The notes under the pieces are model-generated. The model did not search any database and was not told the DNA's origin. It saw only the letters and a list, made by a program, of their open reading frames with translations. Positions 1 through 64,000 of a stretch of DNA of 64,000 bases are shown here, piece by piece (the stretch's first letter is position 1; the number at the start of each line of letters is the position of its first letter). The stretch is from Eximiradius sp. (GTDB lineage: Bacteria; Bacteroidota; Ignavibacteria; Kapaibacteriales; UBA2268), in NCBI GenBank assembly GCA_937127445.1, contig CAKZLY010000015.1, forward strand, positions 62,001 to 126,000, in the 5' to 3' direction. Both the position numbers and the translations under genes were made by a program.

Positions 1-884
1 TTCATTCCAATAGCCCAGAAGAATGATAGTCGAGGAGCAAAAGCATCTATATCAATTCCTGCTTTAAGTCCCGTGCGAACGTATTCGAGACCGTCAGCAA
101 GAGTATAGCCCATTTCAAGATCGGCTGTTGCACCTGCTTCTTGCATATGATAGCCAGAAATAGAAATGCTATTAAATTTAGGCATAAATTTCGAAGTAAA
201 CTCAAAAATATCAGCGATAATTCTCATTGATGTTTCGGGTGGATAGATGTAGGTATTTCGAACCATATATTCCTTCAAAATATCGTTCTGTATTGTGCCG
301 GAGAGTTGTTCAAGTTTAGCACCTTGTTCCAATGCAGCAACGATATAGAAAGCCATCACAGGAATAACTGCACCATTCATCGTCATAGAAACAGAAATTT
401 TATCGAGAGGAATCCCGTCAAACAAAATTTTCATATCAAGGATACTATCTACTGCAACACCTGCTTTACCAACATCGCCAACAACGCGTTCGTGATCTGA
501 ATCGTAGCCGCGGTGTGTAGCAAGGTCGAATGCAACGGACAAACCTTTCTGACCTGCTGCTAAATTACGGCGGTAGAAAGCATTACTTTCCTCTGCAGTT
601 GAAAATCCAGCGTATTGGCGAATTGTCCAAGGACGAGCCACATACATTGTCGGGTATGGTCCGCGTAAATAGGGAGGAATTCCTGCAGTATAGTTAAGAT
701 GCTCGAAATCCTTAATATCATTTAATGTATATATCGGATAAATATCAATGTTTTCAAGCGTATTTACAATTAATTCATCAAGCGATTTTCCAGATTCATT
801 CTCTGCTTTTTGTCGCCAAGTATCAAAGACAATTCGGTTAGAATTCAGATTTAGTTCCATATTTGAAAAATCAGGTGTTTTCAT
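1..884 (-). CDS. mutB: Methylmalonyl-CoA mutase large (catalytic) subunit, 5' part only
   Basis: The gene runs off the left edge, so only about the first 294 residues are present. The reading starts [12 protein letters not shown] at 884, after a GGAG sequence about 9 nt upstream. It contains family-typical segments such as [52 protein letters not shown] and [13 protein letters not shown]. These line the substrate channel of the TIM barrel in the MutB subunit. Known role: B12-dependent isomerisation of (R)-methylmalonyl-CoA and succinyl-CoA, in propionate oxidation or propionate formation. It lies 15 nt downstream of the small-subunit gene, so the two form one transcript and a heterodimer is expected. 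The C-terminal B12-binding domain with DxHxxG is outside the window and unverified. Confidence 0.95.
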
Positions 885-899
885 ATTTCACACTCCAAA

Positions 900-3008
900 T
901 TAATTCAAAATTCCAATTTCTTTCATCAAAGCAGAAAGAAATTCATAAATATTAGTCTTAATATGAATGAAATCATCAACGCCAGCAGAACGGAAATTCT
1001 CAACAAGCTCAGTAGGATAACCGGCTAAAATAAGTTTAGCGTTTGGTTTAATCTGTTTGAACTTCCTTGCAAAATCTTCAACAAACTCAGCATATCGTTC
1101 GTCAGTTGAACAAATCACATAAACTTTATAATCAGTTGATTTTACTTGTTCTATTGCTTCGTCTGGGTTCATAGCTCCATCAGTATTAACAATATCAAGA
1201 CCAGCAACCTGGAAAAAGTCTGCTGAGAAATCGTTCCTGATTTTGTATTCTTTTAATAGACCGAAGTTTACAAGACAAATCTTAATCAATTGTGGATTAG
1301 CCTTAGATGAAGCTTTTCGTAATTCTTCGAAAATAGTTCCCATACGGTATGGGACAATAGGCTCAACTTGAATATCATCAGAGTTGAGAGCACCTGTTGC
1401 TTCGATAAGCTGCCCAATTGTAGTGCATTCGTTGAAAGCAGCAATAGCTTTTTCTAATGATTTATTTCTTTCATTATAAATAGTTTTACGATATTCATTT
1501 GTAGCGGCTTCGCAAGCAGGGTTAGTACATTTTTCGGCATATTTTTTCAGATGTTTGTCAATTTCCAATTGTGGAATATCAAGAAGAGTTGTAACTGGTT
1601 TTTCTTTAAGATTAGGATATTTATTTGTTCCTAAAAGAGTATCGCGACGAGAAGCAATGTTAGCTTTGCGGCTTTCAGCTGTATTTCTGATTTCTTCCTG
1701 GATAAATCCAGTTTTTAAAGCTTCTAAAATACCACCTTTTCTTTCGATTTCGCGGAATAAATCCCACACTTTGTGAGCAATCTGGTTTGTAAGCACTTCG
1801 AGATACCAAGAACCGCTTGCTGGGTCTATTGTATCGATTAAGTGGGTTTCGTGATAAAGAATATTCTGAACATTACGAGCTATTCTATTAGAGAAGTCGC
1901 CCGAGATTCCAATTGCTTCGTCGTAAGCATCAACACTTATTGACTGACAACCGCCTAAAACTGCTGATAGTGCTTCGGTTGTAACTCTTAACATATTAAC
2001 ATTTGGATCGAATATAGTTTTGTTAATTTTAGAAGTGGAAGCGTGAATAAACATTTTTTGTGATTCTTCATTACCACCAAATGCTTCAACGATTTTTGCC
2101 CAAAGAATACGGGCCGCTCTGAATTTAGCAATTTCCGTAAAGAATTTCGGACCAATAGCGAAATCAAATTCAATGCTTTGAGCAATATCATCAATTGAAA
2201 GGCCACGCTGAATAAGCTCGCAGACAATAAATGTAGCTTCTGCAAGAGAGAATGCAACATCCTGAACTGAGCTCGAACCACCATTTAAGTAAGTTTCACC
2301 ATCGATTGCAATGACTTTTGCATTAATACTGTTTGCCTTCTTCCAACGTATTAGTTGTTCAGCATCATCAATTAGTTTAGAAATGGCAACAAGCGATTTA
2401 CCATAATTTTTAAGCTGAGCCAGAGGTGAAATACCGAAGCTGATATTAATTTTAGATTTGTCGAATTTATTTTTTTGAATATAGGCAATTATCAATGCAG
2501 CTAATTCAAGACCAAGGCTATTTGGTTTGATTTTCAGAGAAGCACATTCAAAATTAATGTTTTTAACAGCATTTTGGAAATCTTGATAATCAGCAACGAG
2601 CAACTCTTTGCCAGAAATTTGAGATTGAGGATTTATAGCGAAATTTTCGTTAAGTTTCATCACAACGCGAGTTTGACCGCGTTCAAGTGCTCCAATAAGC
2701 GCATTGTTGAAAATATTTGGAAGAGGTATATTAATTTCTTGGGCAATTTCCCAGGGAGTGATTTTGAAACCTAATCGTTCAGTGTGACGTAGAAAAGGCT
2801 GTTCGCCTGGCAAATTATGCAGAAGGTTTTCTAACTCATTAACATCGCTTTTAGAATAAATCGGTTGTAGTTCGATACCTTCGTAAGTGTTTGTAATCAT
2901 CTTTTTTTCGAAGGGAGCACCTTTGAGAGCTTCAACTGCTGCCGATTTCCATTCTTCATAGCTTGGATAAGGGAATAATTCCGACAAGTTCAAACTGTTT
3001 TGTGACAT
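900..3008 (-). CDS. mutA: Methylmalonyl-CoA mutase small subunit
   Basis: This 702-residue protein resembles the MutB TIM barrel in its N-terminal two thirds (for example LAEATFIVCELIQRGLSID and TIDPASGSWYLEVLT) and has a flavodoxin-like C-terminal domain. In the C-terminal domain the cobalamin-binding DxHxxG motif is replaced by LKEYKIR (around residue 590). This is expected for the non-catalytic small subunit of the bacterial heterodimer, which does not bind B12. It is the first gene of the mutA-mutB transcript. The 249-nt AT-rich spacer to divergent gcvH must hold its promoter. A CAAAATTA sequence at 3076-3083 reads as TAATTTTG on the minus strand, but I found no well-spaced -33 element for it. 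Function is secure from the arrangement and similarity pattern. Confidence 0.93.
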   Translation of the reverse strand: MSQNSLNLSELFPYPSYEEWKSAAVEALKGAPFEKKMITNTYEGIELQPIYSKSDVNELENLLHNLPGEQPFLRHTERLGFKITPWEIAQEINIPLPNIFNNALIGALERGQTRVVMKLNENFAINPQSQISGKELLVADYQDFQNAVKNINFECASLKIKPNSLGLELAALIIAYIQKNKFDKSKINISFGISPLAQLKNYGKSLVAISKLIDDAEQLIRWKKANSINAKVIAIDGETYLNGGSSSVQDVAFSLAEATFIVCELIQRGLSIDDIAQSIEFDFAIGPKFFTEIAKFRAARILWAKIVEAFGGNEESQKMFIHASTSKINKTIFDPNVNMLRVTTEALSAVLGGCQSISVDAYDEAIGISGDFSNRIARNVQNILYHETHLIDTIDPASGSWYLEVLTNQIAHKVWDLFREIERKGGILEALKTGFIQEEIRNTAESRKANIASRRDTLLGTNKYPNLKEKPVTTLLDIPQLEIDKHLKKYAEKCTNPACEAATNEYRKTIYNERNKSLEKAIAAFNECTTIGQLIEATGALNSDDIQVEPIVPYRMGTIFEELRKASSKANPQLIKICLVNFGLLKEYKIRNDFSADFFQVAGLDIVNTDGAMNPDEAIEQVKSTDYKVYVICSTDERYAEFVEDFARKFKQIKPNAKLILAGYPTELVENFRSAGVDDFIHIKTNIYEFLSALMKEIGILN

Positions 3009-3191
3009 AGCTTTACACTTGATTTGTTAATAATTCAATTATTAATGCAAAAACAATTTTGCAATATAAATTATTCAAAATTATAATATTTTTTTTAATT
3101 TACATAATCAATAGTAATTAAATACTGCTTTCTCGATAAAAATTTCTTTTAATCGACAATTAACACTATAATTAATTATTTTAACTAATTA

Positions 3192-3224
3192 TTTGTTAAT
3201 TTACGTTTTTTGTTTGTATTTTTG
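3192..3224 (+). promoter_or_regulatory. Bacteroidota-type promoter of gcvH
   Basis: A TTTG at 3192-3195 is followed after 21 nt by TATTTTTG (3217-3224), matching the TTTG / TAnnTTTG consensus of the Bacteroidota primary sigma factor. It ends 33 nt before the gcvH start codon. The match is by eye; transcription start has not been measured. Confidence 0.5.
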
Positions 3225-3257
3225 TGTAAATTTACATAACATTTTTTGGAGCTAATT

Positions 3258-3638
3258 ATGAATTTCCCAGAAGAATTAAAATACACTCAGGATCATGAGT
3301 GGATAAAAGTTGATGGTAATATTGCAACTATAGGTATTACTGACCATGCACAAGGTGAATTGGGCGATGTTGTTTATGTAGATATTCCAGATGATATTAC
3401 AGAAGTATCGGCTGGACAATCCTTCGGAACAATTGAAGCTGTTAAAACTGTAGCTGATTTGTTTGCACCAGTAAGTGGAAAAATTATTGAGGTTAATCGT
3501 TCACTAAATGACAACCCTGAAATAGTGAATAAAGACCCTTACGGCGAAGGCTGGATGATAAGAATTGAAATGAGTAATCCTGCTGAGTTAGATACTTTAA
3601 TGGATGTTGAAGCATACAAAGCAATGTTAGGAAAATAA
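3258..3638 (+). CDS. gcvH: Glycine cleavage system H protein
   Basis: A 126-residue lipoyl carrier protein. It shuttles the aminomethyl group between the P, T and L proteins of the glycine cleavage complex. The lipoylated lysine is K63 in the conserved GTIEAVKTV context, and the protein has the usual family length. An in-frame TTG lies 12 nt upstream, but the ATG at 3258 is preferred. It gives the standard N-terminus NFPEELKYTQDHEW and has a GGAG sequence at a suitable distance. The gene stands alone with its own promoter and terminator. The gcvT and gcvP genes are not in this window. Confidence 0.97.
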   Translation: MNFPEELKYTQDHEWIKVDGNIATIGITDHAQGELGDVVYVDIPDDITEVSAGQSFGTIEAVKTVADLFAPVSGKIIEVNRSLNDNPEIVNKDPYGEGWMIRIEMSNPAELDTLMDVEAYKAMLGK

Positions 3639-3662
3639 TAACGGCTACATAGTAATTAATAT

Positions 3663-3704
3663 AAAAGAAGATGGTAGATAATACCGCCTTCTTTTCTTTT
3701 TTAT
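3663..3704 (+). terminator. Intrinsic terminator after gcvH
   Basis: AAAAGAAG (3663-3670) pairs with CTTCTTTT (3688-3695). The stem extends inward through TGGT/ACCG with one mismatch and a wobble, and a T-rich run follows to 3704. Confidence 0.75.
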
Positions 3705-3753
3705 TGGATAACTGAAAATATGGAAAATATTTTTTTATTCTAAAAATAATTTT

Positions 3754-3783
3754 TAACTTTGTATGTTAATGAATTATGGTTCA
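3754..3783 (+). promoter_or_regulatory. -7 element and candidate TetR operator, copy 1
   Basis: TAACTTTG at 3754-3761 fits the Bacteroidota -7 box; no clear -33 TTTG is present. Nine nt later comes TGAATTATGGTTCA (3770-3783), a TGAA-N6-TTCA dyad positioned at the expected transcription start of the regulator gene. The identical 14-mer recurs at 4386-4399 just before the efflux genes. This is the pattern expected for an autoregulating TetR repressor. Binding is inferred. Confidence 0.55.
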
Positions 3784-3800
3784 GTGTTCATTTGGTTTTT

Positions 3801-4376
3801 ATGATTGATAATAAGTACGATATGATATTGGATGCAGCTTCGCAAGTGTTTGCACGCGAAGGATTTCATAAGGCGAAAATTAGCAAAATTGCTGAAATTG
3901 CTGGTATTGGAGCAGGAACAATATATCTATATTTTAAAAACAAAGAAGCAATACTGGAAGAAATTTTCTTGCGTTCGTGGTCTCGTATAGAAAGCAAGCT
4001 TCTGGCAATGAAAAAAATAAAAAATATGACTCCCTTGCAAAAAATTGCTGAAATTACTGGTGAAATTATTGAACTTATTTTCTCAAATGTATCGGTCGCT
4101 AAAATCTTGCTTTATGAATACAGTTTCTGGAACTCAAACAAAAAAGAGAAATTATCTAAAACTGTCGAAAATTCCCAAAAATTAATTGAAGAATTAATAA
4201 GCGATGGAATAAAAGCGAATATTTTCAGAAAAGATATGAATCCCAAAGATGCAACTATGTTTATTATCGGTGGGGTTTGGTTTTGGATTGCTTCGAAATC
4301 AGATGATTTGTTGTCCTATTCAAAAGAAGAACTTACAGATACTTTATTTCATTATATTGTTTACGGATTGAAATAA
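3801..4376 (+). CDS. TetR/AcrR-family transcriptional regulator of the efflux operon
   Basis: A 191-residue protein if started at the ATG at 3801 (MIDNKYDMILDAASQVF). An upstream in-frame ATG at 3759 would translate across the putative operator and is less likely. Residues 1-60 carry the classical TetR helix-turn-helix, with KISKIAEIAGIGAGTIYLYF as helices 2-3. The remainder is a helical ligand-binding domain of the TetR_C type, so the ligand is unknown. It is transcribed with TolC, HlyD and two ABC-2 permeases starting 42 nt downstream. It probably represses that operon and itself through the repeated TGAATTATGGTTCA site. Confidence 0.9.
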   Translation: MIDNKYDMILDAASQVFAREGFHKAKISKIAEIAGIGAGTIYLYFKNKEAILEEIFLRSWSRIESKLLAMKKIKNMTPLQKIAEITGEIIELIFSNVSVAKILLYEYSFWNSNKKEKLSKTVENSQKLIEELISDGIKANIFRKDMNPKDATMFIIGGVWFWIASKSDDLLSYSKEELTDTLFHYIVYGLK

Positions 4377-4385
4377 CAAAATGTG

Positions 4386-4399
4386 TGAATTATGGTTCA
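4386..4399 (+). promoter_or_regulatory. Candidate TetR operator, copy 2
   Basis: TGAATTATGGTTCA is an exact 14-nt copy of the site in front of the TetR gene. It lies in the 42-nt gap between the TetR stop and the TolC start at 4419. I see no convincing TAnnTTTG box upstream, so it may act as a roadblock or control a weak internal promoter. Function is inferred from duplication and position. Confidence 0.55.
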
Positions 4400-4418
4400 T
4401 TATTCAAAAATAAAAAAT

Positions 4419-5867
4419 ATGAAAAACAAAATTTTATGTCTGATTGGTTTGCTTCTATTTTTTCATAATGCGAATGCACAATTAACATTGAAAGAAGCAA
4501 TTAATCGCTCGATTTCAACAAACAAAGGTATTGAAGCGGCGAAGAAAAACGTAGAAGCAAAAAACAATACTGTTCAATCGGCGTACGGTAGGTACTTCCC
4601 AAATATTAATTTTGATATTACGTACAATTATATCAATAGGAATATTATCATTGATTTATCACCCATTCGTTCTGCAATGATTTCGCTCCAAGCGAATAAT
4701 CAAGTCGGATTTTCTAACTTTGAGTCTTTATTAAAAACTGGTGCACCACTCACAGCCGAGCAACAACAAGCAATAAAACAAAGTGCAATCGAAAAATTAA
4801 ATGGCTCAATTCCAGAATTTGAGAAAACGCTGAAAGAAAGAGCGTTTCCAAAAGCAACATTTACCGTTAACCAACCAATTTTTACTGGTGGGAAGATTTC
4901 TGCTGGAGTTGATGCTTCCAAAGCACAAAAAGAACTTGAACTAAAAAAAATGGATGCAGAAACTGCTGAAATAGTTAGCCAGGTAATTAATGCATATATC
5001 AATATATTAATTGCAGAAGAAAATCTGCAAGTGCGATATGATGCTCTCAGAACAATTGAAAAACACAACGAGCGCGCTCAGGGAATGCTCAAACAGGGGC
5101 TGATTGCTCCACATGATAAGCTTCGCGCTGATGTTGCATTATCTGAAGCAAAAAGAAACGCATTTGAAGCAGAAGAAAAGCTGAAAATTGCTAAAATTGC
5201 TCTTTCTTCACTATTGAATAATTATGAAATTTCACAGTTGGCAGAAACAATACAATATAAAACAGTTGAACAAAGCGTTGAATATTTCATCGAAATTGCA
5301 AAAAACAACAATCCGTTACTCGAACAGGTTCGTTTTGGAGCAAAAGCATTAGATGCAAAAGCCAAAGCAGAAATGGCAAACTATTTTCCGACAATCTATG
5401 GCTTTGGAATGTATGATGTGTTCGACCATTATCGTTCGGCAATAGACCCCAAATGGGCAGTCGGTATCGGAGCAAGCTTTACTATTTTCAATGGTATGCG
5501 GCGTACTAATGATTATCAGGCTGCCAAAGCTGAAAGCGAGAGTTATAATTCATTAGCAGAAGAAGTAGAAAGGAAAATTGAACTTGGAGTTAGGAATTAT
5601 TATATGGAGATGAAGCTTGCAGAAAGCAGTTATCTGATGCTTGAAGATGCAATTCAACAAGCGACCGAAAATTTACGCCTAAACGAGAAACGTTATGAAA
5701 CTGGCCTGGGAACATCCATTGAGGTGCTGGACGCAGAACTCTCACTTGAAGCAATAAAGCTTAAAAAAAATAGCGCATTGAAAGAGTATTATTCAAATCT
5801 TGCTCAAATTTGTAAGATAACAAATAATAACGATTACTTTCTAAATATTTGGGGAAAAAATAATTAA
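4419..5867 (+). CDS. TolC-family outer membrane efflux protein
   Basis: A 482-residue exported protein. Started at the ATG at 4419 it has a signal peptide ending NANAQ. An upstream in-frame ATG at 4392 falls inside the operator copy and would spoil the signal peptide. Two OEP repeats are visible, each with the LTLKEAINRSIS or AQICKI type of long coiled-coil helix rich in A, E and K. The family signature YETGLGTSIEVLDAELSLE is near residue 430. Known role: trimeric outer-membrane and periplasmic tunnel for type I or tripartite efflux. It is followed after 15 nt by its adaptor gene, which makes it a dedicated exit duct for this operon. Confidence 0.92.
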   Translation: MKNKILCLIGLLLFFHNANAQLTLKEAINRSISTNKGIEAAKKNVEAKNNTVQSAYGRYFPNINFDITYNYINRNIIIDLSPIRSAMISLQANNQVGFSNFESLLKTGAPLTAEQQQAIKQSAIEKLNGSIPEFEKTLKERAFPKATFTVNQPIFTGGKISAGVDASKAQKELELKKMDAETAEIVSQVINAYINILIAEENLQVRYDALRTIEKHNERAQGMLKQGLIAPHDKLRADVALSEAKRNAFEAEEKLKIAKIALSSLLNNYEISQLAETIQYKTVEQSVEYFIEIAKNNNPLLEQVRFGAKALDAKAKAEMANYFPTIYGFGMYDVFDHYRSAIDPKWAVGIGASFTIFNGMRRTNDYQAAKAESESYNSLAEEVERKIELGVRNYYMEMKLAESSYLMLEDAIQQATENLRLNEKRYETGLGTSIEVLDAELSLEAIKLKKNSALKEYYSNLAQICKITNNNDYFLNIWGKNN

Positions 5868-5882
5868 TATAAAGGAGATAAA

Positions 5883-6881
5883 ATGAAAAAGAAAACTGCT
5901 TTATTTTTGCTTTTTATTCCCATCGCTGTAATAATCATAGGAATTATAGTTATTCTATCACTGGGTAAAGAGGAAAATACTTTCATTCGAGTTGGACAGG
6001 TTGAGATGCGAGAATACGACGTTTCACCCAAAATTCCTGGACGAATTGACTGGATAAAAGTAGACGAAGGTGATGAAATAAACGTCGGCGATACAATAGC
6101 AAAGCTAACAGACCGAGAACTGAAAGCAAAGTATTTTCAAGCGGAAGGTGCTGTTGAAAGTGCCCGTGCACAATTAAATATGTTAATTGCTGGTGCAAGA
6201 AAGGAAGAAATTGAAATGGCGCGCCGTCAGTTTGAAGCAGCTTCGAGCCAATTTGAACTTGCAGAAAAAACCTTTCAGAGAATGAAAGCACTTTATGAAG
6301 ATAAATTATTATCGGCACAGGACTTTGACGTAGCAAAACAAAAATATGATGCTGCTCGCGCTCAGAAAGAAGCATCTCGCGCACAACTTGATATGGCAAT
6401 CACTGGTTCGCGAATTGAACAAAAGGATATGGCTCGTGGTCAATTGCGGCGTGCAGTGGAATCACTTGAAGAAGTAGCAGCGTACCTTGATGAATCAATT
6501 ATTACAAGTCCTATTTCCGGAATTGTTTCAAAGAGGTTTGTTGATGCGGGGGAACTTGTTGCAACAGGTTATCCGGTAATTACAATTTTTGACCCCAAAG
6601 ATGTGTGGGTTGAACTGAATTTGCCAGCACTTGAACTTGAAAATATTAAAATTGGGGACGTGTTAGACGGAAGAATTGATGGACTGGGTATTAAAACAAA
6701 GTTCAAAGTGGTGAATTTTTCAGCGATGGCAGATTATGCCAATTGGAGAATTAATGCAGACAAAGCAACTTTTGAAACTCGTTCCTTTACTGTAAAGTTG
6801 AAACCGATAGATAATAATATACAATCGCTTCGTCCTGGAATGACAGTCCGTTTCACTATTCCAAAGAAAAATAAAAAATGA
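5883..6881 (+). CDS. HlyD/EmrA-family membrane fusion (adaptor) protein
   Basis: A 332-residue protein with one N-terminal membrane anchor (residues 5-27). The first half of a biotinyl-lipoyl fold follows (around PKIPGRIDWIKVDEGDEINV), then a long alpha-helical hairpin (about residues 80-200) and the second lipoyl half (SPISGIVSKRFVDAGELV). A beta-barrel domain ends in RPGMTVRFTI. It bridges the inner-membrane transporter and TolC. A good AAAGGAGAT ribosome site precedes the start. Its stop overlaps the next start codon (ATGA), giving translational coupling to the permease. Confidence 0.92.
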   Translation: MKKKTALFLLFIPIAVIIIGIIVILSLGKEENTFIRVGQVEMREYDVSPKIPGRIDWIKVDEGDEINVGDTIAKLTDRELKAKYFQAEGAVESARAQLNMLIAGARKEEIEMARRQFEAASSQFELAEKTFQRMKALYEDKLLSAQDFDVAKQKYDAARAQKEASRAQLDMAITGSRIEQKDMARGQLRRAVESLEEVAAYLDESIITSPISGIVSKRFVDAGELVATGYPVITIFDPKDVWVELNLPALELENIKIGDVLDGRIDGLGIKTKFKVVNFSAMADYANWRINADKATFETRSFTVKLKPIDNNIQSLRPGMTVRFTIPKKNKK

Positions 6882-8083
6882 GAAGAAATTTTTGGTTTCT
6901 ATATAATTATTTTTTGATTAATGAAATTCGTAAATTGAAGAGAAGACCACATGTTGCAATTATAGCATTAGTAATGCCGTTGCTTGCGTGGAGTGTGCTT
7001 AGTTTGGCATTTATTGATGGAGATGTGCAGAAAGTCCCAGTAGTAGTTGTTGATTATGATGGTTCTGAACTTACGAGAGCAATTACAAACAAATTAGATG
7101 CGGTTGAATCTGTTAATGTAAGTCTGGTAACAAATAACAAAAAATTAGCAGATAGTTTAATCAAAAGTAACCAATCATTTGCAACAATTATTTTCGAACC
7201 TGACTTTACTAAAAAAATCAAACAAGGGAAAGGTGGTAACACTGATATTGTAGTTAATGCCTTTAATATGATATATAGCAAAGTGCTTTATAAAGCAATA
7301 GCACAAGTATTGCTTGACGAATCGAAAAGTATACAGATTAGAAGACTTGTAGAAAAAGGATTCAGTAAAAAAGAGGCTTCGTTTCGTGCAACACCGATAA
7401 CTACTGATATTTTTGCTCCGGGGAACCCATATTTTAATTATACAATTTATCTACTTCCTGGTATGCTACTGTCAATTTTACAAATGTCTTGCAGTTTTGC
7501 ATCTATTTGGGTATTTCGTGAGGAAAAAGAAACAGCGCCAGGTCGAATAACACCCAGAAAAGGTTATAAAACTGCATGGCTATTAGCACGATTAACGCCA
7601 ATTTATTTACTTTCTTTGATGGCTGCAGTAATATTATTTTCTGTATATTTCCCGCTGCTTGGAATTCCTATCAATGATGGATATTGCAAAATAATTTTGC
7701 TTACAAATTTATATATTATTGCTTCAATTGGAATGGGCACATTTCTATCACTCATTTTATCTAATTTGGTTACTGCTGCCCAAGCACTTTTAGTGATCAA
7801 TGCACCTTCGTTTGTATTCAGTGGATATACATTCCCACGTTGGGCAATGCCAGAAGCAATAAGTAAATTCGCTGAATTGATACCGCTTACTCATTATTTG
7901 GAAGCATTTTTTCCATTATTTCTATTTGGTTCTAACCCTGAACGCGGTTACGTTCAACTAACAATTATTGGATTAGTCATTTGGGTATTGATAATTATCC
8001 TAATGGGACCAATCGGAATTAAAATAAGAGATTGGTTCCGTGAAGTATTTCAAAGACGTGAAATAAACTCGGTAACAAAATAA
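6878..8083 (+). CDS. ABC-2 type transporter permease (first of pair)
   Basis: A 401-residue inner-membrane protein of the YhhJ/YbhR type. It has one N-terminal membrane helix, then a large extracytoplasmic domain starting VPVVVVDYDGSELTRAI, then five C-terminal helices. The ABC-2 core includes YLLPGMLLSILQMSC and SGYTFPRWAMPEAI. Such permeases usually work with a cytoplasmic ATPase, but none is encoded in the operon. It overlaps the HlyD gene by 4 nt and is 1 nt from the second permease. The pair probably forms a heterodimer feeding HlyD-TolC; substrate unknown. Confidence 0.88.
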   Translation: MRRNFWFLYNYFLINEIRKLKRRPHVAIIALVMPLLAWSVLSLAFIDGDVQKVPVVVVDYDGSELTRAITNKLDAVESVNVSLVTNNKKLADSLIKSNQSFATIIFEPDFTKKIKQGKGGNTDIVVNAFNMIYSKVLYKAIAQVLLDESKSIQIRRLVEKGFSKKEASFRATPITTDIFAPGNPYFNYTIYLLPGMLLSILQMSCSFASIWVFREEKETAPGRITPRKGYKTAWLLARLTPIYLLSLMAAVILFSVYFPLLGIPINDGYCKIILLTNLYIIASIGMGTFLSLILSNLVTAAQALLVINAPSFVFSGYTFPRWAMPEAISKFAELIPLTHYLEAFFPLFLFGSNPERGYVQLTIIGLVIWVLIIILMGPIGIKIRDWFREVFQRREINSVTK

Positions 8084-8084
8084 T

Positions 8085-9287
8085 ATGAAAGAGTTATTAG
8101 CTATCATAAAAAGAGAATTAAGAAAAGTTTTCCTGGACAGAAATCTTGCATTGATTTTCTTTGTGGCACCAATTGCCTATCCTCTACTGTATGGGGCAAT
8201 ATATTTGCACAAAGCAGAAGAGAATGTCCCAATAGCAGTACTTGACAGAGACAACACGAATTTATCCCGTAGTTTAGTTAGTGAGATTGATGCACACCAA
8301 AATATTTCTATAAAGCAAATATTGCACTCTGAAGATGAAGTTATAAAAGAGATGGCAAAAGAAAATATTCACGGCGCTATTATAATCCCACTGAATTTTT
8401 CAGAAAATCTGAAATATGGCAGAAAAACATCTGTTCAACTCCTGATTAATCCTGGGAGATTGCTTGTTTTGAGTGATATTGGATTGCCTATTTCACAGAT
8501 AGTAACAACATATGGTGCTAAGGTTACAGCTTCTGCTCTTATGAAAAAAGGTACACCTGTGCTTCAAGAGATTGGATATGCACAACCTGTCAAAATTAAT
8601 TTCCAATACCTGTTCAACCCTTATTTAACTTATGGGGATTTAATACTTCCAGGGCTCTTGATAATAATTATTTCTCAGATTATTCTCATTGGTGTTGCTG
8701 CTTCGCAAGCGAAGGAATGGGGAATGAATAAATGGCGTGATCAATTTCTTATTTCAAGAAACGTTAGTTTGATTACTGCTGGGAAACTGATTTCTTATAT
8801 TTTGATTTTTATTGTTTATGCACTTGTTTATTTTATGTTTCTTGCTCCACTATATCACGTAAATTACAATAGTACACTTGTAAACAAACTAATTATTGCA
8901 ACACTTGGGGTTGCGGCATCTGCTTCATTCGGATTATTTGTCGGGACATTTTTCAAGCATAGAATTACAGTTTTTCTAATCCTTGGTTTTACAAGTTATC
9001 CGTTTTTTATGCTCACAGGATTTGCCTGGCCACAAAATCAATTGTTAGAAGCAATCAAATACTTCTCTTATATATTTCCACTTGTCCCTTTTTTGCAAGC
9101 AATAATGAAAGTTACTCAAATGCAAAATTCAATCAGTTTTGCTATAAATGAACTAACAACTTTGATTCTTCAAATTATTTTTTATTGCACATTGTTTTAT
9201 TATAGAGTGTATAAAATTAAGAAACGTAGATTGCCAAAGAACTTCGTAACACAGTATATAGAAGGATTTGACCACAAAACAATATAA
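8085..9287 (+). CDS. ABC-2 type transporter permease (second of pair)
   Basis: A 400-residue homologue of the preceding permease with the same plan. There is an N-terminal helix with FFVAPIAYPLLYG, an extracytoplasmic domain starting VPIAVLDRDNTNLSRSL, and a five- to six-helix ABC-2 core with LILPGLLIIIISQIIL and LTGFAWPQNQLLEAI. It is the last gene of the TetR-regulated unit. Neither permease contains Walker motifs. The ATPase must be supplied in trans, or the pair works by another energy source. A strong bidirectional terminator follows at 9329-9366. Confidence 0.88.
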   Translation: MKELLAIIKRELRKVFLDRNLALIFFVAPIAYPLLYGAIYLHKAEENVPIAVLDRDNTNLSRSLVSEIDAHQNISIKQILHSEDEVIKEMAKENIHGAIIIPLNFSENLKYGRKTSVQLLINPGRLLVLSDIGLPISQIVTTYGAKVTASALMKKGTPVLQEIGYAQPVKINFQYLFNPYLTYGDLILPGLLIIIISQIILIGVAASQAKEWGMNKWRDQFLISRNVSLITAGKLISYILIFIVYALVYFMFLAPLYHVNYNSTLVNKLIIATLGVAASASFGLFVGTFFKHRITVFLILGFTSYPFFMLTGFAWPQNQLLEAIKYFSYIFPLVPFLQAIMKVTQMQNSISFAINELTTLILQIIFYCTLFYYRVYKIKKRRLPKNFVTQYIEGFDHKTI

Positions 9288-9328
9288 TAAAATAACCTGA
9301 ATATTGGTTCAGCATAGATAAAAAAAAA

Positions 9329-9366
9329 AAAAGAGGCTGTTTCACCAACACTAAACAGCCTCTTTT
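9329..9366. terminator. Bidirectional terminator between efflux operon and Pit transporter
   Basis: AAAAGAGGCTGTTT (9329-9342) pairs perfectly with AAACAGCCTCTTTT (9353-9366) around a 10-nt loop. A-tracts before and T-tracts after make it usable on both strands between two convergent genes. Confidence 0.9.
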
Positions 9367-9382
9367 ATAAAGCAATAAGTTA

Positions 9383-11614
9383 TTAATCGACAAAAAATTT
9401 CCGCATTGCTTTGCCAACTTTAAGCGAATTAAGAGCTAAGCGTTCGCAATAATCGATAAAACTTAAATATAGAAGATTTTGCCAGGTAGTTGAAATACCT
9501 TGGTTCATTCTCTTAGCTTGTTCGGATTTAAAATGGTCAAGACGTGTGCGAATATTTTCGAATCTATCATCAATGTTTTGATTGAAATATTCTCTATTCA
9601 TAATAGAATTTGCAATAGAAGTAATAATACTACTTGTAGTTTTTGCAGTCTCAGATAATTCGAAAATTTGTTCTTTTGTGAGAAGCTTATGATTGTTATC
9701 GAAGTAGTCATATACCTGAACAGCCATCCTTCGTGAAAGCGAGGCAAGCACATTAAGATAGCCAACTAAATCAGTAAAAGAGTAGGCTTTATTAAGTTCC
9801 TCAGAATCAAGCTTTTTTAAAGCTTTTGAAATATAAGGAATGAGCAAATCTGCATCTTTTTGAATTTGTTTTGTTCCTTGTTTGCAAAGTTTCAGTATTC
9901 GTAAATCGTTATGAACAACACCATCATTACAATTTGTAATTAAGTCAGAAATAGAATGAGCGAACTTACTACAGCCGTTAATAATAGCTTCGTATAGTTC
10001 TTCTTTAGTCATTTGATGTTTAGAAGTAACTTTTTCACGTTCTTCGAATTCTTTTTCTCGGCGTCTATGAAGAATAGTGTTTCTAAATACCAAGTAAACA
10101 ACAACAGCAATCATAATAGCCATACCAGCAAAGCTAAAGAACCAAATAACAGTAGCAACTGTTGCAGCAATCAAAGCTGCCATAAATGCAGTAATAAACC
10201 AACCACCAATAACAGTAAGCACGCCAGATACTCTATATACAGCAGTGTCTCTGCCCCAAGCTCTATCTGAAAATGCTGTCCCCATTGCAACGATAAACGT
10301 TACATAAGTAGTTGACAATGGCAATTTCAGAGAAGTCCCAAGAGAGATTAATGCAGCAGCAACCATTAAATTAACACTTGCACGAATTAAATCGAAAGCA
10401 GGAGGTGGTGTTTTTTCGTCAGTCCATCTTGGCATTTGTGATTTATCGAAGCGAGAAGCAATATATTTCCGAACTTCTTCTGGAGTAATTTTCTGAACAA
10501 TATCAAAAAACGTAATTACTAATCGAACTAATCCTCTTGAAATACCAAAACTTTGAAAACGTTCAACTTCTTCTTCTTGACTCCCAAGAGAAACCGACAT
10601 TTTAGTAACTGTTTTCGATTTTTTCGATGAATAAAGCACAACAACCATTATAATACCGGCAATCAAGAGGTAAAAAGTATTGGCCTTATATGGTTCAGTT
10701 AGTGCAGTCATAGTAACTTCAAATGGATTGGCAGATGAATTAGCCGCGATATACGCACTAATCCCTGCGAATGGTGCACCTACGAAGTTCACTAAATCGT
10801 TGGCAGCAAAAGCCATTGCTAACGAAAAAGTTCCAGCTAAAACTATACCTTTTAATATATTTATTTTTGTAAAAGAGATTAGTAATTGAAATGCAATAGT
10901 CCAGAACACCAGACAAACACCAAGAATAGACCAAATATTATTCCCAATCCAATCTATAATTTCAGGAGTAATGAAAGAGGCACCCTTAATTCCTTTAATT
11001 AATATGAAATATGAAATAGAGGTAACTGCAAAAGCACTCCAAATAGCTCCCCAACGACGAAAAGTATTCTCATAATTAAATGTAAAGATAATTCTGCTTA
11101 TGTATTGAATTAATGAACCAGCAATAAATGACAACACAATTGAAACAATAATTGCTGAAGCGAATGTTAACACTCGAGCTGTGTTGATATACAAATATAA
11201 ATTAGACAAATTGCCGTCAATCCCTAAAATCTTTAAAATAGAAACAGCAACCCCTGCACCCAACAGACCGAAAATGAGTGAAACTGTCGTAGAAGTTGGG
11301 AGTCCAAATGTGTTAAATAAATCAAGAAGAATTAGATCGCCAATTGCATAAGCAAGAAAAATAATTATTATTTCCTGAAAATAAAACATTTCGGGGTTGA
11401 CAATACCTTTTCGTGCAACTTCCATCATTCCACTTGAAAAAGTAACCCCAACAAGCATACCTAAAGCAGCAATTGCAAGTATCAGTCTGAATGGAGCCGC
11501 TTTCGAACCAACAGCAGAACCTAAAAAATTAACCGCATCGTTGGCAACACCAACCCATAAATTTGTAGTCGCAAGCAAAACCAGCGCAATTACAACAAAC
11601 AGATAAATTTCCAT
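9383..11614 (-). CDS. Inorganic phosphate transporter, Pit family, with PhoU-like C-terminal domain
   Basis: A 743-residue protein. The two inverted PHO4 signature regions are NDAVNFLGSAVGSKAAP (about residues 25-42) and ANDLVNFVGAPFAGISAY (about 270-290). About twelve membrane helices surround them in residues 1-330 and 410-520. From about residue 545 it continues into a soluble helical region (KEELYEAIINGCSKFAHSI onward) resembling PhoU/Pit-accessory proteins. Smaller Pit systems often encode this as a separate gene. Known role: proton- or sodium-coupled phosphate (metal-phosphate) uptake across the inner membrane. The gene appears monocistronic, ending at the shared terminator. Confidence 0.92.
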   Translation of the reverse strand: MEIYLFVVIALVLLATTNLWVGVANDAVNFLGSAVGSKAAPFRLILAIAALGMLVGVTFSSGMMEVARKGIVNPEMFYFQEIIIIFLAYAIGDLILLDLFNTFGLPTSTTVSLIFGLLGAGVAVSILKILGIDGNLSNLYLYINTARVLTFASAIIVSIVLSFIAGSLIQYISRIIFTFNYENTFRRWGAIWSAFAVTSISYFILIKGIKGASFITPEIIDWIGNNIWSILGVCLVFWTIAFQLLISFTKINILKGIVLAGTFSLAMAFAANDLVNFVGAPFAGISAYIAANSSANPFEVTMTALTEPYKANTFYLLIAGIIMVVVLYSSKKSKTVTKMSVSLGSQEEEVERFQSFGISRGLVRLVITFFDIVQKITPEEVRKYIASRFDKSQMPRWTDEKTPPPAFDLIRASVNLMVAAALISLGTSLKLPLSTTYVTFIVAMGTAFSDRAWGRDTAVYRVSGVLTVIGGWFITAFMAALIAATVATVIWFFSFAGMAIMIAVVVYLVFRNTILHRRREKEFEEREKVTSKHQMTKEELYEAIINGCSKFAHSISDLITNCNDGVVHNDLRILKLCKQGTKQIQKDADLLIPYISKALKKLDSEELNKAYSFTDLVGYLNVLASLSRRMAVQVYDYFDNNHKLLTKEQIFELSETAKTTSSIITSIANSIMNREYFNQNIDDRFENIRTRLDHFKSEQAKRMNQGISTTWQNLLYLSFIDYCERLALNSLKVGKAMRKFFVD

Positions 11615-11728
11615 ATGTTTTTATTAAAGTTTTACAAATTTTCAATTAAAATGTTAACAAAAATACTCGCTTACGGAGTAATTATCAAAAATAAAATAGC
11701 CTTAACTAAAAATTAACAATTTAATTCA

Positions 11729-13543
11729 CTAATCGGTTGCTCGTAGTTTCATAAGACAAGCAATACAATCGAATTCAATTTCATAGCATTTGTATGCATT
11801 TTGAAGGTAATATTCTTTACAATTATTATTCTTTTTATTTATTTTGGGGCATTCTCCGATTTCTCTATTTATGCAATATTTTGTCGTCATAACAACTTTA
11901 TTACTCTTATCGCTGATTATTTCAAAAGCTTTTTCTTTTATGAAAGTTCCGTGTAATAAATAAAATTTTTCGGCAAGAGAATTTGATATGTTTTCTGAAT
12001 AATCAACAGTATCAACAGGGAAATTTACTTTTTGTAGTGTAATTTTAGTTGAATTTCTTTGATAAGTATCAATTATTATTTTTTCTAATGAATTGAGTAA
12101 TTTTCGTCTAATTGAATTAATTTCAGATATTTTGACGAAAATTGGAATTTGAATATTATTAAATACATTTCTAACTTCAAAAGGAGTACCGTTTGTTTTT
12201 CTCAATTGATTTTCGATTATTTCAATTTGTTTTGGATTTGAAGAATGCTCGAAAACTATTTGGCTTTCAGTAAACAAATTCTCAAAAAGATACTTTATTT
12301 TCAGATATTGATTATCAATAGTGAGTTCGACATCTACGAGTAATTTTCTTTTTGTTTTATTTTGGGAGAGTAGTTTTTCAAACCCATAATCCTGATTTCG
12401 ATATACCTTTGTGCCAATTCCAATTTTCAAATGTTTGTTAGGGGTAATCCATTTGTTTTCAACTTTATTGACAAGAAAACCTTCCAGCCCATTTTCAGTA
12501 AAAAAGCATAATCCATCAGCATTATGAATTACTTCATTGGTATCCATTGATATCTTGTTTTTATCAATATTTGAAACAACCCCAATAAACTGTCCAATAG
12601 ATTTCGGAGTTTCAAAATTTGCCAATTCTAAAAGATTATCATCAATAAAATAATTAGTAAATCCTCTATTAAATGTTCTTTCTGGATTTGGTTCGAAGTG
12701 CAAATATACATTACCTTTCGAAGATTTTGTCAGACCTTGCTTTCTTTCAATGAGTTCATCAATTTTTTTTCTGTAAAAAGCAGTGACATTTTTAACGTAG
12801 TTAATGTCTTTCAATCTACCTTCAATTTTGAATGAGGAAATACCTGCATCGACTAATTTTTCCAAATAGTCAGATAAATTGAGGTCTTTCAAGGACAAAA
12901 GATGTTTTTGGTGTAAAATAGTATTCCCATTAACATCGAGCAAATCATACCGCAAACGACATATTTGTTTACATTCACCACGATTGCCACTATATCCAGT
13001 TGAATGAAAACTTGCATAACATCTCCCAGATAATCCGACGCACAAAGCACCGTGAACGAAAAATTCAAGTTCAGCATTAATATTTTGTCTAATTTCTCTA
13101 ATTTGCTTTAAATTTAGTTCACGAGCTAAAATAAATCTACTAATCCCAATTTTGTCGAAGAATTTTATTCGTTCTAATTCGTAATTGTGCATCTGAGTGC
13201 TGGCAAAAATCTTAATCGGAGGCAAATCCATCATAAGAAATGCAGTATCTTGAATAATAATAGCATCAATGCCAGCATTGTAGAGTTCGAGAACCAAATT
13301 CCTTGCTTGTTCAAGTTCGTTTTCGTAAAGAATCGTATTTAAGGTCGCGTACACTTTTGCGCTATAAAGATGCGCGTATTGACAAAGCTTTTCAATATCT
13401 TTTGTAGAATTGCCAACAGATGCTCTTGCACCGAACTTATTAGCACCAATATAAACAGCATCTGCGCCATAATTAATTGCAGCAACACCGTATTCTAAGT
13501 TTTGTGCAGGTGAAAGTAATTCAATATATCTTATATTATTCAT
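11729..13543 (-). CDS. Peptidase U32 family protein (RlhA/TrhP-like RNA hydroxylation factor)
   Basis: A 604-residue protein with the U32 N-terminus (ELLSPAQNLEYGVAAINYGADAVYIG) and the family fingerprint CVGLSGRCYASF followed by GECKQICRLRYDL. These four conserved cysteines are thought to bind an Fe-S cluster. The middle resembles the DUF3656-type domain of E. coli RlhA (YdcP). The last 60 residues hold an additional cysteine cluster (EIGECPK, NNCKEYY, YKCYEIEFDCIAC), which I cannot assign. Despite the peptidase name, characterised members support hydroxylation of rRNA or tRNA. The start overlaps the end of the upstream epimerase gene by 8 nt, so the two are co-translated. Confidence 0.87.
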   Translation of the reverse strand: MNNIRYIELLSPAQNLEYGVAAINYGADAVYIGANKFGARASVGNSTKDIEKLCQYAHLYSAKVYATLNTILYENELEQARNLVLELYNAGIDAIIIQDTAFLMMDLPPIKIFASTQMHNYELERIKFFDKIGISRFILARELNLKQIREIRQNINAELEFFVHGALCVGLSGRCYASFHSTGYSGNRGECKQICRLRYDLLDVNGNTILHQKHLLSLKDLNLSDYLEKLVDAGISSFKIEGRLKDINYVKNVTAFYRKKIDELIERKQGLTKSSKGNVYLHFEPNPERTFNRGFTNYFIDDNLLELANFETPKSIGQFIGVVSNIDKNKISMDTNEVIHNADGLCFFTENGLEGFLVNKVENKWITPNKHLKIGIGTKVYRNQDYGFEKLLSQNKTKRKLLVDVELTIDNQYLKIKYLFENLFTESQIVFEHSSNPKQIEIIENQLRKTNGTPFEVRNVFNNIQIPIFVKISEINSIRRKLLNSLEKIIIDTYQRNSTKITLQKVNFPVDTVDYSENISNSLAEKFYLLHGTFIKEKAFEIISDKSNKVVMTTKYCINREIGECPKINKKNNNCKEYYLQNAYKCYEIEFDCIACLMKLRATD

Positions 13544-14441
13544 TTTTTTTCAGTAAGTCGGCTAAAGCAACTTCTAAGCGTTCAAATTCAAATTTAAAAT
13601 TAGTATCAATCAGACGTCGTGGGAAAACTCTTTGACTATTTGTCAGCATTGTCGCAGCTTCGCCAAGAATGATTTTCAATAAAAATTCTGGCACTTTGAA
13701 AAATACTGGTTTATGCAATATGCTGCCGATTGCTTTTGCCAATTCTTTCATTGTACAGGGATTCGGAGCAACAAAATTATAGACGCCTTCGCAGCTCTTA
13801 TTCTTTGCAACAAATATAAACATATTAACAAGGTCGCCAATATGCACCCAAGGGACGTAATATTTGCCACTTCCGAGAATGCCGCCAAGATAAAACTTGT
13901 ATAGGGGCAACATTTTTTGCAAAACACCACCCGATGGGTGAAGCACAACACCAATACGAGGTGTAACCAATCGACAATTGCGAGCCTTTAATGCTTCTTT
14001 TTCCCAGAGTTCGCAAACTTCTGAAAGAAACCCGCTGCCAATTGGACTGTATTCGTTTATCAATTCGTTTTTCTTATCTCCATAGTAGCCAACAGCACTT
14101 GCAGAAATAAACACTCTTTTTTCATTTTGAGGCAGTTTGTTGATTATTTCAACTAATGAACTTGTAACATTTGTTCGGCTACGGATAATTTTAGCTTTTT
14201 GTTTGTCAGTCCAACGATGGGCTGCAATATTCTCACCAGCAAGATTAATTATTACATCTGATTTTGATACTGTAATCAGTTTTTCATCGTCGGTTAAATC
14301 ATACCAATTAATATATTCAATATGTGATGAGTGTTTGAATTTTTGACGAGTAGCGACAGTAATATGAGCATCTTCCTTAATTAGCCTATAGATAAGGAAC
14401 TTCCCTATAAAGCCTGTACCACCAGTAATAAAAACATTCAT
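13536..14441 (-). CDS. TIGR01777-family SDR epimerase (YfcH-like)
   Basis: A 301-residue extended short-chain dehydrogenase. It has an N-terminal GGTGFIGKFL nucleotide motif, NLAGENIAAHRW and ISASAVGYYGDK, all hallmarks of the YfcH/SULA-type TIGR01777 family. A DUF1731 C-terminus follows (GEAATMLTNSQRVFPRRL). The substrate of the family is unknown. The GGTG motif at residue 7 fixes the start at 14441, although this ATG lies only 5 nt after the 40-nt terminator palindrome and lacks any Shine-Dalgarno sequence. It is coupled to the U32 gene downstream. Confidence 0.9.
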   Translation of the reverse strand: MNVFITGGTGFIGKFLIYRLIKEDAHITVATRQKFKHSSHIEYINWYDLTDDEKLITVSKSDVIINLAGENIAAHRWTDKQKAKIIRSRTNVTSSLVEIINKLPQNEKRVFISASAVGYYGDKKNELINEYSPIGSGFLSEVCELWEKEALKARNCRLVTPRIGVVLHPSGGVLQKMLPLYKFYLGGILGSGKYYVPWVHIGDLVNMFIFVAKNKSCEGVYNFVAPNPCTMKELAKAIGSILHKPVFFKVPEFLLKIILGEAATMLTNSQRVFPRRLIDTNFKFEFERLEVALADLLKKNE

Positions 14442-14446
14442 AGCAA

Positions 14447-14486
14447 AAAAGCGTTTTATTACACTTAAGTGTAATAAAACGCTTTT
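14447..14486 (-). terminator. 40-nt perfect palindrome, terminator of rpsF-rplI
   Basis: Positions 14447-14466 are the exact reverse complement of 14467-14486, beginning AAAAGCGTTTTATTACACTT. This gives a loopless 20-bp inverted repeat with T-runs on both sides. It follows the rplI stop (16 nt) and ends 5 nt before the epimerase start codon. Confidence 0.85.
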
Positions 14487-14502
14487 ATAGAAAAGTTATT
14501 AT

Positions 14503-14955
14503 TTATTGCTGTTCTTCGTTGATAACCCATACTTTCAAAGTAGGGATAACTTCACTGTGAAGTTTAATTTTAACATCGAAAATACCCAAAGTTTTGATTG
14601 GATCTTCAAGAATAACATTGCGTTTATCAATATCAAAGCCACGAGCTTGAAGTTCATTTGCAATCATTTGTTGAGAAACGGAACCATAAAGCTTACCTTC
14701 TTCGCCCACTTTCATAGGAATAGTAATTTGGACATCGGCGATTTTAGCAGCAATTTGTTCAGCGACTTGACGTTCTTTTTCGCTACGTTTTTCAGCAGAG
14801 CGCTTCAAAGCCTCAATTCTTTTCATAGCACCTTCGGTAGCAACAAAAGCCAAACCTTTGGGTAAAAGGAAGTTACGCGCGTAACCGTCACGAACGTTTA
14901 CGACATCACCGATTTTCCCAAGCTTTGCAATATCTTCACGAAGTATGATTTTCAT
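14503..14955 (-). CDS. rplI: Large ribosomal subunit protein bL9
   Basis: 150 residues with the canonical bL9 N-terminus MKIILREDIAKLGKIGDVVNVRDGY and the signature GYARNFLLPKGLA. The long connecting helix (about residues 40-75) and the C-terminal domain with GKLYGSVSQQ are also present. It binds 23S rRNA near the L1 stalk. It follows rpsF after 32 nt without the usual intervening rpsR. Confidence 0.97.
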   Translation of the reverse strand: MKIILREDIAKLGKIGDVVNVRDGYARNFLLPKGLAFVATEGAMKRIEALKRSAEKRSEKERQVAEQIAAKIADVQITIPMKVGEEGKLYGSVSQQMIANELQARGFDIDKRNVILEDPIKTLGIFDVKIKLHSEVIPTLKVWVINEEQQ

Positions 14956-14987
14956 ATCTATATCCCAAAATATTAATTACAAAATTA

Positions 14988-15440
14988 TTATTCAGCTGTC
15001 TGCTCAGCAGTAGCAACTTCTTTTTCAGGTTTTTCTGCTTTTTCAGTTTTATCTTCTTTCTTTTCAGGTTCATCGGAAGTAATTGAAGTATTCTCACCAG
15101 TTTTACCTTCTGCTAATGCTTTTTCGAGACGCAACTTACGAAGGCGTTCAGGTAGAACAAGAGTAAGATGACGAAGAACAGTATCTTCTAACACTAAAAA
15201 TCTCTCCAAAACAGGAAGCACGCTTGGAACGCTATCGAAAACCAAATGCACATAATATCCGTTATATTTTTTATTAATCGGATAAGCAAGACGACGGCGT
15301 CCCCATTTGTTAATTTGGGTGATAGTGCCGCCATGGCTTTCAATGTAGCTTGTAATTTTGGAGATTACTGCATCAATGTCTGCATCCTCCAATGCGGCAT
15401 TGATAATTACAGTTGTTTCGTAAACACGGCGTAAACTCAT
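14988..15440 (-). CDS. rpsF: Small ribosomal subunit protein bS6
   Basis: 150 residues. The ferredoxin-like bS6 fold spans residues 1-100 (RRVYETTVIINAALED, INKWGRRRLAYPINKKYNGYY, and the LVLEDTVLRHL segment). A 40-residue acidic/lysine-rich low-complexity tail follows, built of KxEK and EKPEKE units, as seen in many Bacteroidota bS6 proteins. It normally partners bS18 at the 30S platform, but rpsR is absent here. An AGGAGAA ribosome site precedes the start. Confidence 0.96.
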   Translation of the reverse strand: MSLRRVYETTVIINAALEDADIDAVISKITSYIESHGGTITQINKWGRRRLAYPINKKYNGYYVHLVFDSVPSVLPVLERFLVLEDTVLRHLTLVLPERLRKLRLEKALAEGKTGENTSITSDEPEKKEDKTEKAEKPEKEVATAEQTAE

Positions 15441-15501
15441 TTTTTCTCCTATTTTTTAATAATAGCCTTGCTTATTTAACAAATTGTTAATTATAGAATT
15501 A

Positions 15502-15532
15502 CAAATTTAAAGTTTTTCCTGTAATTAACAAA
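15502..15532 (-). promoter_or_regulatory. Bacteroidota-type promoter of rpsF-rplI
   Basis: On the minus strand TTTG (15532-15529) is followed after 19 nt by TAAATTTG (15509-15502). This is an exact match to the TTTG/TAnnTTTG pattern, about 60 nt upstream of the rpsF start. Confidence 0.6.
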
Positions 15533-15552
15533 ACAATATTTCAAAACTACTT

Positions 15553-16299
15553 TTAGGGCTGAATAATTTTTTTTGCTGAACTTGGAGTTTTGAACTTAAA
15601 TTGTTCAATTTTATTGGGGCCTATGATAATTTTATCAAATGAGATTTTCAATTTTCCATTATGCTTTGGCATATGAATATTAATTTCCTTTGCAAACACA
15701 CCATTCTTTGTGATTTCGAAGTTGTCGCAGAGCACATCAAATATTTTTTCATTTGCCTCATCTTTGCGTTGATATCTTAGAATGCCATTCTTTTGAGCTG
15801 AATATTCTATAAAATCGATTGCGTTATCGGTTCGCTTTGCATATACAATGCTTTCTTTTCTTCCTTCAAATTTATTATATTCTTCTGCGCTTCCAATAAC
15901 TTCATTAGTAATAACTGAAATTAAATCAGGTAGCGAAAGACTAATTTTTAGAGCTTTTTCGAAGCTTTTAGCATCTGAATTACCCTGGATAACAGAATTT
16001 TCGAACACGTTGTAAAAGACAAAATCTTTCATATCAGCATAAAGTTGTCCAACGGTAATTCCAAATGGACCGTAAATAGTTATATTAAGGGAGTCATATC
16101 CAGCTATATTTATATCAGCTGAAAAGCTTTGATTGAAATCAGGGAATTCAACTTTGAAATCTGCTTTAATATTGAGGTAGTCAATATTTTTGCGTTGTAA
16201 ATGAAAGATTTGGCCGGTTTCTTGCTTTTCATCCAATTTAACACTTTTGCATCCAGCAATCAAAGTAATTAATAATAAAATGAATATTACCTTTTTCAT
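15553..16299 (-). CDS. Putative outer-membrane lipoprotein, LolB/DUF4292-like
   Basis: 248 residues with a lipoprotein signal (MKKVIFILLLITLIAGC, lipobox IAGC, Cys17). The body is mostly beta-strand, with the order 'KADFKVEFPDFNQSFSADI' then 'LNITIYGPFGITVGQLYAD'. This resembles the half-barrel of LolB or DUF4292 proteins, with no sequence motif that proves it. It ends 112 nt upstream of the rpsF start on the same strand and has its own 5' region facing the small membrane proteins at 16376. Function is unknown; the envelope location is well supported. Confidence 0.7.
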   Translation of the reverse strand: MKKVIFILLLITLIAGCKSVKLDEKQETGQIFHLQRKNIDYLNIKADFKVEFPDFNQSFSADINIAGYDSLNITIYGPFGITVGQLYADMKDFVFYNVFENSVIQGNSDAKSFEKALKISLSLPDLISVITNEVIGSAEEYNKFEGRKESIVYAKRTDNAIDFIEYSAQKNGILRYQRKDEANEKIFDVLCDNFEITKNGVFAKEINIHMPKHNGKLKISFDKIIIGPNKIEQFKFKTPSSAKKIIQP

Positions 16300-16375
16300 T
16301 ATTCTTTGTTAATTTGTATTATATAAATAATTTTGTTGCAATATCGTATTTAAATAAAAAGAATAGGACGAAAAT

Positions 16376-16558
16376 ATGTTGAAAAAAATTTTAGCAGCAA
16401 TAATTGCAATTATCGGTGCATTAATAGCAATACGATTAATATTTTTAATTTTAGGCATAATCTATAAAATAGTTTTTAGTGTTTTCTTTTTGGGGTTTGC
16501 AATTCTTGTAGCTATACCTCTTTACTTGTATATCAAGAACAGATTTTTGAACAAATGA
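16376..16558 (+). CDS. Small membrane protein, unknown function
   Basis: 60 residues, almost entirely hydrophobic. Two predicted membrane helices (about residues 5-27 and 30-52) are followed by a basic tail (YIKNRFLNK). No recognised domain. Reality is supported by the ATGA overlap of its stop with the next start, and by the same overlap between that gene and the outer-membrane protein gene. The three are therefore translated as a coupled set. Confidence 0.6.
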   Translation: MLKKILAAIIAIIGALIAIRLIFLILGIIYKIVFSVFFLGFAILVAIPLYLYIKNRFLNK

Positions 16559-16752
16559 AAAAGCAACTCATCACCCCTGTGAGCTGGATTTTAGCAGTTG
16601 CTGTTTCAGCTATTTTTGTTAGGGTAGCGGTAATTTCGATAGTTGGTCATTTTGAAAGTTCATTATGGCAGTATTTGGTAATACCTATATTTTTGTTTGC
16701 TGTTCCTTTTTTTGTAATAATTAAGAAAGAAATAATGAGAAATAATAAATGA
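16555..16752 (+). CDS. Small membrane protein, unknown function
   Basis: 65 residues with two hydrophobic segments (about residues 8-28 and 38-56) and a charged C-terminus KKEIMRNNK. It overlaps both neighbours by 4 nt (ATGA), a strong sign of a real translated gene between them. No family recognised. Confidence 0.6.
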   Translation: MKKQLITPVSWILAVAVSAIFVRVAVISIVGHFESSLWQYLVIPIFLFAVPFFVIIKKEIMRNNK

Positions 16753-18050
16753 AAAAGTTATTTGTATTAATTTTTGTTTTATCGGGTTTTGTGCTACCAA
16801 TATTGGCAGCTCCCGCAAGTGAATATACTATTGATTTGGCACGCAGTTTTAGCAAAGACATTTTTGATTTAAATGGCGTACCATATTTAGCTCCAATGGT
16901 CAAAGCTGTAAATGCGACCTCAAATTCAAGGTTTTATACTAAAGCGTATGTTCCACGAAACGTTGACAAACCATACTTCAAAATCACTATAAATGGAATG
17001 GCCGGAATTGTTAGGAAATCAGATAAATATTACTCTCCGCAACTTCCGATGGATAGTTTCTCATTAAATAAACTTACTCGTTATGGCACAATCAACATAA
17101 ATGTTCTTGATCCATCGAAGTCTGTGATAAATATAAAAGATACTGCTGGATTAATCAATTATCTTTTTAAGACTGTGCTATTTGACGGATATAAATCTGG
17201 GAAGATTGTTCCGCCCCAACGAGCTTCGTCTATACTTGGCAAAGATACGACACAACTTCATCTTGATAATACAGTATTGACTGAATTAGTGCAAAGCCAT
17301 GTAATTTATCAATATCTTCCACAAGAAATTAAGGATACATTATTGAATGTGATGAAGCAAGTGCCGTCGTTTTTTACTTTGCCAGCTGGTGGGAATATAA
17401 GCACAATAATAGCAGGAGTTCCACAAATCGAAATTGGTTCATTATACGGCACTGAGCTTCTGATACGCATTGTCCCACCACTTGACTTAGGAAAATATAT
17501 TGGGAAATTCGTATTTTGGGGCTTTGGTATCAAGCATAGTATTTCGCAATATTTTACAGATTTTTCCCAAACAAGCGAAGGTGAAATTTACGAATATGCT
17601 CTGTTCGACCTTGCAGTTCAAATTGTCTATCAAGGAACTAACTTGCAGAATAAGGTCGGAGTTACTCAATCGGACTTAAAAGCAAACGCACAAATTTGGA
17701 ACGCCAATATTAATATATCTAAATCTTTCGACGATATTATTGATTTGTATGGTGGCTTTTCATTCGATTACATAGATATTGATGCCCGATTTAAGTATTA
17801 TTTGCCTGTGGAAACACAAATGCAGCTGGGATTACTTCGTTATGACCCTGTTCTTAAGAAAATTATGCCGCCCGAGCCACCTGAATATCCTGGAGACACA
17901 AAACCCCAGACAACAAAGATAAATTTAATTAATCGTTCGTGGAAAGCAACTGTGGGATTAAACAAATCATTCGGGAATTTTTCAATTTTTGCTGATTATA
18001 ATATTGGTAGATTTAATATTTTCTCAGCTGGAATACAATTTAGGTTCTAA
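16749..18050 (+). CDS. Outer-membrane beta-barrel protein, DUF6588-like
   Basis: 433 residues with a cleavable signal peptide (ending PILAAPA). The middle (about residues 70-270) resembles DUF6588-type proteins, with an internal proline/glycine-rich plug-like segment. The C-terminal 150 residues are amphipathic strands ending in the aromatic barrel terminus SAGIQFRF, recognised by BamA. It is probably a surface or transport barrel; substrate unknown. Translationally coupled to the two tiny membrane proteins before it. Confidence 0.65.
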   Translation: MKKLFVLIFVLSGFVLPILAAPASEYTIDLARSFSKDIFDLNGVPYLAPMVKAVNATSNSRFYTKAYVPRNVDKPYFKITINGMAGIVRKSDKYYSPQLPMDSFSLNKLTRYGTININVLDPSKSVINIKDTAGLINYLFKTVLFDGYKSGKIVPPQRASSILGKDTTQLHLDNTVLTELVQSHVIYQYLPQEIKDTLLNVMKQVPSFFTLPAGGNISTIIAGVPQIEIGSLYGTELLIRIVPPLDLGKYIGKFVFWGFGIKHSISQYFTDFSQTSEGEIYEYALFDLAVQIVYQGTNLQNKVGVTQSDLKANAQIWNANINISKSFDDIIDLYGGFSFDYIDIDARFKYYLPVETQMQLGLLRYDPVLKKIMPPEPPEYPGDTKPQTTKINLINRSWKATVGLNKSFGNFSIFADYNIGRFNIFSAGIQFRF

Positions 18051-18185
18051 TTTTTGATTGATATTATTGTGCAACTGCAAAGCTACTTTTATCGAAAAGG
18101 CTTTGTATTAGAGAATTGTAAAAAAGTTTTTGTCGTTTTTTCAAGTATATGTATTTTGAATATATTAAGATATTTTATGATAAAT

Positions 18186-18959
18186 ATGAAAAAAATATTT
18201 ACTGCATTACTTTTATTTTTCTCAACCAATTTGTTGGCTCAAGTAAATACAGAAGTATTTAGAAAAGAGTTTTCAAAAGATGGTATTTTTCATAAAATAA
18301 ATGTGGATATTGGCATAATAAAGGGAAATACAGAATATACAACAATCAGACCATCATATAGAATTGACTGGTTAAAAGAAAAGTTTCATAATTTTGGAGT
18401 TGTGAGCTACTCATATGCCGAAGATGCCATTAAGAAAAGAGAGAACCGCGGATTTGTTCATCTGCGTTCAAGCTATGAAATATTTAATTTTTTGTATGGT
18501 GAATTGTTTCTGCAAAAAGAATTTAATGAGTTTATTTTATTGAAAGATAGGAATTTGTTTGGAGTAACTTCAAGAATTCAAATTATAAACGAAACGTTGC
18601 AGATTGATTCAACTGAAAAACTTGAAATATATACATTTCTTGGGCTCGGTGCAATGATTGAAAACGAAGAATTGAAAACCAAGCCCAGCAAAGAAACAAC
18701 TGCCGGCAGACTTACTTCTTATTTTTCACTGGGTGTGAACGTTTCACCAAATTTATTAATAAAAAGTATTACATACTATCAGCCAAGGTTTTCAAACGAC
18801 AAAGATTACCGCCTTCTGAATGAAAGCAGTCTTAATATTAAATTTAATCAAAATTTAACATTTCGTACAAGTTTAAGATTGCGTTACGATAGCCAACCTC
18901 CTGAAAAAGTAAAACCACGCGATTTAAATCTGTTGAATGGAATACAAATAGATTTCTAA
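18186..18959 (+). CDS. DUF481-like outer-membrane protein
   Basis: 257 residues from the ATG at 18186, which gives a clear signal peptide (MKKIFTALLLFF, cleavage after NLLA). A longer in-frame reading from 18054 would bury it. The mature part alternates polar and aromatic residues in strands (YRIDWLKEKFHNFGVVSYSY, FVHLRSSYEIF) and ends LLNGIQIDF, as in YdiY/DUF481 barrels. It sits behind the preceding barrel gene with 135 nt between the codons chosen. Function unknown. Confidence 0.6.
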   Translation: MKKIFTALLLFFSTNLLAQVNTEVFRKEFSKDGIFHKINVDIGIIKGNTEYTTIRPSYRIDWLKEKFHNFGVVSYSYAEDAIKKRENRGFVHLRSSYEIFNFLYGELFLQKEFNEFILLKDRNLFGVTSRIQIINETLQIDSTEKLEIYTFLGLGAMIENEELKTKPSKETTAGRLTSYFSLGVNVSPNLLIKSITYYQPRFSNDKDYRLLNESSLNIKFNQNLTFRTSLRLRYDSQPPEKVKPRDLNLLNGIQIDF

Positions 18960-19048
18960 ACGGTAAAAATATATCGATAAAAATATCTTTTATTTTACGT
19001 TTTTTTTACTTAATTTTGATTAAGTAGTAATAATCATATTTGATTAAA

Positions 19049-20827
19049 ATGAAAAACAAAGAGTTGCAAGTAGTTTTCACGAATAAAGCTCGCTGTCGTG
19101 ATTGTTATCGTTGCATAAGAAACTGCCCTGTAAAAGCAATTGAAATGAAAAAAGGGCAGGCTTCGGTTATAGACAGTCGTTGTATTCATTGTGGAACGTG
19201 TATTGCTGAATGCCCGCAGAAAGCAAAAACATATCGTCGTGAGGTCGAACTGGTACGAGAACTCTTAAAAAATGGAGAAAAAGTTGCTGCAAGCATTGCA
19301 CCATCTTTTGCGAGCTTCTATGAAGGTTGGGAACGGGTTAGAATACCGTCCGCACTTCGAAAACTTGGCTTTTCTTATGTTGCAGAAACATCAGTTGGTG
19401 CTTATTATACATCTCTAATTACAAAGGAAATATTCCACAAACATAGTAGCAATAGCCCAATTTCTTCTGCTTGTCCAGCAATTGTAAGTTACATAGAGAA
19501 ATATTCTCCAGCATTAATCGATAGATTAGTTCCTGCTGTTAGTCCTATGATTGCTCATTCGCGACATATCAAGAAGCGCTTAGGCGGTGAGTTCAAAATT
19601 GTATTTATTGGACCATGTATTACCAAAAAAGCAGAAGCTGACCGCACAGAATATCAAGATGATATCGACTATGTTATTACCTTCGATGAGTTAAATGAAT
19701 TATTTATGGACGAAGAAATCAATTTAGCCAATTTTGAAGCAAGTGATTTTGATGAATATGCACCACAGAATGCTCTGCTTTATCCACTATCGGGCGGACT
19801 GCTTAAAACATCTGGTTATGATACAGATATTGTTCAAACGAAAGTAATTGCTTTAAGTGGCTTCGATGATATAAAAGATATGACAAAATATCTTGAAAAT
19901 AACAATTCTGAAAATATTTTATTTGAGCCACTTTTTTGCAGGAACGGCTGTATAAATGGAAAAGGAGTTACCTCTGAAAAAAATATGTTTGAGCGAAAAG
20001 AGGAAATTTTTAAATATTTCAAAAAATATCCTAACAGTAGTTTTGAACCGATTGAAGATTTAAATTTAGCAACGAGTTTCAACAAAGACGTAGCAATAGA
20101 GAACAAACAATATTCAGAAGATGAATTGCTTCAAATACTTGAAAAAACAGGTAATTCATCTGAGGAAAATCGGCTGAACTGTCAGTCGTGCGGGTATAAT
20201 ACTTGCGAAGAAAAGGCTCGTGCGGTGCTCGATGGAATGGCTGAAATCGATATGTGCATACCATTTATGCGACGAAAAGCTGAAATGAGGAACGACAAAA
20301 TAATAGAATCCAGCCCAAATGGTATAGTAATCGTTGATGAACACCTAAAAATTATCAGTATGAATCCAGCATTCAGACGATTTTTTATGTGTTCAGAAGC
20401 AATTATTGGCAAGCCAATTTCATATTTAATGGATCCAGAACCATTTGTGCGAATTGCAACAAAACACGACGATATAATTGAGCTTACTCAAAAACATGAG
20501 AATTACGGAATAGTCTGCCATCAGATTATTTATGAACTTAAAAATGAAAAGCAAATTGTTGGAATATTTGTAAATATTACTAAGAACATAACTGATAAGT
20601 CCAAGCTTGATGATATTAGACAGCGAACGATTAAAGAAGCCCGACAATTACTGTCGCATCAAATTTCAATGGCACAAAATATTGCCAAATTATTAGCTGA
20701 AAGCACTGCGCAGGGCGAAGCTCTTGTAGAAAATATCCTTAAAATCACAGAAGAACAATCCCCAACAAGTGGAGAAGCAGACAAAGATAAACGAGGCTGG
20801 ATATGGGATATGTATATGTCGAGATAG
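19049..20827 (+). CDS. [FeFe]-hydrogenase-like H-cluster sensory protein with PAS domain (HydS-like)
   Basis: 592 residues from the ATG at 19049; a TTG 9 nt earlier is unnecessary. Two [4Fe-4S] ferredoxin motifs lie at C16-C26 (CRDCYRCIRNCP) and C45-C55 (CIHCGTCIAECP). The H-cluster domain has motif L1 as SSACPAIV (C142), L2 as GPCITKKAE (C190) and L3 as FCRNGCINGKG (C297, C301). All four H-cluster ligands are present, but the proton-relay Cys preceding C142 is Ala141. Further on, C378, C381, C386 and C403 form an extra Fe-S motif, followed by a PAS domain (about 415-530) and a helical tail. There is no output kinase. The gene overlaps a SpoIIE-type phosphatase by 25 nt. The layout matches putative sensory group C/D [FeFe] hydrogenases, so H2 or redox sensing is inferred. 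Confidence 0.85.
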   Translation: MKNKELQVVFTNKARCRDCYRCIRNCPVKAIEMKKGQASVIDSRCIHCGTCIAECPQKAKTYRREVELVRELLKNGEKVAASIAPSFASFYEGWERVRIPSALRKLGFSYVAETSVGAYYTSLITKEIFHKHSSNSPISSACPAIVSYIEKYSPALIDRLVPAVSPMIAHSRHIKKRLGGEFKIVFIGPCITKKAEADRTEYQDDIDYVITFDELNELFMDEEINLANFEASDFDEYAPQNALLYPLSGGLLKTSGYDTDIVQTKVIALSGFDDIKDMTKYLENNNSENILFEPLFCRNGCINGKGVTSEKNMFERKEEIFKYFKKYPNSSFEPIEDLNLATSFNKDVAIENKQYSEDELLQILEKTGNSSEENRLNCQSCGYNTCEEKARAVLDGMAEIDMCIPFMRRKAEMRNDKIIESSPNGIVIVDEHLKIISMNPAFRRFFMCSEAIIGKPISYLMDPEPFVRIATKHDDIIELTQKHENYGIVCHQIIYELKNEKQIVGIFVNITKNITDKSKLDDIRQRTIKEARQLLSHQISMAQNIAKLLAESTAQGEALVENILKITEEQSPTSGEADKDKRGWIWDMYMSR

Positions 20828-21954
20828 AAAAAAGTCAGGCAACAAAAAAAACAAATACTGCTTGCGGCGACGTTGTATTGATAGATAGAGACCAAAATTC
20901 AACAATAATTATTCTTGCTGATGGAATGGGTTCAGGAGTAAAAGCAAGTATCTATGCAACGATGTGTGTATCCCGTTTGCGCGAATTATTAAAGTGTGGG
21001 TGCACATTGCGACAAGCATTTGCAGCAATGGTAAGAACTATGAACCAGGCTGCACGTGAAAACTTACCATATGCAGTTTTTTCGATTGCGAGAATAATCA
21101 ATGATGGACTTGGAGTTGTGCTTAGTTTCGAAATGCCGCCACCTATTTATATTTCCAAAGGGTCAGCAACTGTTTTGAAAGGTAGGTCTACAACAGTAGA
21201 AAAGTCAGTGATTACTGAAACGAACTGCTATCTTTCGGTTGGAGATGCTTTATTGCTTGTTTCTGATGGGGTTACACAAGCTGGAATTGGTAGAGGCTTA
21301 CCAATGGGACTTGGTCCGGAGGGAGTTTGCAAAATTATTAACGGAATACTTTCAGATGGAAGAAAACTTTACGACATCCCACACCAGTTGCAAACTAAAA
21401 TATACTCACTATGCAATAACAACAACGATGATGATGTAACTTCAATTTTGGCATATTCTCGAATTGGAGCAATAGCAAATGTGCTTACTGGCCCACCAAT
21501 AAACAAAAGTCGAGATTATGAAGTATGCAGAAAGTTTTTCTCAATGGACGGAACAAAAATTGTATGCGGAGGAACAACGGCAAGCATAGTCTCGAAATAT
21601 TTGAACAAGAGAATTGATATTGATGATACTTTTGCGAATCATTTCACACCACCGAAGTACTCAATTGAAGGTGTTGATTTAGTTACAGAGGGTGCAGTAA
21701 CTCTAAATCAGCTTTACAACATATTGGATGAGGATCGTTCTTTGATGGATGAGCAAAATCCAGTAACTGAACTTTATGATGATCTAATGAACGCAGATAG
21801 AATTAATTTCTTTGTTGGAACCTCGTATAATCCTGCAACTGACAATATTGGGTTTGTGCAGCAAGGACTGCTATCGAGAAAGAAAATCATTCCATTGCTT
21901 GCTGCAAGATTTCGAGAGCTCGGAAAAGTTGTGGTAATTGAAGAAATTGATTAA
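20803..21954 (+). CDS. SpoIIE-type PP2C serine/threonine phosphatase
   Basis: 383 residues. The N-terminal 220 residues carry the PP2C/SpoIIE metal-binding motifs: CGDVVL near 22-27, LADGMGSG (about 38-45), LLVSDGVTQAG, and DDDVTS near 215. The remaining 160 residues form a second conserved-looking domain (CGGTTASIVSKYLN, INFFVGTSYNPATDNIGF) with no function I can name. Its start lies inside the H-cluster sensor gene (25-nt overlap), so the proteins are made together. Likely the output: dephosphorylating an unidentified partner such as an anti-sigma-factor antagonist. Confidence 0.85.
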   Translation: MGYVYVEIEKSQATKKTNTACGDVVLIDRDQNSTIIILADGMGSGVKASIYATMCVSRLRELLKCGCTLRQAFAAMVRTMNQAARENLPYAVFSIARIINDGLGVVLSFEMPPPIYISKGSATVLKGRSTTVEKSVITETNCYLSVGDALLLVSDGVTQAGIGRGLPMGLGPEGVCKIINGILSDGRKLYDIPHQLQTKIYSLCNNNNDDDVTSILAYSRIGAIANVLTGPPINKSRDYEVCRKFFSMDGTKIVCGGTTASIVSKYLNKRIDIDDTFANHFTPPKYSIEGVDLVTEGAVTLNQLYNILDEDRSLMDEQNPVTELYDDLMNADRINFFVGTSYNPATDNIGFVQQGLLSRKKIIPLLAARFRELGKVVVIEEID

Positions 21955-22011
21955 CAATATTGCTGACTTATTTCGTCTAAAATTAAAATTTTTCTATTTT
22001 ATGAGGTCATT

Positions 22012-22524
22012 ATGATTAAGAAAGTAATTGAAGACGCAATTAATCAGCAAATTGTTCGTGAAATGTATTCTTCCAATCTTTATCTGGCAATGTCAGCTTA
22101 TTTTGCCTCGATTAATTTGAATGGATTTTCCAATTGGATGCATGTTCAAGCAGAAGAAGAAATGATGCATGCATTGAAATTTTTTGATTATTTAATAGAC
22201 CGCGGTGGTAAAGTAAGAATTGGACAAATTGCAGCTCCACCATCAGAATGGGAGTCGCCACTCGCTGCATTTGAAGATGCACTTCGCCACGAACAACTCG
22301 TTACTGGCTGGATTAATGAGCTGGCTGATTTAGCATTTAATGAAAAAGATCACGCTACGTCGAGTATGCTTCAATGGTTTATCGATGAACAGGTTGAAGA
22401 AGAAGCAACAACTAGTGAAATTGTTGAAAGACTGAAATTAATTGGTGACTCGAAAGGTGCTTTGTTCTTCCTTGATAATGAATTAAAACAAAGAAAATCA
22501 GAACCAAAACAACCAGGCGAATAA
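22012..22524 (+). CDS. ftnA: Bacterial ferritin (FtnA type)
   Basis: 170 residues, a four-helix ferritin. The ferroxidase-centre ligands fall at exactly the E. coli FtnA positions: E17, E50, H53, E94, Q127 and E130. It stores iron as a 24-mer shell after oxidising Fe(II). The C-terminal tail (KQRKSEPKQPGE) is basic and polar. It has its own AGG-containing ribosome site and terminator. It lies 57 nt after the SpoIIE gene, perhaps in the same transcript. Confidence 0.96.
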   Translation: MIKKVIEDAINQQIVREMYSSNLYLAMSAYFASINLNGFSNWMHVQAEEEMMHALKFFDYLIDRGGKVRIGQIAAPPSEWESPLAAFEDALRHEQLVTGWINELADLAFNEKDHATSSMLQWFIDEQVEEEATTSEIVERLKLIGDSKGALFFLDNELKQRKSEPKQPGE

Positions 22525-22545
22525 GAAAATTAATATATATTAGAC

Positions 22546-22580
22546 AAAAAGAGGCTGAAATTGGTTCTCAGCCTCTTTTT
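22546..22580. terminator. Bidirectional terminator between ferritin and DegT genes
   Basis: AAAAAGAGGCTGA (22546-22558) pairs perfectly with TCAGCCTCTTTTT (22568-22580) around a 9-nt loop, followed by more T residues. It sits between convergent genes. Confidence 0.9.
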
Positions 22581-22599
22581 TTCTAAATAATTCAAAAAA

Positions 22600-23766
22600 T
22601 CATTGGTTAATAAATTCAGCGATTTTTTGAACTACATATCTGATTTGTTCTTCTGTAAGTTCAGGATAAATAGGCAAAGCCAGCGATGTTTCGGCAAGTG
22701 TGTTTGCAACAGGAAATTCCTCGTCCGGAAATCCAAGATAAGCAAAGCATTCTTGGCGATGGAACGGGACAGGATAGTAAATTTCAGTACCGATTGATTG
22801 AGAAGAAAGGAATTGCCGTAATTCATCGCGCTTTTCAACACGAATGATGAATTGATTGTAAATATGGTAATTTTTTATGCCAGACTCTTTGTAGATTGGC
22901 TTTGGCAGCAACACTCTATTGCAACTATCAAACTGAGTGGCACCAATACAATCAGCAAGTCCAGAGTTAAGGAATTCGTTGTAGTAAATCTCTGCATTAT
23001 TTCTACGTGCTTGATGCCAGCTTTCAAGATGAGGGAATTTAATATTTAGCACAGCTGCTTGAATAGCATCAAGACGGAAATTACCTCCGACAAATTTATG
23101 ATAATACTTCGGCTCCATTCCATGATTTCGCATCTGGAATAGTTTTTTAGCAAGCATTTCATCATTTGTAACAATTAATCCACCATCACCGAAAGCTCCT
23201 AAATTTTTAGTTGGATAAAAAGAATAGCAGCCCATTATCCCCATAGAACCGACTGGATTACCATTTTTATACTGACAGCCAATTGCTTGTGCTGCATCTT
23301 CGATAACAGGGATATTGTATTTGTTTGCAATCCTCAATATTTCATACATTTCGCAAGCTTGACCGTAGAGATGAACGGGTATTATTGCTTTTGTTTTAGA
23401 AGTGATTTTCTTTTCAATTAGCGATGGATTAATGTTAAAAGTAATGGGGTCGCTATCAATGAACACTGGTTTTGCAAATAAACGTGCGACTACACCCGCT
23501 GTAGCAAAAAATGAATAAGTTGGCAGAATAACTTCGTCGTCAGGACCAATCCCCAAACCCATCAAAGCCATCAGCAAAGCGTCAGTTCCAGAGGAAACAC
23601 CGATTGCGTAGTTTACACCACAATATTCTGCAAGCGTTTTTTCTAATTTTGAAACTTCTTCGCCTAAAATAAGCATCTGGCTCTCGGCGATTTTCAGCAA
23701 AACTGGTTCAATCTCTTGTTTGATCGATTGATATTGTTGTCTTAAATCCAAAAGAGGTACGTTCAT
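22600..23766 (-). CDS. DegT/DnrJ/EryC1/StrS-family sugar aminotransferase
   Basis: 388 residues with fold-type I PLP features. They include GVSSGTDALLMAL, EVILPTYSFFATA, EDAAQAIG and the Schiff-base lysine K187 in YSFYPTKNLGAFGDGG. These enzymes transfer an amino group to keto-sugars for O-antigen, capsule or glycoprotein sugars; the exact nucleotide-sugar cannot be read. It is the last gene of a tightly spaced minus-strand unit (14 nt after a GWxTD gene) that also carries a lipid A-type acyltransferase. This is consistent with surface glycan work. Confidence 0.92.
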   Translation of the reverse strand: MNVPLLDLRQQYQSIKQEIEPVLLKIAESQMLILGEEVSKLEKTLAEYCGVNYAIGVSSGTDALLMALMGLGIGPDDEVILPTYSFFATAGVVARLFAKPVFIDSDPITFNINPSLIEKKITSKTKAIIPVHLYGQACEMYEILRIANKYNIPVIEDAAQAIGCQYKNGNPVGSMGIMGCYSFYPTKNLGAFGDGGLIVTNDEMLAKKLFQMRNHGMEPKYYHKFVGGNFRLDAIQAAVLNIKFPHLESWHQARRNNAEIYYNEFLNSGLADCIGATQFDSCNRVLLPKPIYKESGIKNYHIYNQFIIRVEKRDELRQFLSSQSIGTEIYYPVPFHRQECFAYLGFPDEEFPVANTLAETSLALPIYPELTEEQIRYVVQKIAEFINQ

Positions 23767-23780
23767 AATAATTCCTTAAT

Positions 23781-25073
23781 TTATTCTTTAATTTGAATTA
23801 GACGGAAATTACCAGTAGAAATTTGTTCAAATGTATATTCTTTAATCAGCTGGCTATATGTCCATTGTTCACGCAACTTATTGTTTTGGTGAAATCTTCG
23901 GATTTTATCTGGTGGTCCGAACAAAATATAAATCATTCCCCTATCAGTCAAGGCACCATCATTTTGGGATGAAGTTCTAAAAGCAATCGACGCATAATCA
24001 ACACGAGTAAAATATTCATTCATGGCTTCATTGAATGGAGTTTTTGGAGTTGGGTCTAAACGCTTCCAGTAGTCAAATAATTTTTGCGGGAGCTGACGTT
24101 TTTTGAATGTTCTAAAACGTTTAATTTCATCGTCAGTTAAGATATATTCCATCACTTGCAACATATATTGAGGATCTCGTAGAGATTTAGGAATGTTTTC
24201 CCAGACAACTCTAAAAGAAAAAGTATCCAATCTATCGCAATATTTGAGAATAAGATTGTATGAACCCGGAACAAAAGTGTTTGGTTTATCAGACAATGCA
24301 AAAAAAGTTTTTTTCGTATCAGAATTAATTTTTGAAATTGTAATACCAGTGTTTACTAATTCGAAACTCAAATACAAATTAGTTATAGGTTCAATTTCGC
24401 CAGTAATTGGGGAAAAATCACCCCAATCAACTGCATCTTTTTCATTGATTTTAGTTATCTCATAGCGAATTTTTTCGTCACTATTTTGAAATTTAATTGG
24501 TAAGTAAAAGGAAAAACCTGGCGATGCAAATGAAAGACCGTTGGCTACCTGCGAAACATACTCATTTTCTTTCCCAATGGATACAAATAGTGGAATAAAT
24601 TTGATACTTCCCTGATTATCTTTGCTGAACTGGAAGTTACTTCTGTGTAGAGCCTGGTTACGAAAATCCAATAGTTGAATTTGCACAAAGTAATTCGATA
24701 ATGGAAGGGTTTGTTTTATAAAACCAAATCGAAAATTATTGACTGATTTCGTTTCTTCAAAAGTATGAACAATAATTGTGTCGAAAAGATTTGCTCGACG
24801 GCGAATTATCCCATTAGCATCCCGGAATGTTGCTTCAAGCTGGAAGTTTGTAGAAAAGCCTGTTTCTTGTTGGCTAAACAAAAGTGCTTGGTAAGCGATT
24901 TTGTAAAAAATAATAATCTCGACGCTATCAGGTGTATGAGATGGTTGAGCAAAGAAGTCAAAAATGAAATTATTGACTTCTCGATTAGGAGAATTTCTAT
25001 CGAGCTGGGAATAACATTCTGAAAAGATGAATATTGTAAATAAAGCAAAAGCAATTATTAATGAGCGTTTCAT
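23781..25073 (-). CDS. GWxTD-domain exported protein (variant)
   Basis: 430 residues with a signal sequence (cleavage probably after ECYS). The N-terminal two thirds are beta-rich and unknown. The C-terminal GWxTD domain (residues 300-430) includes FRTFKKRQLPQKLFDYWKR and the core GALTDRGMIYILFGPPDKIR, where the family GWxTD appears as GALTD. GWxTD proteins are found mainly in the FCB group and have no known function. A second copy lies in the same operon at 26758-28197. Spacing to ruvX upstream is 1 nt. Confidence 0.82.
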   Translation of the reverse strand: MKRSLIIAFALFTIFIFSECYSQLDRNSPNREVNNFIFDFFAQPSHTPDSVEIIIFYKIAYQALLFSQQETGFSTNFQLEATFRDANGIIRRRANLFDTIIVHTFEETKSVNNFRFGFIKQTLPLSNYFVQIQLLDFRNQALHRSNFQFSKDNQGSIKFIPLFVSIGKENEYVSQVANGLSFASPGFSFYLPIKFQNSDEKIRYEITKINEKDAVDWGDFSPITGEIEPITNLYLSFELVNTGITISKINSDTKKTFFALSDKPNTFVPGSYNLILKYCDRLDTFSFRVVWENIPKSLRDPQYMLQVMEYILTDDEIKRFRTFKKRQLPQKLFDYWKRLDPTPKTPFNEAMNEYFTRVDYASIAFRTSSQNDGALTDRGMIYILFGPPDKIRRFHQNNKLREQWTYSQLIKEYTFEQISTGNFRLIQIKE

Positions 25074-25074
25074 A

Positions 25075-25533
25075 TTAACCTAAGTAGTAATCAAGAAAAT
25101 TTCTCAAAATCAGTGCAGCAGCAATTTTATCTTTTTCGCCTTTCTGGCAGCGTTTTTTTTTGGGCTTATCAATTGTGATCATAGTTTCAACTGCATTTTT
25201 TGAAGAAAAACTTTCATCAAAAATATAAACATCTAATCCTGATTTGCTGCGAAGTAAATCAATAAAGTTATTCAAAGCAGCATTAATATCGGAATTTGTT
25301 TCTTTTTCGTAGAATGGCATTCCTACAACACAAGCTTTTGCTTTCTGCTTATTGATGATTGATAATAACCGTTCCCAGAAATCTTGTTTTGAATAATTCA
25401 AAGTATCGAGAGGAGTTGTTGTAATGCCAAGTTCGTCAGAAACAGCTAACCCAACTCTTTTAAGTCCGAAATCAACACCAAGTAATCGATTTCCCTTAAT
25501 ATTATCTTTAATATCTTGTTCGCTTAAACTCAT
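25075..25533 (-). CDS. ruvX: Putative Holliday junction resolvase / pre-16S rRNA nuclease YqgF
   Basis: 152 residues, RNase H-like fold. Motifs in order are GVDFGLKRVGLAVSD (catalytic D21), VVGMPFYEKE, IFDESFSS and KGEKDKIAAALIL. Together they give the D-E-D metal site. YqgF proteins process the 5' end of 16S rRNA and have been linked to recombination. The first 14 residues precede the core and may be an extension or a late start; no Met lies between. Genes on both sides are 1 and 9 nt away, so it is co-transcribed. Confidence 0.92.
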   Translation of the reverse strand: MSLSEQDIKDNIKGNRLLGVDFGLKRVGLAVSDELGITTTPLDTLNYSKQDFWERLLSIINKQKAKACVVGMPFYEKETNSDINAALNNFIDLLRSKSGLDVYIFDESFSSKNAVETMITIDKPKKKRCQKGEKDKIAAALILRNFLDYYLG

Positions 25534-25542
25534 AAGTTCAAT

Positions 25543-25860
25543 TTAATAAATTTCTGGTTCCCATAAAAAGTTTTTGAGGTCAACGCACCCATTAACGAAT
25601 TTAATACCTTCTGCAATTAGCATCTTTTCCATAAAGTCAGACGATGGGAAATTGTGTTTACCAGTTAGTTCGCCGTTTCTATTAACAACACGATGAAACG
25701 GTAAATCAAGTTTGCCAGCCGCAACAGCACATGCCACTCCAACCAAGCGAGCTGAGCGCGAAATACCCAAAGCACGAGCAATTGCACCATAAGTAGTAAC
25801 TTTACCATAAGGTATTTGTGCAATAACTTCATAAACACGGAAATAAAAATCATCGTTCAA
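25543..25860 (-). CDS. Alkyltransferase-like (ATL) DNA-binding protein, MGMT family without active-site cysteine
   Basis: Counted from a TTG at 25860 it is 105 residues (LNDDFYFRVYEVIAQIPYGK). An in-frame ATG at 25953 would add 31 residues that lie wholly inside the acyltransferase gene and look unlike the family, so I prefer the TTG. The MGMT DNA-binding domain is clear (GKVTTYGAIARALGISRSARLVG). The catalytic PCHRV is LPFHRVV, with Phe replacing the methyl-accepting Cys. It thus cannot repair by alkyl transfer. Known ATLs flag O6-alkylguanine for nucleotide excision repair. It overlaps the acyltransferase stop by 11 nt. Confidence 0.8.
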   Translation of the reverse strand: MNDDFYFRVYEVIAQIPYGKVTTYGAIARALGISRSARLVGVACAVAAGKLDLPFHRVVNRNGELTGKHNFPSSDFMEKMLIAEGIKFVNGCVDLKNFLWEPEIY

Positions 25861-26761
25861 TTTTTTTGTAGTCGACGGAATATTTCCAGCGTTTATGTTC
25901 CCATACCCACAACTCAGGTGCTTTAAGTATTTGTTTTTCAAGTGCTTCGACATGGCGACGAGTTAGAATTTTAACATTTTCTTTGCTATAAGATAAATCA
26001 GAAAAGTCAAGCTCCTTTAAATCAATAGTATAAGTAAAATCACTATTACGAAATGCAAAACCATAAACAATAGGAGTTCGAAAACGAAGAGCGAGTTCAG
26101 CCGGGGCATCATAAGTTAAAGCAGGTGTAGCAAAAAAATCGATAAAGCTATCCTTCCCATATTTTGCAGATTGGTCGACAAGCATTGCAATGGCTTCATT
26201 TTTTTTAATAGATTGAATAATTTGACGAGCAGCACTATTCATCGGAACAACCTTATTGCCAAATTTAGTTCTTGTTTTAGTTATAGATTTATTTACAAAT
26301 TTATTTTTTTGTTTTTGGACAATTACGTTTATCGGCTCTTTACTGTAGATTCCAGCAGCGATTGCTGCATATTCCCAATTCCCATAATGAGCAGAAAGAA
26401 AGATAAGACCATTACCTTTTTTTAATAATTGCCGCACTAAATCAATATTGTTTATTTTGATAAGTTTAATTATATCGTTTTCGCTGAAAAATTCAGCTGC
26501 TGCTGTTTCGATAAATACAATTGACAAATTCTGGAAAGACTTGCGAGCAATTTTATTAAGTTCGCCTTTTAAGTATCCAGGAAATGCAATTTTTAGATTA
26601 TGGAGAGCAATTTTTTTTCTTTTACTTGGCAAAAAATACAATAAATAACCTATAAACATTCCTAAATAACCACGAAATTTTGGTGAGAGCAAAGAAGCTA
26701 CCCAACCAAGAATTTTCATCAAAATATATGTGAAATAATCGATTAAAACTGAATTTCTCAT
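25850..26761 (-). CDS. LpxL/HtrB-family lipid A acyltransferase (lysophospholipid acyltransferase)
   Basis: 303 residues. There is one N-terminal membrane segment. The acyltransferase HX4E motif is present as SAHYGNWE near residue 123, with VDQSAKYGKDSFIDFFA and the C-terminal ELWVWEHKRWK typical of HtrB/LpxL. Known role: adds a secondary acyl chain to lipid A or a related lipid at the inner membrane. It is coupled by ATGA to the upstream GWxTD gene. lpxK and a DUF374 acyltransferase occur elsewhere in the window, so a lipid A outer membrane is supported. Confidence 0.9.
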   Translation of the reverse strand: MRNSVLIDYFTYILMKILGWVASLLSPKFRGYLGMFIGYLLYFLPSKRKKIALHNLKIAFPGYLKGELNKIARKSFQNLSIVFIETAAAEFFSENDIIKLIKINNIDLVRQLLKKGNGLIFLSAHYGNWEYAAIAAGIYSKEPINVIVQKQKNKFVNKSITKTRTKFGNKVVPMNSAARQIIQSIKKNEAIAMLVDQSAKYGKDSFIDFFATPALTYDAPAELALRFRTPIVYGFAFRNSDFTYTIDLKELDFSDLSYSKENVKILTRRHVEALEKQILKAPELWVWEHKRWKYSVDYKKIER

Positions 26762-28197
26762 CGATATTTTCTCATATCCTCATCAATTTGATAATCTTTT
26801 CGGTTTTCTTTCGTAATTGGGACATATAATTCATACCAGTCTTGATTATAAATTTCTCCTGATTTAGTTGAATGGACTTGCTGGAAATTACCAAATCCAC
26901 CAACATCAACAAAATAGAAATAAACTCCACCTTCGAGTTCTGAATAGAACCAAACTTCGTAAGCACGTTCATTCCCTTTTTGAGGGAAATAATCTTTGTT
27001 CGATGGTTCTCCATATTTTAAGAAAGTACGTCCGCGGTCTGTATCCCAACCATTTTGCTTACTACCCCAGGAGAAAAATTTATTAGCCTGCTCAATTCTT
27101 TTTTTATAGTTATATCGAGCTAAATTAATGGAAGAGGTGGTATCTGTATTTCTACGTTGCCAGAAAGTAAAAAGAAAACGAGCTTTTGCAACTGGGTCGT
27201 TAAGCAAACGAAACTGGTCGATTTCTTCTTTAGAGGCAATAAAGCGAACTTGCTGAAATTCTTGATTTAATTGGTCTTCGGACATAGTTGCAAACTCAGA
27301 GAGTTCGAAAGTATAGTCGGCACCACGCGAAAGCTCTAAAACAGGAGGCAAATCAGGATTAATTAAGTAAAACTTTTTAGAAATAGTAACTGAATCAAAC
27401 GAGTTCAATGCTTTGGCGGCAACGACTAAAGTATATACTCCGGTTGGGATAGCATCGAGAGGGATTTCAATTGTTTCAACCATTCCATCAAATAATGATT
27501 TCAATAGTTTAGGGAAATAGAAGACTTCTCGAACTGCACCATCAAATATATAATAATGAAGTTGCAGCCCATCTGGTGCAACTTTATTGGCATTGTAAAT
27601 TTCAAAATAAGTTTTTAGTGAAGGTGAATTACCATATATTTCAGCTGATGGATTTGGATAAACGTAAAGAGAATTACGTAAAAACTGTTCATTTGCAAAT
27701 TCTCCGGCGTTTTTCTGGTTCAGAATTAAATTACACAAGACAATATCACTTAATTCAAGGTGGTCATCTTTCATTTTGCGAATAAATAAATCAAAATTTG
27801 CAGATTTAGCGTTATTTTTTTGATTGAGATCGGCTACTGAAAATTCAACTTTGTATTGTCCTTCTTTTAGTCTAAATGAACGAACACCGAACAATTTAAT
27901 ATCGCTATCGGGATTAACTTCAGTTACATTATAAGTTGTAATCCATTTATCTTCGAATTCCAAACCCAATGGGCTGTAAAATTTGATATTGAACTGAATT
28001 TTTGAGACAAATAAACCGTTCTCGTATATAAATTTTACATCTCTCTCGTCGAAAGAATAATACAAATTCCATTCATAAAAATCAGAGCCTAAATAAAACT
28101 GGGCAGAAGCAATATCAATAGAGAATTTGCTTTGATTAGCGAATAAAGAATTTATGCACAAAAGAAAAATCGATAGTATATAAAAAGATTTATTCAT
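26758..28197 (-). CDS. GWxTD-domain exported protein
   Basis: 479 residues with a signal peptide (ending NSLFANQ). Beta-sandwich-like repeats occupy residues 20-300. The C-terminal GWxTD domain runs from about residue 305 (QVRFIASKEEIDQFRLLN, FWQRRNTDTTSS) to NGWDTDRGRTFLKYGEPSNK, where the canonical GWDTD is intact. It ends with an aromatic strand pair (YEVWFYSELEGGVYFYFVDV). It is the promoter-proximal gene of the six-gene minus-strand operon. The function of the family is unknown; a periplasmic or outer-membrane role is inferred from the signal peptide. Confidence 0.85.
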   Translation of the reverse strand: MNKSFYILSIFLLCINSLFANQSKFSIDIASAQFYLGSDFYEWNLYYSFDERDVKFIYENGLFVSKIQFNIKFYSPLGLEFEDKWITTYNVTEVNPDSDIKLFGVRSFRLKEGQYKVEFSVADLNQKNNAKSANFDLFIRKMKDDHLELSDIVLCNLILNQKNAGEFANEQFLRNSLYVYPNPSAEIYGNSPSLKTYFEIYNANKVAPDGLQLHYYIFDGAVREVFYFPKLLKSLFDGMVETIEIPLDAIPTGVYTLVVAAKALNSFDSVTISKKFYLINPDLPPVLELSRGADYTFELSEFATMSEDQLNQEFQQVRFIASKEEIDQFRLLNDPVAKARFLFTFWQRRNTDTTSSINLARYNYKKRIEQANKFFSWGSKQNGWDTDRGRTFLKYGEPSNKDYFPQKGNERAYEVWFYSELEGGVYFYFVDVGGFGNFQQVHSTKSGEIYNQDWYELYVPITKENRKDYQIDEDMRKYR

Positions 28198-28331
28198 ATT
28201 AAAAATAATATTTTTTCACATAATACATTAAATACAATTTAGTTAAAATGAAAATGATTTTCAATAAATAATAAACTAAATTAATACAAGAGACGTATAA
28301 TATAAATATTTCTTATTTTTGGAGAACAGTT

Positions 28332-29084
28332 ATGGAATTCACTTTTGTCTTAATACTATTTATAATTCTCATTATAAGCTCGTCAATCAAAGTAATCCGT
28401 GAATATGAAAGAGCAGTAGTATTCCGATTAGGGCGATTAATTGGTTCGAAGGGTCCTGGAATTATTATATTAATTCCATTTATTGATAAGATGGTGAGAG
28501 TGAGTCTTCGGACTATTGCTTTTGATATTGAATCGCAAGATGTCATAACAAAGGATAATGTATCAATTAAAGTAAACGCTGTTCTTTATTTTAGAGTAGT
28601 CTATCCTGATAAGGCAATTGTAGAAGTAGAGAACTATTTGTATGCAACCAATCAAATTGCCCAAACTACATTAAGAAGTATTCTTGGACAAAGTGATTTG
28701 GACGAGTTGCTATCCGAGCGTGAAAGTATTAACAGAAAACTTCAGGCAATCATCGACGAGCACACAGAGCCGTGGGGAGTGAAAGTTACATCTGTCGAAG
28801 TAAAGCAAATTGATTTACCTATTGAGATGCAACGCGCAATGGCAAAACAAGCAGAAGCTGAACGCGAACGCCGTGCGAAGATTATACGTGCTGAAGGTGA
28901 AAACCAAGCAGCAAAAACACTCACCGAGGCAGCTGCACAAATTCAGCAATATCCTGTTGCTCTACAATTGCGTTATCTGCAATCCTTAACTGATATTGCT
29001 TCTGAAAAGAACTCAACGACTGTTTTCCCAATTCCAATCGATTTAATTAAGCCATTTATAGAAAATTATTTAAAGAAAGAATAA
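28332..29084 (+). CDS. Slipin / stomatin-like SPFH membrane protein
   Basis: 250 residues: one N-terminal membrane segment (about residues 3-20), then the SPFH/Band 7 domain from [13 protein letters not shown] to [20 protein letters not shown], and a short C-terminal helix. Bacterial slipins form membrane rings and are commonly paired with an NfeD protein; no NfeD gene is adjacent here. A TTGGAGAA ribosome site precedes the ATG. A terminator follows, so it is probably transcribed alone. Confidence 0.92.
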
Positions 29085-29112
29085 GTTTTTTTGCTTTTTT
29101 CAAGGATAAAAT

Positions 29113-29150
29113 TTAAAAGAGGCTGTTGTTAAGGGACAACAGCCTTTTAA
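29113..29150 (+). terminator. Terminator after slipin
   Basis: GGCTGTTGT (29121-29129) pairs with ACAACAGCC (29136-29144). Flanking TTAAAA and TTTTAA extend the stem across a 2-nt GA bulge, and a T-tract follows. Confidence 0.8.
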
Positions 29151-29252
29151 TTACCTAAACTTCGAATTATTAGCATTGGCGTTTATCTACAATGTAATAT
29201 TAACAAAAACGTTAAGATATTATTAATTTATTAAACAATTTTACGATATAAA

Positions 29253-32200
29253 ATGAGCGAAATTAATTCAGCATTTGTTGAAGAACTGTACTATAATTAC
29301 CTTCGGGACCCACAATCAGTAAGTAAAGAATGGCAAGAATACTTTTCACATAAAGCAGCCATCAAACAAAGAGCCAGTGAAAAGCCCCATGCATTGACCA
29401 TTCAACCCACAAATATAAAGGAAGATGCTGAAATAGAAATTTTGCCCTCGATTTCAGCAAAAATTGCTGAGAATATGACAAAAAGTTTAGAAGTTCCTAC
29501 TGCAACATCGGTTAGAACTATTCCAGTTAAATTACTTGACGAAAACAGACAAATAATAAACAAACATCTATTGAATGTCAAAAGAAAGAAAATATCTTTT
29601 ACTCATATTTTGGCTTGGGCAATTGTCAAGGCATTAATAAAATATCCACAGATGAACTCACATTTTGACATAATAGATGGGAAGCCTGCAAAAATCAAGA
29701 GCAAGCATATCAATTTAGGTTTAGCAATTGATTTGGAGCGCAAAGACGGTTCACGTTTGCTACTTGTACCAAATATTAAAAATGCAGAAGGACTCACATT
29801 TTCCCAATTTGTTGAGCAATACGATTTATTGATTGAAAAAGCACGCAACAACAAGCTTGATTTAACTGATTTGGAAGGAACAACAGTTACATTAACCAAT
29901 CCAGGAATGATTGGAACAACTCATTCCAGTCCAAGACTAATGAAAGGGCAGGGTTTGATTGTTGCAACAGGGTCAATTGATTATCCGACTGAGTTTCAAG
30001 CGGTAAATCCAGCGATATTGACAGATATGGCAATCTCAAAAGTCGTAACAATTACTTCAACATACGACCACAGGATAATTCAAGGTGCGGAAAGTGCTGA
30101 ATTTTTGGCATATATTTCAAATTTGTTATTAGGAAAAAATAATTTCTATTATCAGATATTTTATAGTTTAGATGTTCCTTTTGAGCCACTACACTGGCAA
30201 ACAGACATAGAGAACAAAAAAGCATATCCGTTGAATTTTGAGGATAAAATTGAGAAAAACGCTCATATAATGTTAATGATAAATGCTTACCGAGTACGGG
30301 GACATCTATTGGCGTCAAGTAATCCATTAGGTAGAGCAGTCTATTATTATCCAGAATTAGATCCTGCATACTATGGGTTGACAATCTGGGATCTCGATAG
30401 ATACTTCCACGCTGATGACAACTGGGAAAGGAATGAGCTAACGTTCAGAGAAATTTTCGAGATACTTCGCAGCACATATTGCGGGCAAATTGGATATGAA
30501 TTTATGCATATTCAAGCACCTGACAAAAAAGAATGGATAAAAACAAAGCTTGAAACAAAGAGTTTAAAACCTAAAATTACAAAAGAAGAAAAGATACAAA
30601 TTTTGCATAAATTAATCGATGCTGAATTTTTTGAGAATTATTTACATACAAAGTTTATTGGACACAAGAGATTCTCACTTGAAGGCGGCGAAACCTTAAT
30701 TGTTATACTTTCGCAATTATTTGAGAAAGCAGCAGAAAATCAGATTCATTCAATAGTAATTGGAATGGCGCATCGTGGGCGTTTGAATGTATTAGTTAAT
30801 AACGTTGGAAAGAAACCCGAGCTAATATTTAATGAATTCGAAGGCGACTACGCACCTGAATTGGATCAAGCAGCAGGCGATGTGAAATATCATTTAGGTG
30901 ACAAAGGTAAATACACTGGGGAAAATGGGTATACAGTGGAGATATTTCTTTCGCCAAATCCAAGTCATCTTGAATTAGTTAATCCAGTTATTGCGGGAAT
31001 GGCAAGAGCAATTGATAATAGGATACAAGACCCAACATATTCCAAAGCGTTACCTATAAACATTCACGGGGATGCCGCGTTTGCGGGTCAGGGTATTGTG
31101 GCAGAAACATTAAATTTATCGCAATTAGAAGGCTATAAAGTAGGCGGAACAATTCATATTGTTGTGAATAATCAAATTGGATTTACCACTTCATCGGATG
31201 CATCTCGCTCCACGTATTATGCTACTGATATAGCCAAAATGATACAGTCACCTATTTTACACGTGAACGCAAACGACCCAGAAGCAGTATTGGAAGCTGC
31301 TGTTTTTGCAATGGAATATAGAGAAACATTTAAAAGCGATGTTATAATTGACTTATTGTGCTATCGCAAGTATGGACACAACGAAGGTGACGAACCAACA
31401 TACACACAACCGTTACTCTACAAAAAAATCAAGTCAATGCCGCCAATTTCTAAAATTTATCAGAATGAATTAATTAGAGAAAAAGTTATCACCAATCAGG
31501 ATGTCGAAAATTATTTATCCCAAATAAAATTAAAATATGAAGAAGCATATAATAATAGAGTAATTTTCAAAGGACAGAAGAAATTTGAGTTCTATTTGAA
31601 AGAAGGCAGGACGATTTCACCATATTTTACTGCAATTCACGATAATTTGCTTAAAGAAATCACAAAAGCAATAACAACAATACCCGAGAATTTCAATTTG
31701 AACCCTAAATTAAAGCAATTTATCAAGAAGCGATATGAGATGGTGTTTGATAGTGAAGGAGCAATAGATTGGGCTATGGCAGAAGCGCTGGCTTTTGGCT
31801 CTTTGTTGGTGGAGGGTCGCGATGTAAGATTTAGCGGGCAAGATAGCAGACGTGGAACATTTAGCCAGCGGCACGCGGTGCTTTATGATTATTTTAATGA
31901 AGATATTTATATACCGTTAAATCATATACGAAAAAATCAAGGGAGAATGAGAATATTCGACAGTCCGTTGTCGGAGGTAGCTACACTTGGTTATGAATAT
32001 GGTTATAGCATAATTGCAGATAGCGATTTAACAGTATGGGAGGCACAATTTGGGGATTTCGCAAACAATGCTCAATCATTTTTCGACCAGTATATTAGCT
32101 GTGGCGAAGTAAAATGGGGGCAAAATTCTAATCTGGTAGTATTGCTGCCTCACGGTTATGACGGGCAGGGTTCTGAACATTCGAGTGCCCGATTAGAACG

Positions 32201-32801
32201 TTATTTACAATTATGTGCTGATGAAAATATGATTGTGGGGAACTTTACTACGCCGTCGAACTATTTTCACGCTTTGCGACGCCAATTACTTCTAACTCAT
32301 AAATTGCCATTAATACTTATGACGCCAAAATCGATGTTACGGCATCCGTTTGCAGTATCAAAGCGAGATGAATTTATCTTTGGCGAGTTTCATCATATTT
32401 ATGATGACGATAATGTAATCGATAGAAACAAGGTTGATAGATTAATTTTGTGTACCGGTAAAATTTACTATGAACTTTGTGAAGAAAGAACAAAGAGAAA
32501 TATTAGTAATATAGCAATCATCAGAATAGAACAACTATATCCACTACATAAAGAATTACTTCAAAATACTATTAATAGTTATTCTAATACAAAAGAAATT
32601 ATATGGGTTCAGGAAGAACCTCAGAATATGGGTGCTTTCCCCTATTTATATCCAATTTTTATAGAAATGATTGATGATTTTAAAAATAGATTTCGTTATA
32701 TTGGTCGTCGTGCTTCTGCTGCAACTGCAACAGGTTCATATAAAAAGCATATTATAGAGCAAGAGAAGATTATTAATGATGCTATGAAGTTTGAAAAATA
32801 A
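29253..32801 (+). CDS. kgd: Fused E2-E1 2-oxoglutarate dehydrogenase/decarboxylase (Kgd/SucA type)
   Basis: 1182 residues. Residues 1-35 are the E1 N-terminal segment (FVEELYYNYLRDPQSVSKEW). Residues 65-300 form a dihydrolipoyl succinyltransferase catalytic domain with its active-site H273 in STYDHRIIQG. Residues 310-1182 are the E1 component, with the thiamine diphosphate site starting G606 (GDAAFAGQGIVAE through VVNNQIGFTT), AHRGRLNVL, and EAQFGDFANNAQ. There is no lipoyl domain, as in mycobacterial Kgd. A separate lipoyl-bearing E2 must therefore hand over the succinyl group. It catalyses the TCA step from 2-oxoglutarate. It is a single gene with its own 168-nt leader region after the slipin terminator. 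Confidence 0.93.
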   Translation: MSEINSAFVEELYYNYLRDPQSVSKEWQEYFSHKAAIKQRASEKPHALTIQPTNIKEDAEIEILPSISAKIAENMTKSLEVPTATSVRTIPVKLLDENRQIINKHLLNVKRKKISFTHILAWAIVKALIKYPQMNSHFDIIDGKPAKIKSKHINLGLAIDLERKDGSRLLLVPNIKNAEGLTFSQFVEQYDLLIEKARNNKLDLTDLEGTTVTLTNPGMIGTTHSSPRLMKGQGLIVATGSIDYPTEFQAVNPAILTDMAISKVVTITSTYDHRIIQGAESAEFLAYISNLLLGKNNFYYQIFYSLDVPFEPLHWQTDIENKKAYPLNFEDKIEKNAHIMLMINAYRVRGHLLASSNPLGRAVYYYPELDPAYYGLTIWDLDRYFHADDNWERNELTFREIFEILRSTYCGQIGYEFMHIQAPDKKEWIKTKLETKSLKPKITKEEKIQILHKLIDAEFFENYLHTKFIGHKRFSLEGGETLIVILSQLFEKAAENQIHSIVIGMAHRGRLNVLVNNVGKKPELIFNEFEGDYAPELDQAAGDVKYHLGDKGKYTGENGYTVEIFLSPNPSHLELVNPVIAGMARAIDNRIQDPTYSKALPINIHGDAAFAGQGIVAETLNLSQLEGYKVGGTIHIVVNNQIGFTTSSDASRSTYYATDIAKMIQSPILHVNANDPEAVLEAAVFAMEYRETFKSDVIIDLLCYRKYGHNEGDEPTYTQPLLYKKIKSMPPISKIYQNELIREKVITNQDVENYLSQIKLKYEEAYNNRVIFKGQKKFEFYLKEGRTISPYFTAIHDNLLKEITKAITTIPENFNLNPKLKQFIKKRYEMVFDSEGAIDWAMAEALAFGSLLVEGRDVRFSGQDSRRGTFSQRHAVLYDYFNEDIYIPLNHIRKNQGRMRIFDSPLSEVATLGYEYGYSIIADSDLTVWEAQFGDFANNAQSFFDQYISCGEVKWGQNSNLVVLLPHGYDGQGSEHSSARLERYLQLCADENMIVGNFTTPSNYFHALRRQLLLTHKLPLILMTPKSMLRHPFAVSKRDEFIFGEFHHIYDDDNVIDRNKVDRLILCTGKIYYELCEERTKRNISNIAIIRIEQLYPLHKELLQNTINSYSNTKEIIWVQEEPQNMGAFPYLYPIFIEMIDDFKNRFRYIGRRASAATATGSYKKHIIEQEKIINDAMKFEK

Positions 32802-32841
32802 GAAAAATATTATCTTTTAAATAAAATTATGGTGATTTAAA

Positions 32842-33828
32842 ATGCAAAAAATCAAAATTGGAGTTATTGGAACAGGTCATCTGGGCTCAATTCACACAAA
32901 ATTATGGAAGCATAATCTCGATGTTGAATTAGTTGGGATTTATGATGTAGATAAAGATAAAGCAATTAATATAGCAAATGAGTATCTCATCAAATCATTT
33001 GATTCGCTTGAAGAATTATTTAAGAATGTCGATGCTGTTACAATTGCAAGTCCAACAACAACCCATTATGAAGTTGCGAAATTAGCGATTGAGAATAAAA
33101 AACACTGTTTTATTGAAAAGCCAATTACTTCTACTTACAATGAGGCAATTAAATTAATTGAATTGGCAGAAAAAAGCAAAGTGCTTATTCAAGTTGGGCA
33201 CGTCGAACGTTTTAATCCAGCGATAAAAGCACTAAAAGACACTCGAATGGAACCAATGTTTATTGAAGCACACAGATTAAGTCAGTTTAAGCCACGAGCA
33301 ACAGATGTGTCTGTTATTCACGACTTAATGATACACGATATTGATTTAATGCTATGGTTGGTAAAGTCGGAAATTAAAACGCTGGATGCAACAGGTGTTT
33401 CTGTGATTACCGAAACAATTGATATTGCGAATGCAAGAATTAAATTTGAGAATGGAGCAGTTGCAAACCTGACGGCGTCGAGGCTTTCGGCACATCCAAT
33501 GCGAAAAATGAGAATTTTCCAGAAAAACGCTTATATTTCAATTGATTTCGGCAATCAAGAAGTTGAACATTTTTACTTATCCGAGAATATTGCCGATGAA
33601 AATGCTGAATATGCTCACTTGCTTGGCTCAATCCAAGATGGGTTAAAAAACCAAAATATATATTATTCTAAACCATCTGTACCAAAATTAAATGCAATTG
33701 AAGAAGAGCAAAAAGCGTTTATTAATGCCATTAAGTATAATGAACCTATTGCTGTTGATGCTTATTCTGCTGCAAAAGCATTGAAATATGCAGAAGAAAT
33801 ATCTCGGCAAATTGAAAACCAAAGATAA
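32842..33828 (+). CDS. Gfo/Idh/MocA-family oxidoreductase
   Basis: 328 residues. The Rossmann N-terminus GVIGTGHLGSIHTKLW binds NAD(P). EKPITSTYNEA is the family EKP motif with the catalytic-pair lysine, and HDLMIHDIDLML is characteristic of the C-terminal domain. Family members oxidise or reduce sugars, inositols or biliverdin-like substrates; the substrate here cannot be read. It lies 40 nt after kgd on the same strand but need not be functionally linked. Confidence 0.9.
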   Translation: MQKIKIGVIGTGHLGSIHTKLWKHNLDVELVGIYDVDKDKAINIANEYLIKSFDSLEELFKNVDAVTIASPTTTHYEVAKLAIENKKHCFIEKPITSTYNEAIKLIELAEKSKVLIQVGHVERFNPAIKALKDTRMEPMFIEAHRLSQFKPRATDVSVIHDLMIHDIDLMLWLVKSEIKTLDATGVSVITETIDIANARIKFENGAVANLTASRLSAHPMRKMRIFQKNAYISIDFGNQEVEHFYLSENIADENAEYAHLLGSIQDGLKNQNIYYSKPSVPKLNAIEEEQKAFINAIKYNEPIAVDAYSAAKALKYAEEISRQIENQR

Positions 33829-33888
33829 TTTTATCGTTTGGTGTTTTTATTAATTTAATTTTTTTCACAATCATCTTTTTGGCTGCTT

Positions 33889-34551
33889 ATGAAAAAATTT
33901 GCACTTCTATTATTCTTTTTCTGGATAATTTCTTGCGATAGCCCTGAAAAGAAAGAAACTCCTGCCGAGCACGAAAAATCGGATAGAATTACAGAAAAAT
34001 TTGTTCAAGGCAGGAAATTAATCACAGGAAATGATACTTGTCAGATAAATTACGATTATAATCAGTCTGAAAATAGTATTTTAAGTGATGTTGATACAAA
34101 TCTTATTAACAAGCGACAATTATTAAAAGCAACTCACGAAAATAGCCATACAATTAGTTTGAGAAAAGCGATTGATTTGTTTAATTCTAATCAGTCAATA
34201 AATAAGTATATTACCAAATTTGCTTTTGACGGAAGTGATAATTCAAATTTGGGTAAATTGTCTTCAAACGATGAAATTTACTCTTTTGTGAGGTTGCACC
34301 AGGAGGGCTATTTATCAGGCAAATTCATAATGGTAAATTTTAGCGAAAATAAGAATGAAACATTTGACTTAGATATAATGTTTCAGCACAAACAGGATAG
34401 AATTTTTCGGTTTGTGATGGAATTCGATAAGCAAAATAAAATATTTTTAATAAAGGGTATTTATATTCCAGCAAAATATGACGAACAGTCTGTTAAATTT
34501 TATAGAAAGCTATACTCAATCTACTTAAATGATGAGAGTTTTGGAGTATAA
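33889..34551 (+). CDS. Hypothetical lipoprotein
   Basis: 220 residues with a lipoprotein signal (hydrophobic stretch then IISC, Cys16). A charged linker (PEKKETPAEHEKSDR) is followed by a globular part with no motif I recognise. Its TAA stop shares its last A with the ATG of the ComEC gene (TAATG), indicating coupling. Function unknown. Confidence 0.65.
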   Translation: MKKFALLLFFFWIISCDSPEKKETPAEHEKSDRITEKFVQGRKLITGNDTCQINYDYNQSENSILSDVDTNLINKRQLLKATHENSHTISLRKAIDLFNSNQSINKYITKFAFDGSDNSNLGKLSSNDEIYSFVRLHQEGYLSGKFIMVNFSENKNETFDLDIMFQHKQDRIFRFVMEFDKQNKIFLIKGIYIPAKYDEQSVKFYRKLYSIYLNDESFGV

Positions 34552-36452
34552 TGACTACATTTCTGGGATATAGATATTCAGAAATACCTCTATTCTTTGC
34601 ATTAATTCCTTTTCTAACCGGTTTTATTGCAATAAATTTATTTTCAAATTTTGGTTTTTTGATATATGTATTAGCAATAATCTCACTATCTATTATTATT
34701 TTAGCATATATTAAGAAACTTTTTTTTGGGTCATTTATTTTCATTTCGTTTTTCTTCGGTGCAATTTATGCTGTTGCTATTCCAGCCACAAGGATGAGCA
34801 ATCCATATCAGATTGACCTTGAATTTAAAACATTTTGCGACGGAAAGATTATTTCTATAAAAAACAAAGCTAAAGATAAAGTAAATTTTGTATTTAAAGG
34901 CAAAGTGTATATTCCAAACTTCAAACATCCGTTCGAACAAAAGGTATTTGTTAAGCATTACAATTCAGCATTTGAACTATACTCTGGTGATAGAGTAAAA
35001 TTTAACGGTAAAATACGTTTACCAAGAAAGAAAGTATTACCTAATGAATTTGACGAAGAGAAATATTATGCAGGACTGGACATTCAGTGGATTGCTACGG
35101 CTGAGAAAGTATCTATTATCAACAAACCAATAAACTTATATTATTACAGAGATTTAGCACGTCAAGGTATAAAGAATATTACGGAAAAATTGTTTGATAG
35201 CGAACAAAGTAGTATAATCAATGCAATACTGTTGGGGGACAAATCAGCAATAAATCCTGAAATAAGGGGACTTTACACTTTATCTGGGACAGCACATGTG
35301 CTTGCGTTGAGTGGGCTACACATTGGGGTAATTAGTTTTGTCATATACGTATTTATCGGTCTTTTCAAAAACCATCATATTAAGTTTGGGACTTTTGTCT
35401 TAATAATTTTGCTTTATAATTTCATCACTGAATTTCAGCCATCGGCGGTACGTGCAAGTTTAATGGCAATATTTATTTTATTTGCTAAGTATTATCAGAA
35501 GCAATATACATTGTTAAATATTGCGAGTGTTGTAATCTTGGTTTCAATTATTTTCTCTCCGAATTTAATATATTCAGTAAGCTTTCAGATGTCTTCGCTG
35601 GCAATATTAGGTATTGCATTATTCTTTAATCCAATAAACAGTTTTCTGAAAAATATAATTTCAGATAAAATTAAAATCTTGGAATTCATAAGAGGAAGCA
35701 TAGCGATAACTTTCTCTGCATCAGCAACTCTTGCACCACTGGTAGCATATTATTTTAAGACATTTTCATTGATTTCATTTGTTGCTAATTTGTTCGTTGT
35801 GCCAATATTTTCATTAGTATTGATTGGTTCATTATTGGCAATAATAATATCTTTAATTAGTTTTTCAATTGCATCATATTACGCATATTTTGTAACTTTT
35901 TTGCTATTACTCACTAATAAAATCAATCAAATCCTAATATCGATACCATTCTCATATATTTCTGGTGAAGTTTCGCTATATTATTCGTTATTTTTTAGTT
36001 TTGTGATAATTTATATTTTTTCTTCAAGTAATAATAGACTTGCTATTTCGAGAACATTAGTCAGTATATTAATGGTACCTTTGTTTATTTATTATGCAAA
36101 GCCAACGTTTGATAGTTACACGATAAAGAACAAAAAAATATATCCTCGCAATCAGCTTGTTGCTTCATTCTTCAGGTATAGCAAAGATACTGTATTTGTG
36201 TATCTTGCTGATAGGAAGCCAGCTCAGTATCCAAGGAATGATTATTATTTAGTCGATTATTTAGCAAAAATCCCTGATGAGTTAATTATTGCTGTAAATG
36301 GAAATGCGGGAATTAATACAGCAGATAAATTAAGAGAATTACGAAAATTTGAATATATTGAGTTTGCTCCATCTGTTCAAAAGGCATTAGAAGCTAAGTT
36401 TTTCCCAAATACTTTTGTATCCCAAATTATTGAGGTAATTGATGAAGATTAA
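34551..36452 (+). CDS. comEC: ComEC/Rec2-family DNA-uptake channel protein, short form
   Basis: 633 residues. N-terminal membrane helices precede a DUF4131-like OB region (about residues 80-190). The competence domain has the diagnostic GTAHVLALSGLHIGVIS near residue 240 and about eight helices. The C-terminal 110 residues form a small soluble domain, but the metallo-beta-lactamase domain (HxHxDH) present in long ComEC proteins is absent. Known role: translocation of single-stranded DNA across the inner membrane in natural transformation. The start overlaps the lipoprotein stop, and its end overlaps pgeF by 11 nt. Confidence 0.88.
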   Translation: MTTFLGYRYSEIPLFFALIPFLTGFIAINLFSNFGFLIYVLAIISLSIIILAYIKKLFFGSFIFISFFFGAIYAVAIPATRMSNPYQIDLEFKTFCDGKIISIKNKAKDKVNFVFKGKVYIPNFKHPFEQKVFVKHYNSAFELYSGDRVKFNGKIRLPRKKVLPNEFDEEKYYAGLDIQWIATAEKVSIINKPINLYYYRDLARQGIKNITEKLFDSEQSSIINAILLGDKSAINPEIRGLYTLSGTAHVLALSGLHIGVISFVIYVFIGLFKNHHIKFGTFVLIILLYNFITEFQPSAVRASLMAIFILFAKYYQKQYTLLNIASVVILVSIIFSPNLIYSVSFQMSSLAILGIALFFNPINSFLKNIISDKIKILEFIRGSIAITFSASATLAPLVAYYFKTFSLISFVANLFVVPIFSLVLIGSLLAIIISLISFSIASYYAYFVTFLLLLTNKINQILISIPFSYISGEVSLYYSLFFSFVIIYIFSSSNNRLAISRTLVSILMVPLFIYYAKPTFDSYTIKNKKIYPRNQLVASFFRYSKDTVFVYLADRKPAQYPRNDYYLVDYLAKIPDELIIAVNGNAGINTADKLRELRKFEYIEFAPSVQKALEAKFFPNTFVSQIIEVIDED

Positions 36453-37176
36453 AATTCACAAGCCTACTATTTTCCCATACAATAGAATTATTGCAGGAAT
36501 AAGCGAAACAAATTTCAATCGATTTTCAACGGGTTTTTCTATTTTCCCAGCTAAAATTTACAGTAATGAAGAAGTTGAATATTTCAGGCGAATACTTGCA
36601 AATAATCTTGGGTTTAATCGCCAAAATTTAGTTTTTCAGAAGCAAGAACATAGTGATAATATTCAGGTTATTAATAAAGCAAATATTCAGGAAATCAAAA
36701 TATCTGATGGAATGATAACCAATCTGAAAAATGTAATTCTAAATGTAACAGTTGCAGACTGTGCTGCTGTCTTGATTTATGACGAGCAAAAAGAAGTTAT
36801 CGGTGCATTCCATTCAGGTTGGCGAGGCACACAGAAAAATATAGTTGCGAAAGGAATTCAAAAGATGGGAGAAAATTTCGGTTGTTCAGCAAAAGATATG
36901 ATTGTGTGGATTTCACCCTCTGCCGGTAAGGGGAATTATGAAGTTGGGCAAGAAGTTGCAAAACTCTTCGCGGAAAAATACACCAAATCAATTGGTAACG
37001 ATAAATTTCTGCTGGATATTAAAGGTGCAATTAGAGAACAGCTTCTTGCTTGTGGTGTAATAGGCAAGAACATTGAAATATCAAATATTTGCACAATTGA
37101 AGATAGGCGTTTTCATTCATTTCGTAGAGACAAAAACAGTTCAGGTAGAATGTCGGCTTTTATTGGAATGATATGA
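36442..37176 (+). CDS. pgeF: Multicopper-oxidase-like (laccase domain) purine nucleoside phosphorylase / peptidoglycan editing factor
   Basis: 244 residues from ATG 36442; an in-frame TTG 3 nt upstream is less likely. The YfiH/LACC1 family signatures are present: a QEHSDN histidine, TVADCAAVLIYD (Cys ligand) and FHSGWRGTQKNIV (His ligand), which together form the metal site. Characterised relatives cleave purine nucleosides or edit muropeptide precursors; which applies here is open. It is the last gene of the lipoprotein-comEC-pgeF transcript. Confidence 0.9.
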   Translation: MKIKIHKPTIFPYNRIIAGISETNFNRFSTGFSIFPAKIYSNEEVEYFRRILANNLGFNRQNLVFQKQEHSDNIQVINKANIQEIKISDGMITNLKNVILNVTVADCAAVLIYDEQKEVIGAFHSGWRGTQKNIVAKGIQKMGENFGCSAKDMIVWISPSAGKGNYEVGQEVAKLFAEKYTKSIGNDKFLLDIKGAIREQLLACGVIGKNIEISNICTIEDRRFHSFRRDKNSSGRMSAFIGMI

Positions 37177-37224
37177 GAAATGGAACTCGCTTAATTTTAT
37201 ATTTATTTCGTTATATAATAAAAA

Positions 37225-37248
37225 GCAGGGCAAATGAACTCGCCCCGC
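37225..37248 (-). terminator. Terminator of the TonB receptor gene
   Basis: On the minus strand GCGGGGC (37248-37242) pairs with GCCCTGC (37231-37225), one mismatch, followed by a TTTTTATT run. The loop is 10 nt. Confidence 0.7.
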
Positions 37249-37284
37249 ATTGAATAATATAAGTTTATACAATTAAAATAGTAA

Positions 37285-39693
37285 TTACATTTGAATTTTA
37301 AATCCAAGATAGACATTTCGTTCGGCTGCTGGGAAGAATTCTTTGCCTTCACCACTTGCAGCATAGAGTTTATTGAAAAGGTTGTAGACACTTGCACGAA
37401 GTTCAATTGAGTTTAGTCCTAAAACTCTGCGGAAAGTGTAAGATAAATCCAAATTATAAATATTGTATGCATCCACAACATTATCAGTGTAATAATCCCA
37501 GTCAAGGTGTTTACGAATGTCTTCGTTAGTTTTAAGCATATCATCGAAATTATCTGTTCTGAATTCACCAACATATTTGCTCAAAAGCGACAAGTAGAAA
37601 TCGCCAACTTGATAAGTTAAACGTAGATTACCTAAGACATCAGGAAAACCAGCAATACGATTATCTTTGAGCGATACAACTGCGCCATGGTCGGTTAGAA
37701 AGTCGTAATCAACAATATAATTTTTGCTTAATGTTAAATTGCCTGAAATATCAAGTTTACCAAATGGTATGTCAAAAACGTTAACTGATGATTGTAGTTC
37801 AATGCCGAAGTGACGAGTACGCGGGGCATTACCGTCAATTGGATTGCCGAAAATATCTAATTTCCCACTTTTAACAAATTCGTTGAAATGCTCCATCCAA
37901 TAAGCGTTTAAGTTGAAAAAGTATTTATCTGTTCTGAAATTGTAGCCAAGCTCAAAATTCAGCATAGATTCAGGTTTGATAATAGGTTGAGAGAAATCGT
38001 ATCTAACGGTGCCATCTGGCATTTTCTCACCTTTGAAAAGTGGCTTTTTCCCTGAATAGCTGCTGCTTGCGTCGTAGAGATTTTTCATTCGAGGTTCACG
38101 AGAAGTATAAGCAACAAAAGAATAAATATTTGATTTGTCATCTAAATTATAATTCACACCAAGACGAGGATTAACAAAGAAATAATGGATATTGAATAAA
38201 TCATCTCCATTTCCAACAGTGTCTCCGTTGGTGTTTATATATTTAGTAAAGTTAATTCCGGCTTTTTCGTTAGTAATTCTATATGAATGAAGCACTGCTT
38301 GGATTTCACCTGTAAAAATCAACTTATCAGAAACATTATGTTCTTCTCTTGCAAAGAATGAAAAAATATCACGTTCTCCATTATATGAATAAAATTTGTA
38401 ATCAGGATTGAAGTTTTGGGGTAAGTTTTCAGCATAGCGTATTTTCCCCCAATGCTCTGAACGATGAATACGAACTTCCCCACCCAATGTGAGCAAACCA
38501 TTGTCGTGCTGCAATTGTAAGCGAGGTATCCACCCGCCTTGTCTATTATATACGAATGCGCGTATTATTGGATTTTCAGGGTCCTTGATATCTGCTGGGA
38601 AACCATTTTCGGGTGTAAGCCTGAACATTTTTTTGTTCATCCAACCAGTCCCATCAAAATCAAAGAAACCTTTGCCGGAATAGAAAAATAATGTCGATTT
38701 TAGAGTTACGTTGTCGCTAATTTTCCAATCGTTTAGCATTTCGTAGTGTGGCTGTGAGAAATTTTCAATTTCCTGTTTTCTACGGACAGTAATCCAGGAA
38801 ATGTTTTCGCCCGTAGAATCATACATCCAGAAATTATAGTTATGGCGGCGGAGATCTTTGTCTTTTATATAAGATTTTGGTAGTCCATTATAAGCCAAGC
38901 CATCGGCAAAAGGTCCTCCGAAAATATTGATTTGCGTAGTTAAATTGCCATCGAAGCGAGCAAAACCGAGAAAATATCCATCAAGCCGTGCCCACGAAAC
39001 ATCGCGATAACCGAAAGAATTAATTCGCGAAAGACGCGCATAAATGGCATATTTACCATCTATAATACCAGATGAAGCTTGAATAGAATATTTGCTCGTA
39101 TTTTGTTCGTAATTATCACCAAATTGCTGTAGACCAGCACCTGTTTCCAAGGTTGCACCTGGCTGAACAGTAAAATTAGAGGTTTCGAGGTTAATGCTTC
39201 CACCTATTGCAGGGAAGCCATAATTAGACAATCCGGCACCACGTTGAACTTGGATGTTATCGATACTTGAAGCAATATCTGGGAAATTAATCCAATACAT
39301 ATTATGGTCCTCTGGGTCGTTTTGTGGGACCCCGTTGATAAGCACTGCAATACGCCTTTGGTTGAAGCCACGCATAGTTAAATTCGAATATCCAACACCT
39401 GCCCCACTTTCTGAGAAAGCGATTATGGAAGGAAGTTCTGAAAGTATTATCGGCAAGTCTTTAACGGTATGCCTTCGTTCGACCTCCGAAACAGTAATCT
39501 GAGCAAATGGGACGGGACTGCGTCGCTCCTCTGCCCTGTTTGTAGAAATTGTAATACTTGGTGTTTTGAAAGCACGGAGTGAATCGCGGCTTTCTGCTAA
39601 TTCTGCCGAAGCAAAAGAATAATTCAACACAATAAGTGCGATTAAACAATAAAACTTTCCCATCTTGAAAAGCCCTTTGTTAAAGTTAAACAT
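37285..39693 (-). CDS. TonB-dependent receptor, probably for thiamine or a thiamine precursor
   Basis: 802 residues. The plug domain (about residues 50-170) has TVKDLPIILSELPSI, NLTMRGFNQRRIAVLINGVP and IDNIQVQRGAG. A 22-strand-type barrel follows, ending NVYLGFKIQM. Two starts are possible: 39693, and 39663 (MGKFYCLIALIVL), which alone would give a compact signal peptide. The riboswitch expression platform reaches exactly the region before 39693, favouring it as the regulated start. Because it is placed behind a TPP riboswitch, its ligand is inferred to be thiamine, TPP or a precursor. No inner-membrane thiamine transporter gene is adjacent. Confidence 0.9.
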   Translation of the reverse strand: MFNFNKGLFKMGKFYCLIALIVLNYSFASAELAESRDSLRAFKTPSITISTNRAEERRSPVPFAQITVSEVERRHTVKDLPIILSELPSIIAFSESGAGVGYSNLTMRGFNQRRIAVLINGVPQNDPEDHNMYWINFPDIASSIDNIQVQRGAGLSNYGFPAIGGSINLETSNFTVQPGATLETGAGLQQFGDNYEQNTSKYSIQASSGIIDGKYAIYARLSRINSFGYRDVSWARLDGYFLGFARFDGNLTTQINIFGGPFADGLAYNGLPKSYIKDKDLRRHNYNFWMYDSTGENISWITVRRKQEIENFSQPHYEMLNDWKISDNVTLKSTLFFYSGKGFFDFDGTGWMNKKMFRLTPENGFPADIKDPENPIIRAFVYNRQGGWIPRLQLQHDNGLLTLGGEVRIHRSEHWGKIRYAENLPQNFNPDYKFYSYNGERDIFSFFAREEHNVSDKLIFTGEIQAVLHSYRITNEKAGINFTKYINTNGDTVGNGDDLFNIHYFFVNPRLGVNYNLDDKSNIYSFVAYTSREPRMKNLYDASSSYSGKKPLFKGEKMPDGTVRYDFSQPIIKPESMLNFELGYNFRTDKYFFNLNAYWMEHFNEFVKSGKLDIFGNPIDGNAPRTRHFGIELQSSVNVFDIPFGKLDISGNLTLSKNYIVDYDFLTDHGAVVSLKDNRIAGFPDVLGNLRLTYQVGDFYLSLLSKYVGEFRTDNFDDMLKTNEDIRKHLDWDYYTDNVVDAYNIYNLDLSYTFRRVLGLNSIELRASVYNLFNKLYAASGEGKEFFPAAERNVYLGFKIQM

Positions 39694-39695
39694 AA

Positions 39696-39742
39696 GCTTT
39701 TCCGATGGAGAACAAATTTGAGAGAAACTCGGGGAAGAAGCC
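39696..39742 (-). promoter_or_regulatory. Riboswitch expression platform (translational ON/OFF hairpins)
   Basis: On the minus strand GGCTTCTTCC (39742-39733) can pair with GGAAAAGC (39703-39696), leaving one bulged C and covering the purine-rich site 3-10 nt before the start codon. Between them lies GAGTTTCTCTCA (39730-39719), complementary to the aptamer core segment TGAGAGAAAACTC (39804-39792) with one bulged A. The two pairings cross and so exclude each other. Confidence 0.6.
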
Positions 39743-39750
39743 TTTGCGGT

Positions 39751-39837
39751 TTCCGTTTCCCTACGCCGGTATTATCCGGATCAGGTTCAAGGAGTTTTCT
39801 CTCAGCCAATACTATTGTATTAGCACCTCCAACGGAA
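39751..39837 (-). promoter_or_regulatory. TPP riboswitch (THI element)
   Basis: The minus strand reads all conserved THI-box blocks in order. They are GGAGGTGC, the GGCTGAGA core, the CCTTGAACCTGATCC block, a GGATAATACC loop, and CCGGCGTAGGGA. P1 is TTCCGTT (39837-39831) with AACGGAA (39757-39751). The aptamer ends 57 nt before the TonB receptor start. Thiamine pyrophosphate binding is well established for this element. Confidence 0.95.
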
Positions 39838-40010
39838 TATTAGTTTTAAAACGAATAAGCAACAAAAATATTATTCATTTGAACAAAAAAATGATTAATA
39901 AATGAATTCGTCATAAGTAATAGTGGAAATTATAAAGTAGTGGTTGATTTTTCTTTCAAATGCAAGAAAAAATACCTAATTTTGTAGGTTTTAAAATTAT
40001 CATTTGATAA

Positions 40011-41162
40011 ATGATGAATATAAGTAATAATAACACAAGCAGTAGGCTCACAGCACTTGATTTCACCCGCTTTTTCGCTATGATCATGATGATGCAGGGA
40101 CATGTGATTTATGAACTCGCGAGCCCGAATATAATAGATTATTCAAATTTTAGTTGGAGTGTTTGGAACTTCGTAAGAGGACTAACAGCACCAACCTTTT
40201 TATTTATTTCTGGAGCAGTACACATATTTGCAAATAAACGGCTTGAAGATGGTTCGTTAGGCAAGGATATTATTTGGAAAAGGATTAAAATAGCCTTAAT
40301 GTTAATGTTTGTTGGGTATTTGCTTGTTTTCCCTGCTGCAAAAGTGTATGATTTGCAATTTGTAAGTGAAGATACCTGGAGAATCTTTTTCAGCGTAAAT
40401 ATTTTGCAGTTATTTAGTGTCTCATTGCTCTCACTGCTTGCACTTTTTATTATTACTAAAAACAATAAAACACTTGGCTATTTATCATTAATTTTGTCTT
40501 TCCTTATAGTATTTGCATCACCATTTGTTCATCAAGTGCATTGGTTTGATTATCTACCTGAATTTTTTGCTGCATATTTGTCTTCCGAACATGGCTCTTT
40601 ATTCCCTGTATTTCCTTTTGCAGCTTATTTGTTGTTCGGTGCTTCTTTTGGAGTTTGGTTGCAAAGTATTGAACGCGACAAACGTAATGATTTTTTGATG
40701 AGAACTTGCTGGAAAATAGGATTGCCAACAATACTAATTGGCTATCCTATGATGCTATTATTCAGCAAAGTTAATGTACCATTTATCGATGTAATGAGAG
40801 TCAATCCGGGCTTCTTTTTCATTCGTATTGGTTTGGTATTAACAATTATATCAGCAATGACATATCTTTATAATTTAACTAAACCACTTGGTAAATACTA
40901 TTCAATGTTTGGGAAAAAAGCAATATACATATATGTCATTCATTTAATGTTAATCTATGGCTCTCCTATTTCAGCAGGCTTAGCAAAGTTTTACCGCTCT
41001 CAACTCACTTTGGAATACTCAATTTTAGCTGCATTGTTTGTAATAGCAACAACCTTAGGAATTGTTTATCTGTATGAGCACGCTATAAATAAACATAAGT
41101 ATCCAAAGATTGTGTTTAGGTACGCGGTTGCGACATACCTTTTTTATATTTTCTTTATTTAA
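40011..41162 (+). CDS. HGSNAT/DUF1624-type multispanning membrane protein
   Basis: 383 residues (or 382 from the second of two adjacent ATGs at 40014). It has a heparan-alpha-glucosaminide N-acetyltransferase catalytic-type N-terminus (RLTALDFTRFFAMIMMMQGH). The conserved histidine region and FVRGLTAPTFLFISGAV lie in the first two of about ten membrane helices, and FGKKAIYIYVIHLMLIYG comes near the end. Family members transfer acetyl groups from cytoplasmic acetyl-CoA to glycans across the membrane; the substrate here is unknown. TAATTTTG sits about 35 nt upstream of the start (-7-like box), without a good -33 element. Confidence 0.82.
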   Translation: MMNISNNNTSSRLTALDFTRFFAMIMMMQGHVIYELASPNIIDYSNFSWSVWNFVRGLTAPTFLFISGAVHIFANKRLEDGSLGKDIIWKRIKIALMLMFVGYLLVFPAAKVYDLQFVSEDTWRIFFSVNILQLFSVSLLSLLALFIITKNNKTLGYLSLILSFLIVFASPFVHQVHWFDYLPEFFAAYLSSEHGSLFPVFPFAAYLLFGASFGVWLQSIERDKRNDFLMRTCWKIGLPTILIGYPMMLLFSKVNVPFIDVMRVNPGFFFIRIGLVLTIISAMTYLYNLTKPLGKYYSMFGKKAIYIYVIHLMLIYGSPISAGLAKFYRSQLTLEYSILAALFVIATTLGIVYLYEHAINKHKYPKIVFRYAVATYLFYIFFI

Positions 41163-41255
41163 TTAATTTTAAATAACATAATTCATTCTATCTCTAATTA
41201 GCACAAACTAAATGATTAATTGGTAATCAAATATCTATTAATCTTTATTCATTTA

Positions 41256-41287
41256 TTTGCTTATTTCAAAAAACTATATTACTTTTG
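41256..41287 (+). promoter_or_regulatory. Bacteroidota-type promoter of the octaheme cytochrome operon
   Basis: TTTG (41256-41259), a 20-nt spacer, then TACTTTTG (41280-41287): a full match to the TTTG/TAnnTTTG pattern, ending 36 nt before the preferred start codon at 41324. Confidence 0.6.
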
Positions 41288-41323
41288 CGTTATATAACGT
41301 ATCAGCAATATGGTTTTGTTATT

Positions 41324-42898
41324 ATGAAAAAAACGATTGGATTAATTCTGATTTTTTTGCTGCCAGCATTAATAGTCTATTTATTGTTTTTCGAACCAGA
41401 ATATAAACCAACAAAGTTAGAATTATTGAAACAATCTTTGCAGCAAAAAAAGAAATCGGCAGTGGACCATAGCAAATTCGCTGAATTGAACAAAAAATTC
41501 GAGCATCCGCAAGATGTTACAAAAACCTGTATTAGTTGTCATAATAAACGTGATATTGAAGTTATGGCAACATCTCATTGGCGTTGGCTAGTAGACGAGT
41601 ATATGGAAGGTAGAGGTATTATATCTCTTGGGAAACGAAATACTATTAATAATCACTGCATATCGATCAGCGGAAGCGAAGGAAGTTGTAACAGATGCCA
41701 TATAGGATATGGTTACAATAGTAAGAATTTTGATTTCACAAAAAGCGAAAACATAGACTGCCTATCTTGCCATGATAATTCTGGTTTATACGAAAAAGAG
41801 AAGGAATCTGCCGGATACCCAAAATCAAATTTAGATTTTACAAAAATTGCTCAAAGCGTAGGCCGTCCAAAGATGGATAATTGTGGGTATTGTCATTTTA
41901 ATGGTGGAGGTGGCAATAATTCGAAACACGGGGATTTGGAAGAAGCATTGTATACCGCAAATCGGAACGTAGATGTTCATTTAGCTCGTGACGGGGGAAG
42001 TTTTGATTGTGTTGATTGCCATACAGCAGAAAACCATAATATCAAGGGCAGACTGTATACTGTTGCATCAATGAACCGTAATCGTCTGCTTTGTGAAGAT
42101 TGCCATACTGCAACTCCACATAACGAAGGTATTATCAATGAGCATACTACTAAAGTAGCCTGCCAGACTTGCCATATCCCAATTTATGCAAAGGTAAATC
42201 AGACAAAAACATTTTGGGATTGGTCTAAAGCAGGAAAGCTACAAAATGGCAAACCTTATGTAGTTCATAATGAGCAAGGAAATGACATTTATCTGTCGGA
42301 AAAAGGAGAAATCCGTTGGGAAAGCAATCTAATTCCTGAGTATGTATGGTTCAAAGGCACAGCAACTCATTATTTATTTGGAGATAGCATTAAGCAAGTA
42401 CCGGTAAAATTGAACGAATTCAATGCGAATTATTACGCTATGAATTCAAAAATATATCCTGTCAAAGTAATGAGAACAATTCAGCCATACGATCCTGTTT
42501 ATATAAGGCTTGTTTCACCAAAATTATGGGATAAAGAAGAAGGGAAAGGTGCTTTCTGGAAAGATTTTGATTGGGCAAAAGCAATAGATACAGGAATGAA
42601 ATATATAAACCTTGAATGGAGCGGGAAATATGGATTCGTTGAAACAGAAATGTATTGGTTGTTAAATCATATGGTTTCACCCAAAGAACAATCATTGAAG
42701 TGCGTTGATTGCCATACAAGAAACAACAGCCGCCTGAAAGCAATCAATGATGTCTATCTTCCGGGTAGAGACAGGAGCCTTTGGATAGATAATACAGGAA
42801 TCGCGTTAATTTTGCTTGTAGTTTTTGGAGTCGTAGTTCACGGGGGCACAAGAATAATATACCAAAGAAAAAAGAAAAACCATGAAGGAGATAAATAA
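41324..42898 (+). CDS. Octaheme c-type cytochrome, tetrathionate reductase (OTR) family
   Basis: 524 residues from ATG 41324. A TTG 39 nt earlier lies within the promoter-proximal leader and is not preferred. The N-terminal signal anchor is residues 3-23. Eight CxxCH heme sites occur at C69, C122, C146, C187, C229, C257, C280 and C460. A C-terminal membrane helix (about 485-508) ends in a basic tail, so the heme domain is periplasmic and anchored at both ends. Known family members reduce tetrathionate, nitrite or hydroxylamine in vitro. The next genes, a cytochrome b and YeeE/YedE sulfur transporters, favour a sulfur-compound role here. The true substrate is not proven. Confidence 0.92.
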   Translation: MKKTIGLILIFLLPALIVYLLFFEPEYKPTKLELLKQSLQQKKKSAVDHSKFAELNKKFEHPQDVTKTCISCHNKRDIEVMATSHWRWLVDEYMEGRGIISLGKRNTINNHCISISGSEGSCNRCHIGYGYNSKNFDFTKSENIDCLSCHDNSGLYEKEKESAGYPKSNLDFTKIAQSVGRPKMDNCGYCHFNGGGGNNSKHGDLEEALYTANRNVDVHLARDGGSFDCVDCHTAENHNIKGRLYTVASMNRNRLLCEDCHTATPHNEGIINEHTTKVACQTCHIPIYAKVNQTKTFWDWSKAGKLQNGKPYVVHNEQGNDIYLSEKGEIRWESNLIPEYVWFKGTATHYLFGDSIKQVPVKLNEFNANYYAMNSKIYPVKVMRTIQPYDPVYIRLVSPKLWDKEEGKGAFWKDFDWAKAIDTGMKYINLEWSGKYGFVETEMYWLLNHMVSPKEQSLKCVDCHTRNNSRLKAINDVYLPGRDRSLWIDNTGIALILLVVFGVVVHGGTRIIYQRKKKNHEGDK

Positions 42899-42900
42899 TT

Positions 42901-43539
42901 ATGAAAAAGGTATATATTTATCGTGGATTTGAAAGATTTTGGCATTGGACACAAGCATTTTTAGTATTCTTCCTTGGATTTACAGGATTTGAAGTCCACG
43001 GTTCATTTAGTTTTTTTGGTTTTGAGCAGGCAGTAAAATTGCATATAATTGCAGCATATTCATTAATTGTATTAATTGTATTTGCAATATTCTGGCACTT
43101 TGCAACAGGAGAATGGAAGCAATACATACCTACACTCGAAAATATCAATAAACAAATACGCTATTACATTACCGGTATATTTCAAAATGCGCCTCATCCA
43201 GTACGTAAAACTGCATTGAGCAAGCTAAATCCTTTGCAAAGACTTGTTTATTTGGGATTGAAGATTGTTTTATTCCCGCTTATGATAACTACGGGGATAT
43301 TATATTTATTTTATAGATTTCCGCAAGATGAAACCGGAATTAAAATTACGATTAATAATTTAAGTACAATTGCTTATTGGCACACAATAGGTGCTTTCCT
43401 TTTGGTTGCATTCGTAATAGCGCATTTATACTTAATTACCACTGGACAAACACTTACATCAAATTTAAAAGCAATGATTACTGGTTATGAAGAATTAGAA
43501 GAAGAAAAAGAAGAGGTAAATAATGAAAACACAAAATAA
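42901..43539 (+). CDS. Cytochrome b/b6-type membrane diheme subunit
   Basis: 212 residues with four membrane helices and candidate heme-ligand histidines. They lie in FERFWHWTQAFLVFFLGFTG (helix 1), KLHIIAAYS and FWHFATGEW (helix 2), and YWHTIGAFLLVAFVIAHLYL (helix 4). It resembles the b-type subunits of thiosulfate reductase and hydrogenase. It starts 2 nt after the octaheme gene and overlaps the next by 17 nt. Likely it passes electrons between the quinone pool and the octaheme cytochrome. Confidence 0.88.
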   Translation: MKKVYIYRGFERFWHWTQAFLVFFLGFTGFEVHGSFSFFGFEQAVKLHIIAAYSLIVLIVFAIFWHFATGEWKQYIPTLENINKQIRYYITGIFQNAPHPVRKTALSKLNPLQRLVYLGLKIVLFPLMITTGILYLFYRFPQDETGIKITINNLSTIAYWHTIGAFLLVAFVIAHLYLITTGQTLTSNLKAMITGYEELEEEKEEVNNENTK

Positions 43540-44041
43540 TTATATGAATCCATATCTAGCTGGTTTTTTATTGGGTTTGCTGCTGCTTGTAACTTATGTC
43601 GTTACAGGGCGTGGGCTGGGTGCAAGCGGTGCAATAAAAAGTGTTGTAGTTGCAGGAGTTGAGACAATCTCACCTACACATGCAAATAAAGCAGAATTCT
43701 ACAAAGAATATGTGGAATCACATAATGAAGGAGTGTTAAAAAACTGGCTTGTATTTGAGATCTTAGGGGTAGTAGTTGGGGCTTTTGTCTCAGGACTCAT
43801 AGCCAACAGATTGACCTGGAAAGTAGAGCACAATCCTAAAATAAAAACACGAACGCGTTTGATTGCAGCATTATTTGGTGGAATGCTGTTTGGGCTCGGG
43901 GCTCAATTTGGACGCGGATGCACAAGCGGTGCGGCGTTGAGCGGTATGGCGGTGCTTTCGGTTGGTGGTGTACTCACGATGTTCGCTATTTTCGCCACAG
44001 CATATGCTCTGGCATATATTTTTAGAAAATTGTGGATATAA
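43523..44041 (+). CDS. YeeE/YedE-family transporter, first half
   Basis: 172 residues with about five membrane helices and the family motif FGRGCTSGAALSG (C133). In characterised YeeE (TsuA) a matching cysteine contacts thiosulfate. The protein represents one half of the full-length pseudo-symmetric transporter; the next gene encodes the second half. It overlaps the cytochrome b gene by 17 nt. A sulfur compound, thiosulfate or persulfide, is the expected cargo. Confidence 0.88.
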   Translation: MKTQNNYMNPYLAGFLLGLLLLVTYVVTGRGLGASGAIKSVVVAGVETISPTHANKAEFYKEYVESHNEGVLKNWLVFEILGVVVGAFVSGLIANRLTWKVEHNPKIKTRTRLIAALFGGMLFGLGAQFGRGCTSGAALSGMAVLSVGGVLTMFAIFATAYALAYIFRKLWI

Positions 44042-44054
44042 AGGAGAATAATAA

Positions 44055-45254
44055 ATGGGACCATTTGTTCCGGACATAATAAGCAACGAATTAAATTTAA
44101 TTGTTGCATTGATAATCGGCTTCTTTTTTGGGTTTATCCTTGAGCAAGCGGGTTTTTCATCTTCAAGAAAATTGGCAGGGTTGTTCTACGGTTACGACTT
44201 TACAGTTTTACGAGTATTTTTTACTGCTGGTGTAACTGCAATGATAGGAATAATTCTGCTAAGCTATTTAGGAATAGTAGATTGGGACATGTTATATATA
44301 AACCCAACATTTCTGTACTCCGCTATTATTGGTGGAGTGATAATGGGTGTAGGATTTATTATTGGTGGATACTGTCCTGGAACAAGTTTTGCAGGAGCGT
44401 CAATTGGTAAAATTGATGCAATTGTATTTATTATTGGTGGGATTTTAGGAGTATTTGTTTTTGCGGAGTTATATCCATACTTTAAAGATATTTATGTTGG
44501 TTCCGACTATGGAGAATTGCGAATTGATAAATTTTTTAAAGTAAATCCTGGAATTATTGCTTTTGGTTTTACAGTAATGGCGTTTGTTGCATTTATTATC
44601 ACATCAAAGATAGAAAATAAAGTAAATAAAATCAGCACAAATGAAAAAAAGTTTTTTGAATTGCCTGAAAATAAACCATTATTAGTTGGATTTGTTTTTA
44701 TTGCAGTATCATTAATTCTTACATTTTTGCCGACCAGAGAAGTTTATTTACAAAATAAAGTTGAAAGAATTGCTCGAAATAACGAAATCAAACATATTAA
44801 TCCATTAGAGGTGGCTTTCAGAATTGTTGATGAAGATAACTCCTTGATGGTTGTTGATTTACGTGATAGGAGCGACAAAAGATATAAGACAATTCCTGGT
44901 TCGAAGAATATTCCTTTCGATGAGTTGTTTTTAAAAGACAATCAAAATTTCATTAAAAAAAGTCCTAAGACAATAGTATTTGTAGATAATCAAGGCACAT
45001 TATCACTTAAGGCAGTTGCTTTCGCAAATGAGATAGGTAATCATCGAACATTTGCTCTTCAAGGTGGTTTAAACAGTTTTTGGGAACAATTTAAAAAGAA
45101 ACCACAAGAAATCGACAAAAACGATTTGCATCAAACTGCATACTTAAATTTCATTACAACAGCACCAGAAAAATTACAAATACTCGAAACAAAATATTCA
45201 CGAGACACACAGGATGCCGATACAAAACCTAAGAAAAAATCAGGAGGTTGCTAA
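44055..45254 (+). CDS. YeeE/YedE transporter second half fused to a cysteine-less rhodanese domain
   Basis: 399 residues. Residues 10-200 are the second YeeE half, with GFFFGFILEQAGFSSSRKLA, YGYDFTVLRVFFTAG and the conserved GGYCPGTSFAGA (C107). A further helix spans about 214-232. Residues 255-365 form a rhodanese domain (DNSLMVVDLRDRSDKR, IPGSKNIPFDEL), but the active-site loop is DNQGTLS (D311-S317) where CxxGxxS is expected, so the catalytic Cys is Asp. The protein ends in a lysine-rich tail, KPKKKSGGC, with a terminal Cys399. It closes the operon. Confidence 0.88.
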   Translation: MGPFVPDIISNELNLIVALIIGFFFGFILEQAGFSSSRKLAGLFYGYDFTVLRVFFTAGVTAMIGIILLSYLGIVDWDMLYINPTFLYSAIIGGVIMGVGFIIGGYCPGTSFAGASIGKIDAIVFIIGGILGVFVFAELYPYFKDIYVGSDYGELRIDKFFKVNPGIIAFGFTVMAFVAFIITSKIENKVNKISTNEKKFFELPENKPLLVGFVFIAVSLILTFLPTREVYLQNKVERIARNNEIKHINPLEVAFRIVDEDNSLMVVDLRDRSDKRYKTIPGSKNIPFDELFLKDNQNFIKKSPKTIVFVDNQGTLSLKAVAFANEIGNHRTFALQGGLNSFWEQFKKKPQEIDKNDLHQTAYLNFITTAPEKLQILETKYSRDTQDADTKPKKKSGGC

Positions 45255-45296
45255 AATTGAAAATGTTGATAAAAATCATTCGAGCTAAAAAGAAAT

Positions 45297-45327
45297 TTTG
45301 AAAATATGTAATATATAGTTAATTTTG
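45297..45327 (+). promoter_or_regulatory. Bacteroidota-type promoter of rpmG
   Basis: TTTG (45297-45300), 19-nt spacer, TAATTTTG (45320-45327): a complete consensus match 32 nt before the rpmG start codon at 45360. Confidence 0.6.
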
Positions 45328-45359
45328 TAATTACTAAAATTGTATAATGGAGTTTGGAA

Positions 45360-45539
45360 ATGGCAAAAAAAGAACAAAGATTTATGATCACGCTCGAATG
45401 CACTGAAGCTAAAGCTGAGGGGAAACCAGCTTCGAGATACACAACAACAAAGAACAAGCAAAATACACCAGAAAGACTGGAACTCAAAAAATACAATCCT
45501 TTTTTGAGACGTCACACTATTCACAAAGAAATCAAGTAA
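45360..45539 (+). CDS. rpmG: Large ribosomal subunit protein bL33
   Basis: 59 residues from the ATG at 45360 ([19 protein letters not shown]), with an AATGGAGT ribosome site. Typical bL33 features follow: [23 protein letters not shown] and a C-terminal HTIHKEIK. Only one cysteine (C15) is present, so it is the zinc-free (C-minus) type rather than the four-cysteine form. Confidence 0.95.
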
Positions 45540-45557
45540 TTTGATGAAATTTTAAGT

Positions 45558-45600
45558 AAAAATGCCTTTCGAGTTGTATTTTGGAAGGCATTTTTTTATT
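45558..45600 (+). terminator. Terminator after rpmG
   Basis: AAAAATGCCTTTC (45558-45570) pairs with GGAAGGCATTTTT (45583-45595) over 13 bp, with one G-T wobble. A T-rich run follows. The next start codon lies at 45604, directly behind it. Confidence 0.85.
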
Positions 45601-45603
45601 TTT

Positions 45604-46197
45604 ATGAAAACAATCTCAAAAATAATACTGCACAAATTAATTACACTTATAAGCTCAACCTGGAGAATTAGAGTATTTGGAGAGTATAACGACACACCAG
45701 CAGTATTTGCTTTTTGGCACGGAGAGATGCTTCCAATCTGGAAGTATTTTTCCCGAAAGCTTGATAATAAGTATGCGGTTGTTAGTCTGAGCAAAGATGG
45801 ACAAATATTAGCTGAGTTGTTGGAGAAGTGGAACTATTCTCTAATACGTGGTTCTTCTTCAAAAAATAGTAAAGACGTCCTGGGAAAAGCAACCGAATTA
45901 GCAAAAAACGCAAGTATTTTCATAACGCCAGATGGACCACGTGGACCTGCACGTAAATTTAAAAATGGGGCAGCAATAATTGCATACCGTAGTGAAGTGC
46001 CAATGTATCTTGTTCGTACATTTATTAGCTGCAAGTTTGTGTTCAAGCAAAGTTGGGACAAATTCATCTTTCCATTACCATTTTCCAAAATACGAATTGT
46101 AATTTCTGAAAAGCAATATATTCCGAAAGAGTATTCAAGAGAAGAAGTAGCCGAAATGATCGTCCAGATTGAAAATAAAATAAATTCAATTAGTTAA
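45604..46197 (+). CDS. DUF374-family lysophospholipid acyltransferase-like protein
   Basis: 197 residues from the ATG at 45604; a longer reading from 45562 would run through the terminator. The DUF374 fingerprint is complete: FAFWHGEMLPIW, SLSKDGQILAELL, IRGSSSKN and FITPDGPRGPARKFKNGA. It is related to LpxL-type acyltransferases. It is followed after 1 nt by lpxK, supporting a lipid A or inner-core function. Confidence 0.88.
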   Translation: MKTISKIILHKLITLISSTWRIRVFGEYNDTPAVFAFWHGEMLPIWKYFSRKLDNKYAVVSLSKDGQILAELLEKWNYSLIRGSSSKNSKDVLGKATELAKNASIFITPDGPRGPARKFKNGAAIIAYRSEVPMYLVRTFISCKFVFKQSWDKFIFPLPFSKIRIVISEKQYIPKEYSREEVAEMIVQIENKINSIS

Positions 46198-46198
46198 A

Positions 46199-47221
46199 AT
46201 GATTAATGATTTTTTTTCAAAAGTTTACGGGAAAATCGTAAAATATCGTAATCGTAGGTATAACCGCGAAGAACATCTTTCGACAAAAATATCTATTCCC
46301 GTTATCAGTGTTGGCAATCTCTCAGTTGGTGGCACTGGCAAAACACCATTCGAAGAACTTTTAGTAAAACTATTACTATCATTAGGTAAAAAGCCAGCAA
46401 TTATTGGACGTGGATATAAGAGAAAATCAAAAGGCGAAATAATTATTTGCGATGGGCAGAAAGTTTTAGTTGATGCAAATGAAGGTGGGGACGAATTGGT
46501 TTTGATTGCAAGAAAGCTAATGGTGCCAGTAATTGCTAATGAATCAAAGGTCGAAGCAGCTTTGTCGGCTGAAAAAAGATTTGATATAGATTGCATAGTT
46601 GTAGATGATGGATTTCAACACAGGGCATTAAAAAGAAATATTGATATTGTGCTTGTAGACAGAGAAACACTCGAAAAACCATATCTGCTACCGAAAGGAA
46701 TGTTACGCGAACCATTAGAATCGTTAAGTCGGGCAAATGTTGTGTGTTTGACTGGCGGGGCAAAAATAACTGATGAATTAAAGCAATTCACAAACCAAGA
46801 TACAATTTTCATTAAAGTAATGGTGCAAAATGGATTGCCTTATATGTTAGGCAATATTAAAAGCGACTATGAAGAAATTGAAAAGATAAGAAAAAAAAAG
46901 AGAATTGTTGCTATTGCAGGAATTGCAAAACCTTATAGATTTTATGAAATGGTAAAAAAATTAGAATATCATCTTGTTAATTATCTGAATTTTAGTGATC
47001 ATTATTATTACGATAGAAACGATATTGAAAAAATAAGACGCTTTGCCGAAGACAATAATTCACATTATATCGCACTAACAGAAAAAGATGCAGTTAAATT
47101 ACTCAAATTTGTTGATAGATTTGAGCACTATGGATTGAAGCTTCTTGTATTTCCAATTACAATGACAATAAGCGAAGGTGGAAAAACATTTACAAATTTC
47201 TTGAAAATTAAGTTAGGGTAG
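46199..47221 (+). CDS. lpxK: Tetraacyldisaccharide 4'-kinase
   Basis: 340 residues with one N-terminal membrane-associated segment and the LpxK P-loop VGNLSVGGTGKTP (GGTGKT at 44-49). The family motifs IGRGYKRKSKG, DANEGGDELVLIARK and VVDDGFQHRALKRNIDIVLVD follow. It phosphorylates the lipid A precursor at the 4' position at the inner membrane. Its 3' end overlaps the convergent glycosyltransferase gene by 14 nt, so each stop codon lies inside the other gene. Confidence 0.95.
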   Translation: MINDFFSKVYGKIVKYRNRRYNREEHLSTKISIPVISVGNLSVGGTGKTPFEELLVKLLLSLGKKPAIIGRGYKRKSKGEIIICDGQKVLVDANEGGDELVLIARKLMVPVIANESKVEAALSAEKRFDIDCIVVDDGFQHRALKRNIDIVLVDRETLEKPYLLPKGMLREPLESLSRANVVCLTGGAKITDELKQFTNQDTIFIKVMVQNGLPYMLGNIKSDYEEIEKIRKKKRIVAIAGIAKPYRFYEMVKKLEYHLVNYLNFSDHYYYDRNDIEKIRRFAEDNNSHYIALTEKDAVKLLKFVDRFEHYGLKLLVFPITMTISEGGKTFTNFLKIKLG

Positions 47222-48527
47222 CAACGCTATTTAATAATTCTGCAAGCTTTTTAGCTGCATTTTTTCGTTCAAATTGTTGAATTAACTCCAAGTTTGGATT
47301 AATAATTACAGAATTTGATTCCCACAAGTTAATAAATTCTAAGAAAATATCGGAAATGGTGTTAATATCGCTTTGATGAGCAACTTTACCAGAATTAGTT
47401 TCATAAATTAATCGAGCGATTGCTCCGTTGGTCGGAGCGATTGCAAGTATTGGTCGTTGGACGCCAATATATTCATATACTTTTCCTGGGACAATTTCTT
47501 CGCTTTCTTTTGATTCATCTACAACAAGTAGCAAAGCATCTGAAGCCATTAGATGAGCAATACTATCTTTGTGTGGAATATAACCAACTATTTCTATGTT
47601 TTGTTTGAAAGAGCAATTATTGAACATTTCAAGGACCTCATTGCCAAAACGTCCAATAAATTTTAATTTAAAATCGTTAGTATTGATTTTATTTTCAGAT
47701 AATAGATTCTCGATCGCAACAAGTAAAGAATAAGGATTACGTCTGCCATACATTGATCCAGTATAAGTTAGAATAAATTTATCATTTCTTTTGTATTCAA
47801 CATTAGGGAAATCATCAGAGTCAAACCCATTAGGAATGTGAATGAATTTATCTTTTCTCAAGAAAGGATATTTCGACAAAGCATCTTTTATTATTCCTTC
47901 CCAGGCACACTCAACAAAATTACTTTCATCGAATACAGATTTTTCAAGGCTTCTGTCTATCATAGCAGGCAAGAACCAGCGTTTAGGGGCAGAAATAAAA
48001 CCAGTCCATGGGTCGCGAAAGCCAGCAACCCAGGGTAGTTTAGTTTTTCTTTTAGCGAATCTTGCAATCAAAGAACAAGTATAAGGAGGAGAAGACGAAT
48101 AAATCGCCTTGCAATTATGTTCTTTAATAATTCTAATGGCTTCTTTTTTTGCAGTGAGGAGCCAGCCGATGCGAGCATCGGGAATAAAAAAAGTAGCTCG
48201 AATAAATTCAGAAATACACTCTTTGAAATTCAGCTTTTGATCTTCTTTTTTTATTGTATTAACGTCAATTGGAGTTCCTGGCTTTTTGCCAGTAAAGAAC
48301 CTATAAATATCATAAGGTTCATAAATTTTTGTTCGACGAACAATCACATCATCAGGGATTTCAGCGATCAGAGATTCATCGCGAGCAGGAAATTGTCCGT
48401 TTTCGACAGTAAGAACAATTGGATGCCAACCGAACTCACGAATATACTTAATGTGTTTGAGAACTCGTTGAACGCCTGGACCACCAGACGGTGGGAAATA
48501 ATAAGCAATTACAAGGAAATTGTTCAT
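47208..48527 (-). CDS. Glycosyltransferase (GT4-like, GT-B fold)
   Basis: 439 residues. The N-terminus has the GT-B donor-side opening YYFPPSGGPGVQRVLKHIKY, with GFRDPWTGF in the linker. The C-terminal half shows LTYTGSMYGRRNP and the nucleotide-sugar EIVPGKVYEYIGVQRPILA (E-x7-E region). It is likely a surface-polysaccharide transferase of unknown linkage. Its ATG shares an A with the stop of yicC (TAATG), so translation is coupled to yicC upstream. Confidence 0.88.
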   Translation of the reverse strand: MNNFLVIAYYFPPSGGPGVQRVLKHIKYIREFGWHPIVLTVENGQFPARDESLIAEIPDDVIVRRTKIYEPYDIYRFFTGKKPGTPIDVNTIKKEDQKLNFKECISEFIRATFFIPDARIGWLLTAKKEAIRIIKEHNCKAIYSSSPPYTCSLIARFAKRKTKLPWVAGFRDPWTGFISAPKRWFLPAMIDRSLEKSVFDESNFVECAWEGIIKDALSKYPFLRKDKFIHIPNGFDSDDFPNVEYKRNDKFILTYTGSMYGRRNPYSLLVAIENLLSENKINTNDFKLKFIGRFGNEVLEMFNNCSFKQNIEIVGYIPHKDSIAHLMASDALLLVVDESKESEEIVPGKVYEYIGVQRPILAIAPTNGAIARLIYETNSGKVAHQSDINTISDIFLEFINLWESNSVIINPNLELIQQFERKNAAKKLAELLNSVATLT

Positions 48528-49402
48528 TATTCAATATTTTGCACTTGTTCACGAATTTTTTCGAGCTCTTCCTTGCAATGAACAACAAGGTGAGAAATTT
48601 CGGTATCGTTGGCTTTACTGCCTATTGTATTAATTTCTCTATGAATTTCCTGTAAAAGAAAATTAATTTTTCTTCCTTCGGAAACTTTTGATTTAACAGC
48701 ATCATTGAAAAACTTAAAATGAGAGTACAGTCGGGTGCATTCTTCCGAGATATCGAGTTTATCAGCAAGCAGGATAATTTCAAGTTGGAGACGATGTTCG
48801 TCGATTTCATCACTTTCGAAAAGTTGAGCGACACGATTTCTCAATCTTTCTCTTTCCTGAGGCACTTTGTTCAGGCTGATTTGTTCAATTTTTTGAACAT
48901 TTTCGTGAATTTTTTTCATTCTGGCAATAATATCTTTAGAAATTTGTTGTCCTTCGCGAAGTCGCATTGCATCAAGGTTTTTAAGAGCTTGCTTCAAAGC
49001 TTTCGTAATAAGTTTCATACAAGCATCTTCATTGATTGCATCGTCCTGCTTGTAGAGCAAATCGCGAAAAACAAGAATATTTTCGAGTTTGACAGCATCT
49101 TTAAGCTTTAATTCTTTTTTCATTTGGTTAAGTACATTATAGCAAGCAGTAGCAGCATCGAGATTTATGTTGAAACTTTTAATAGATGGGTCTGCGTCAA
49201 CATTAATCGAGAGAAATACACTTGCCCGCGATAGATTACTTCTTAAAATTTCACGAATTTCAAGTTCGTGATGAGACAAAGATTTTGGCAAACGACAATT
49301 AATTTCTAAATTTTTACCATTTAGCGTTTTTATTTCGACAGTTACGTAAATCCCATTTTCATTGAGTTCTACTTTACTGAACCCAGTCATACTTTTGAGC
49401 AT
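48527..49402 (-). CDS. YicC-family endoribonuclease
   Basis: 291 residues with the family's invariant start LKSMTGFSKVEL, then NGKNLEINCRLP and LEIREILRSNLSR. The C-terminal DUF1732 block SEGRKINFLLQEIHREINTIGSKA is present. YicC proteins are metal-dependent endoribonucleases implicated in RNA decay. In many genomes gmk follows; here a glycosyltransferase follows instead. Confidence 0.92.
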   Translation of the reverse strand: MLKSMTGFSKVELNENGIYVTVEIKTLNGKNLEINCRLPKSLSHHELEIREILRSNLSRASVFLSINVDADPSIKSFNINLDAATACYNVLNQMKKELKLKDAVKLENILVFRDLLYKQDDAINEDACMKLITKALKQALKNLDAMRLREGQQISKDIIARMKKIHENVQKIEQISLNKVPQERERLRNRVAQLFESDEIDEHRLQLEIILLADKLDISEECTRLYSHFKFFNDAVKSKVSEGRKINFLLQEIHREINTIGSKANDTEISHLVVHCKEELEKIREQVQNIE

Positions 49403-49476
49403 AAAATTCCTACCCGATATTTAGAATAATTACAAAATTACCTTATTTTGATGAATAAAAAAACAATAATAGGTAA

Positions 49477-50238
49477 TTAGTCAGATTGAGTAATTTTAGC
49501 AGGAGAGTTGTCATCAACTCGGGAAATAGTAATTTCGACACGTCTATTTTTTGCTTTGCCTTCTTCGGTAGAGTTATCATCGACAGGTCTTTTGTCGGCA
49601 AAACCTCTAATAACAACATTTTCGCCAGGAACACCAAGTGAAATCAGTCTATATCCAACGTTTAAAGCACGAGCAACAGAGAGATGCCAGTTTGATTCAT
49701 ATTGAAAAGTTCTGATTGGAGTGTTGTCAGTATGTCCATCAACAAAAATAGTATTGTTCAGAGTAGCCAGTATGTTAGCAAGCGAATCAATTACGGATAT
49801 ACCATCAAATTGAATCTCAGCTTTGCCCGGACGAAACATAAGTTTTTCAGGAAGGACTACCACGAGCCCTTCGGAAGACATTCTAAGTGAAAGCTCACCT
49901 TTTGTAATATAATCTCTAAAAACAGTCGAGGCTTCGTCTTCAATTTCTTTGATGCTTTTTGCTTCTCGTGGAGCAATCATAGGCTCAGGGATAGCTCTAC
50001 GGCTTGCTTCAATCACACCGTCACCGCCATCAATTGGGTTAGCTGGTTGGCTTTTAAAATATTTGGTAAGGGCAGAGGAAATTTCCTTGAATTTTTCCTG
50101 ATCCACTTGAGAAGAAGCATATAGAATAACAAACAATCCCAAAAGCAAAGTGATTAAATCAGCATAGGTAACAAGATACCTATCTTTGTCCGGACCGTGC
50201 GATGTATGTTGAACATTATTTTTTTTGTTCAATTTCAT
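49477..50238 (-). CDS. MotB-like OmpA-domain protein (stator B-type), no MotA neighbour
   Basis: 253 residues. One N-terminal membrane helix has the MotB proton-channel aspartate D27 in YLVTYADLITLLLGL. A plug/linker follows. Residues 105-245 are an OmpA/MotB peptidoglycan-binding domain (VDGHTDNTPI, LSVARALNVGYRL, FADKRPVDDNSTEEGKAKNRRVEI). It lies between rsmB and yicC, and no motA or other flagellar gene is in the window. It may be an orphan flagellar stator subunit, or a component of another proton-driven machine. Confidence 0.85.
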   Translation of the reverse strand: MKLNKKNNVQHTSHGPDKDRYLVTYADLITLLLGLFVILYASSQVDQEKFKEISSALTKYFKSQPANPIDGGDGVIEASRRAIPEPMIAPREAKSIKEIEDEASTVFRDYITKGELSLRMSSEGLVVVLPEKLMFRPGKAEIQFDGISVIDSLANILATLNNTIFVDGHTDNTPIRTFQYESNWHLSVARALNVGYRLISLGVPGENVVIRGFADKRPVDDNSTEEGKAKNRRVEITISRVDDNSPAKITQSD

Positions 50239-50267
50239 AATAAAATTATCGACATAAGTACAGAGAA

Positions 50268-51635
50268 CTAAACTTTAATAATACGAGCGGCAAAAGCCCC
50301 ATCAATTCCGTGAATATGTGGAAAGGTTTGCATAAATCCGTCTTTACAAACTTCCTTAGGTAAATAATTTTCAGCTGGATCAATTTGCAAGTCTTTGTAA
50401 TTATCAAGTAACCAGTACACGACTTCTTGATTTTCCTCGGGTTCAATAGTGCAGGTTGAATAAATCAAAACACTACCTTTTCCCATAAATCTAATGGCAT
50501 TTGATATAATTTCTTTTTGCAATTCGACAATTTTGGGGATATCGTCTGTGTCTCTTTTCCATTTAATGTCTGGTTTTTTGCGCAAAGTTCCCAATCCCGA
50601 ACAGGGCAAATCAGCAAAAATCAAATCAACTTTTTCATGCAAACGTAGCTTTCGAGCATCTTCGACAAGAGTTTCAATTATAGGAAGCTTCAATCTTTGA
50701 TTACCTTCGTTAATTGATTTTATTTTTGAAGAATACTTTTCAATTGCTAAAATATTACCTTTGTTTCTCATTAGTTCGGCAAGGAAAAAGGATTTTCCGC
50801 CGGGAGCGGCTGCAATATCAAGGACTTTGTATCCTGGGGTAGGGTTGGCAAGCATTACAGCAAGAGAAGCGCTTGGGTCTTGAATTGTAATTTCACCATT
50901 TTGAAACATTTCAGTAGAAGTAATGTCAAATTTCGGATTTTTCAACAGAAATGTTTGTAGAAGATGTTCATACTGTAAGTATTCAACATTATTTTTATCG
51001 AGCAGGTATTTTATTTTATCAATAGAAGAATTCAGAAGGTTAACTCTAATAGGAATATATGGTCTTTGATTATTTGCTATAAGCAATTTTTCAGTCTCCA
51101 ATTCGGAAAATCTTTCAAGCCAGCGCTTAACCATCCATTTGGGGTGAGAATGGACAGTTGCCAGATAATAAACCAAGTCTTCTTCCCTATCAGGATAACG
51201 AATTTTATCAAGGTTTCTATGAAGGTTCCTCAAAACAGCGTTTACCATTCCAGCTGTTCTTTCGCCCTGAATTTGCTTTACAATTTCAACTGATTCATCA
51301 ATTGCGGCATAAGCTGGAATTTTTTCTAAAAACATAATTTGATATAGTCCAACACGCATTGCATTTTTAACAAAGTTCAGGCACTTTTGATAGTCGCCAT
51401 TATAAAATCCTGTCAAAGCCCAATCCAATTTTAATTTCCAGCGAACCACACCATTAATTAGTTCAGTAAGCAATGCTTTATCTTGTTGAGTTAGTTCATT
51501 ATTTTTTAGCTCATTTGCTAATAATTTGTCTAAATACGAATCACTTCGTTCATAACGACTTAAAATTCTGACTGCAAGATAGCGGACCCAATTTAATTTA
51601 GATTTCTTCTCTTCGCTTAGTTCAAAATTTACCAT
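50268..51635 (-). CDS. rsmB: 16S rRNA (cytosine-C5) methyltransferase RsmB/Sun
   Basis: 455 residues. The NusB-like N-terminal domain (about residues 15-160) precedes the Rossmann methyltransferase. The SAM motif is VLDIAAAPGGKSFFLAEL, the DLPCSGLGTLRKKPDIKW loop carries one cysteine, and the catalytic nucleophile lies in LIYSTCTIEPEENQ. It methylates C967 of 16S rRNA in E. coli. First gene of the rsmB-motB-yicC-GT series. Confidence 0.95.
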   Translation of the reverse strand: MVNFELSEEKKSKLNWVRYLAVRILSRYERSDSYLDKLLANELKNNELTQQDKALLTELINGVVRWKLKLDWALTGFYNGDYQKCLNFVKNAMRVGLYQIMFLEKIPAYAAIDESVEIVKQIQGERTAGMVNAVLRNLHRNLDKIRYPDREEDLVYYLATVHSHPKWMVKRWLERFSELETEKLLIANNQRPYIPIRVNLLNSSIDKIKYLLDKNNVEYLQYEHLLQTFLLKNPKFDITSTEMFQNGEITIQDPSASLAVMLANPTPGYKVLDIAAAPGGKSFFLAELMRNKGNILAIEKYSSKIKSINEGNQRLKLPIIETLVEDARKLRLHEKVDLIFADLPCSGLGTLRKKPDIKWKRDTDDIPKIVELQKEIISNAIRFMGKGSVLIYSTCTIEPEENQEVVYWLLDNYKDLQIDPAENYLPKEVCKDGFMQTFPHIHGIDGAFAARIIKV

Positions 51636-51715
51636 AAATAATGTAACGTTTTTTTGTTAAATTGTTAATTACAAATATATAGTCGAATAAACAAGAAAAA
51701 ACTTTTGGTGAATTT

Positions 51716-52492
51716 ATGAAAAAGTTCATATATATTGTGATAACAATATTTTCAATAAACACAGTTTTTAGTCAGATTTCTGACCCATTAACTCCGTCAA
51801 TTCCTAAGAAGCCAAAAGAAGCAGGTGTATTTATTGGCTTAGGTGGGAACTATCAAATTGGGACAAGCTACGTGGATTGCGAAGACTGCAAATTTGAGAA
51901 TGGAAATAAATTCGGCTATACATTTGGAATAAATTGGGAAGATTTTCTAATTAACAATAGTATCAAATACGGATTTGCCTTAGTGTATGACGATTTATCA
52001 ATTAAATCAAGTTTCAGGGAAAGAGAAGCCTTTGAATACGAAAACAACAGATATATCGGGGTTAATTTTAGACATACAAGCGATATAAATTCAAGTGCAT
52101 TAGCTATACAACCATATTTAAAATTTATTGGATTTGATTTTATGTTCATCAAAATTTCGCCATCAATTTCTTATGTTTTATCATCTAAATTGCAGCACGA
52201 AAAAGAGATATTGGACGAAAGTGTATTACTTCCAAATGGAGAAAATGTGAAAATACTTTTCCCAGAAACAAATTCTAATAAAATAATTCTTGAGGATAAT
52301 GATTATCGAGATGTTAATTCTCTGCAAATAGGGCTTGCAACAAATATTGGATTTGACTTCAAAGTAGATAATAACTATTATTTGTCTCCACAATTTTTTT
52401 ATTATTATCCATTTAGTAAATATTCCAATTACGGAGATAATTTTAAAATTTCAAATTGGAGAATACTTTTAGAATTGAGAGTAAAAATTTGA
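51716..52492 (+). CDS. Hypothetical outer-membrane beta-barrel protein
   Basis: 258 residues with a signal peptide ending NTVFSQ. The mature chain is made of amphipathic aromatic strands (AGVFIGLGGNYQIG, FGYTFGINWEDFL, YYLSPQFFYYYPF) and ends LLELRVKI. A YVDCEDC pair near residues 45-50 may form a disulfide. Its position in front of a PD40/OmpA protein resembles PorP/SprF-PorE type arrangements of type IX secretion, but no signature residues prove it. Confidence 0.6.
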   Translation: MKKFIYIVITIFSINTVFSQISDPLTPSIPKKPKEAGVFIGLGGNYQIGTSYVDCEDCKFENGNKFGYTFGINWEDFLINNSIKYGFALVYDDLSIKSSFREREAFEYENNRYIGVNFRHTSDINSSALAIQPYLKFIGFDFMFIKISPSISYVLSSKLQHEKEILDESVLLPNGENVKILFPETNSNKIILEDNDYRDVNSLQIGLATNIGFDFKVDNNYYLSPQFFYYYPFSKYSNYGDNFKISNWRILLELRVKI

Positions 52493-52605
52493 AAATATTG
52501 AAATTTTATTCATAAATGATTTTGATTTTTTGAGATTTTAAGGTAATTTATTAATTGGAAATTATTAAAACATTAATTTTTAGTAAACAAACAAGGTGGA
52601 TGTAA

Positions 52606-55251
52606 ATGCAAAAGTTTAAGACATTTTCGCTGATTTCATTGTATTTATTTTTCTGCATATTAATTTCTCATTCTTTGTTTTCTCAAAACAAGATTGAAAA
52701 TGATGAATTTGAGAAAAGTAACCAGTTGTATTTACTTGCAATGAAAATTGAACCAGTCGAGGGACAGTCAAATATAATTGCAAGTAAGAGAATTCGCATA
52801 ATTAACTTGGGGCCTATCGTAAATTGGCAAGGATTGGATTATGCTCCAACAATCAGTGCAGATGGTAGAACATTATATTTTGTATCAAACAGACCGGGAA
52901 GCAAATTAACCCCAGACGGTAAATCTTCCCACGATTTTTGGGCAGCAAAAAAACTTGAAAGATTGGATTCAGTATTTTTTCAGCCATTTAACATTGATAC
53001 AACTACAAATTTTGGCAGACTTGGTGTAAATACTGAATTAAACGAAGGCGTTGCTTCAATCAGTGCAGATAGCAGAACGTTATATTTTACTGGTTGTAAC
53101 CGTCCTGATGGGATTGGGGACTGCGATATTTACAAAACAACTATTGAAGGTGACCGTTGGGGACGTCCTGTAAATTTAGGTAAAAATGTTAATTCCGAAG
53201 TGTTTGATTCCCAACCATCAATAGCACCGGACCAAAGCAGATTATATTTTGTCTCAACCAGAAAAGGACCGAATAGTGATGGAAGAAATGTTCCAAAGAA
53301 TTTTGATATTTGGTATTCAGATTGGGATTATGATTTAGAAGAATGGAAACCTGCCAAAAATTTAGAAGCAATAAATACAAAAGGGCGTGAAGTATCGCCA
53401 TTCATTGCTGCTGACAATCAAACATTGTTTTTTGCTTCAGATGGACACAAACCCAACTATGGTGGGCTTGATTTCTATCTTACACGCTATGATCCTGCAA
53501 CTAAAACCTGGAGTACTCCTGAGAATTTAGGTGAACCAATAAACACAAAAGAGGATGAAATGTTTATCACTTTGCCTGCCTCTGGAGATATTCTCTACTT
53601 CTCTTCTCGAAGGACAGATATTCAAGGCTACCAGGGAGATTATGATATTTTTATGGCATTTGTACCTACTTTTTTCCGTGCTGTAAATGTTGCGGGTACT
53701 GTTGTTGATGAATGTACAGGCGAATTTATCCCTGCAAAAATTGAAATAAAGAACCCACTTACTGGTAGAGTATATACAGATTCACTTAACTTACAACGCA
53801 CAAAATTTGAATATGTTGTAACTAATAGCGATTATGGTGAAGGAAAAGATGCAGCGAATAAAGTTCAATTAGAAATAACTGCATTTAATCCGAAATACGG
53901 GAAAAAATCAGTATTTCAAGAAGTAGTCAAACCAAAGAAAACTGACGACCCAGAAGAAGCTAAAAAATTTGCTGATGAAATTAATGTTAAAATATTAATG
54001 GGACAAAGACCAGTCCTTACAGCAGAAATCGATGAAGCCGATTATATAAGAAGAGCAAAAGCTGCTGACCCAAAACTCGCAAGTTATCGCGGACTTGTAA
54101 TGGAGGAGGTTCAAACTTGGGATTTATATCCATTACTAAACTATGTATTTTTCGATTTAGGTTCATCTGTACTTCCACCTCGTTATATTTTATTTAAATC
54201 ACCTGAGGATACTAAAAACTTTACAGATACAACAATTGCAGGCGGTACACTGAATAAATATTATCACGTTCTGAATATTTACGGTTATCGCTTGAACAAA
54301 TTCCCGGATGTTAAAATTGAAATAGTTGGAACAACTGACGGGACCTCTCCTGAAGAAAAAAGACCAAATCTTTCGAAAGAAAGGGCTGAGTTTGTATATA
54401 ATTATTTCAAAAATATCTGGAGAATAAGTCCTGATAGAATGAAGCTTACATTTAGAGAGAAACCACTTGTAGTTTCAAATCTCAAAGATTCATTAGGTAT
54501 TCAGGAAAATCGCCGTGTAGAAATTCTTTGCGACGACTGGAATATTACAAAACCTGTATTTGATAAAGATCCAACGACATTCCCACAACCAGAGGAAATG
54601 AAATTTGTAATAAAAAATGGCATTGATGACGCAATCATTGCAAAAAGAAGAATTGAGATTAAGCGTGGGAATGAAAAATGGATAACATTGAATAATATTG
54701 GGTTGACAGAAGCAAATTATATTTGGGATTGGACAAATGAAGATGGAAAATATCCAAAAGACGAAGTTTCATATACAGCTCAATTAATAGTAACTACAAA
54801 GAGCGGTGCAGAATGTTCTTCTGACCCAATAACAATACCAGTTAAGCAAATTTCAACATTGGAGAAGAAAACATCAGTTGTTGGCGATAGCACTCTTGAA
54901 CGTTACAATCTTATTCTCTTCCCATTTAATTCTGCAGAAGCGGGTGAAACAAACAACAGAATTATGCGTGAATACGTCTACGATCGCGTTAAACCTACTT
55001 CTGTGGCAGAAGTTGTCGGGCATACTGATGTTGTAGGTTTATTTGATCATAATTTAAAACTATCTGAAAGACGTGCTGAGACTGTACGCCAGGGAATTAT
55101 CAAAGCAACTGGTGGTAGATTTGCTTCGCTGAGCTCAAAAGGCGTAGGTGAAGACGATCCATTATATACAAACGATTTGCCAGAAGGACGCTTTTATAAT
55201 AGAACAGTTCAGGTGGTTATTCGAACTCCGGTTTCAGAATACGAAAAGTAG
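52606..55251 (+). CDS. PD40/OmpA envelope protein with two OmpA-like domains
   Basis: 881 residues with a signal peptide (about 1-28). Five PD40-like beta-propeller repeats follow in residues 80-350: ISADGRTLYFVSNRPG, ISADSRTLYFTGC, IAPDQSRLYFVSTRKG, IAADNQTLFFASDGH and LPASGDILYFSSRRTD. A carboxypeptidase-regulatory-like beta domain comes next (GTVVDECTGEFIPAK). The first OmpA-like domain (about 510-660) has VFFDLGSSVLPP and NRRVEILC. The second, at about 765-875, has LFPFNSAEAGE, VVGHTDVVGLFDHNLKLSERRA and YNRTVQVVI. It probably anchors an outer-membrane complex to peptidoglycan, akin to PorE of T9SS; inference. Confidence 0.85.
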   Translation: MQKFKTFSLISLYLFFCILISHSLFSQNKIENDEFEKSNQLYLLAMKIEPVEGQSNIIASKRIRIINLGPIVNWQGLDYAPTISADGRTLYFVSNRPGSKLTPDGKSSHDFWAAKKLERLDSVFFQPFNIDTTTNFGRLGVNTELNEGVASISADSRTLYFTGCNRPDGIGDCDIYKTTIEGDRWGRPVNLGKNVNSEVFDSQPSIAPDQSRLYFVSTRKGPNSDGRNVPKNFDIWYSDWDYDLEEWKPAKNLEAINTKGREVSPFIAADNQTLFFASDGHKPNYGGLDFYLTRYDPATKTWSTPENLGEPINTKEDEMFITLPASGDILYFSSRRTDIQGYQGDYDIFMAFVPTFFRAVNVAGTVVDECTGEFIPAKIEIKNPLTGRVYTDSLNLQRTKFEYVVTNSDYGEGKDAANKVQLEITAFNPKYGKKSVFQEVVKPKKTDDPEEAKKFADEINVKILMGQRPVLTAEIDEADYIRRAKAADPKLASYRGLVMEEVQTWDLYPLLNYVFFDLGSSVLPPRYILFKSPEDTKNFTDTTIAGGTLNKYYHVLNIYGYRLNKFPDVKIEIVGTTDGTSPEEKRPNLSKERAEFVYNYFKNIWRISPDRMKLTFREKPLVVSNLKDSLGIQENRRVEILCDDWNITKPVFDKDPTTFPQPEEMKFVIKNGIDDAIIAKRRIEIKRGNEKWITLNNIGLTEANYIWDWTNEDGKYPKDEVSYTAQLIVTTKSGAECSSDPITIPVKQISTLEKKTSVVGDSTLERYNLILFPFNSAEAGETNNRIMREYVYDRVKPTSVAEVVGHTDVVGLFDHNLKLSERRAETVRQGIIKATGGRFASLSSKGVGEDDPLYTNDLPEGRFYNRTVQVVIRTPVSEYEK

Positions 55252-55271
55252 ATTTTTTTATTCTTTCAATC

Positions 55272-55306
55272 AAAAAAGGCGGGCTAATTTTGGTTCCGCC
55301 TTTTTT
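55272..55306 (+). terminator. Terminator after PD40/OmpA gene
   Basis: AAAAAAGGCGG (55272-55282) pairs with CCGCCTTTTTT (55296-55306), 11 bp, followed by TATTT. Confidence 0.9.
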
Positions 55307-55633
55307 ATTTAAAATAAAACTGAACATTAATAATAGAACTTTTCACAAAAAGTAAAAAAATAATTGTAACTTTTTTACACATCAAATAATCTATATTCAT
55401 CGAAAGACATTCATGTTAATTCAATAATTACCTTGTATAGAATATTTTCTGCATATTACTACAACAGATTTGCAAAACGTATCAGTAAAAAAAGTATTGA
55501 TTCTCTATCGTTCGTTTTGGGAATAAAATTATTTATTTGATAGCTTAAAAGATTTCTCTTTGGATAATTCTGTTTGTAAATATATTTAAAAATATAATAC
55601 ATATATCTACAAAAAATTATCAAGAGGCAAAAA
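55307..55633. other. AT-rich intergenic stretch without a supportable gene
   Basis: These 327 nt are AT-rich, with no RNA gene, strong hairpin or consensus promoter I can support. A 60-codon reading on the minus strand (55459-55641) is rich in I, Y, K and F and has no signal or ribosome site, so I treat it as spurious. Confidence 0.6.
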
Positions 55634-57162
55634 ATGTGCAAGTATTTTTCTACTTTTTATGTCATCCTTTTGCTAATAATATTGACGAGCAAACGCTCAA
55701 AGGCACAAATGATTGAACAATGGGAAATATTCTATACAAAACCAGTGTATGATATTATTGCTTTAGATGAAGATCATTTCGGTTTTTTTGATAAAAGAAC
55801 CAATTTTTCATACAGCTCCGAACAAGTAAAATTATTATTAACAAATGATGGTGGAAAAAATTATCGCGAATCAATAGTTCTGGGGAGCAGCGATACATCC
55901 TACTTTCCATACGTACAAAAATGGTGTTGGATAGATTCCAAGTATATATATTTACTCGTGGATAGCGTATATTATGCTGGATTAGATGCGAATTATAATC
56001 CGAAACTATACTTTCGAACAAATATTTATAAGTCAACAAATTCTGGTCTTGATTGGGAATTGATATAAATTAATACAGAGTGGAGAAAAACTTTGTCCAA
56101 AGATTTAATGATGTTCGATTCATTGAATGGAATAATGATACAGCGTTTAAACACGTTTCAAGAACAATCGGATCCTATATATATCACCAATGATGGATGG
56201 AAAACCTGGGAAAATTTTTTTCAGGATATTGCTTTCTTCTCACCAAACAGATTGTTATTTTTAAACGATAGCACTTATTTTACCTTTTCAAATAAAAATC
56301 TTTTCAGAACAACAAATTCAGGAAGAACCTGTGGCCCACTTCTTAAGCCAGATTGGCAATATCCTATTATCTATAATGCAATAATTTAGAATGATAGCAC
56401 TTATATTGTTAATACGAACTATTATCCTTTAATAACTACGAATTATGGTAATAACTGGGAAAAATTAATATATCCATATTTTTACAGTAATAATAAAAAA
56501 TACAGCGTTTCAATAGTCAAAATATTTAGAAACAACAATATATTAGGTCAAAATGCAAGTATGTTATTCAAATTCAGTGGCAAAAAAATCTCAAACCACC
56601 TGATTTTACAAATCCAGTAGAAAGATATCTTTTGCCACTTGATTTTACCATTTCCTGGACACCGATTACCGGTGCAGAACAATATGAGTTACAGATAGTT
56701 GAACGAATAGGACACGACTTATATTCCCCGGAAGATCGTCCACCAGTAAATTTCGATACAATTTTATTTGCAAACGTATGCTTGCCGTCAAGCGACACTT
56801 CTTATCAATTAACAGGAACAAAAAGATTTAGAGAATATTTATGTAGAATTCGAGCAATCAATTCAGAATATTCGTCAGAGTGGTCCTCGGACTTCTGGGT
56901 TACTGATAATACATCGAGCGTTGCAGACGAACAAAAAGAAAATGAACTGAGTGTATCTCCAAATCCAGCATCTGATTACATAGATATCAGAATTCCAAAA
57001 AATTCTGAACGAATTGATGTTTTCAATATTTTTGGAGAAAAAGTATTGGAATTGAATTTTATTAATAATTCTGAAAGAATAAGAGCCAATATCAGCAGAT
57101 TGCCAAAGGGTATCTACATCGTAAGAGCTGGAAATAGCAGTATAAGATTTGTCAAATTATAA
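55634..57162 (+). pseudogene. Broken T9SS-exported protein (beta-propeller-like repeats, FN3-like domain, sorting tail)
   Basis: A start with signal peptide lies at 55634 (cleavage near SKAQ). The same frame is interrupted by TAA at 56066-56068 and TAG at 56387-56389. Coding-like sequence resumes without a shift after both: INTEWRKTLSKD after the first and NDSTYIVNTNYYPLITTNYG after the second. Between about 56520 and 56590 the coding frame shifts by -1 into KPPDFTNPVERYLLPLDFT. It continues through an FN3-like domain (SWTPITGAEQYELQI) to a type IX sorting domain (SVSPNPASDYIDI, FNIFGEKVLEL, LPKGIYIVRAG). Repeats such as TNDGGKNYRE, TNSGLDWE, TNSGRT and TNYGNNWEK suggest a Ycf48/sialidase-like propeller. 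Three lesions make decay the simplest reading. Confidence 0.8.
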
Positions 57163-57172
57163 ACGAAATAGA

Positions 57173-57204
57173 AAAGGGGCCGAACAGCAATAATCAGCCC
57201 CTTT
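57173..57204. terminator. Bidirectional terminator between pseudogene and purH
   Basis: AAAGGGGC (57173-57180) pairs with GCCCCTTT (57197-57204) around a 16-nt loop. There are T-tracts on both strands. Confidence 0.8.
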
Positions 57205-57219
57205 ATTTAAGTAACAACA

Positions 57220-58767
57220 TTAATGTCTAAAATGCCTAATCCCAGTAAAGATCATTGTCAAATTTAGTTCGTCGGCAGTTTTAATAACTTCTTCGTCCCT
57301 AACTGAACCACCAGGTTGTATTACGGCAGTAGCACCAGCTGAAGCAGCATAGCGAACACCATCATCAAATGGGAAAAAAGCATCGGAAGCAATCGCAGAA
57401 CCCGATAAATCAATACCTTGAAGTTTTGCTTTTTCAACTGCAATTCTTGAAGAATCGACACGCGACATTTGTCCAGCACCAATAGCCAGTGTCCTATCGC
57501 TTTTTGCATAAACAATAGCATTAGATTTCACATGTTTGCAGACTTTCCAGGCAAACATCATTGATTGTAATTCTTCGTCCGTTGGCTTTCTTTTTGTTAC
57601 AACTGTTAGGCTATTTTCGTTAAGCAATAATTTATCGCTATCTTGTGTAAGCAGTCCGCCAGGAACAGAACGAATATTTTTTGAAGAATGTTTTTTTAAT
57701 AATTCAAAGTTTACTTTAATGAGCCTTCTATCTTTCTTTTTCATAAGCAATTCCAAAGCATCATCAGTAAAGTCGGGTGCAATGATTACTTCTGTAAACA
57801 TAGAATGAATTGCATTGGCGGCATCTAAATCGATTTTCCTGTTGACAGCGATTATTCCACCGAAAGGAGAAACATTATCAGTAGCAAGTGCTTTTTCGAA
57901 GGCATCAGCGATAGTATTGCCAAGAGCAACCCCACAAGGGTTTGTGTGTTTTATTATCGCAAGAGCAAGTTCATCGAACTCGAGTATGAGTTCAGAGGCT
58001 GCACTAATATCAATAATATTGTTGAAGGAAAGCTCTTTCCCGTGCATTTTTTCGAAAATGCAATTAAAATAGCCATATAAAGCAGCTTTTTGGTGAGGAT
58101 TTTCACCATAACGCAATGTTTGGGATAAATTGAAAGACAGGTTGAGTTTTTCAGGAATTTCAATTTGATTGTGTTGATTAAAATAATTAGCAATAAGGCT
58201 ATCGTAATATGCAGTATGAGAAAATACTTCACCAGCAAGTTTCACACGATAGTCTTCCGGGATTGATTGCCCTGCTTCGAGATATGCAATGATTTCCGAA
58301 TAGCGTGCTGGATTTACAACAACGGCAGTCCATCGGTAATTCTTTGCTGAGGCTCGTAGCATAGCGGGACCGCCAATATCAATGTTTTCAATTAATTCTT
58401 CGTGAGTAACATTTTCTTTATTTAAAGTTTGTTCAAAGGGATATAAATTTACAACAAGTAAGTCGATTGATTTAAGATTGTTTTCAGAAAGTTGTTTTGT
58501 GTGTTCTTCGTTCGATAGGTCAGCAAGCAAGCCAGCGTGGATTGCGGGATGCAAAGTTTTTACACGACCACCTAAAATCTCTTGGAAGCCTGTTAACTGA
58601 GATATGCTTTTAACATCAATCGAAGCATCTTTGAGAATTTTGGCGGTTCCGCCGGTTGAGTAAATTTCAATGCCAAGATTTGCAAGTGTTTTTGCGAAAT
58701 CCACAATACCAGTTTTGTCAGAAACTGATATAATTGCTGTCTTGATTTTGTACTCTGATGGGTTCAT
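57220..58767 (-). CDS. purH: Bifunctional AICAR formyltransferase / IMP cyclohydrolase
   Basis: 515 residues, the usual PurH length. The N-terminal IMP cyclohydrolase domain (MGS-like, ISVSDKTGIVDFAKTL, YSTGGTAKIL, GGRVKTLHPAIHAGLL) is followed by the AICARFT domain (LRYGENPHQKAALYG, IKHTNPCGVALG, AIASDAFFPFDDGVRYAA and the IQPGGSVRDEE end). It performs the last two steps of de novo purine synthesis. It sits 21 nt downstream of a LolC/E-like permease gene and is the last gene of that unit. Confidence 0.97.
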   Translation of the reverse strand: MNPSEYKIKTAIISVSDKTGIVDFAKTLANLGIEIYSTGGTAKILKDASIDVKSISQLTGFQEILGGRVKTLHPAIHAGLLADLSNEEHTKQLSENNLKSIDLLVVNLYPFEQTLNKENVTHEELIENIDIGGPAMLRASAKNYRWTAVVVNPARYSEIIAYLEAGQSIPEDYRVKLAGEVFSHTAYYDSLIANYFNQHNQIEIPEKLNLSFNLSQTLRYGENPHQKAALYGYFNCIFEKMHGKELSFNNIIDISAASELILEFDELALAIIKHTNPCGVALGNTIADAFEKALATDNVSPFGGIIAVNRKIDLDAANAIHSMFTEVIIAPDFTDDALELLMKKKDRRLIKVNFELLKKHSSKNIRSVPGGLLTQDSDKLLLNENSLTVVTKRKPTDEELQSMMFAWKVCKHVKSNAIVYAKSDRTLAIGAGQMSRVDSSRIAVEKAKLQGIDLSGSAIASDAFFPFDDGVRYAASAGATAVIQPGGSVRDEEVIKTADELNLTMIFTGIRHFRH

Positions 58768-58788
58768 AAAAAAATCTCCTAAAATTTA

Positions 58789-60021
58789 TTAATCATTCCG
58801 TAATTCTTCTGCAATATTGATTTTAATTGCCTGTTTTGCAGGATAAATAGTTGCTAAAAAGCATAAAAAAATCGAGAAAACCGCAACAATAATCACATCA
58901 AATACATTCAAGCTCACAGGTATTGCATCAATAATATAGCGGTTAATATCGATTTTGAACCATTTGTAATTAGATTGTGCAAAAACAAAACCTATCCCAA
59001 GCAATAATCCTAAGCAGGTAGAAATAACGCCAATAAATAATCCAACCTTCAAAAAAATCTTTTTTATCAGTTTATCATTTGCTCCGAAAGCTTTTAGAGT
59101 TGCAATATCCTGTTGCTTTTCGGTAATTGTCATAGAAAGAGATGCAAACAGATTAAAAATAGCAATGATAATAATAATTCCAACAATTGCAAAAGAAACT
59201 AGTTTTTCAAATTTCATAATCGAATATAGTTGGCTATTTAAATCTTTCCAAGTTAGAATTTTGACATCTGGTGAGACTATACTTGATAACTTTGCTTTTA
59301 TTTCATCGGATTTCCGAAAATCATCCAGAAAAACATCAATTGAATTAACTGAATTGGAAGGAATGGGGAGTAAATTATTTAAATCATTGGAATTTATAAA
59401 TGCAAGCGTTAAATCATAATCTTTGATATTAGTATTGAAAATAGCACCAACTGTTACGGTATAGCCTTTGGGCTGTGAAAATGCCAACAAACTACCTTCG
59501 ATACTATTGGGAGTGAAGAGTTCTATGCTTTCACCGGCAGATACTTGTAACCGTTCAGCAAGAGCAGAACCGATAAATATGGTTTGCTCGCTCAATTGAT
59601 TGAAAATTCCTAAACTACCTGAAATAACATATTTTGGTAATTCATTATTAAACAAATGGCTATTTGGTTCTAATCCAATAAGGTTGAACACCTGCATTTT
59701 AGAATTATGCACAGCAACAACTTTACTTTGTAAAGTTGGATTTATGAAGTTTATCTGCTCAATTCCTTTGATTTGCTTAATGTTTATTGTGTTTAAGTTA
59801 ATGTAATAACCTTTTTGAGGGACTAATCTGATATGTGGGTCGATACCAACGATTTGTTTGATAGTTAATTCCTGAAATCCATTAAAAATGGACTGAACGG
59901 CAATGAGCGAGGCATTACCAATGATAATTCCAAGAATAGAAAGAAATGTTATATAAGATATAAAATTGAATGAATGTTTTGGGAAAATATAGCGCATTGA
60001 TATTAAATTATCAACTTTCAT
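58789..60021 (-). CDS. LolC/LolE-type ABC transporter permease (FtsX/MacB fold)
   Basis: 410 residues with four membrane helices: one at the N-terminus (ISYITFLSILGIIIGNASLIAV) and three after residue 265. A large periplasmic domain lies between them (DPHIRLVPQKGYYI, FIGSALAERLQVSAGE). The SMTITEKQQDIATLKAFGAND motif is the coupling region typical of LolCE/FtsX permeases. A role in lipoprotein release from the inner membrane is likely. The ATPase LolD is not adjacent. It follows the Big_5 lipoprotein gene after 1 nt. Confidence 0.87.
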   Translation of the reverse strand: MKVDNLISMRYIFPKHSFNFISYITFLSILGIIIGNASLIAVQSIFNGFQELTIKQIVGIDPHIRLVPQKGYYINLNTINIKQIKGIEQINFINPTLQSKVVAVHNSKMQVFNLIGLEPNSHLFNNELPKYVISGSLGIFNQLSEQTIFIGSALAERLQVSAGESIELFTPNSIEGSLLAFSQPKGYTVTVGAIFNTNIKDYDLTLAFINSNDLNNLLPIPSNSVNSIDVFLDDFRKSDEIKAKLSSIVSPDVKILTWKDLNSQLYSIMKFEKLVSFAIVGIIIIIAIFNLFASLSMTITEKQQDIATLKAFGANDKLIKKIFLKVGLFIGVISTCLGLLLGIGFVFAQSNYKWFKIDINRYIIDAIPVSLNVFDVIIVAVFSIFLCFLATIYPAKQAIKINIAEELRND

Positions 60022-60022
60022 A

Positions 60023-61708
60023 TTATTTCCCTATATGAAGAGTAATGCCTTCGGTTTCCCAGCGGCTTTTTACAGAAACTGTAAGACCTGTAAGATAAAA
60101 CTTTTCAGAGAATTCGAAGGGTAACACATTTCCATAATCATATTTATTATTGCCATTTCTATCCTCGTATACCCAAATTCTGTAATCACCGCTTCGAATA
60201 TTTTCGATCAGCCACTTGCCATTGTGATTTACTATTGCTTGATAAAATCTATTATCATTGATACCTTCTAAGACAACGCCTTTTTGCAACTCAGTGCCCG
60301 AAGAGTCTATCAATGTTCCACTCACTGTTCCATAATTTCTATTGTCTTCTGTCTTAAAGAACAGTGGAATTGTATCCTGAAACTTGTTTATTCCGAATTG
60401 TGGAATAATCGCTTGTGGCAGTATTTTAATAAAATAGGAAGAATTAAAATTTAATGGAGCATTTAGCAATAATTTCGTAGAATTGATAACATGCGTTGAG
60501 AAAGCAATAGATGAACTATCTGAGAATTGATAAAATTCAATAAATTCGTCTATTACACTATCAATTGGCTCAGTGAAAGTAAATGAAATTTGTCTGTCTA
60601 ACGGTATGTTTATTGAACTATCTTTAATTGACGTAGAAAGAAAACGGAATTCAGATACATCTTCATCTGTAATGGATTTTGCTTTTACAGTTTTACCGAA
60701 TTCGTTGAAGATATTACCCATTGTATCAGAAATAACAGCATTGCTATCGGGAATTGAAATATGTAGAACTTTTTGAGCCTCGATTTTTTCATCTAAAATT
60801 AGAATGAGAATATTCTGATCTTGATTATCTATATAAAAATTTCTGATTTTGTAGGATTGATTGCTTAATGAATCGAGAATTGAAATAGAAGAAGAATTTA
60901 AATTACGTATTAGTATATTCTCGCTAAAAAACAGTTTAAGTTTTTGATTGCTTTCAAATTCAGCAGAAAATAGTTTGGGAGGAGAAAAATCAATAATTTT
61001 CCCAAATCTAAAAAGAGCATCATCAGATTTACCGTTTATCACAGAGAAATCCTGATAAACGGTTGAGAAAAAGTCCTGGTTTTCATTCAATATTAGGTCC
61101 TTGAATTGGTCTTTAACGGCAATTAATCTATATTTGCCGTCAGCCAAACCTTGAAGAGTGAAGTTGCCTGATACACCAACCTGAACGCGATATTTAGGCA
61201 AAGCATTTAGTAATTGGAAAGTATCGATATCAATGTTTGTTATATCATAAGCAAAAATGAAAATACCCTGTGGATTTTTGTCGACGACAAGCCCGTTGAT
61301 TCTACCAGTATCAATAATTTCGCCAGTCGAAAAAATCAAAGAAAATGCTTCGCTAGGTTTTATATTTTTGAAATCAGTGTAATCGGTGCCTAAATTAATG
61401 AGATAAGTTGTCCTAGGTTTAAGATTCTCTTTAAATTCAATAGAAAGTTTTCTGCCCGACCAACCAAATTCGGCATTAGTAAGAGGTTGAATATATAAAT
61501 TTTCAAGAACAGAGTTTTTGTTCATATATTTAGTGAAATGCAATTCAACTTTTTTACCATCGAAATTAATTGTTCCTTGTTTAGGATATGTATTGGATAT
61601 TGCAGGCGGGGTAACATCAGGAGGTCCCCCCGAAGGTGCTTGCACATTCGCACAGGAGTTAAGAAGTAAAAGAATGAACAAGAAGCAATATGTTAATTTG
61701 TTTTTCAA
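60023..61708 (-). CDS. Lipoprotein with Ig-like (Big_5/SbsA-type) domain
   Basis: 561 residues. Lipobox LLNSC (Cys18) is followed by the NVQAPSGGPPDVTPPAI opening common to Bacteroidota Big_5 lipoproteins. Ig-like domains occupy about 35-130 (ELHFTKYMNKNSVLENLYI, TTYLINLG) and about 370-450 (RQISFTFTEPIDSVIDEF). The C-terminus has a carboxypeptidase-regulatory-like repeat (GTLIDSSGTELQKGVVLEG, WVYEDRNGNNKYDYG). Probably an outer-membrane structural lipoprotein; function unknown. Overlaps the small gene upstream by 4 nt. Confidence 0.8.
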   Translation of the reverse strand: MKNKLTYCFLFILLLLNSCANVQAPSGGPPDVTPPAISNTYPKQGTINFDGKKVELHFTKYMNKNSVLENLYIQPLTNAEFGWSGRKLSIEFKENLKPRTTYLINLGTDYTDFKNIKPSEAFSLIFSTGEIIDTGRINGLVVDKNPQGIFIFAYDITNIDIDTFQLLNALPKYRVQVGVSGNFTLQGLADGKYRLIAVKDQFKDLILNENQDFFSTVYQDFSVINGKSDDALFRFGKIIDFSPPKLFSAEFESNQKLKLFFSENILIRNLNSSSISILDSLSNQSYKIRNFYIDNQDQNILILILDEKIEAQKVLHISIPDSNAVISDTMGNIFNEFGKTVKAKSITDEDVSEFRFLSTSIKDSSINIPLDRQISFTFTEPIDSVIDEFIEFYQFSDSSSIAFSTHVINSTKLLLNAPLNFNSSYFIKILPQAIIPQFGINKFQDTIPLFFKTEDNRNYGTVSGTLIDSSGTELQKGVVLEGINDNRFYQAIVNHNGKWLIENIRSGDYRIWVYEDRNGNNKYDYGNVLPFEFSEKFYLTGLTVSVKSRWETEGITLHIGK

Positions 61709-61905
61709 TCTTGATTATTCACATTTAACAAAACATAAATGAAGCTTAAAAACAGTGATAGCAAAACTCCAAATGCCAGATGTCCCATAAAGAACTTTGA
61801 CAGAAGACCGTAAGTTATTAACAATTGGTTGGAAATTGTCAGTGAAGTGTAGAAAATTGCGAACATAAGTAAGATTTTTTTAAATATTTTGGTTAGTCTA
61901 TTCAT
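61705..61905 (-). CDS. Small membrane protein, unknown function
   Basis: 66 residues with two membrane helices (about 8-30 and 38-60) and short polar ends. It lies 4 nt after the ABC ATPase stop, and its stop overlaps the next start (ATGA), so translation in the operon is well supported. No family recognised. Confidence 0.6.
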   Translation of the reverse strand: MNRLTKIFKKILLMFAIFYTSLTISNQLLITYGLLSKFFMGHLAFGVLLSLFLSFIYVLLNVNNQD

Positions 61906-61909
61906 AGTA

Positions 61910-62986
61910 TCAGTAAATTAGTTCGCCTTGCTCATTATAAAAAAGAAGTTTATCTTCGAGAAGAGAAAAATAAATTTCATCATTGATATTAATCGAATTT
62001 TCAATATTAGTTTTGCAAGAATAAAGCAATTTCCCATATTCAAAATATATATTTTTTTCGTAACCTAAATTTTCAATATTAACAACTTTGCCCTTTATTG
62101 AATTTATATTTTGAGTTTTCAAGATAAACAAATTTTCAGGTCTAATAGCAAGAGTAAACCTTTCTGGAAGTTCGTGTTTTGCAAGAATATTAATAATATC
62201 GCCATTAGCAAGAGCAAAAGATGCTCGAAAATTGTTATATTCAAGAAGTTGGCAGTCGAAAAAATTAATTGGGGTAGAACCTACGAAACTTGCAACAAAT
62301 TTATTTTTAGGTAAATTGTAGATTTCATCAGGAGTGCCAATTTGTTGAATTTTGCCATTATTAAGGATGATAATTTTGGTTGCCATTGTCATTGCTTCGA
62401 TTTGGTCGTGAGTAACATAGATAGAAATTGCATTCAACGTGCGGTGCAACTTTGTTATTTCTGTTCTCATTTCAACACGCAACTTGGCATCTAAATTAGA
62501 TAAGGGTTCGTCGAAGAGTAGAATTCGAGGTTGGCGAATTAATGCACGACCGAGAGCAACTCTTTGGCGTTGTCCGCCGGAAAGTTCCTTAGGTTTTTTA
62601 TCGAGGCAATCATTAATTTTAAGGAGCTCAGCTATTTTTTCAACATTAGATTTTATTTGATTTTTTTTGAATTTTTGAATTTGCAACGGAAAAGCTAAGT
62701 TCTCAAAAACAGTTAGATGTGGATAAAGGGCATAATTCTGGAAAACCATTCCAATGTTTCTATCCTTAGGAGACAAATCATTGATAATTTTATTGTCGAG
62801 ATATATTTCACCTTGAGAGACGTCTTCCAAGCCAGCAATCATTCTCAAAATAGTTGTTTTGCCACAACCTGATGGGCCTACCAGAACAACAAATTCACCT
62901 TCGGAGACTTCGAAAGAGATATTTTCAACTGCTTTGGTCCCGTTTGGATATACTTTTTCAATATTTAGTAATTTTAAATAAGCCAT
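61910..62986 (-). CDS. ABC transporter ATP-binding protein, MsmX/UgpC-like
   Basis: 358 residues from the ATG at 62986 (MAYLKLLNIEKVYPNG); an upstream ATG at 63007 adds seven hydrophobic residues and is less likely. Walker A is GPSGCGKT (37-44), the signature is LSGGQRQRVALGRAL, Walker B/D-loop is LLFDEPLSNLDAKLR, and the switch His is in YVTHDQIEAM. A C-terminal TOBE/MalK regulatory domain follows (FTLAIRPENLFIL). These ATPases energise sugar uptake ABC importers. No cognate permease or binding protein is adjacent, so it may serve transporters elsewhere. Confidence 0.9.
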   Translation of the reverse strand: MAYLKLLNIEKVYPNGTKAVENISFEVSEGEFVVLVGPSGCGKTTILRMIAGLEDVSQGEIYLDNKIINDLSPKDRNIGMVFQNYALYPHLTVFENLAFPLQIQKFKKNQIKSNVEKIAELLKINDCLDKKPKELSGGQRQRVALGRALIRQPRILLFDEPLSNLDAKLRVEMRTEITKLHRTLNAISIYVTHDQIEAMTMATKIIILNNGKIQQIGTPDEIYNLPKNKFVASFVGSTPINFFDCQLLEYNNFRASFALANGDIINILAKHELPERFTLAIRPENLFILKTQNINSIKGKVVNIENLGYEKNIYFEYGKLLYSCKTNIENSININDEIYFSLLEDKLLFYNEQGELIY

Positions 62987-63004
62987 ACCTACAATTATAA
63001 AAAA

Positions 63005-63061
63005 CAAATTTATTTATTTTTCATAGAATTTCATAAGAAAAGTATTTTTTTGTTAATTTTG
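63005..63061. promoter_or_regulatory. Divergent promoter region of msmX-like operon and murQ
   Basis: On the minus strand TAAATTTG (63012-63005) has TATG 19 nt upstream (63035-63032). On the plus strand TAATTTTG (63054-63061) has TTTC 21 nt upstream (63029-63032). Each -33 element matches TTTG at three of four positions. Weak, by-eye evidence. Confidence 0.35.
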
Positions 63062-63101
63062 GTATCAATTTTGAGAATTCTCACTAAAAAAGGGAAGTCC
63101 A

Positions 63102-64000
63102 TTGGAAAGGCAGGAACTATTTAAAAAACTATCTGCACTTGAGACAGAACAGATAAATCCAAACACATTGGATATTGATATAACCTCAATTGAAGAAACA
63201 ATAAGATTAATTAATAACGAAGACAAAAAAGTTGCGTTCGAAATAGAAAAGATTATCCCTGAAATCGCATTAGCAGTTGAAACGATTAAAAACGCTTTTG
63301 AAGTAGGTGGAAGATTATTATATTTTGGTGCCGGAACAAGTGGCAGACTTGGAATACTTGATGCTGCTGAATGCCCACCTACATTTGGGACTTCGTCAGA
63401 AATGGTGGTTGGGGTAATTGCGGGTGGCAAAGAAGCAGTTTTTGTTGCACAGGAAGGTGCAGAAGACAAACCAGAAAATGGTGCAACTGATGTCGAAAAA
63501 TATAATGTTTGCGAAAAAGATGTAGTATGCGGGATTGCAGCATCAGGAAGGACACCTTATGTTATCGGGGCACTGAAAAAAGCAAAAGAAATTGGTTGCA
63601 AAACAATATTAATTTCAACAGTAAGCAAAGAAACTGCAATTGACAATGGAACGATTACTGATATTATGATTTGTGTGCCAGTTGGTCCGGAAGTAATTGC
63701 TGGCTCAACACGTATGAAAAGTGGCACAGCCCAGAAGATGATATTAAATATACTTACAACAGCAAGCATGGTACATATTGGCAAAACATACGGGAATATT
63801 ATGATAGATTTGAAGCCAACGAATATTAAGTTGCAGGAAAGAGCAAAAAGGATTGTAATGAAATTGACAGGGGTTGAATATAATATTGCCGAGAAATATT
63901 TAATATCTACCAATTGGAGTATCAAACACTCTTTGCTTATGATATTAGGTAATATATCATATGAGGAAGCAGAAAGTTTATTGAAAAGTTCTAATGGAAA
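63102..64000 (+). CDS. murQ: N-acetylmuramic acid 6-phosphate etherase, 5' part
   Basis: 299 codons are present and the gene runs off the right edge. The initiator is TTG at 63102 (MERQELFKKLSALETEQINP) behind an AGGGAAG ribosome site. The frame is closed by TGA at 63072 and contains no ATG before this point. MurQ features are FGAGTSGRLGILDAAECPPTFG (the SIS domain loop), GIAASGRTPYVIGAL and AGSTRMKSGTAQKMILN. It cleaves the lactyl ether of MurNAc-6-phosphate in peptidoglycan recycling. The neighbouring MsmX-like ATPase is divergent. Confidence 0.93.
   Translation, partial: MERQELFKKLSALETEQINPNTLDIDITSIEETIRLINNEDKKVAFEIEKIIPEIALAVETIKNAFEVGGRLLYFGAGTSGRLGILDAAECPPTFGTSSEMVVGVIAGGKEAVFVAQEGAEDKPENGATDVEKYNVCEKDVVCGIAASGRTPYVIGALKKAKEIGCKTILISTVSKETAIDNGTITDIMICVPVGPEVIAGSTRMKSGTAQKMILNILTTASMVHIGKTYGNIMIDLKPTNIKLQERAKRIVMKLTGVEYNIAEKYLISTNWSIKHSLLMILGNISYEEAESLLKSSNG

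Follow-up and report, generated by a model that had tools for sequence, protein, structure and literature searches.

A likely translational TPP-OFF riboswitch that encloses the start codon of a TonB-dependent receptor gene in an order-wide conserved hairpin

Overall, by our analysis, the window (the whole 64,000-nucleotide stretch of DNA) very likely contains a translational TPP-OFF riboswitch ahead of a thiamine-scavenging TonB-dependent receptor gene. The ON helix, or antisequestor, joins strands a and a′ with a second helix, A-A′, nested inside it, and the two overlap P1/P2 and the aptamer core. The OFF helix, or sequestor, is a hairpin at the start site, in which GAAAAGC and GCUUUUC form seven pairs and, beyond a small internal loop, CCAUC pairs with GAUGG over the AUG at 39663. 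Because strand a′ is common to both, sequestor and antisequestor are mutually exclusive. The sequestor hairpin has a folding energy of -19.6 kcal/mol against a shuffle mean of -8.0 (P 0.005). The elements of the proposed switch are collected in Table 1.

Table 1. Positions in the window of the aptamer, the pairing strands and the gene under control.
Element	Position	Strand	Basis
Candidate leader promoter TATTTTTG, matching the Bacteroidota -7 element TAnnTTTG	39863..39870	-	motif, weak in the window
TPP riboswitch aptamer (RF00059)	39741..39840	-	cmscan, 80.8 bits
Strand a, P1/P2 5′ strand UUCCGUUGGAG, common to the aptamer and the anti-aptamer helix	39827..39837	-	pairs with 39710-39700
Strand A, aptamer core UGAGAGAAAACUC	39792..39804	-	pairs with A′, probability 0.96-0.98 in free RNA
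Strand A′ GAGUUUCUCUCA, predicted to nucleate the anti-aptamer rod	39719..39730	-	duplex energy, length series
Strand a′ CUCCAUCGGAA, switching strand, partner strand a or the start site	39700..39710	-	folding, conservation
Sequestor 5′ arm CCAUC-G-GAAAAGC	39696..39708	-	hairpin energy; probability 0.98-1.00 with the aptamer locked
Sequestor 3′ arm GCUUUUC-AA-GAUGG, including the start codon, strand GCUUUUCAAGAUGG	39660..39673	-	swap test
Most likely receptor start codon, AUG	39661..39663	-	homologous to relatives' starts; N-terminal length
TonB-dependent receptor, probably for thiamine, 792 aa (802 aa from 39693)	37285..39663	-	PF07715, PF00593

The aptamer is complete. The cmscan match to RF00059 (80.8 bits, E 2.2e-14, against a gathering score of 54.3) is full-length, covering model positions 1-105 with the conserved core present, and bears out the earlier note, which had placed a TPP aptamer at 39751-39837 on the minus strand. 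No other Rfam family reached its gathering score within the window, and the genome (2.45 Mb, 99% complete) has a single RF00059 match. Given the conserved core, the aptamer is predicted to bind TPP. One genome elsewhere in the order (L076, G062:C71:85211-85318 and 86359-86466) has two TPP aptamers on one strand, separated by about 1.1 kb; other genomes of the order have one. Of 37 genera, 21 have the TAnnTTTG element ahead of the aptamer, compared with a mean of 1.9 and a maximum of 6 in shuffles. In the relatives its spacing is nearly fixed, mostly 12-17 nt ahead of the P1 region, which suggests that transcription starts near the 5′ edge of the aptamer; the window's copy lies about 20 nt farther upstream than in most of them.

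The gene directly under the aptamer leader encodes a receptor with a plug (PF07715) and a barrel (PF00593) domain. Its two nearest named relatives, from metagenome assemblies labelled "Ignavibacteria bacterium" and "Bacteroidetes bacterium", are 93% and 92% identical, and its NCBIfam matches are to TonB receptors only, all far under cut-off. Judging by the genomic context, the substrate is probably thiamine or a relative of it. The start codon had previously been set at 39693, a choice that we rejected on leader homology and receptor N-terminal length. Codon 39693 sits in the hairpin loop at a position that is not homologous, and in homologous leaders the start follows the hairpin, a position that corresponds to 39663 in the window. 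In L008, from another genus, the hairpin reads GGAAAAGUC...GGACUUUUC-AG-AUG with no in-frame start ahead of this AUG, and the window equivalent of that AUG is 39663. Counted from 39663, 34 residues precede the PS(I/V)TV motif, which is the median of 62 relatives, compared with 44 from 39693. Therefore, initiation most likely occurs at 39663, a position that appears to be conserved in the relatives, whose start codons were picked by hand among in-frame candidates and not blind.

The AUG of the window gene itself lies in the sequestor, and a clear Shine-Dalgarno sequence is absent there. The assembly contains no 16S rRNA that would give the host's own anti-Shine-Dalgarno sequence; the 16S ends of family and order relatives read CCUCCUUU. 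GGAG or GAGG precedes 11 of 38 starts (window ORFs of at least 150 aa) versus 3.9% of all ATGs, which indicates that Shine-Dalgarno use is partial in this genome. In several relatives, a GAGG or GGAG in the 3′ arm faces the CUCC of a′, so that in those leaders the hairpin would cover a Shine-Dalgarno sequence.

The arrangement extends well beyond the window. A TPP riboswitch was matched in 45 of 54 family genomes and 109 of 123 order genomes, and orthologous receptors lie downstream of the aptamer throughout the family, with 53-88 nt between the aptamer and the receptor start in family loci with readable flanks (n=42; the distance is longer in L047). Complementarity was assessed on one representative leader per genus with shuffled controls and Fisher combination; about a dozen order-level leaders with an unclear start codon or 5′ strand were omitted. 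The start-site hairpin reached a shuffle P < 0.05 in 27 of 37 genera (Fisher 1.4e-25), leaving 10 without a significant hairpin, and a-a′ did so in 23 of 37 (Fisher 3.6e-22); these Fisher values overstate independence, since the genera are related. The a′ strand of the relatives resembles CUCC-A-CGGA and lies about 35 nt ahead of the start codon.

The swap test is less affected by relatedness and is conservative, because swapped arms of related genera still pair. Sequestor arms paired with their own partners at -13.71 kcal/mol compared with -8.09 kcal/mol when swapped, and the value for own partners was not reached in any of 20,000 permutations (P <= 5e-5). For a-a′ the corresponding values were -13.14 and -11.43 kcal/mol (P <= 5e-5), an effect that is weaker because strand a is conserved. 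The hairpin arms vary from GAAAAGC/GCUUUUC in the window to CGGAUAGUU/AACUAUUCG in g22 and GGACGC/GCGUCC in f2, with GAGCAUCGCGA/UCGUGAUGCUC in f3 and CCUCCACACG/CGUGUGGAGG in f5 among further genera. By this comparison of sequences, the pairing is kept while the sequence changes; that is, the arms covary. The hairpin loop (39695-39676 on the minus strand in the window) often has (U)UGUUUAA(C/U) across genera and is more conserved than the stem.

Folding was carried out with ViennaRNA, in which TPP and the tertiary contacts of the aptamer lie outside the model and locking of the aptamer is imposed as a constraint. Under that constraint the sequestor dominates, and the AUG at 39663 is about 0% unpaired. 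In a series of increasing transcript lengths, P1 had a probability of 0.94-0.97 until A′ started to emerge; A-A′ then rose to 0.98 with P1 at 0, followed by a-a′ at 0.9-1.0. Both helices form before the 3′ arm of the sequestor exists, and from this order the nascent RNA should, without TPP, enter the anti-aptamer rod with the start open. The full TPP-free leader is near energetic balance: a-a′ ranged from 0.03 to 0.92 by choice of 3′ end, and the unpaired fraction of the AUG at 39663 ranged from 0.04 to 0.91 by the 3′ end folded. Because thermodynamics alone gives no clear ON state, we infer kinetic control; the ON state is probably reached co-transcriptionally, which is the step of the model that is least secure.

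Taken together, we propose the following putative mechanism. Without TPP, A′ would invade the aptamer core during transcription, and the resulting rod would extend into a-a′, dismantling P1 and P2. As a-a′ would then occupy the 5′ arm of the start hairpin, the AUG at 39663 would be exposed and the receptor made. With TPP, which in the window RNA is expected to lock the aptamer, strands a and A would be held in the aptamer, and a′ together with GAAAAGC would pair with GCUUUUCAAGAUGG, hiding the start codon.

The earlier note had already described a translational switch, and its mutually exclusive helices and its closing of the start by TPP are retained here, in a leader that has no intrinsic terminator. 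Two of the three parts of its wiring were wrong. The part that held is A-A′, which pairs where it had been placed (-15.7 kcal/mol, shuffle P 0.01). A role as an anti-aptamer element is plausible, but its complementarity reached a shuffle P < 0.05 in only 4 of 34 genera (Fisher 0.013). The helix of 39837-39827 with 39710-39700 and the hairpin of 39708-39696 with 39673-39660 had been missed.

Several other readings were weighed against the start-codon switch. The same hairpin might be used differently, with the AUG 39693 in its loop serving as an additional or the main start, or as a constitutive structure that merely lowers translation. Some equilibrium-fold lengths do keep the start hairpin without TPP, and L007, L033 and L035 likewise have an in-frame AUG in this region. 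However, an in-frame AUG is missing from the loop in most relatives, and the strong conservation of the competing a-a′ would be unexpected for a constitutive hairpin, so that we consider this reading unlikely. More doubtful still is transcriptional control, in which TPP would cause transcription to terminate in the leader, ahead of the receptor gene. An intrinsic terminator does follow the aptamer in six of the seven leaders sampled in other families of the class, and E. coli TPP riboswitches also act on the mRNA level (PMC11487190). However, the window leader has no intrinsic terminator between the aptamer and the gene (longest T run, 4), and only 5 of 66 order leaders contain weak terminator-like sites, most of which consist of the sequestor itself with U residues behind it. 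Control is best supported at the level of translation; Rho-dependent termination or mRNA decay may come in as a secondary effect, and secondary effects on the mRNA are possible as in E. coli tbpA (PMC11487190).

There is very little chance that, with TPP, the start at 39693 is closed by B-B′ (39742-39733 with 39703-39696), the OFF helix of the earlier note, since its complementarity (eight pairs, 4+4 around a bulged C, -6.0 kcal/mol), although real and kept in two near-identical sister species, has a partition-function probability of 0.000-0.001 with the aptamer free or locked, passes in 2 of 34 genera (Fisher 0.54, not above chance) and concerns a start that is not homologous. Homologous leaders conserve the aptamer and lose the B/B′ complementarity, an outcome that the earlier note had itself named as speaking against the helix. 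With folding and conservation both against it, we rejected B-B′ as the OFF helix. A better partner for B′ is GCUUUUC at 39673-39667, with which it forms the perfect seven-pair helix of the sequestor.

The logic of the start-codon switch combines the known anti-P1 and sequestor/antisequestor types, and the finding therefore belongs to a known kind. In E. coli tbpA (thiBPQ), TPP stabilizes P1 and represses translation, whereas in the absence of TPP the aptamer is disrupted by an anti-P1 stem and the initiation site lies open, a decision made co-transcriptionally (PMC11487190). The switch proposed for the window shares this anti-P1 logic and its parts with tbpA (PMC11487190). In contrast to tbpA, the regulated gene encodes an outer-membrane receptor, strand a′ would alternate directly between the P1/P2 5′ strand and the start-codon strand, and the sequestor holds the start codon itself with no clear Shine-Dalgarno sequence. 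In the generic sequestor/antisequestor platform with OFF logic, the ligand disrupts the antisequestor and the sequestor hairpin forms (PMC2258182); the model for the window follows the same logic, and its novelty lies in which strands take part and in their conservation across the order. The same type of gene is regulated in Bacteroides thetaiotaomicron, where a TPP riboswitch precedes the TonB-dependent thiamine receptor OMthi (BT2390); the OMthi transcript is unresponsive to thiamine, and the mode of action in Bacteroidetes has been called uncertain (PMC5613172). An unresponsive transcript is compatible with translational control. Our literature search found nothing specific on riboswitches in Ignavibacteria and no description of the conserved platform of the window.

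Neighbouring lineages appear to use the same aptamer with another output. In the same class, leaders of families f11, f12 and f17 (L097, L099, L106, L116, L117 and L118) have a GCCGUU...AACGGC-U(n) intrinsic terminator after the TPP aptamer, and their AACGGC strand can pair with the 5′ strand of P1 or with a local copy of it. Where these leaders have a terminator hairpin and a U run, the window has a hairpin over the start codon, which means that neighbouring lineages differ in their mode of output. One may speculate, and we lean slightly against rather than for it, that the output of the same TPP aptamer has changed within one class (a sequestor in the order, and in the sampled sisters a terminator with AACGGC alternating between P1 and the terminator), while some thiS leaders in the phylum apparently share start-codon switching. 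If true, this would be a widespread translation switch centred on the start codon in bacteria for which Shine-Dalgarno pairing matters little. As a separate observation, thiS-like leaders from other classes of the phylum (L092, L095, L100, L104 and L111) carry CCAUUCCUAAAGU, which is complementary to ACUUUAGG, the 5′ strand of the aptamer, as well as to GGAAUGG surrounding the likely AUG start, in an arrangement as in the window.

The host is likely a thiamine auxotroph, judging by its gene content. ThiC, ThiE (TMP-TENI) and the PnuC/PnuT family have no match in the genome, which thus offers no PnuC-family candidate for an inner-membrane thiamine transporter. A match to thiamine pyrophosphokinase is present, and together with the absence of ThiC and ThiE this suggests that thiamine scavenging is under feedback control: thiamine is probably taken up and then phosphorylated in the cell to TPP, which would in turn shut off the gene of the outer-membrane receptor. 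Our analysis corrects both the wiring and the start codon of the regulated receptor gene. The order-wide covariation makes the prediction strong enough for a test by one compensatory mutation pair, and the start-codon switch would offer a translational mechanism that is both concrete and testable for the TPP riboswitches of a phylum in which their mode of action has been called uncertain (PMC5613172).
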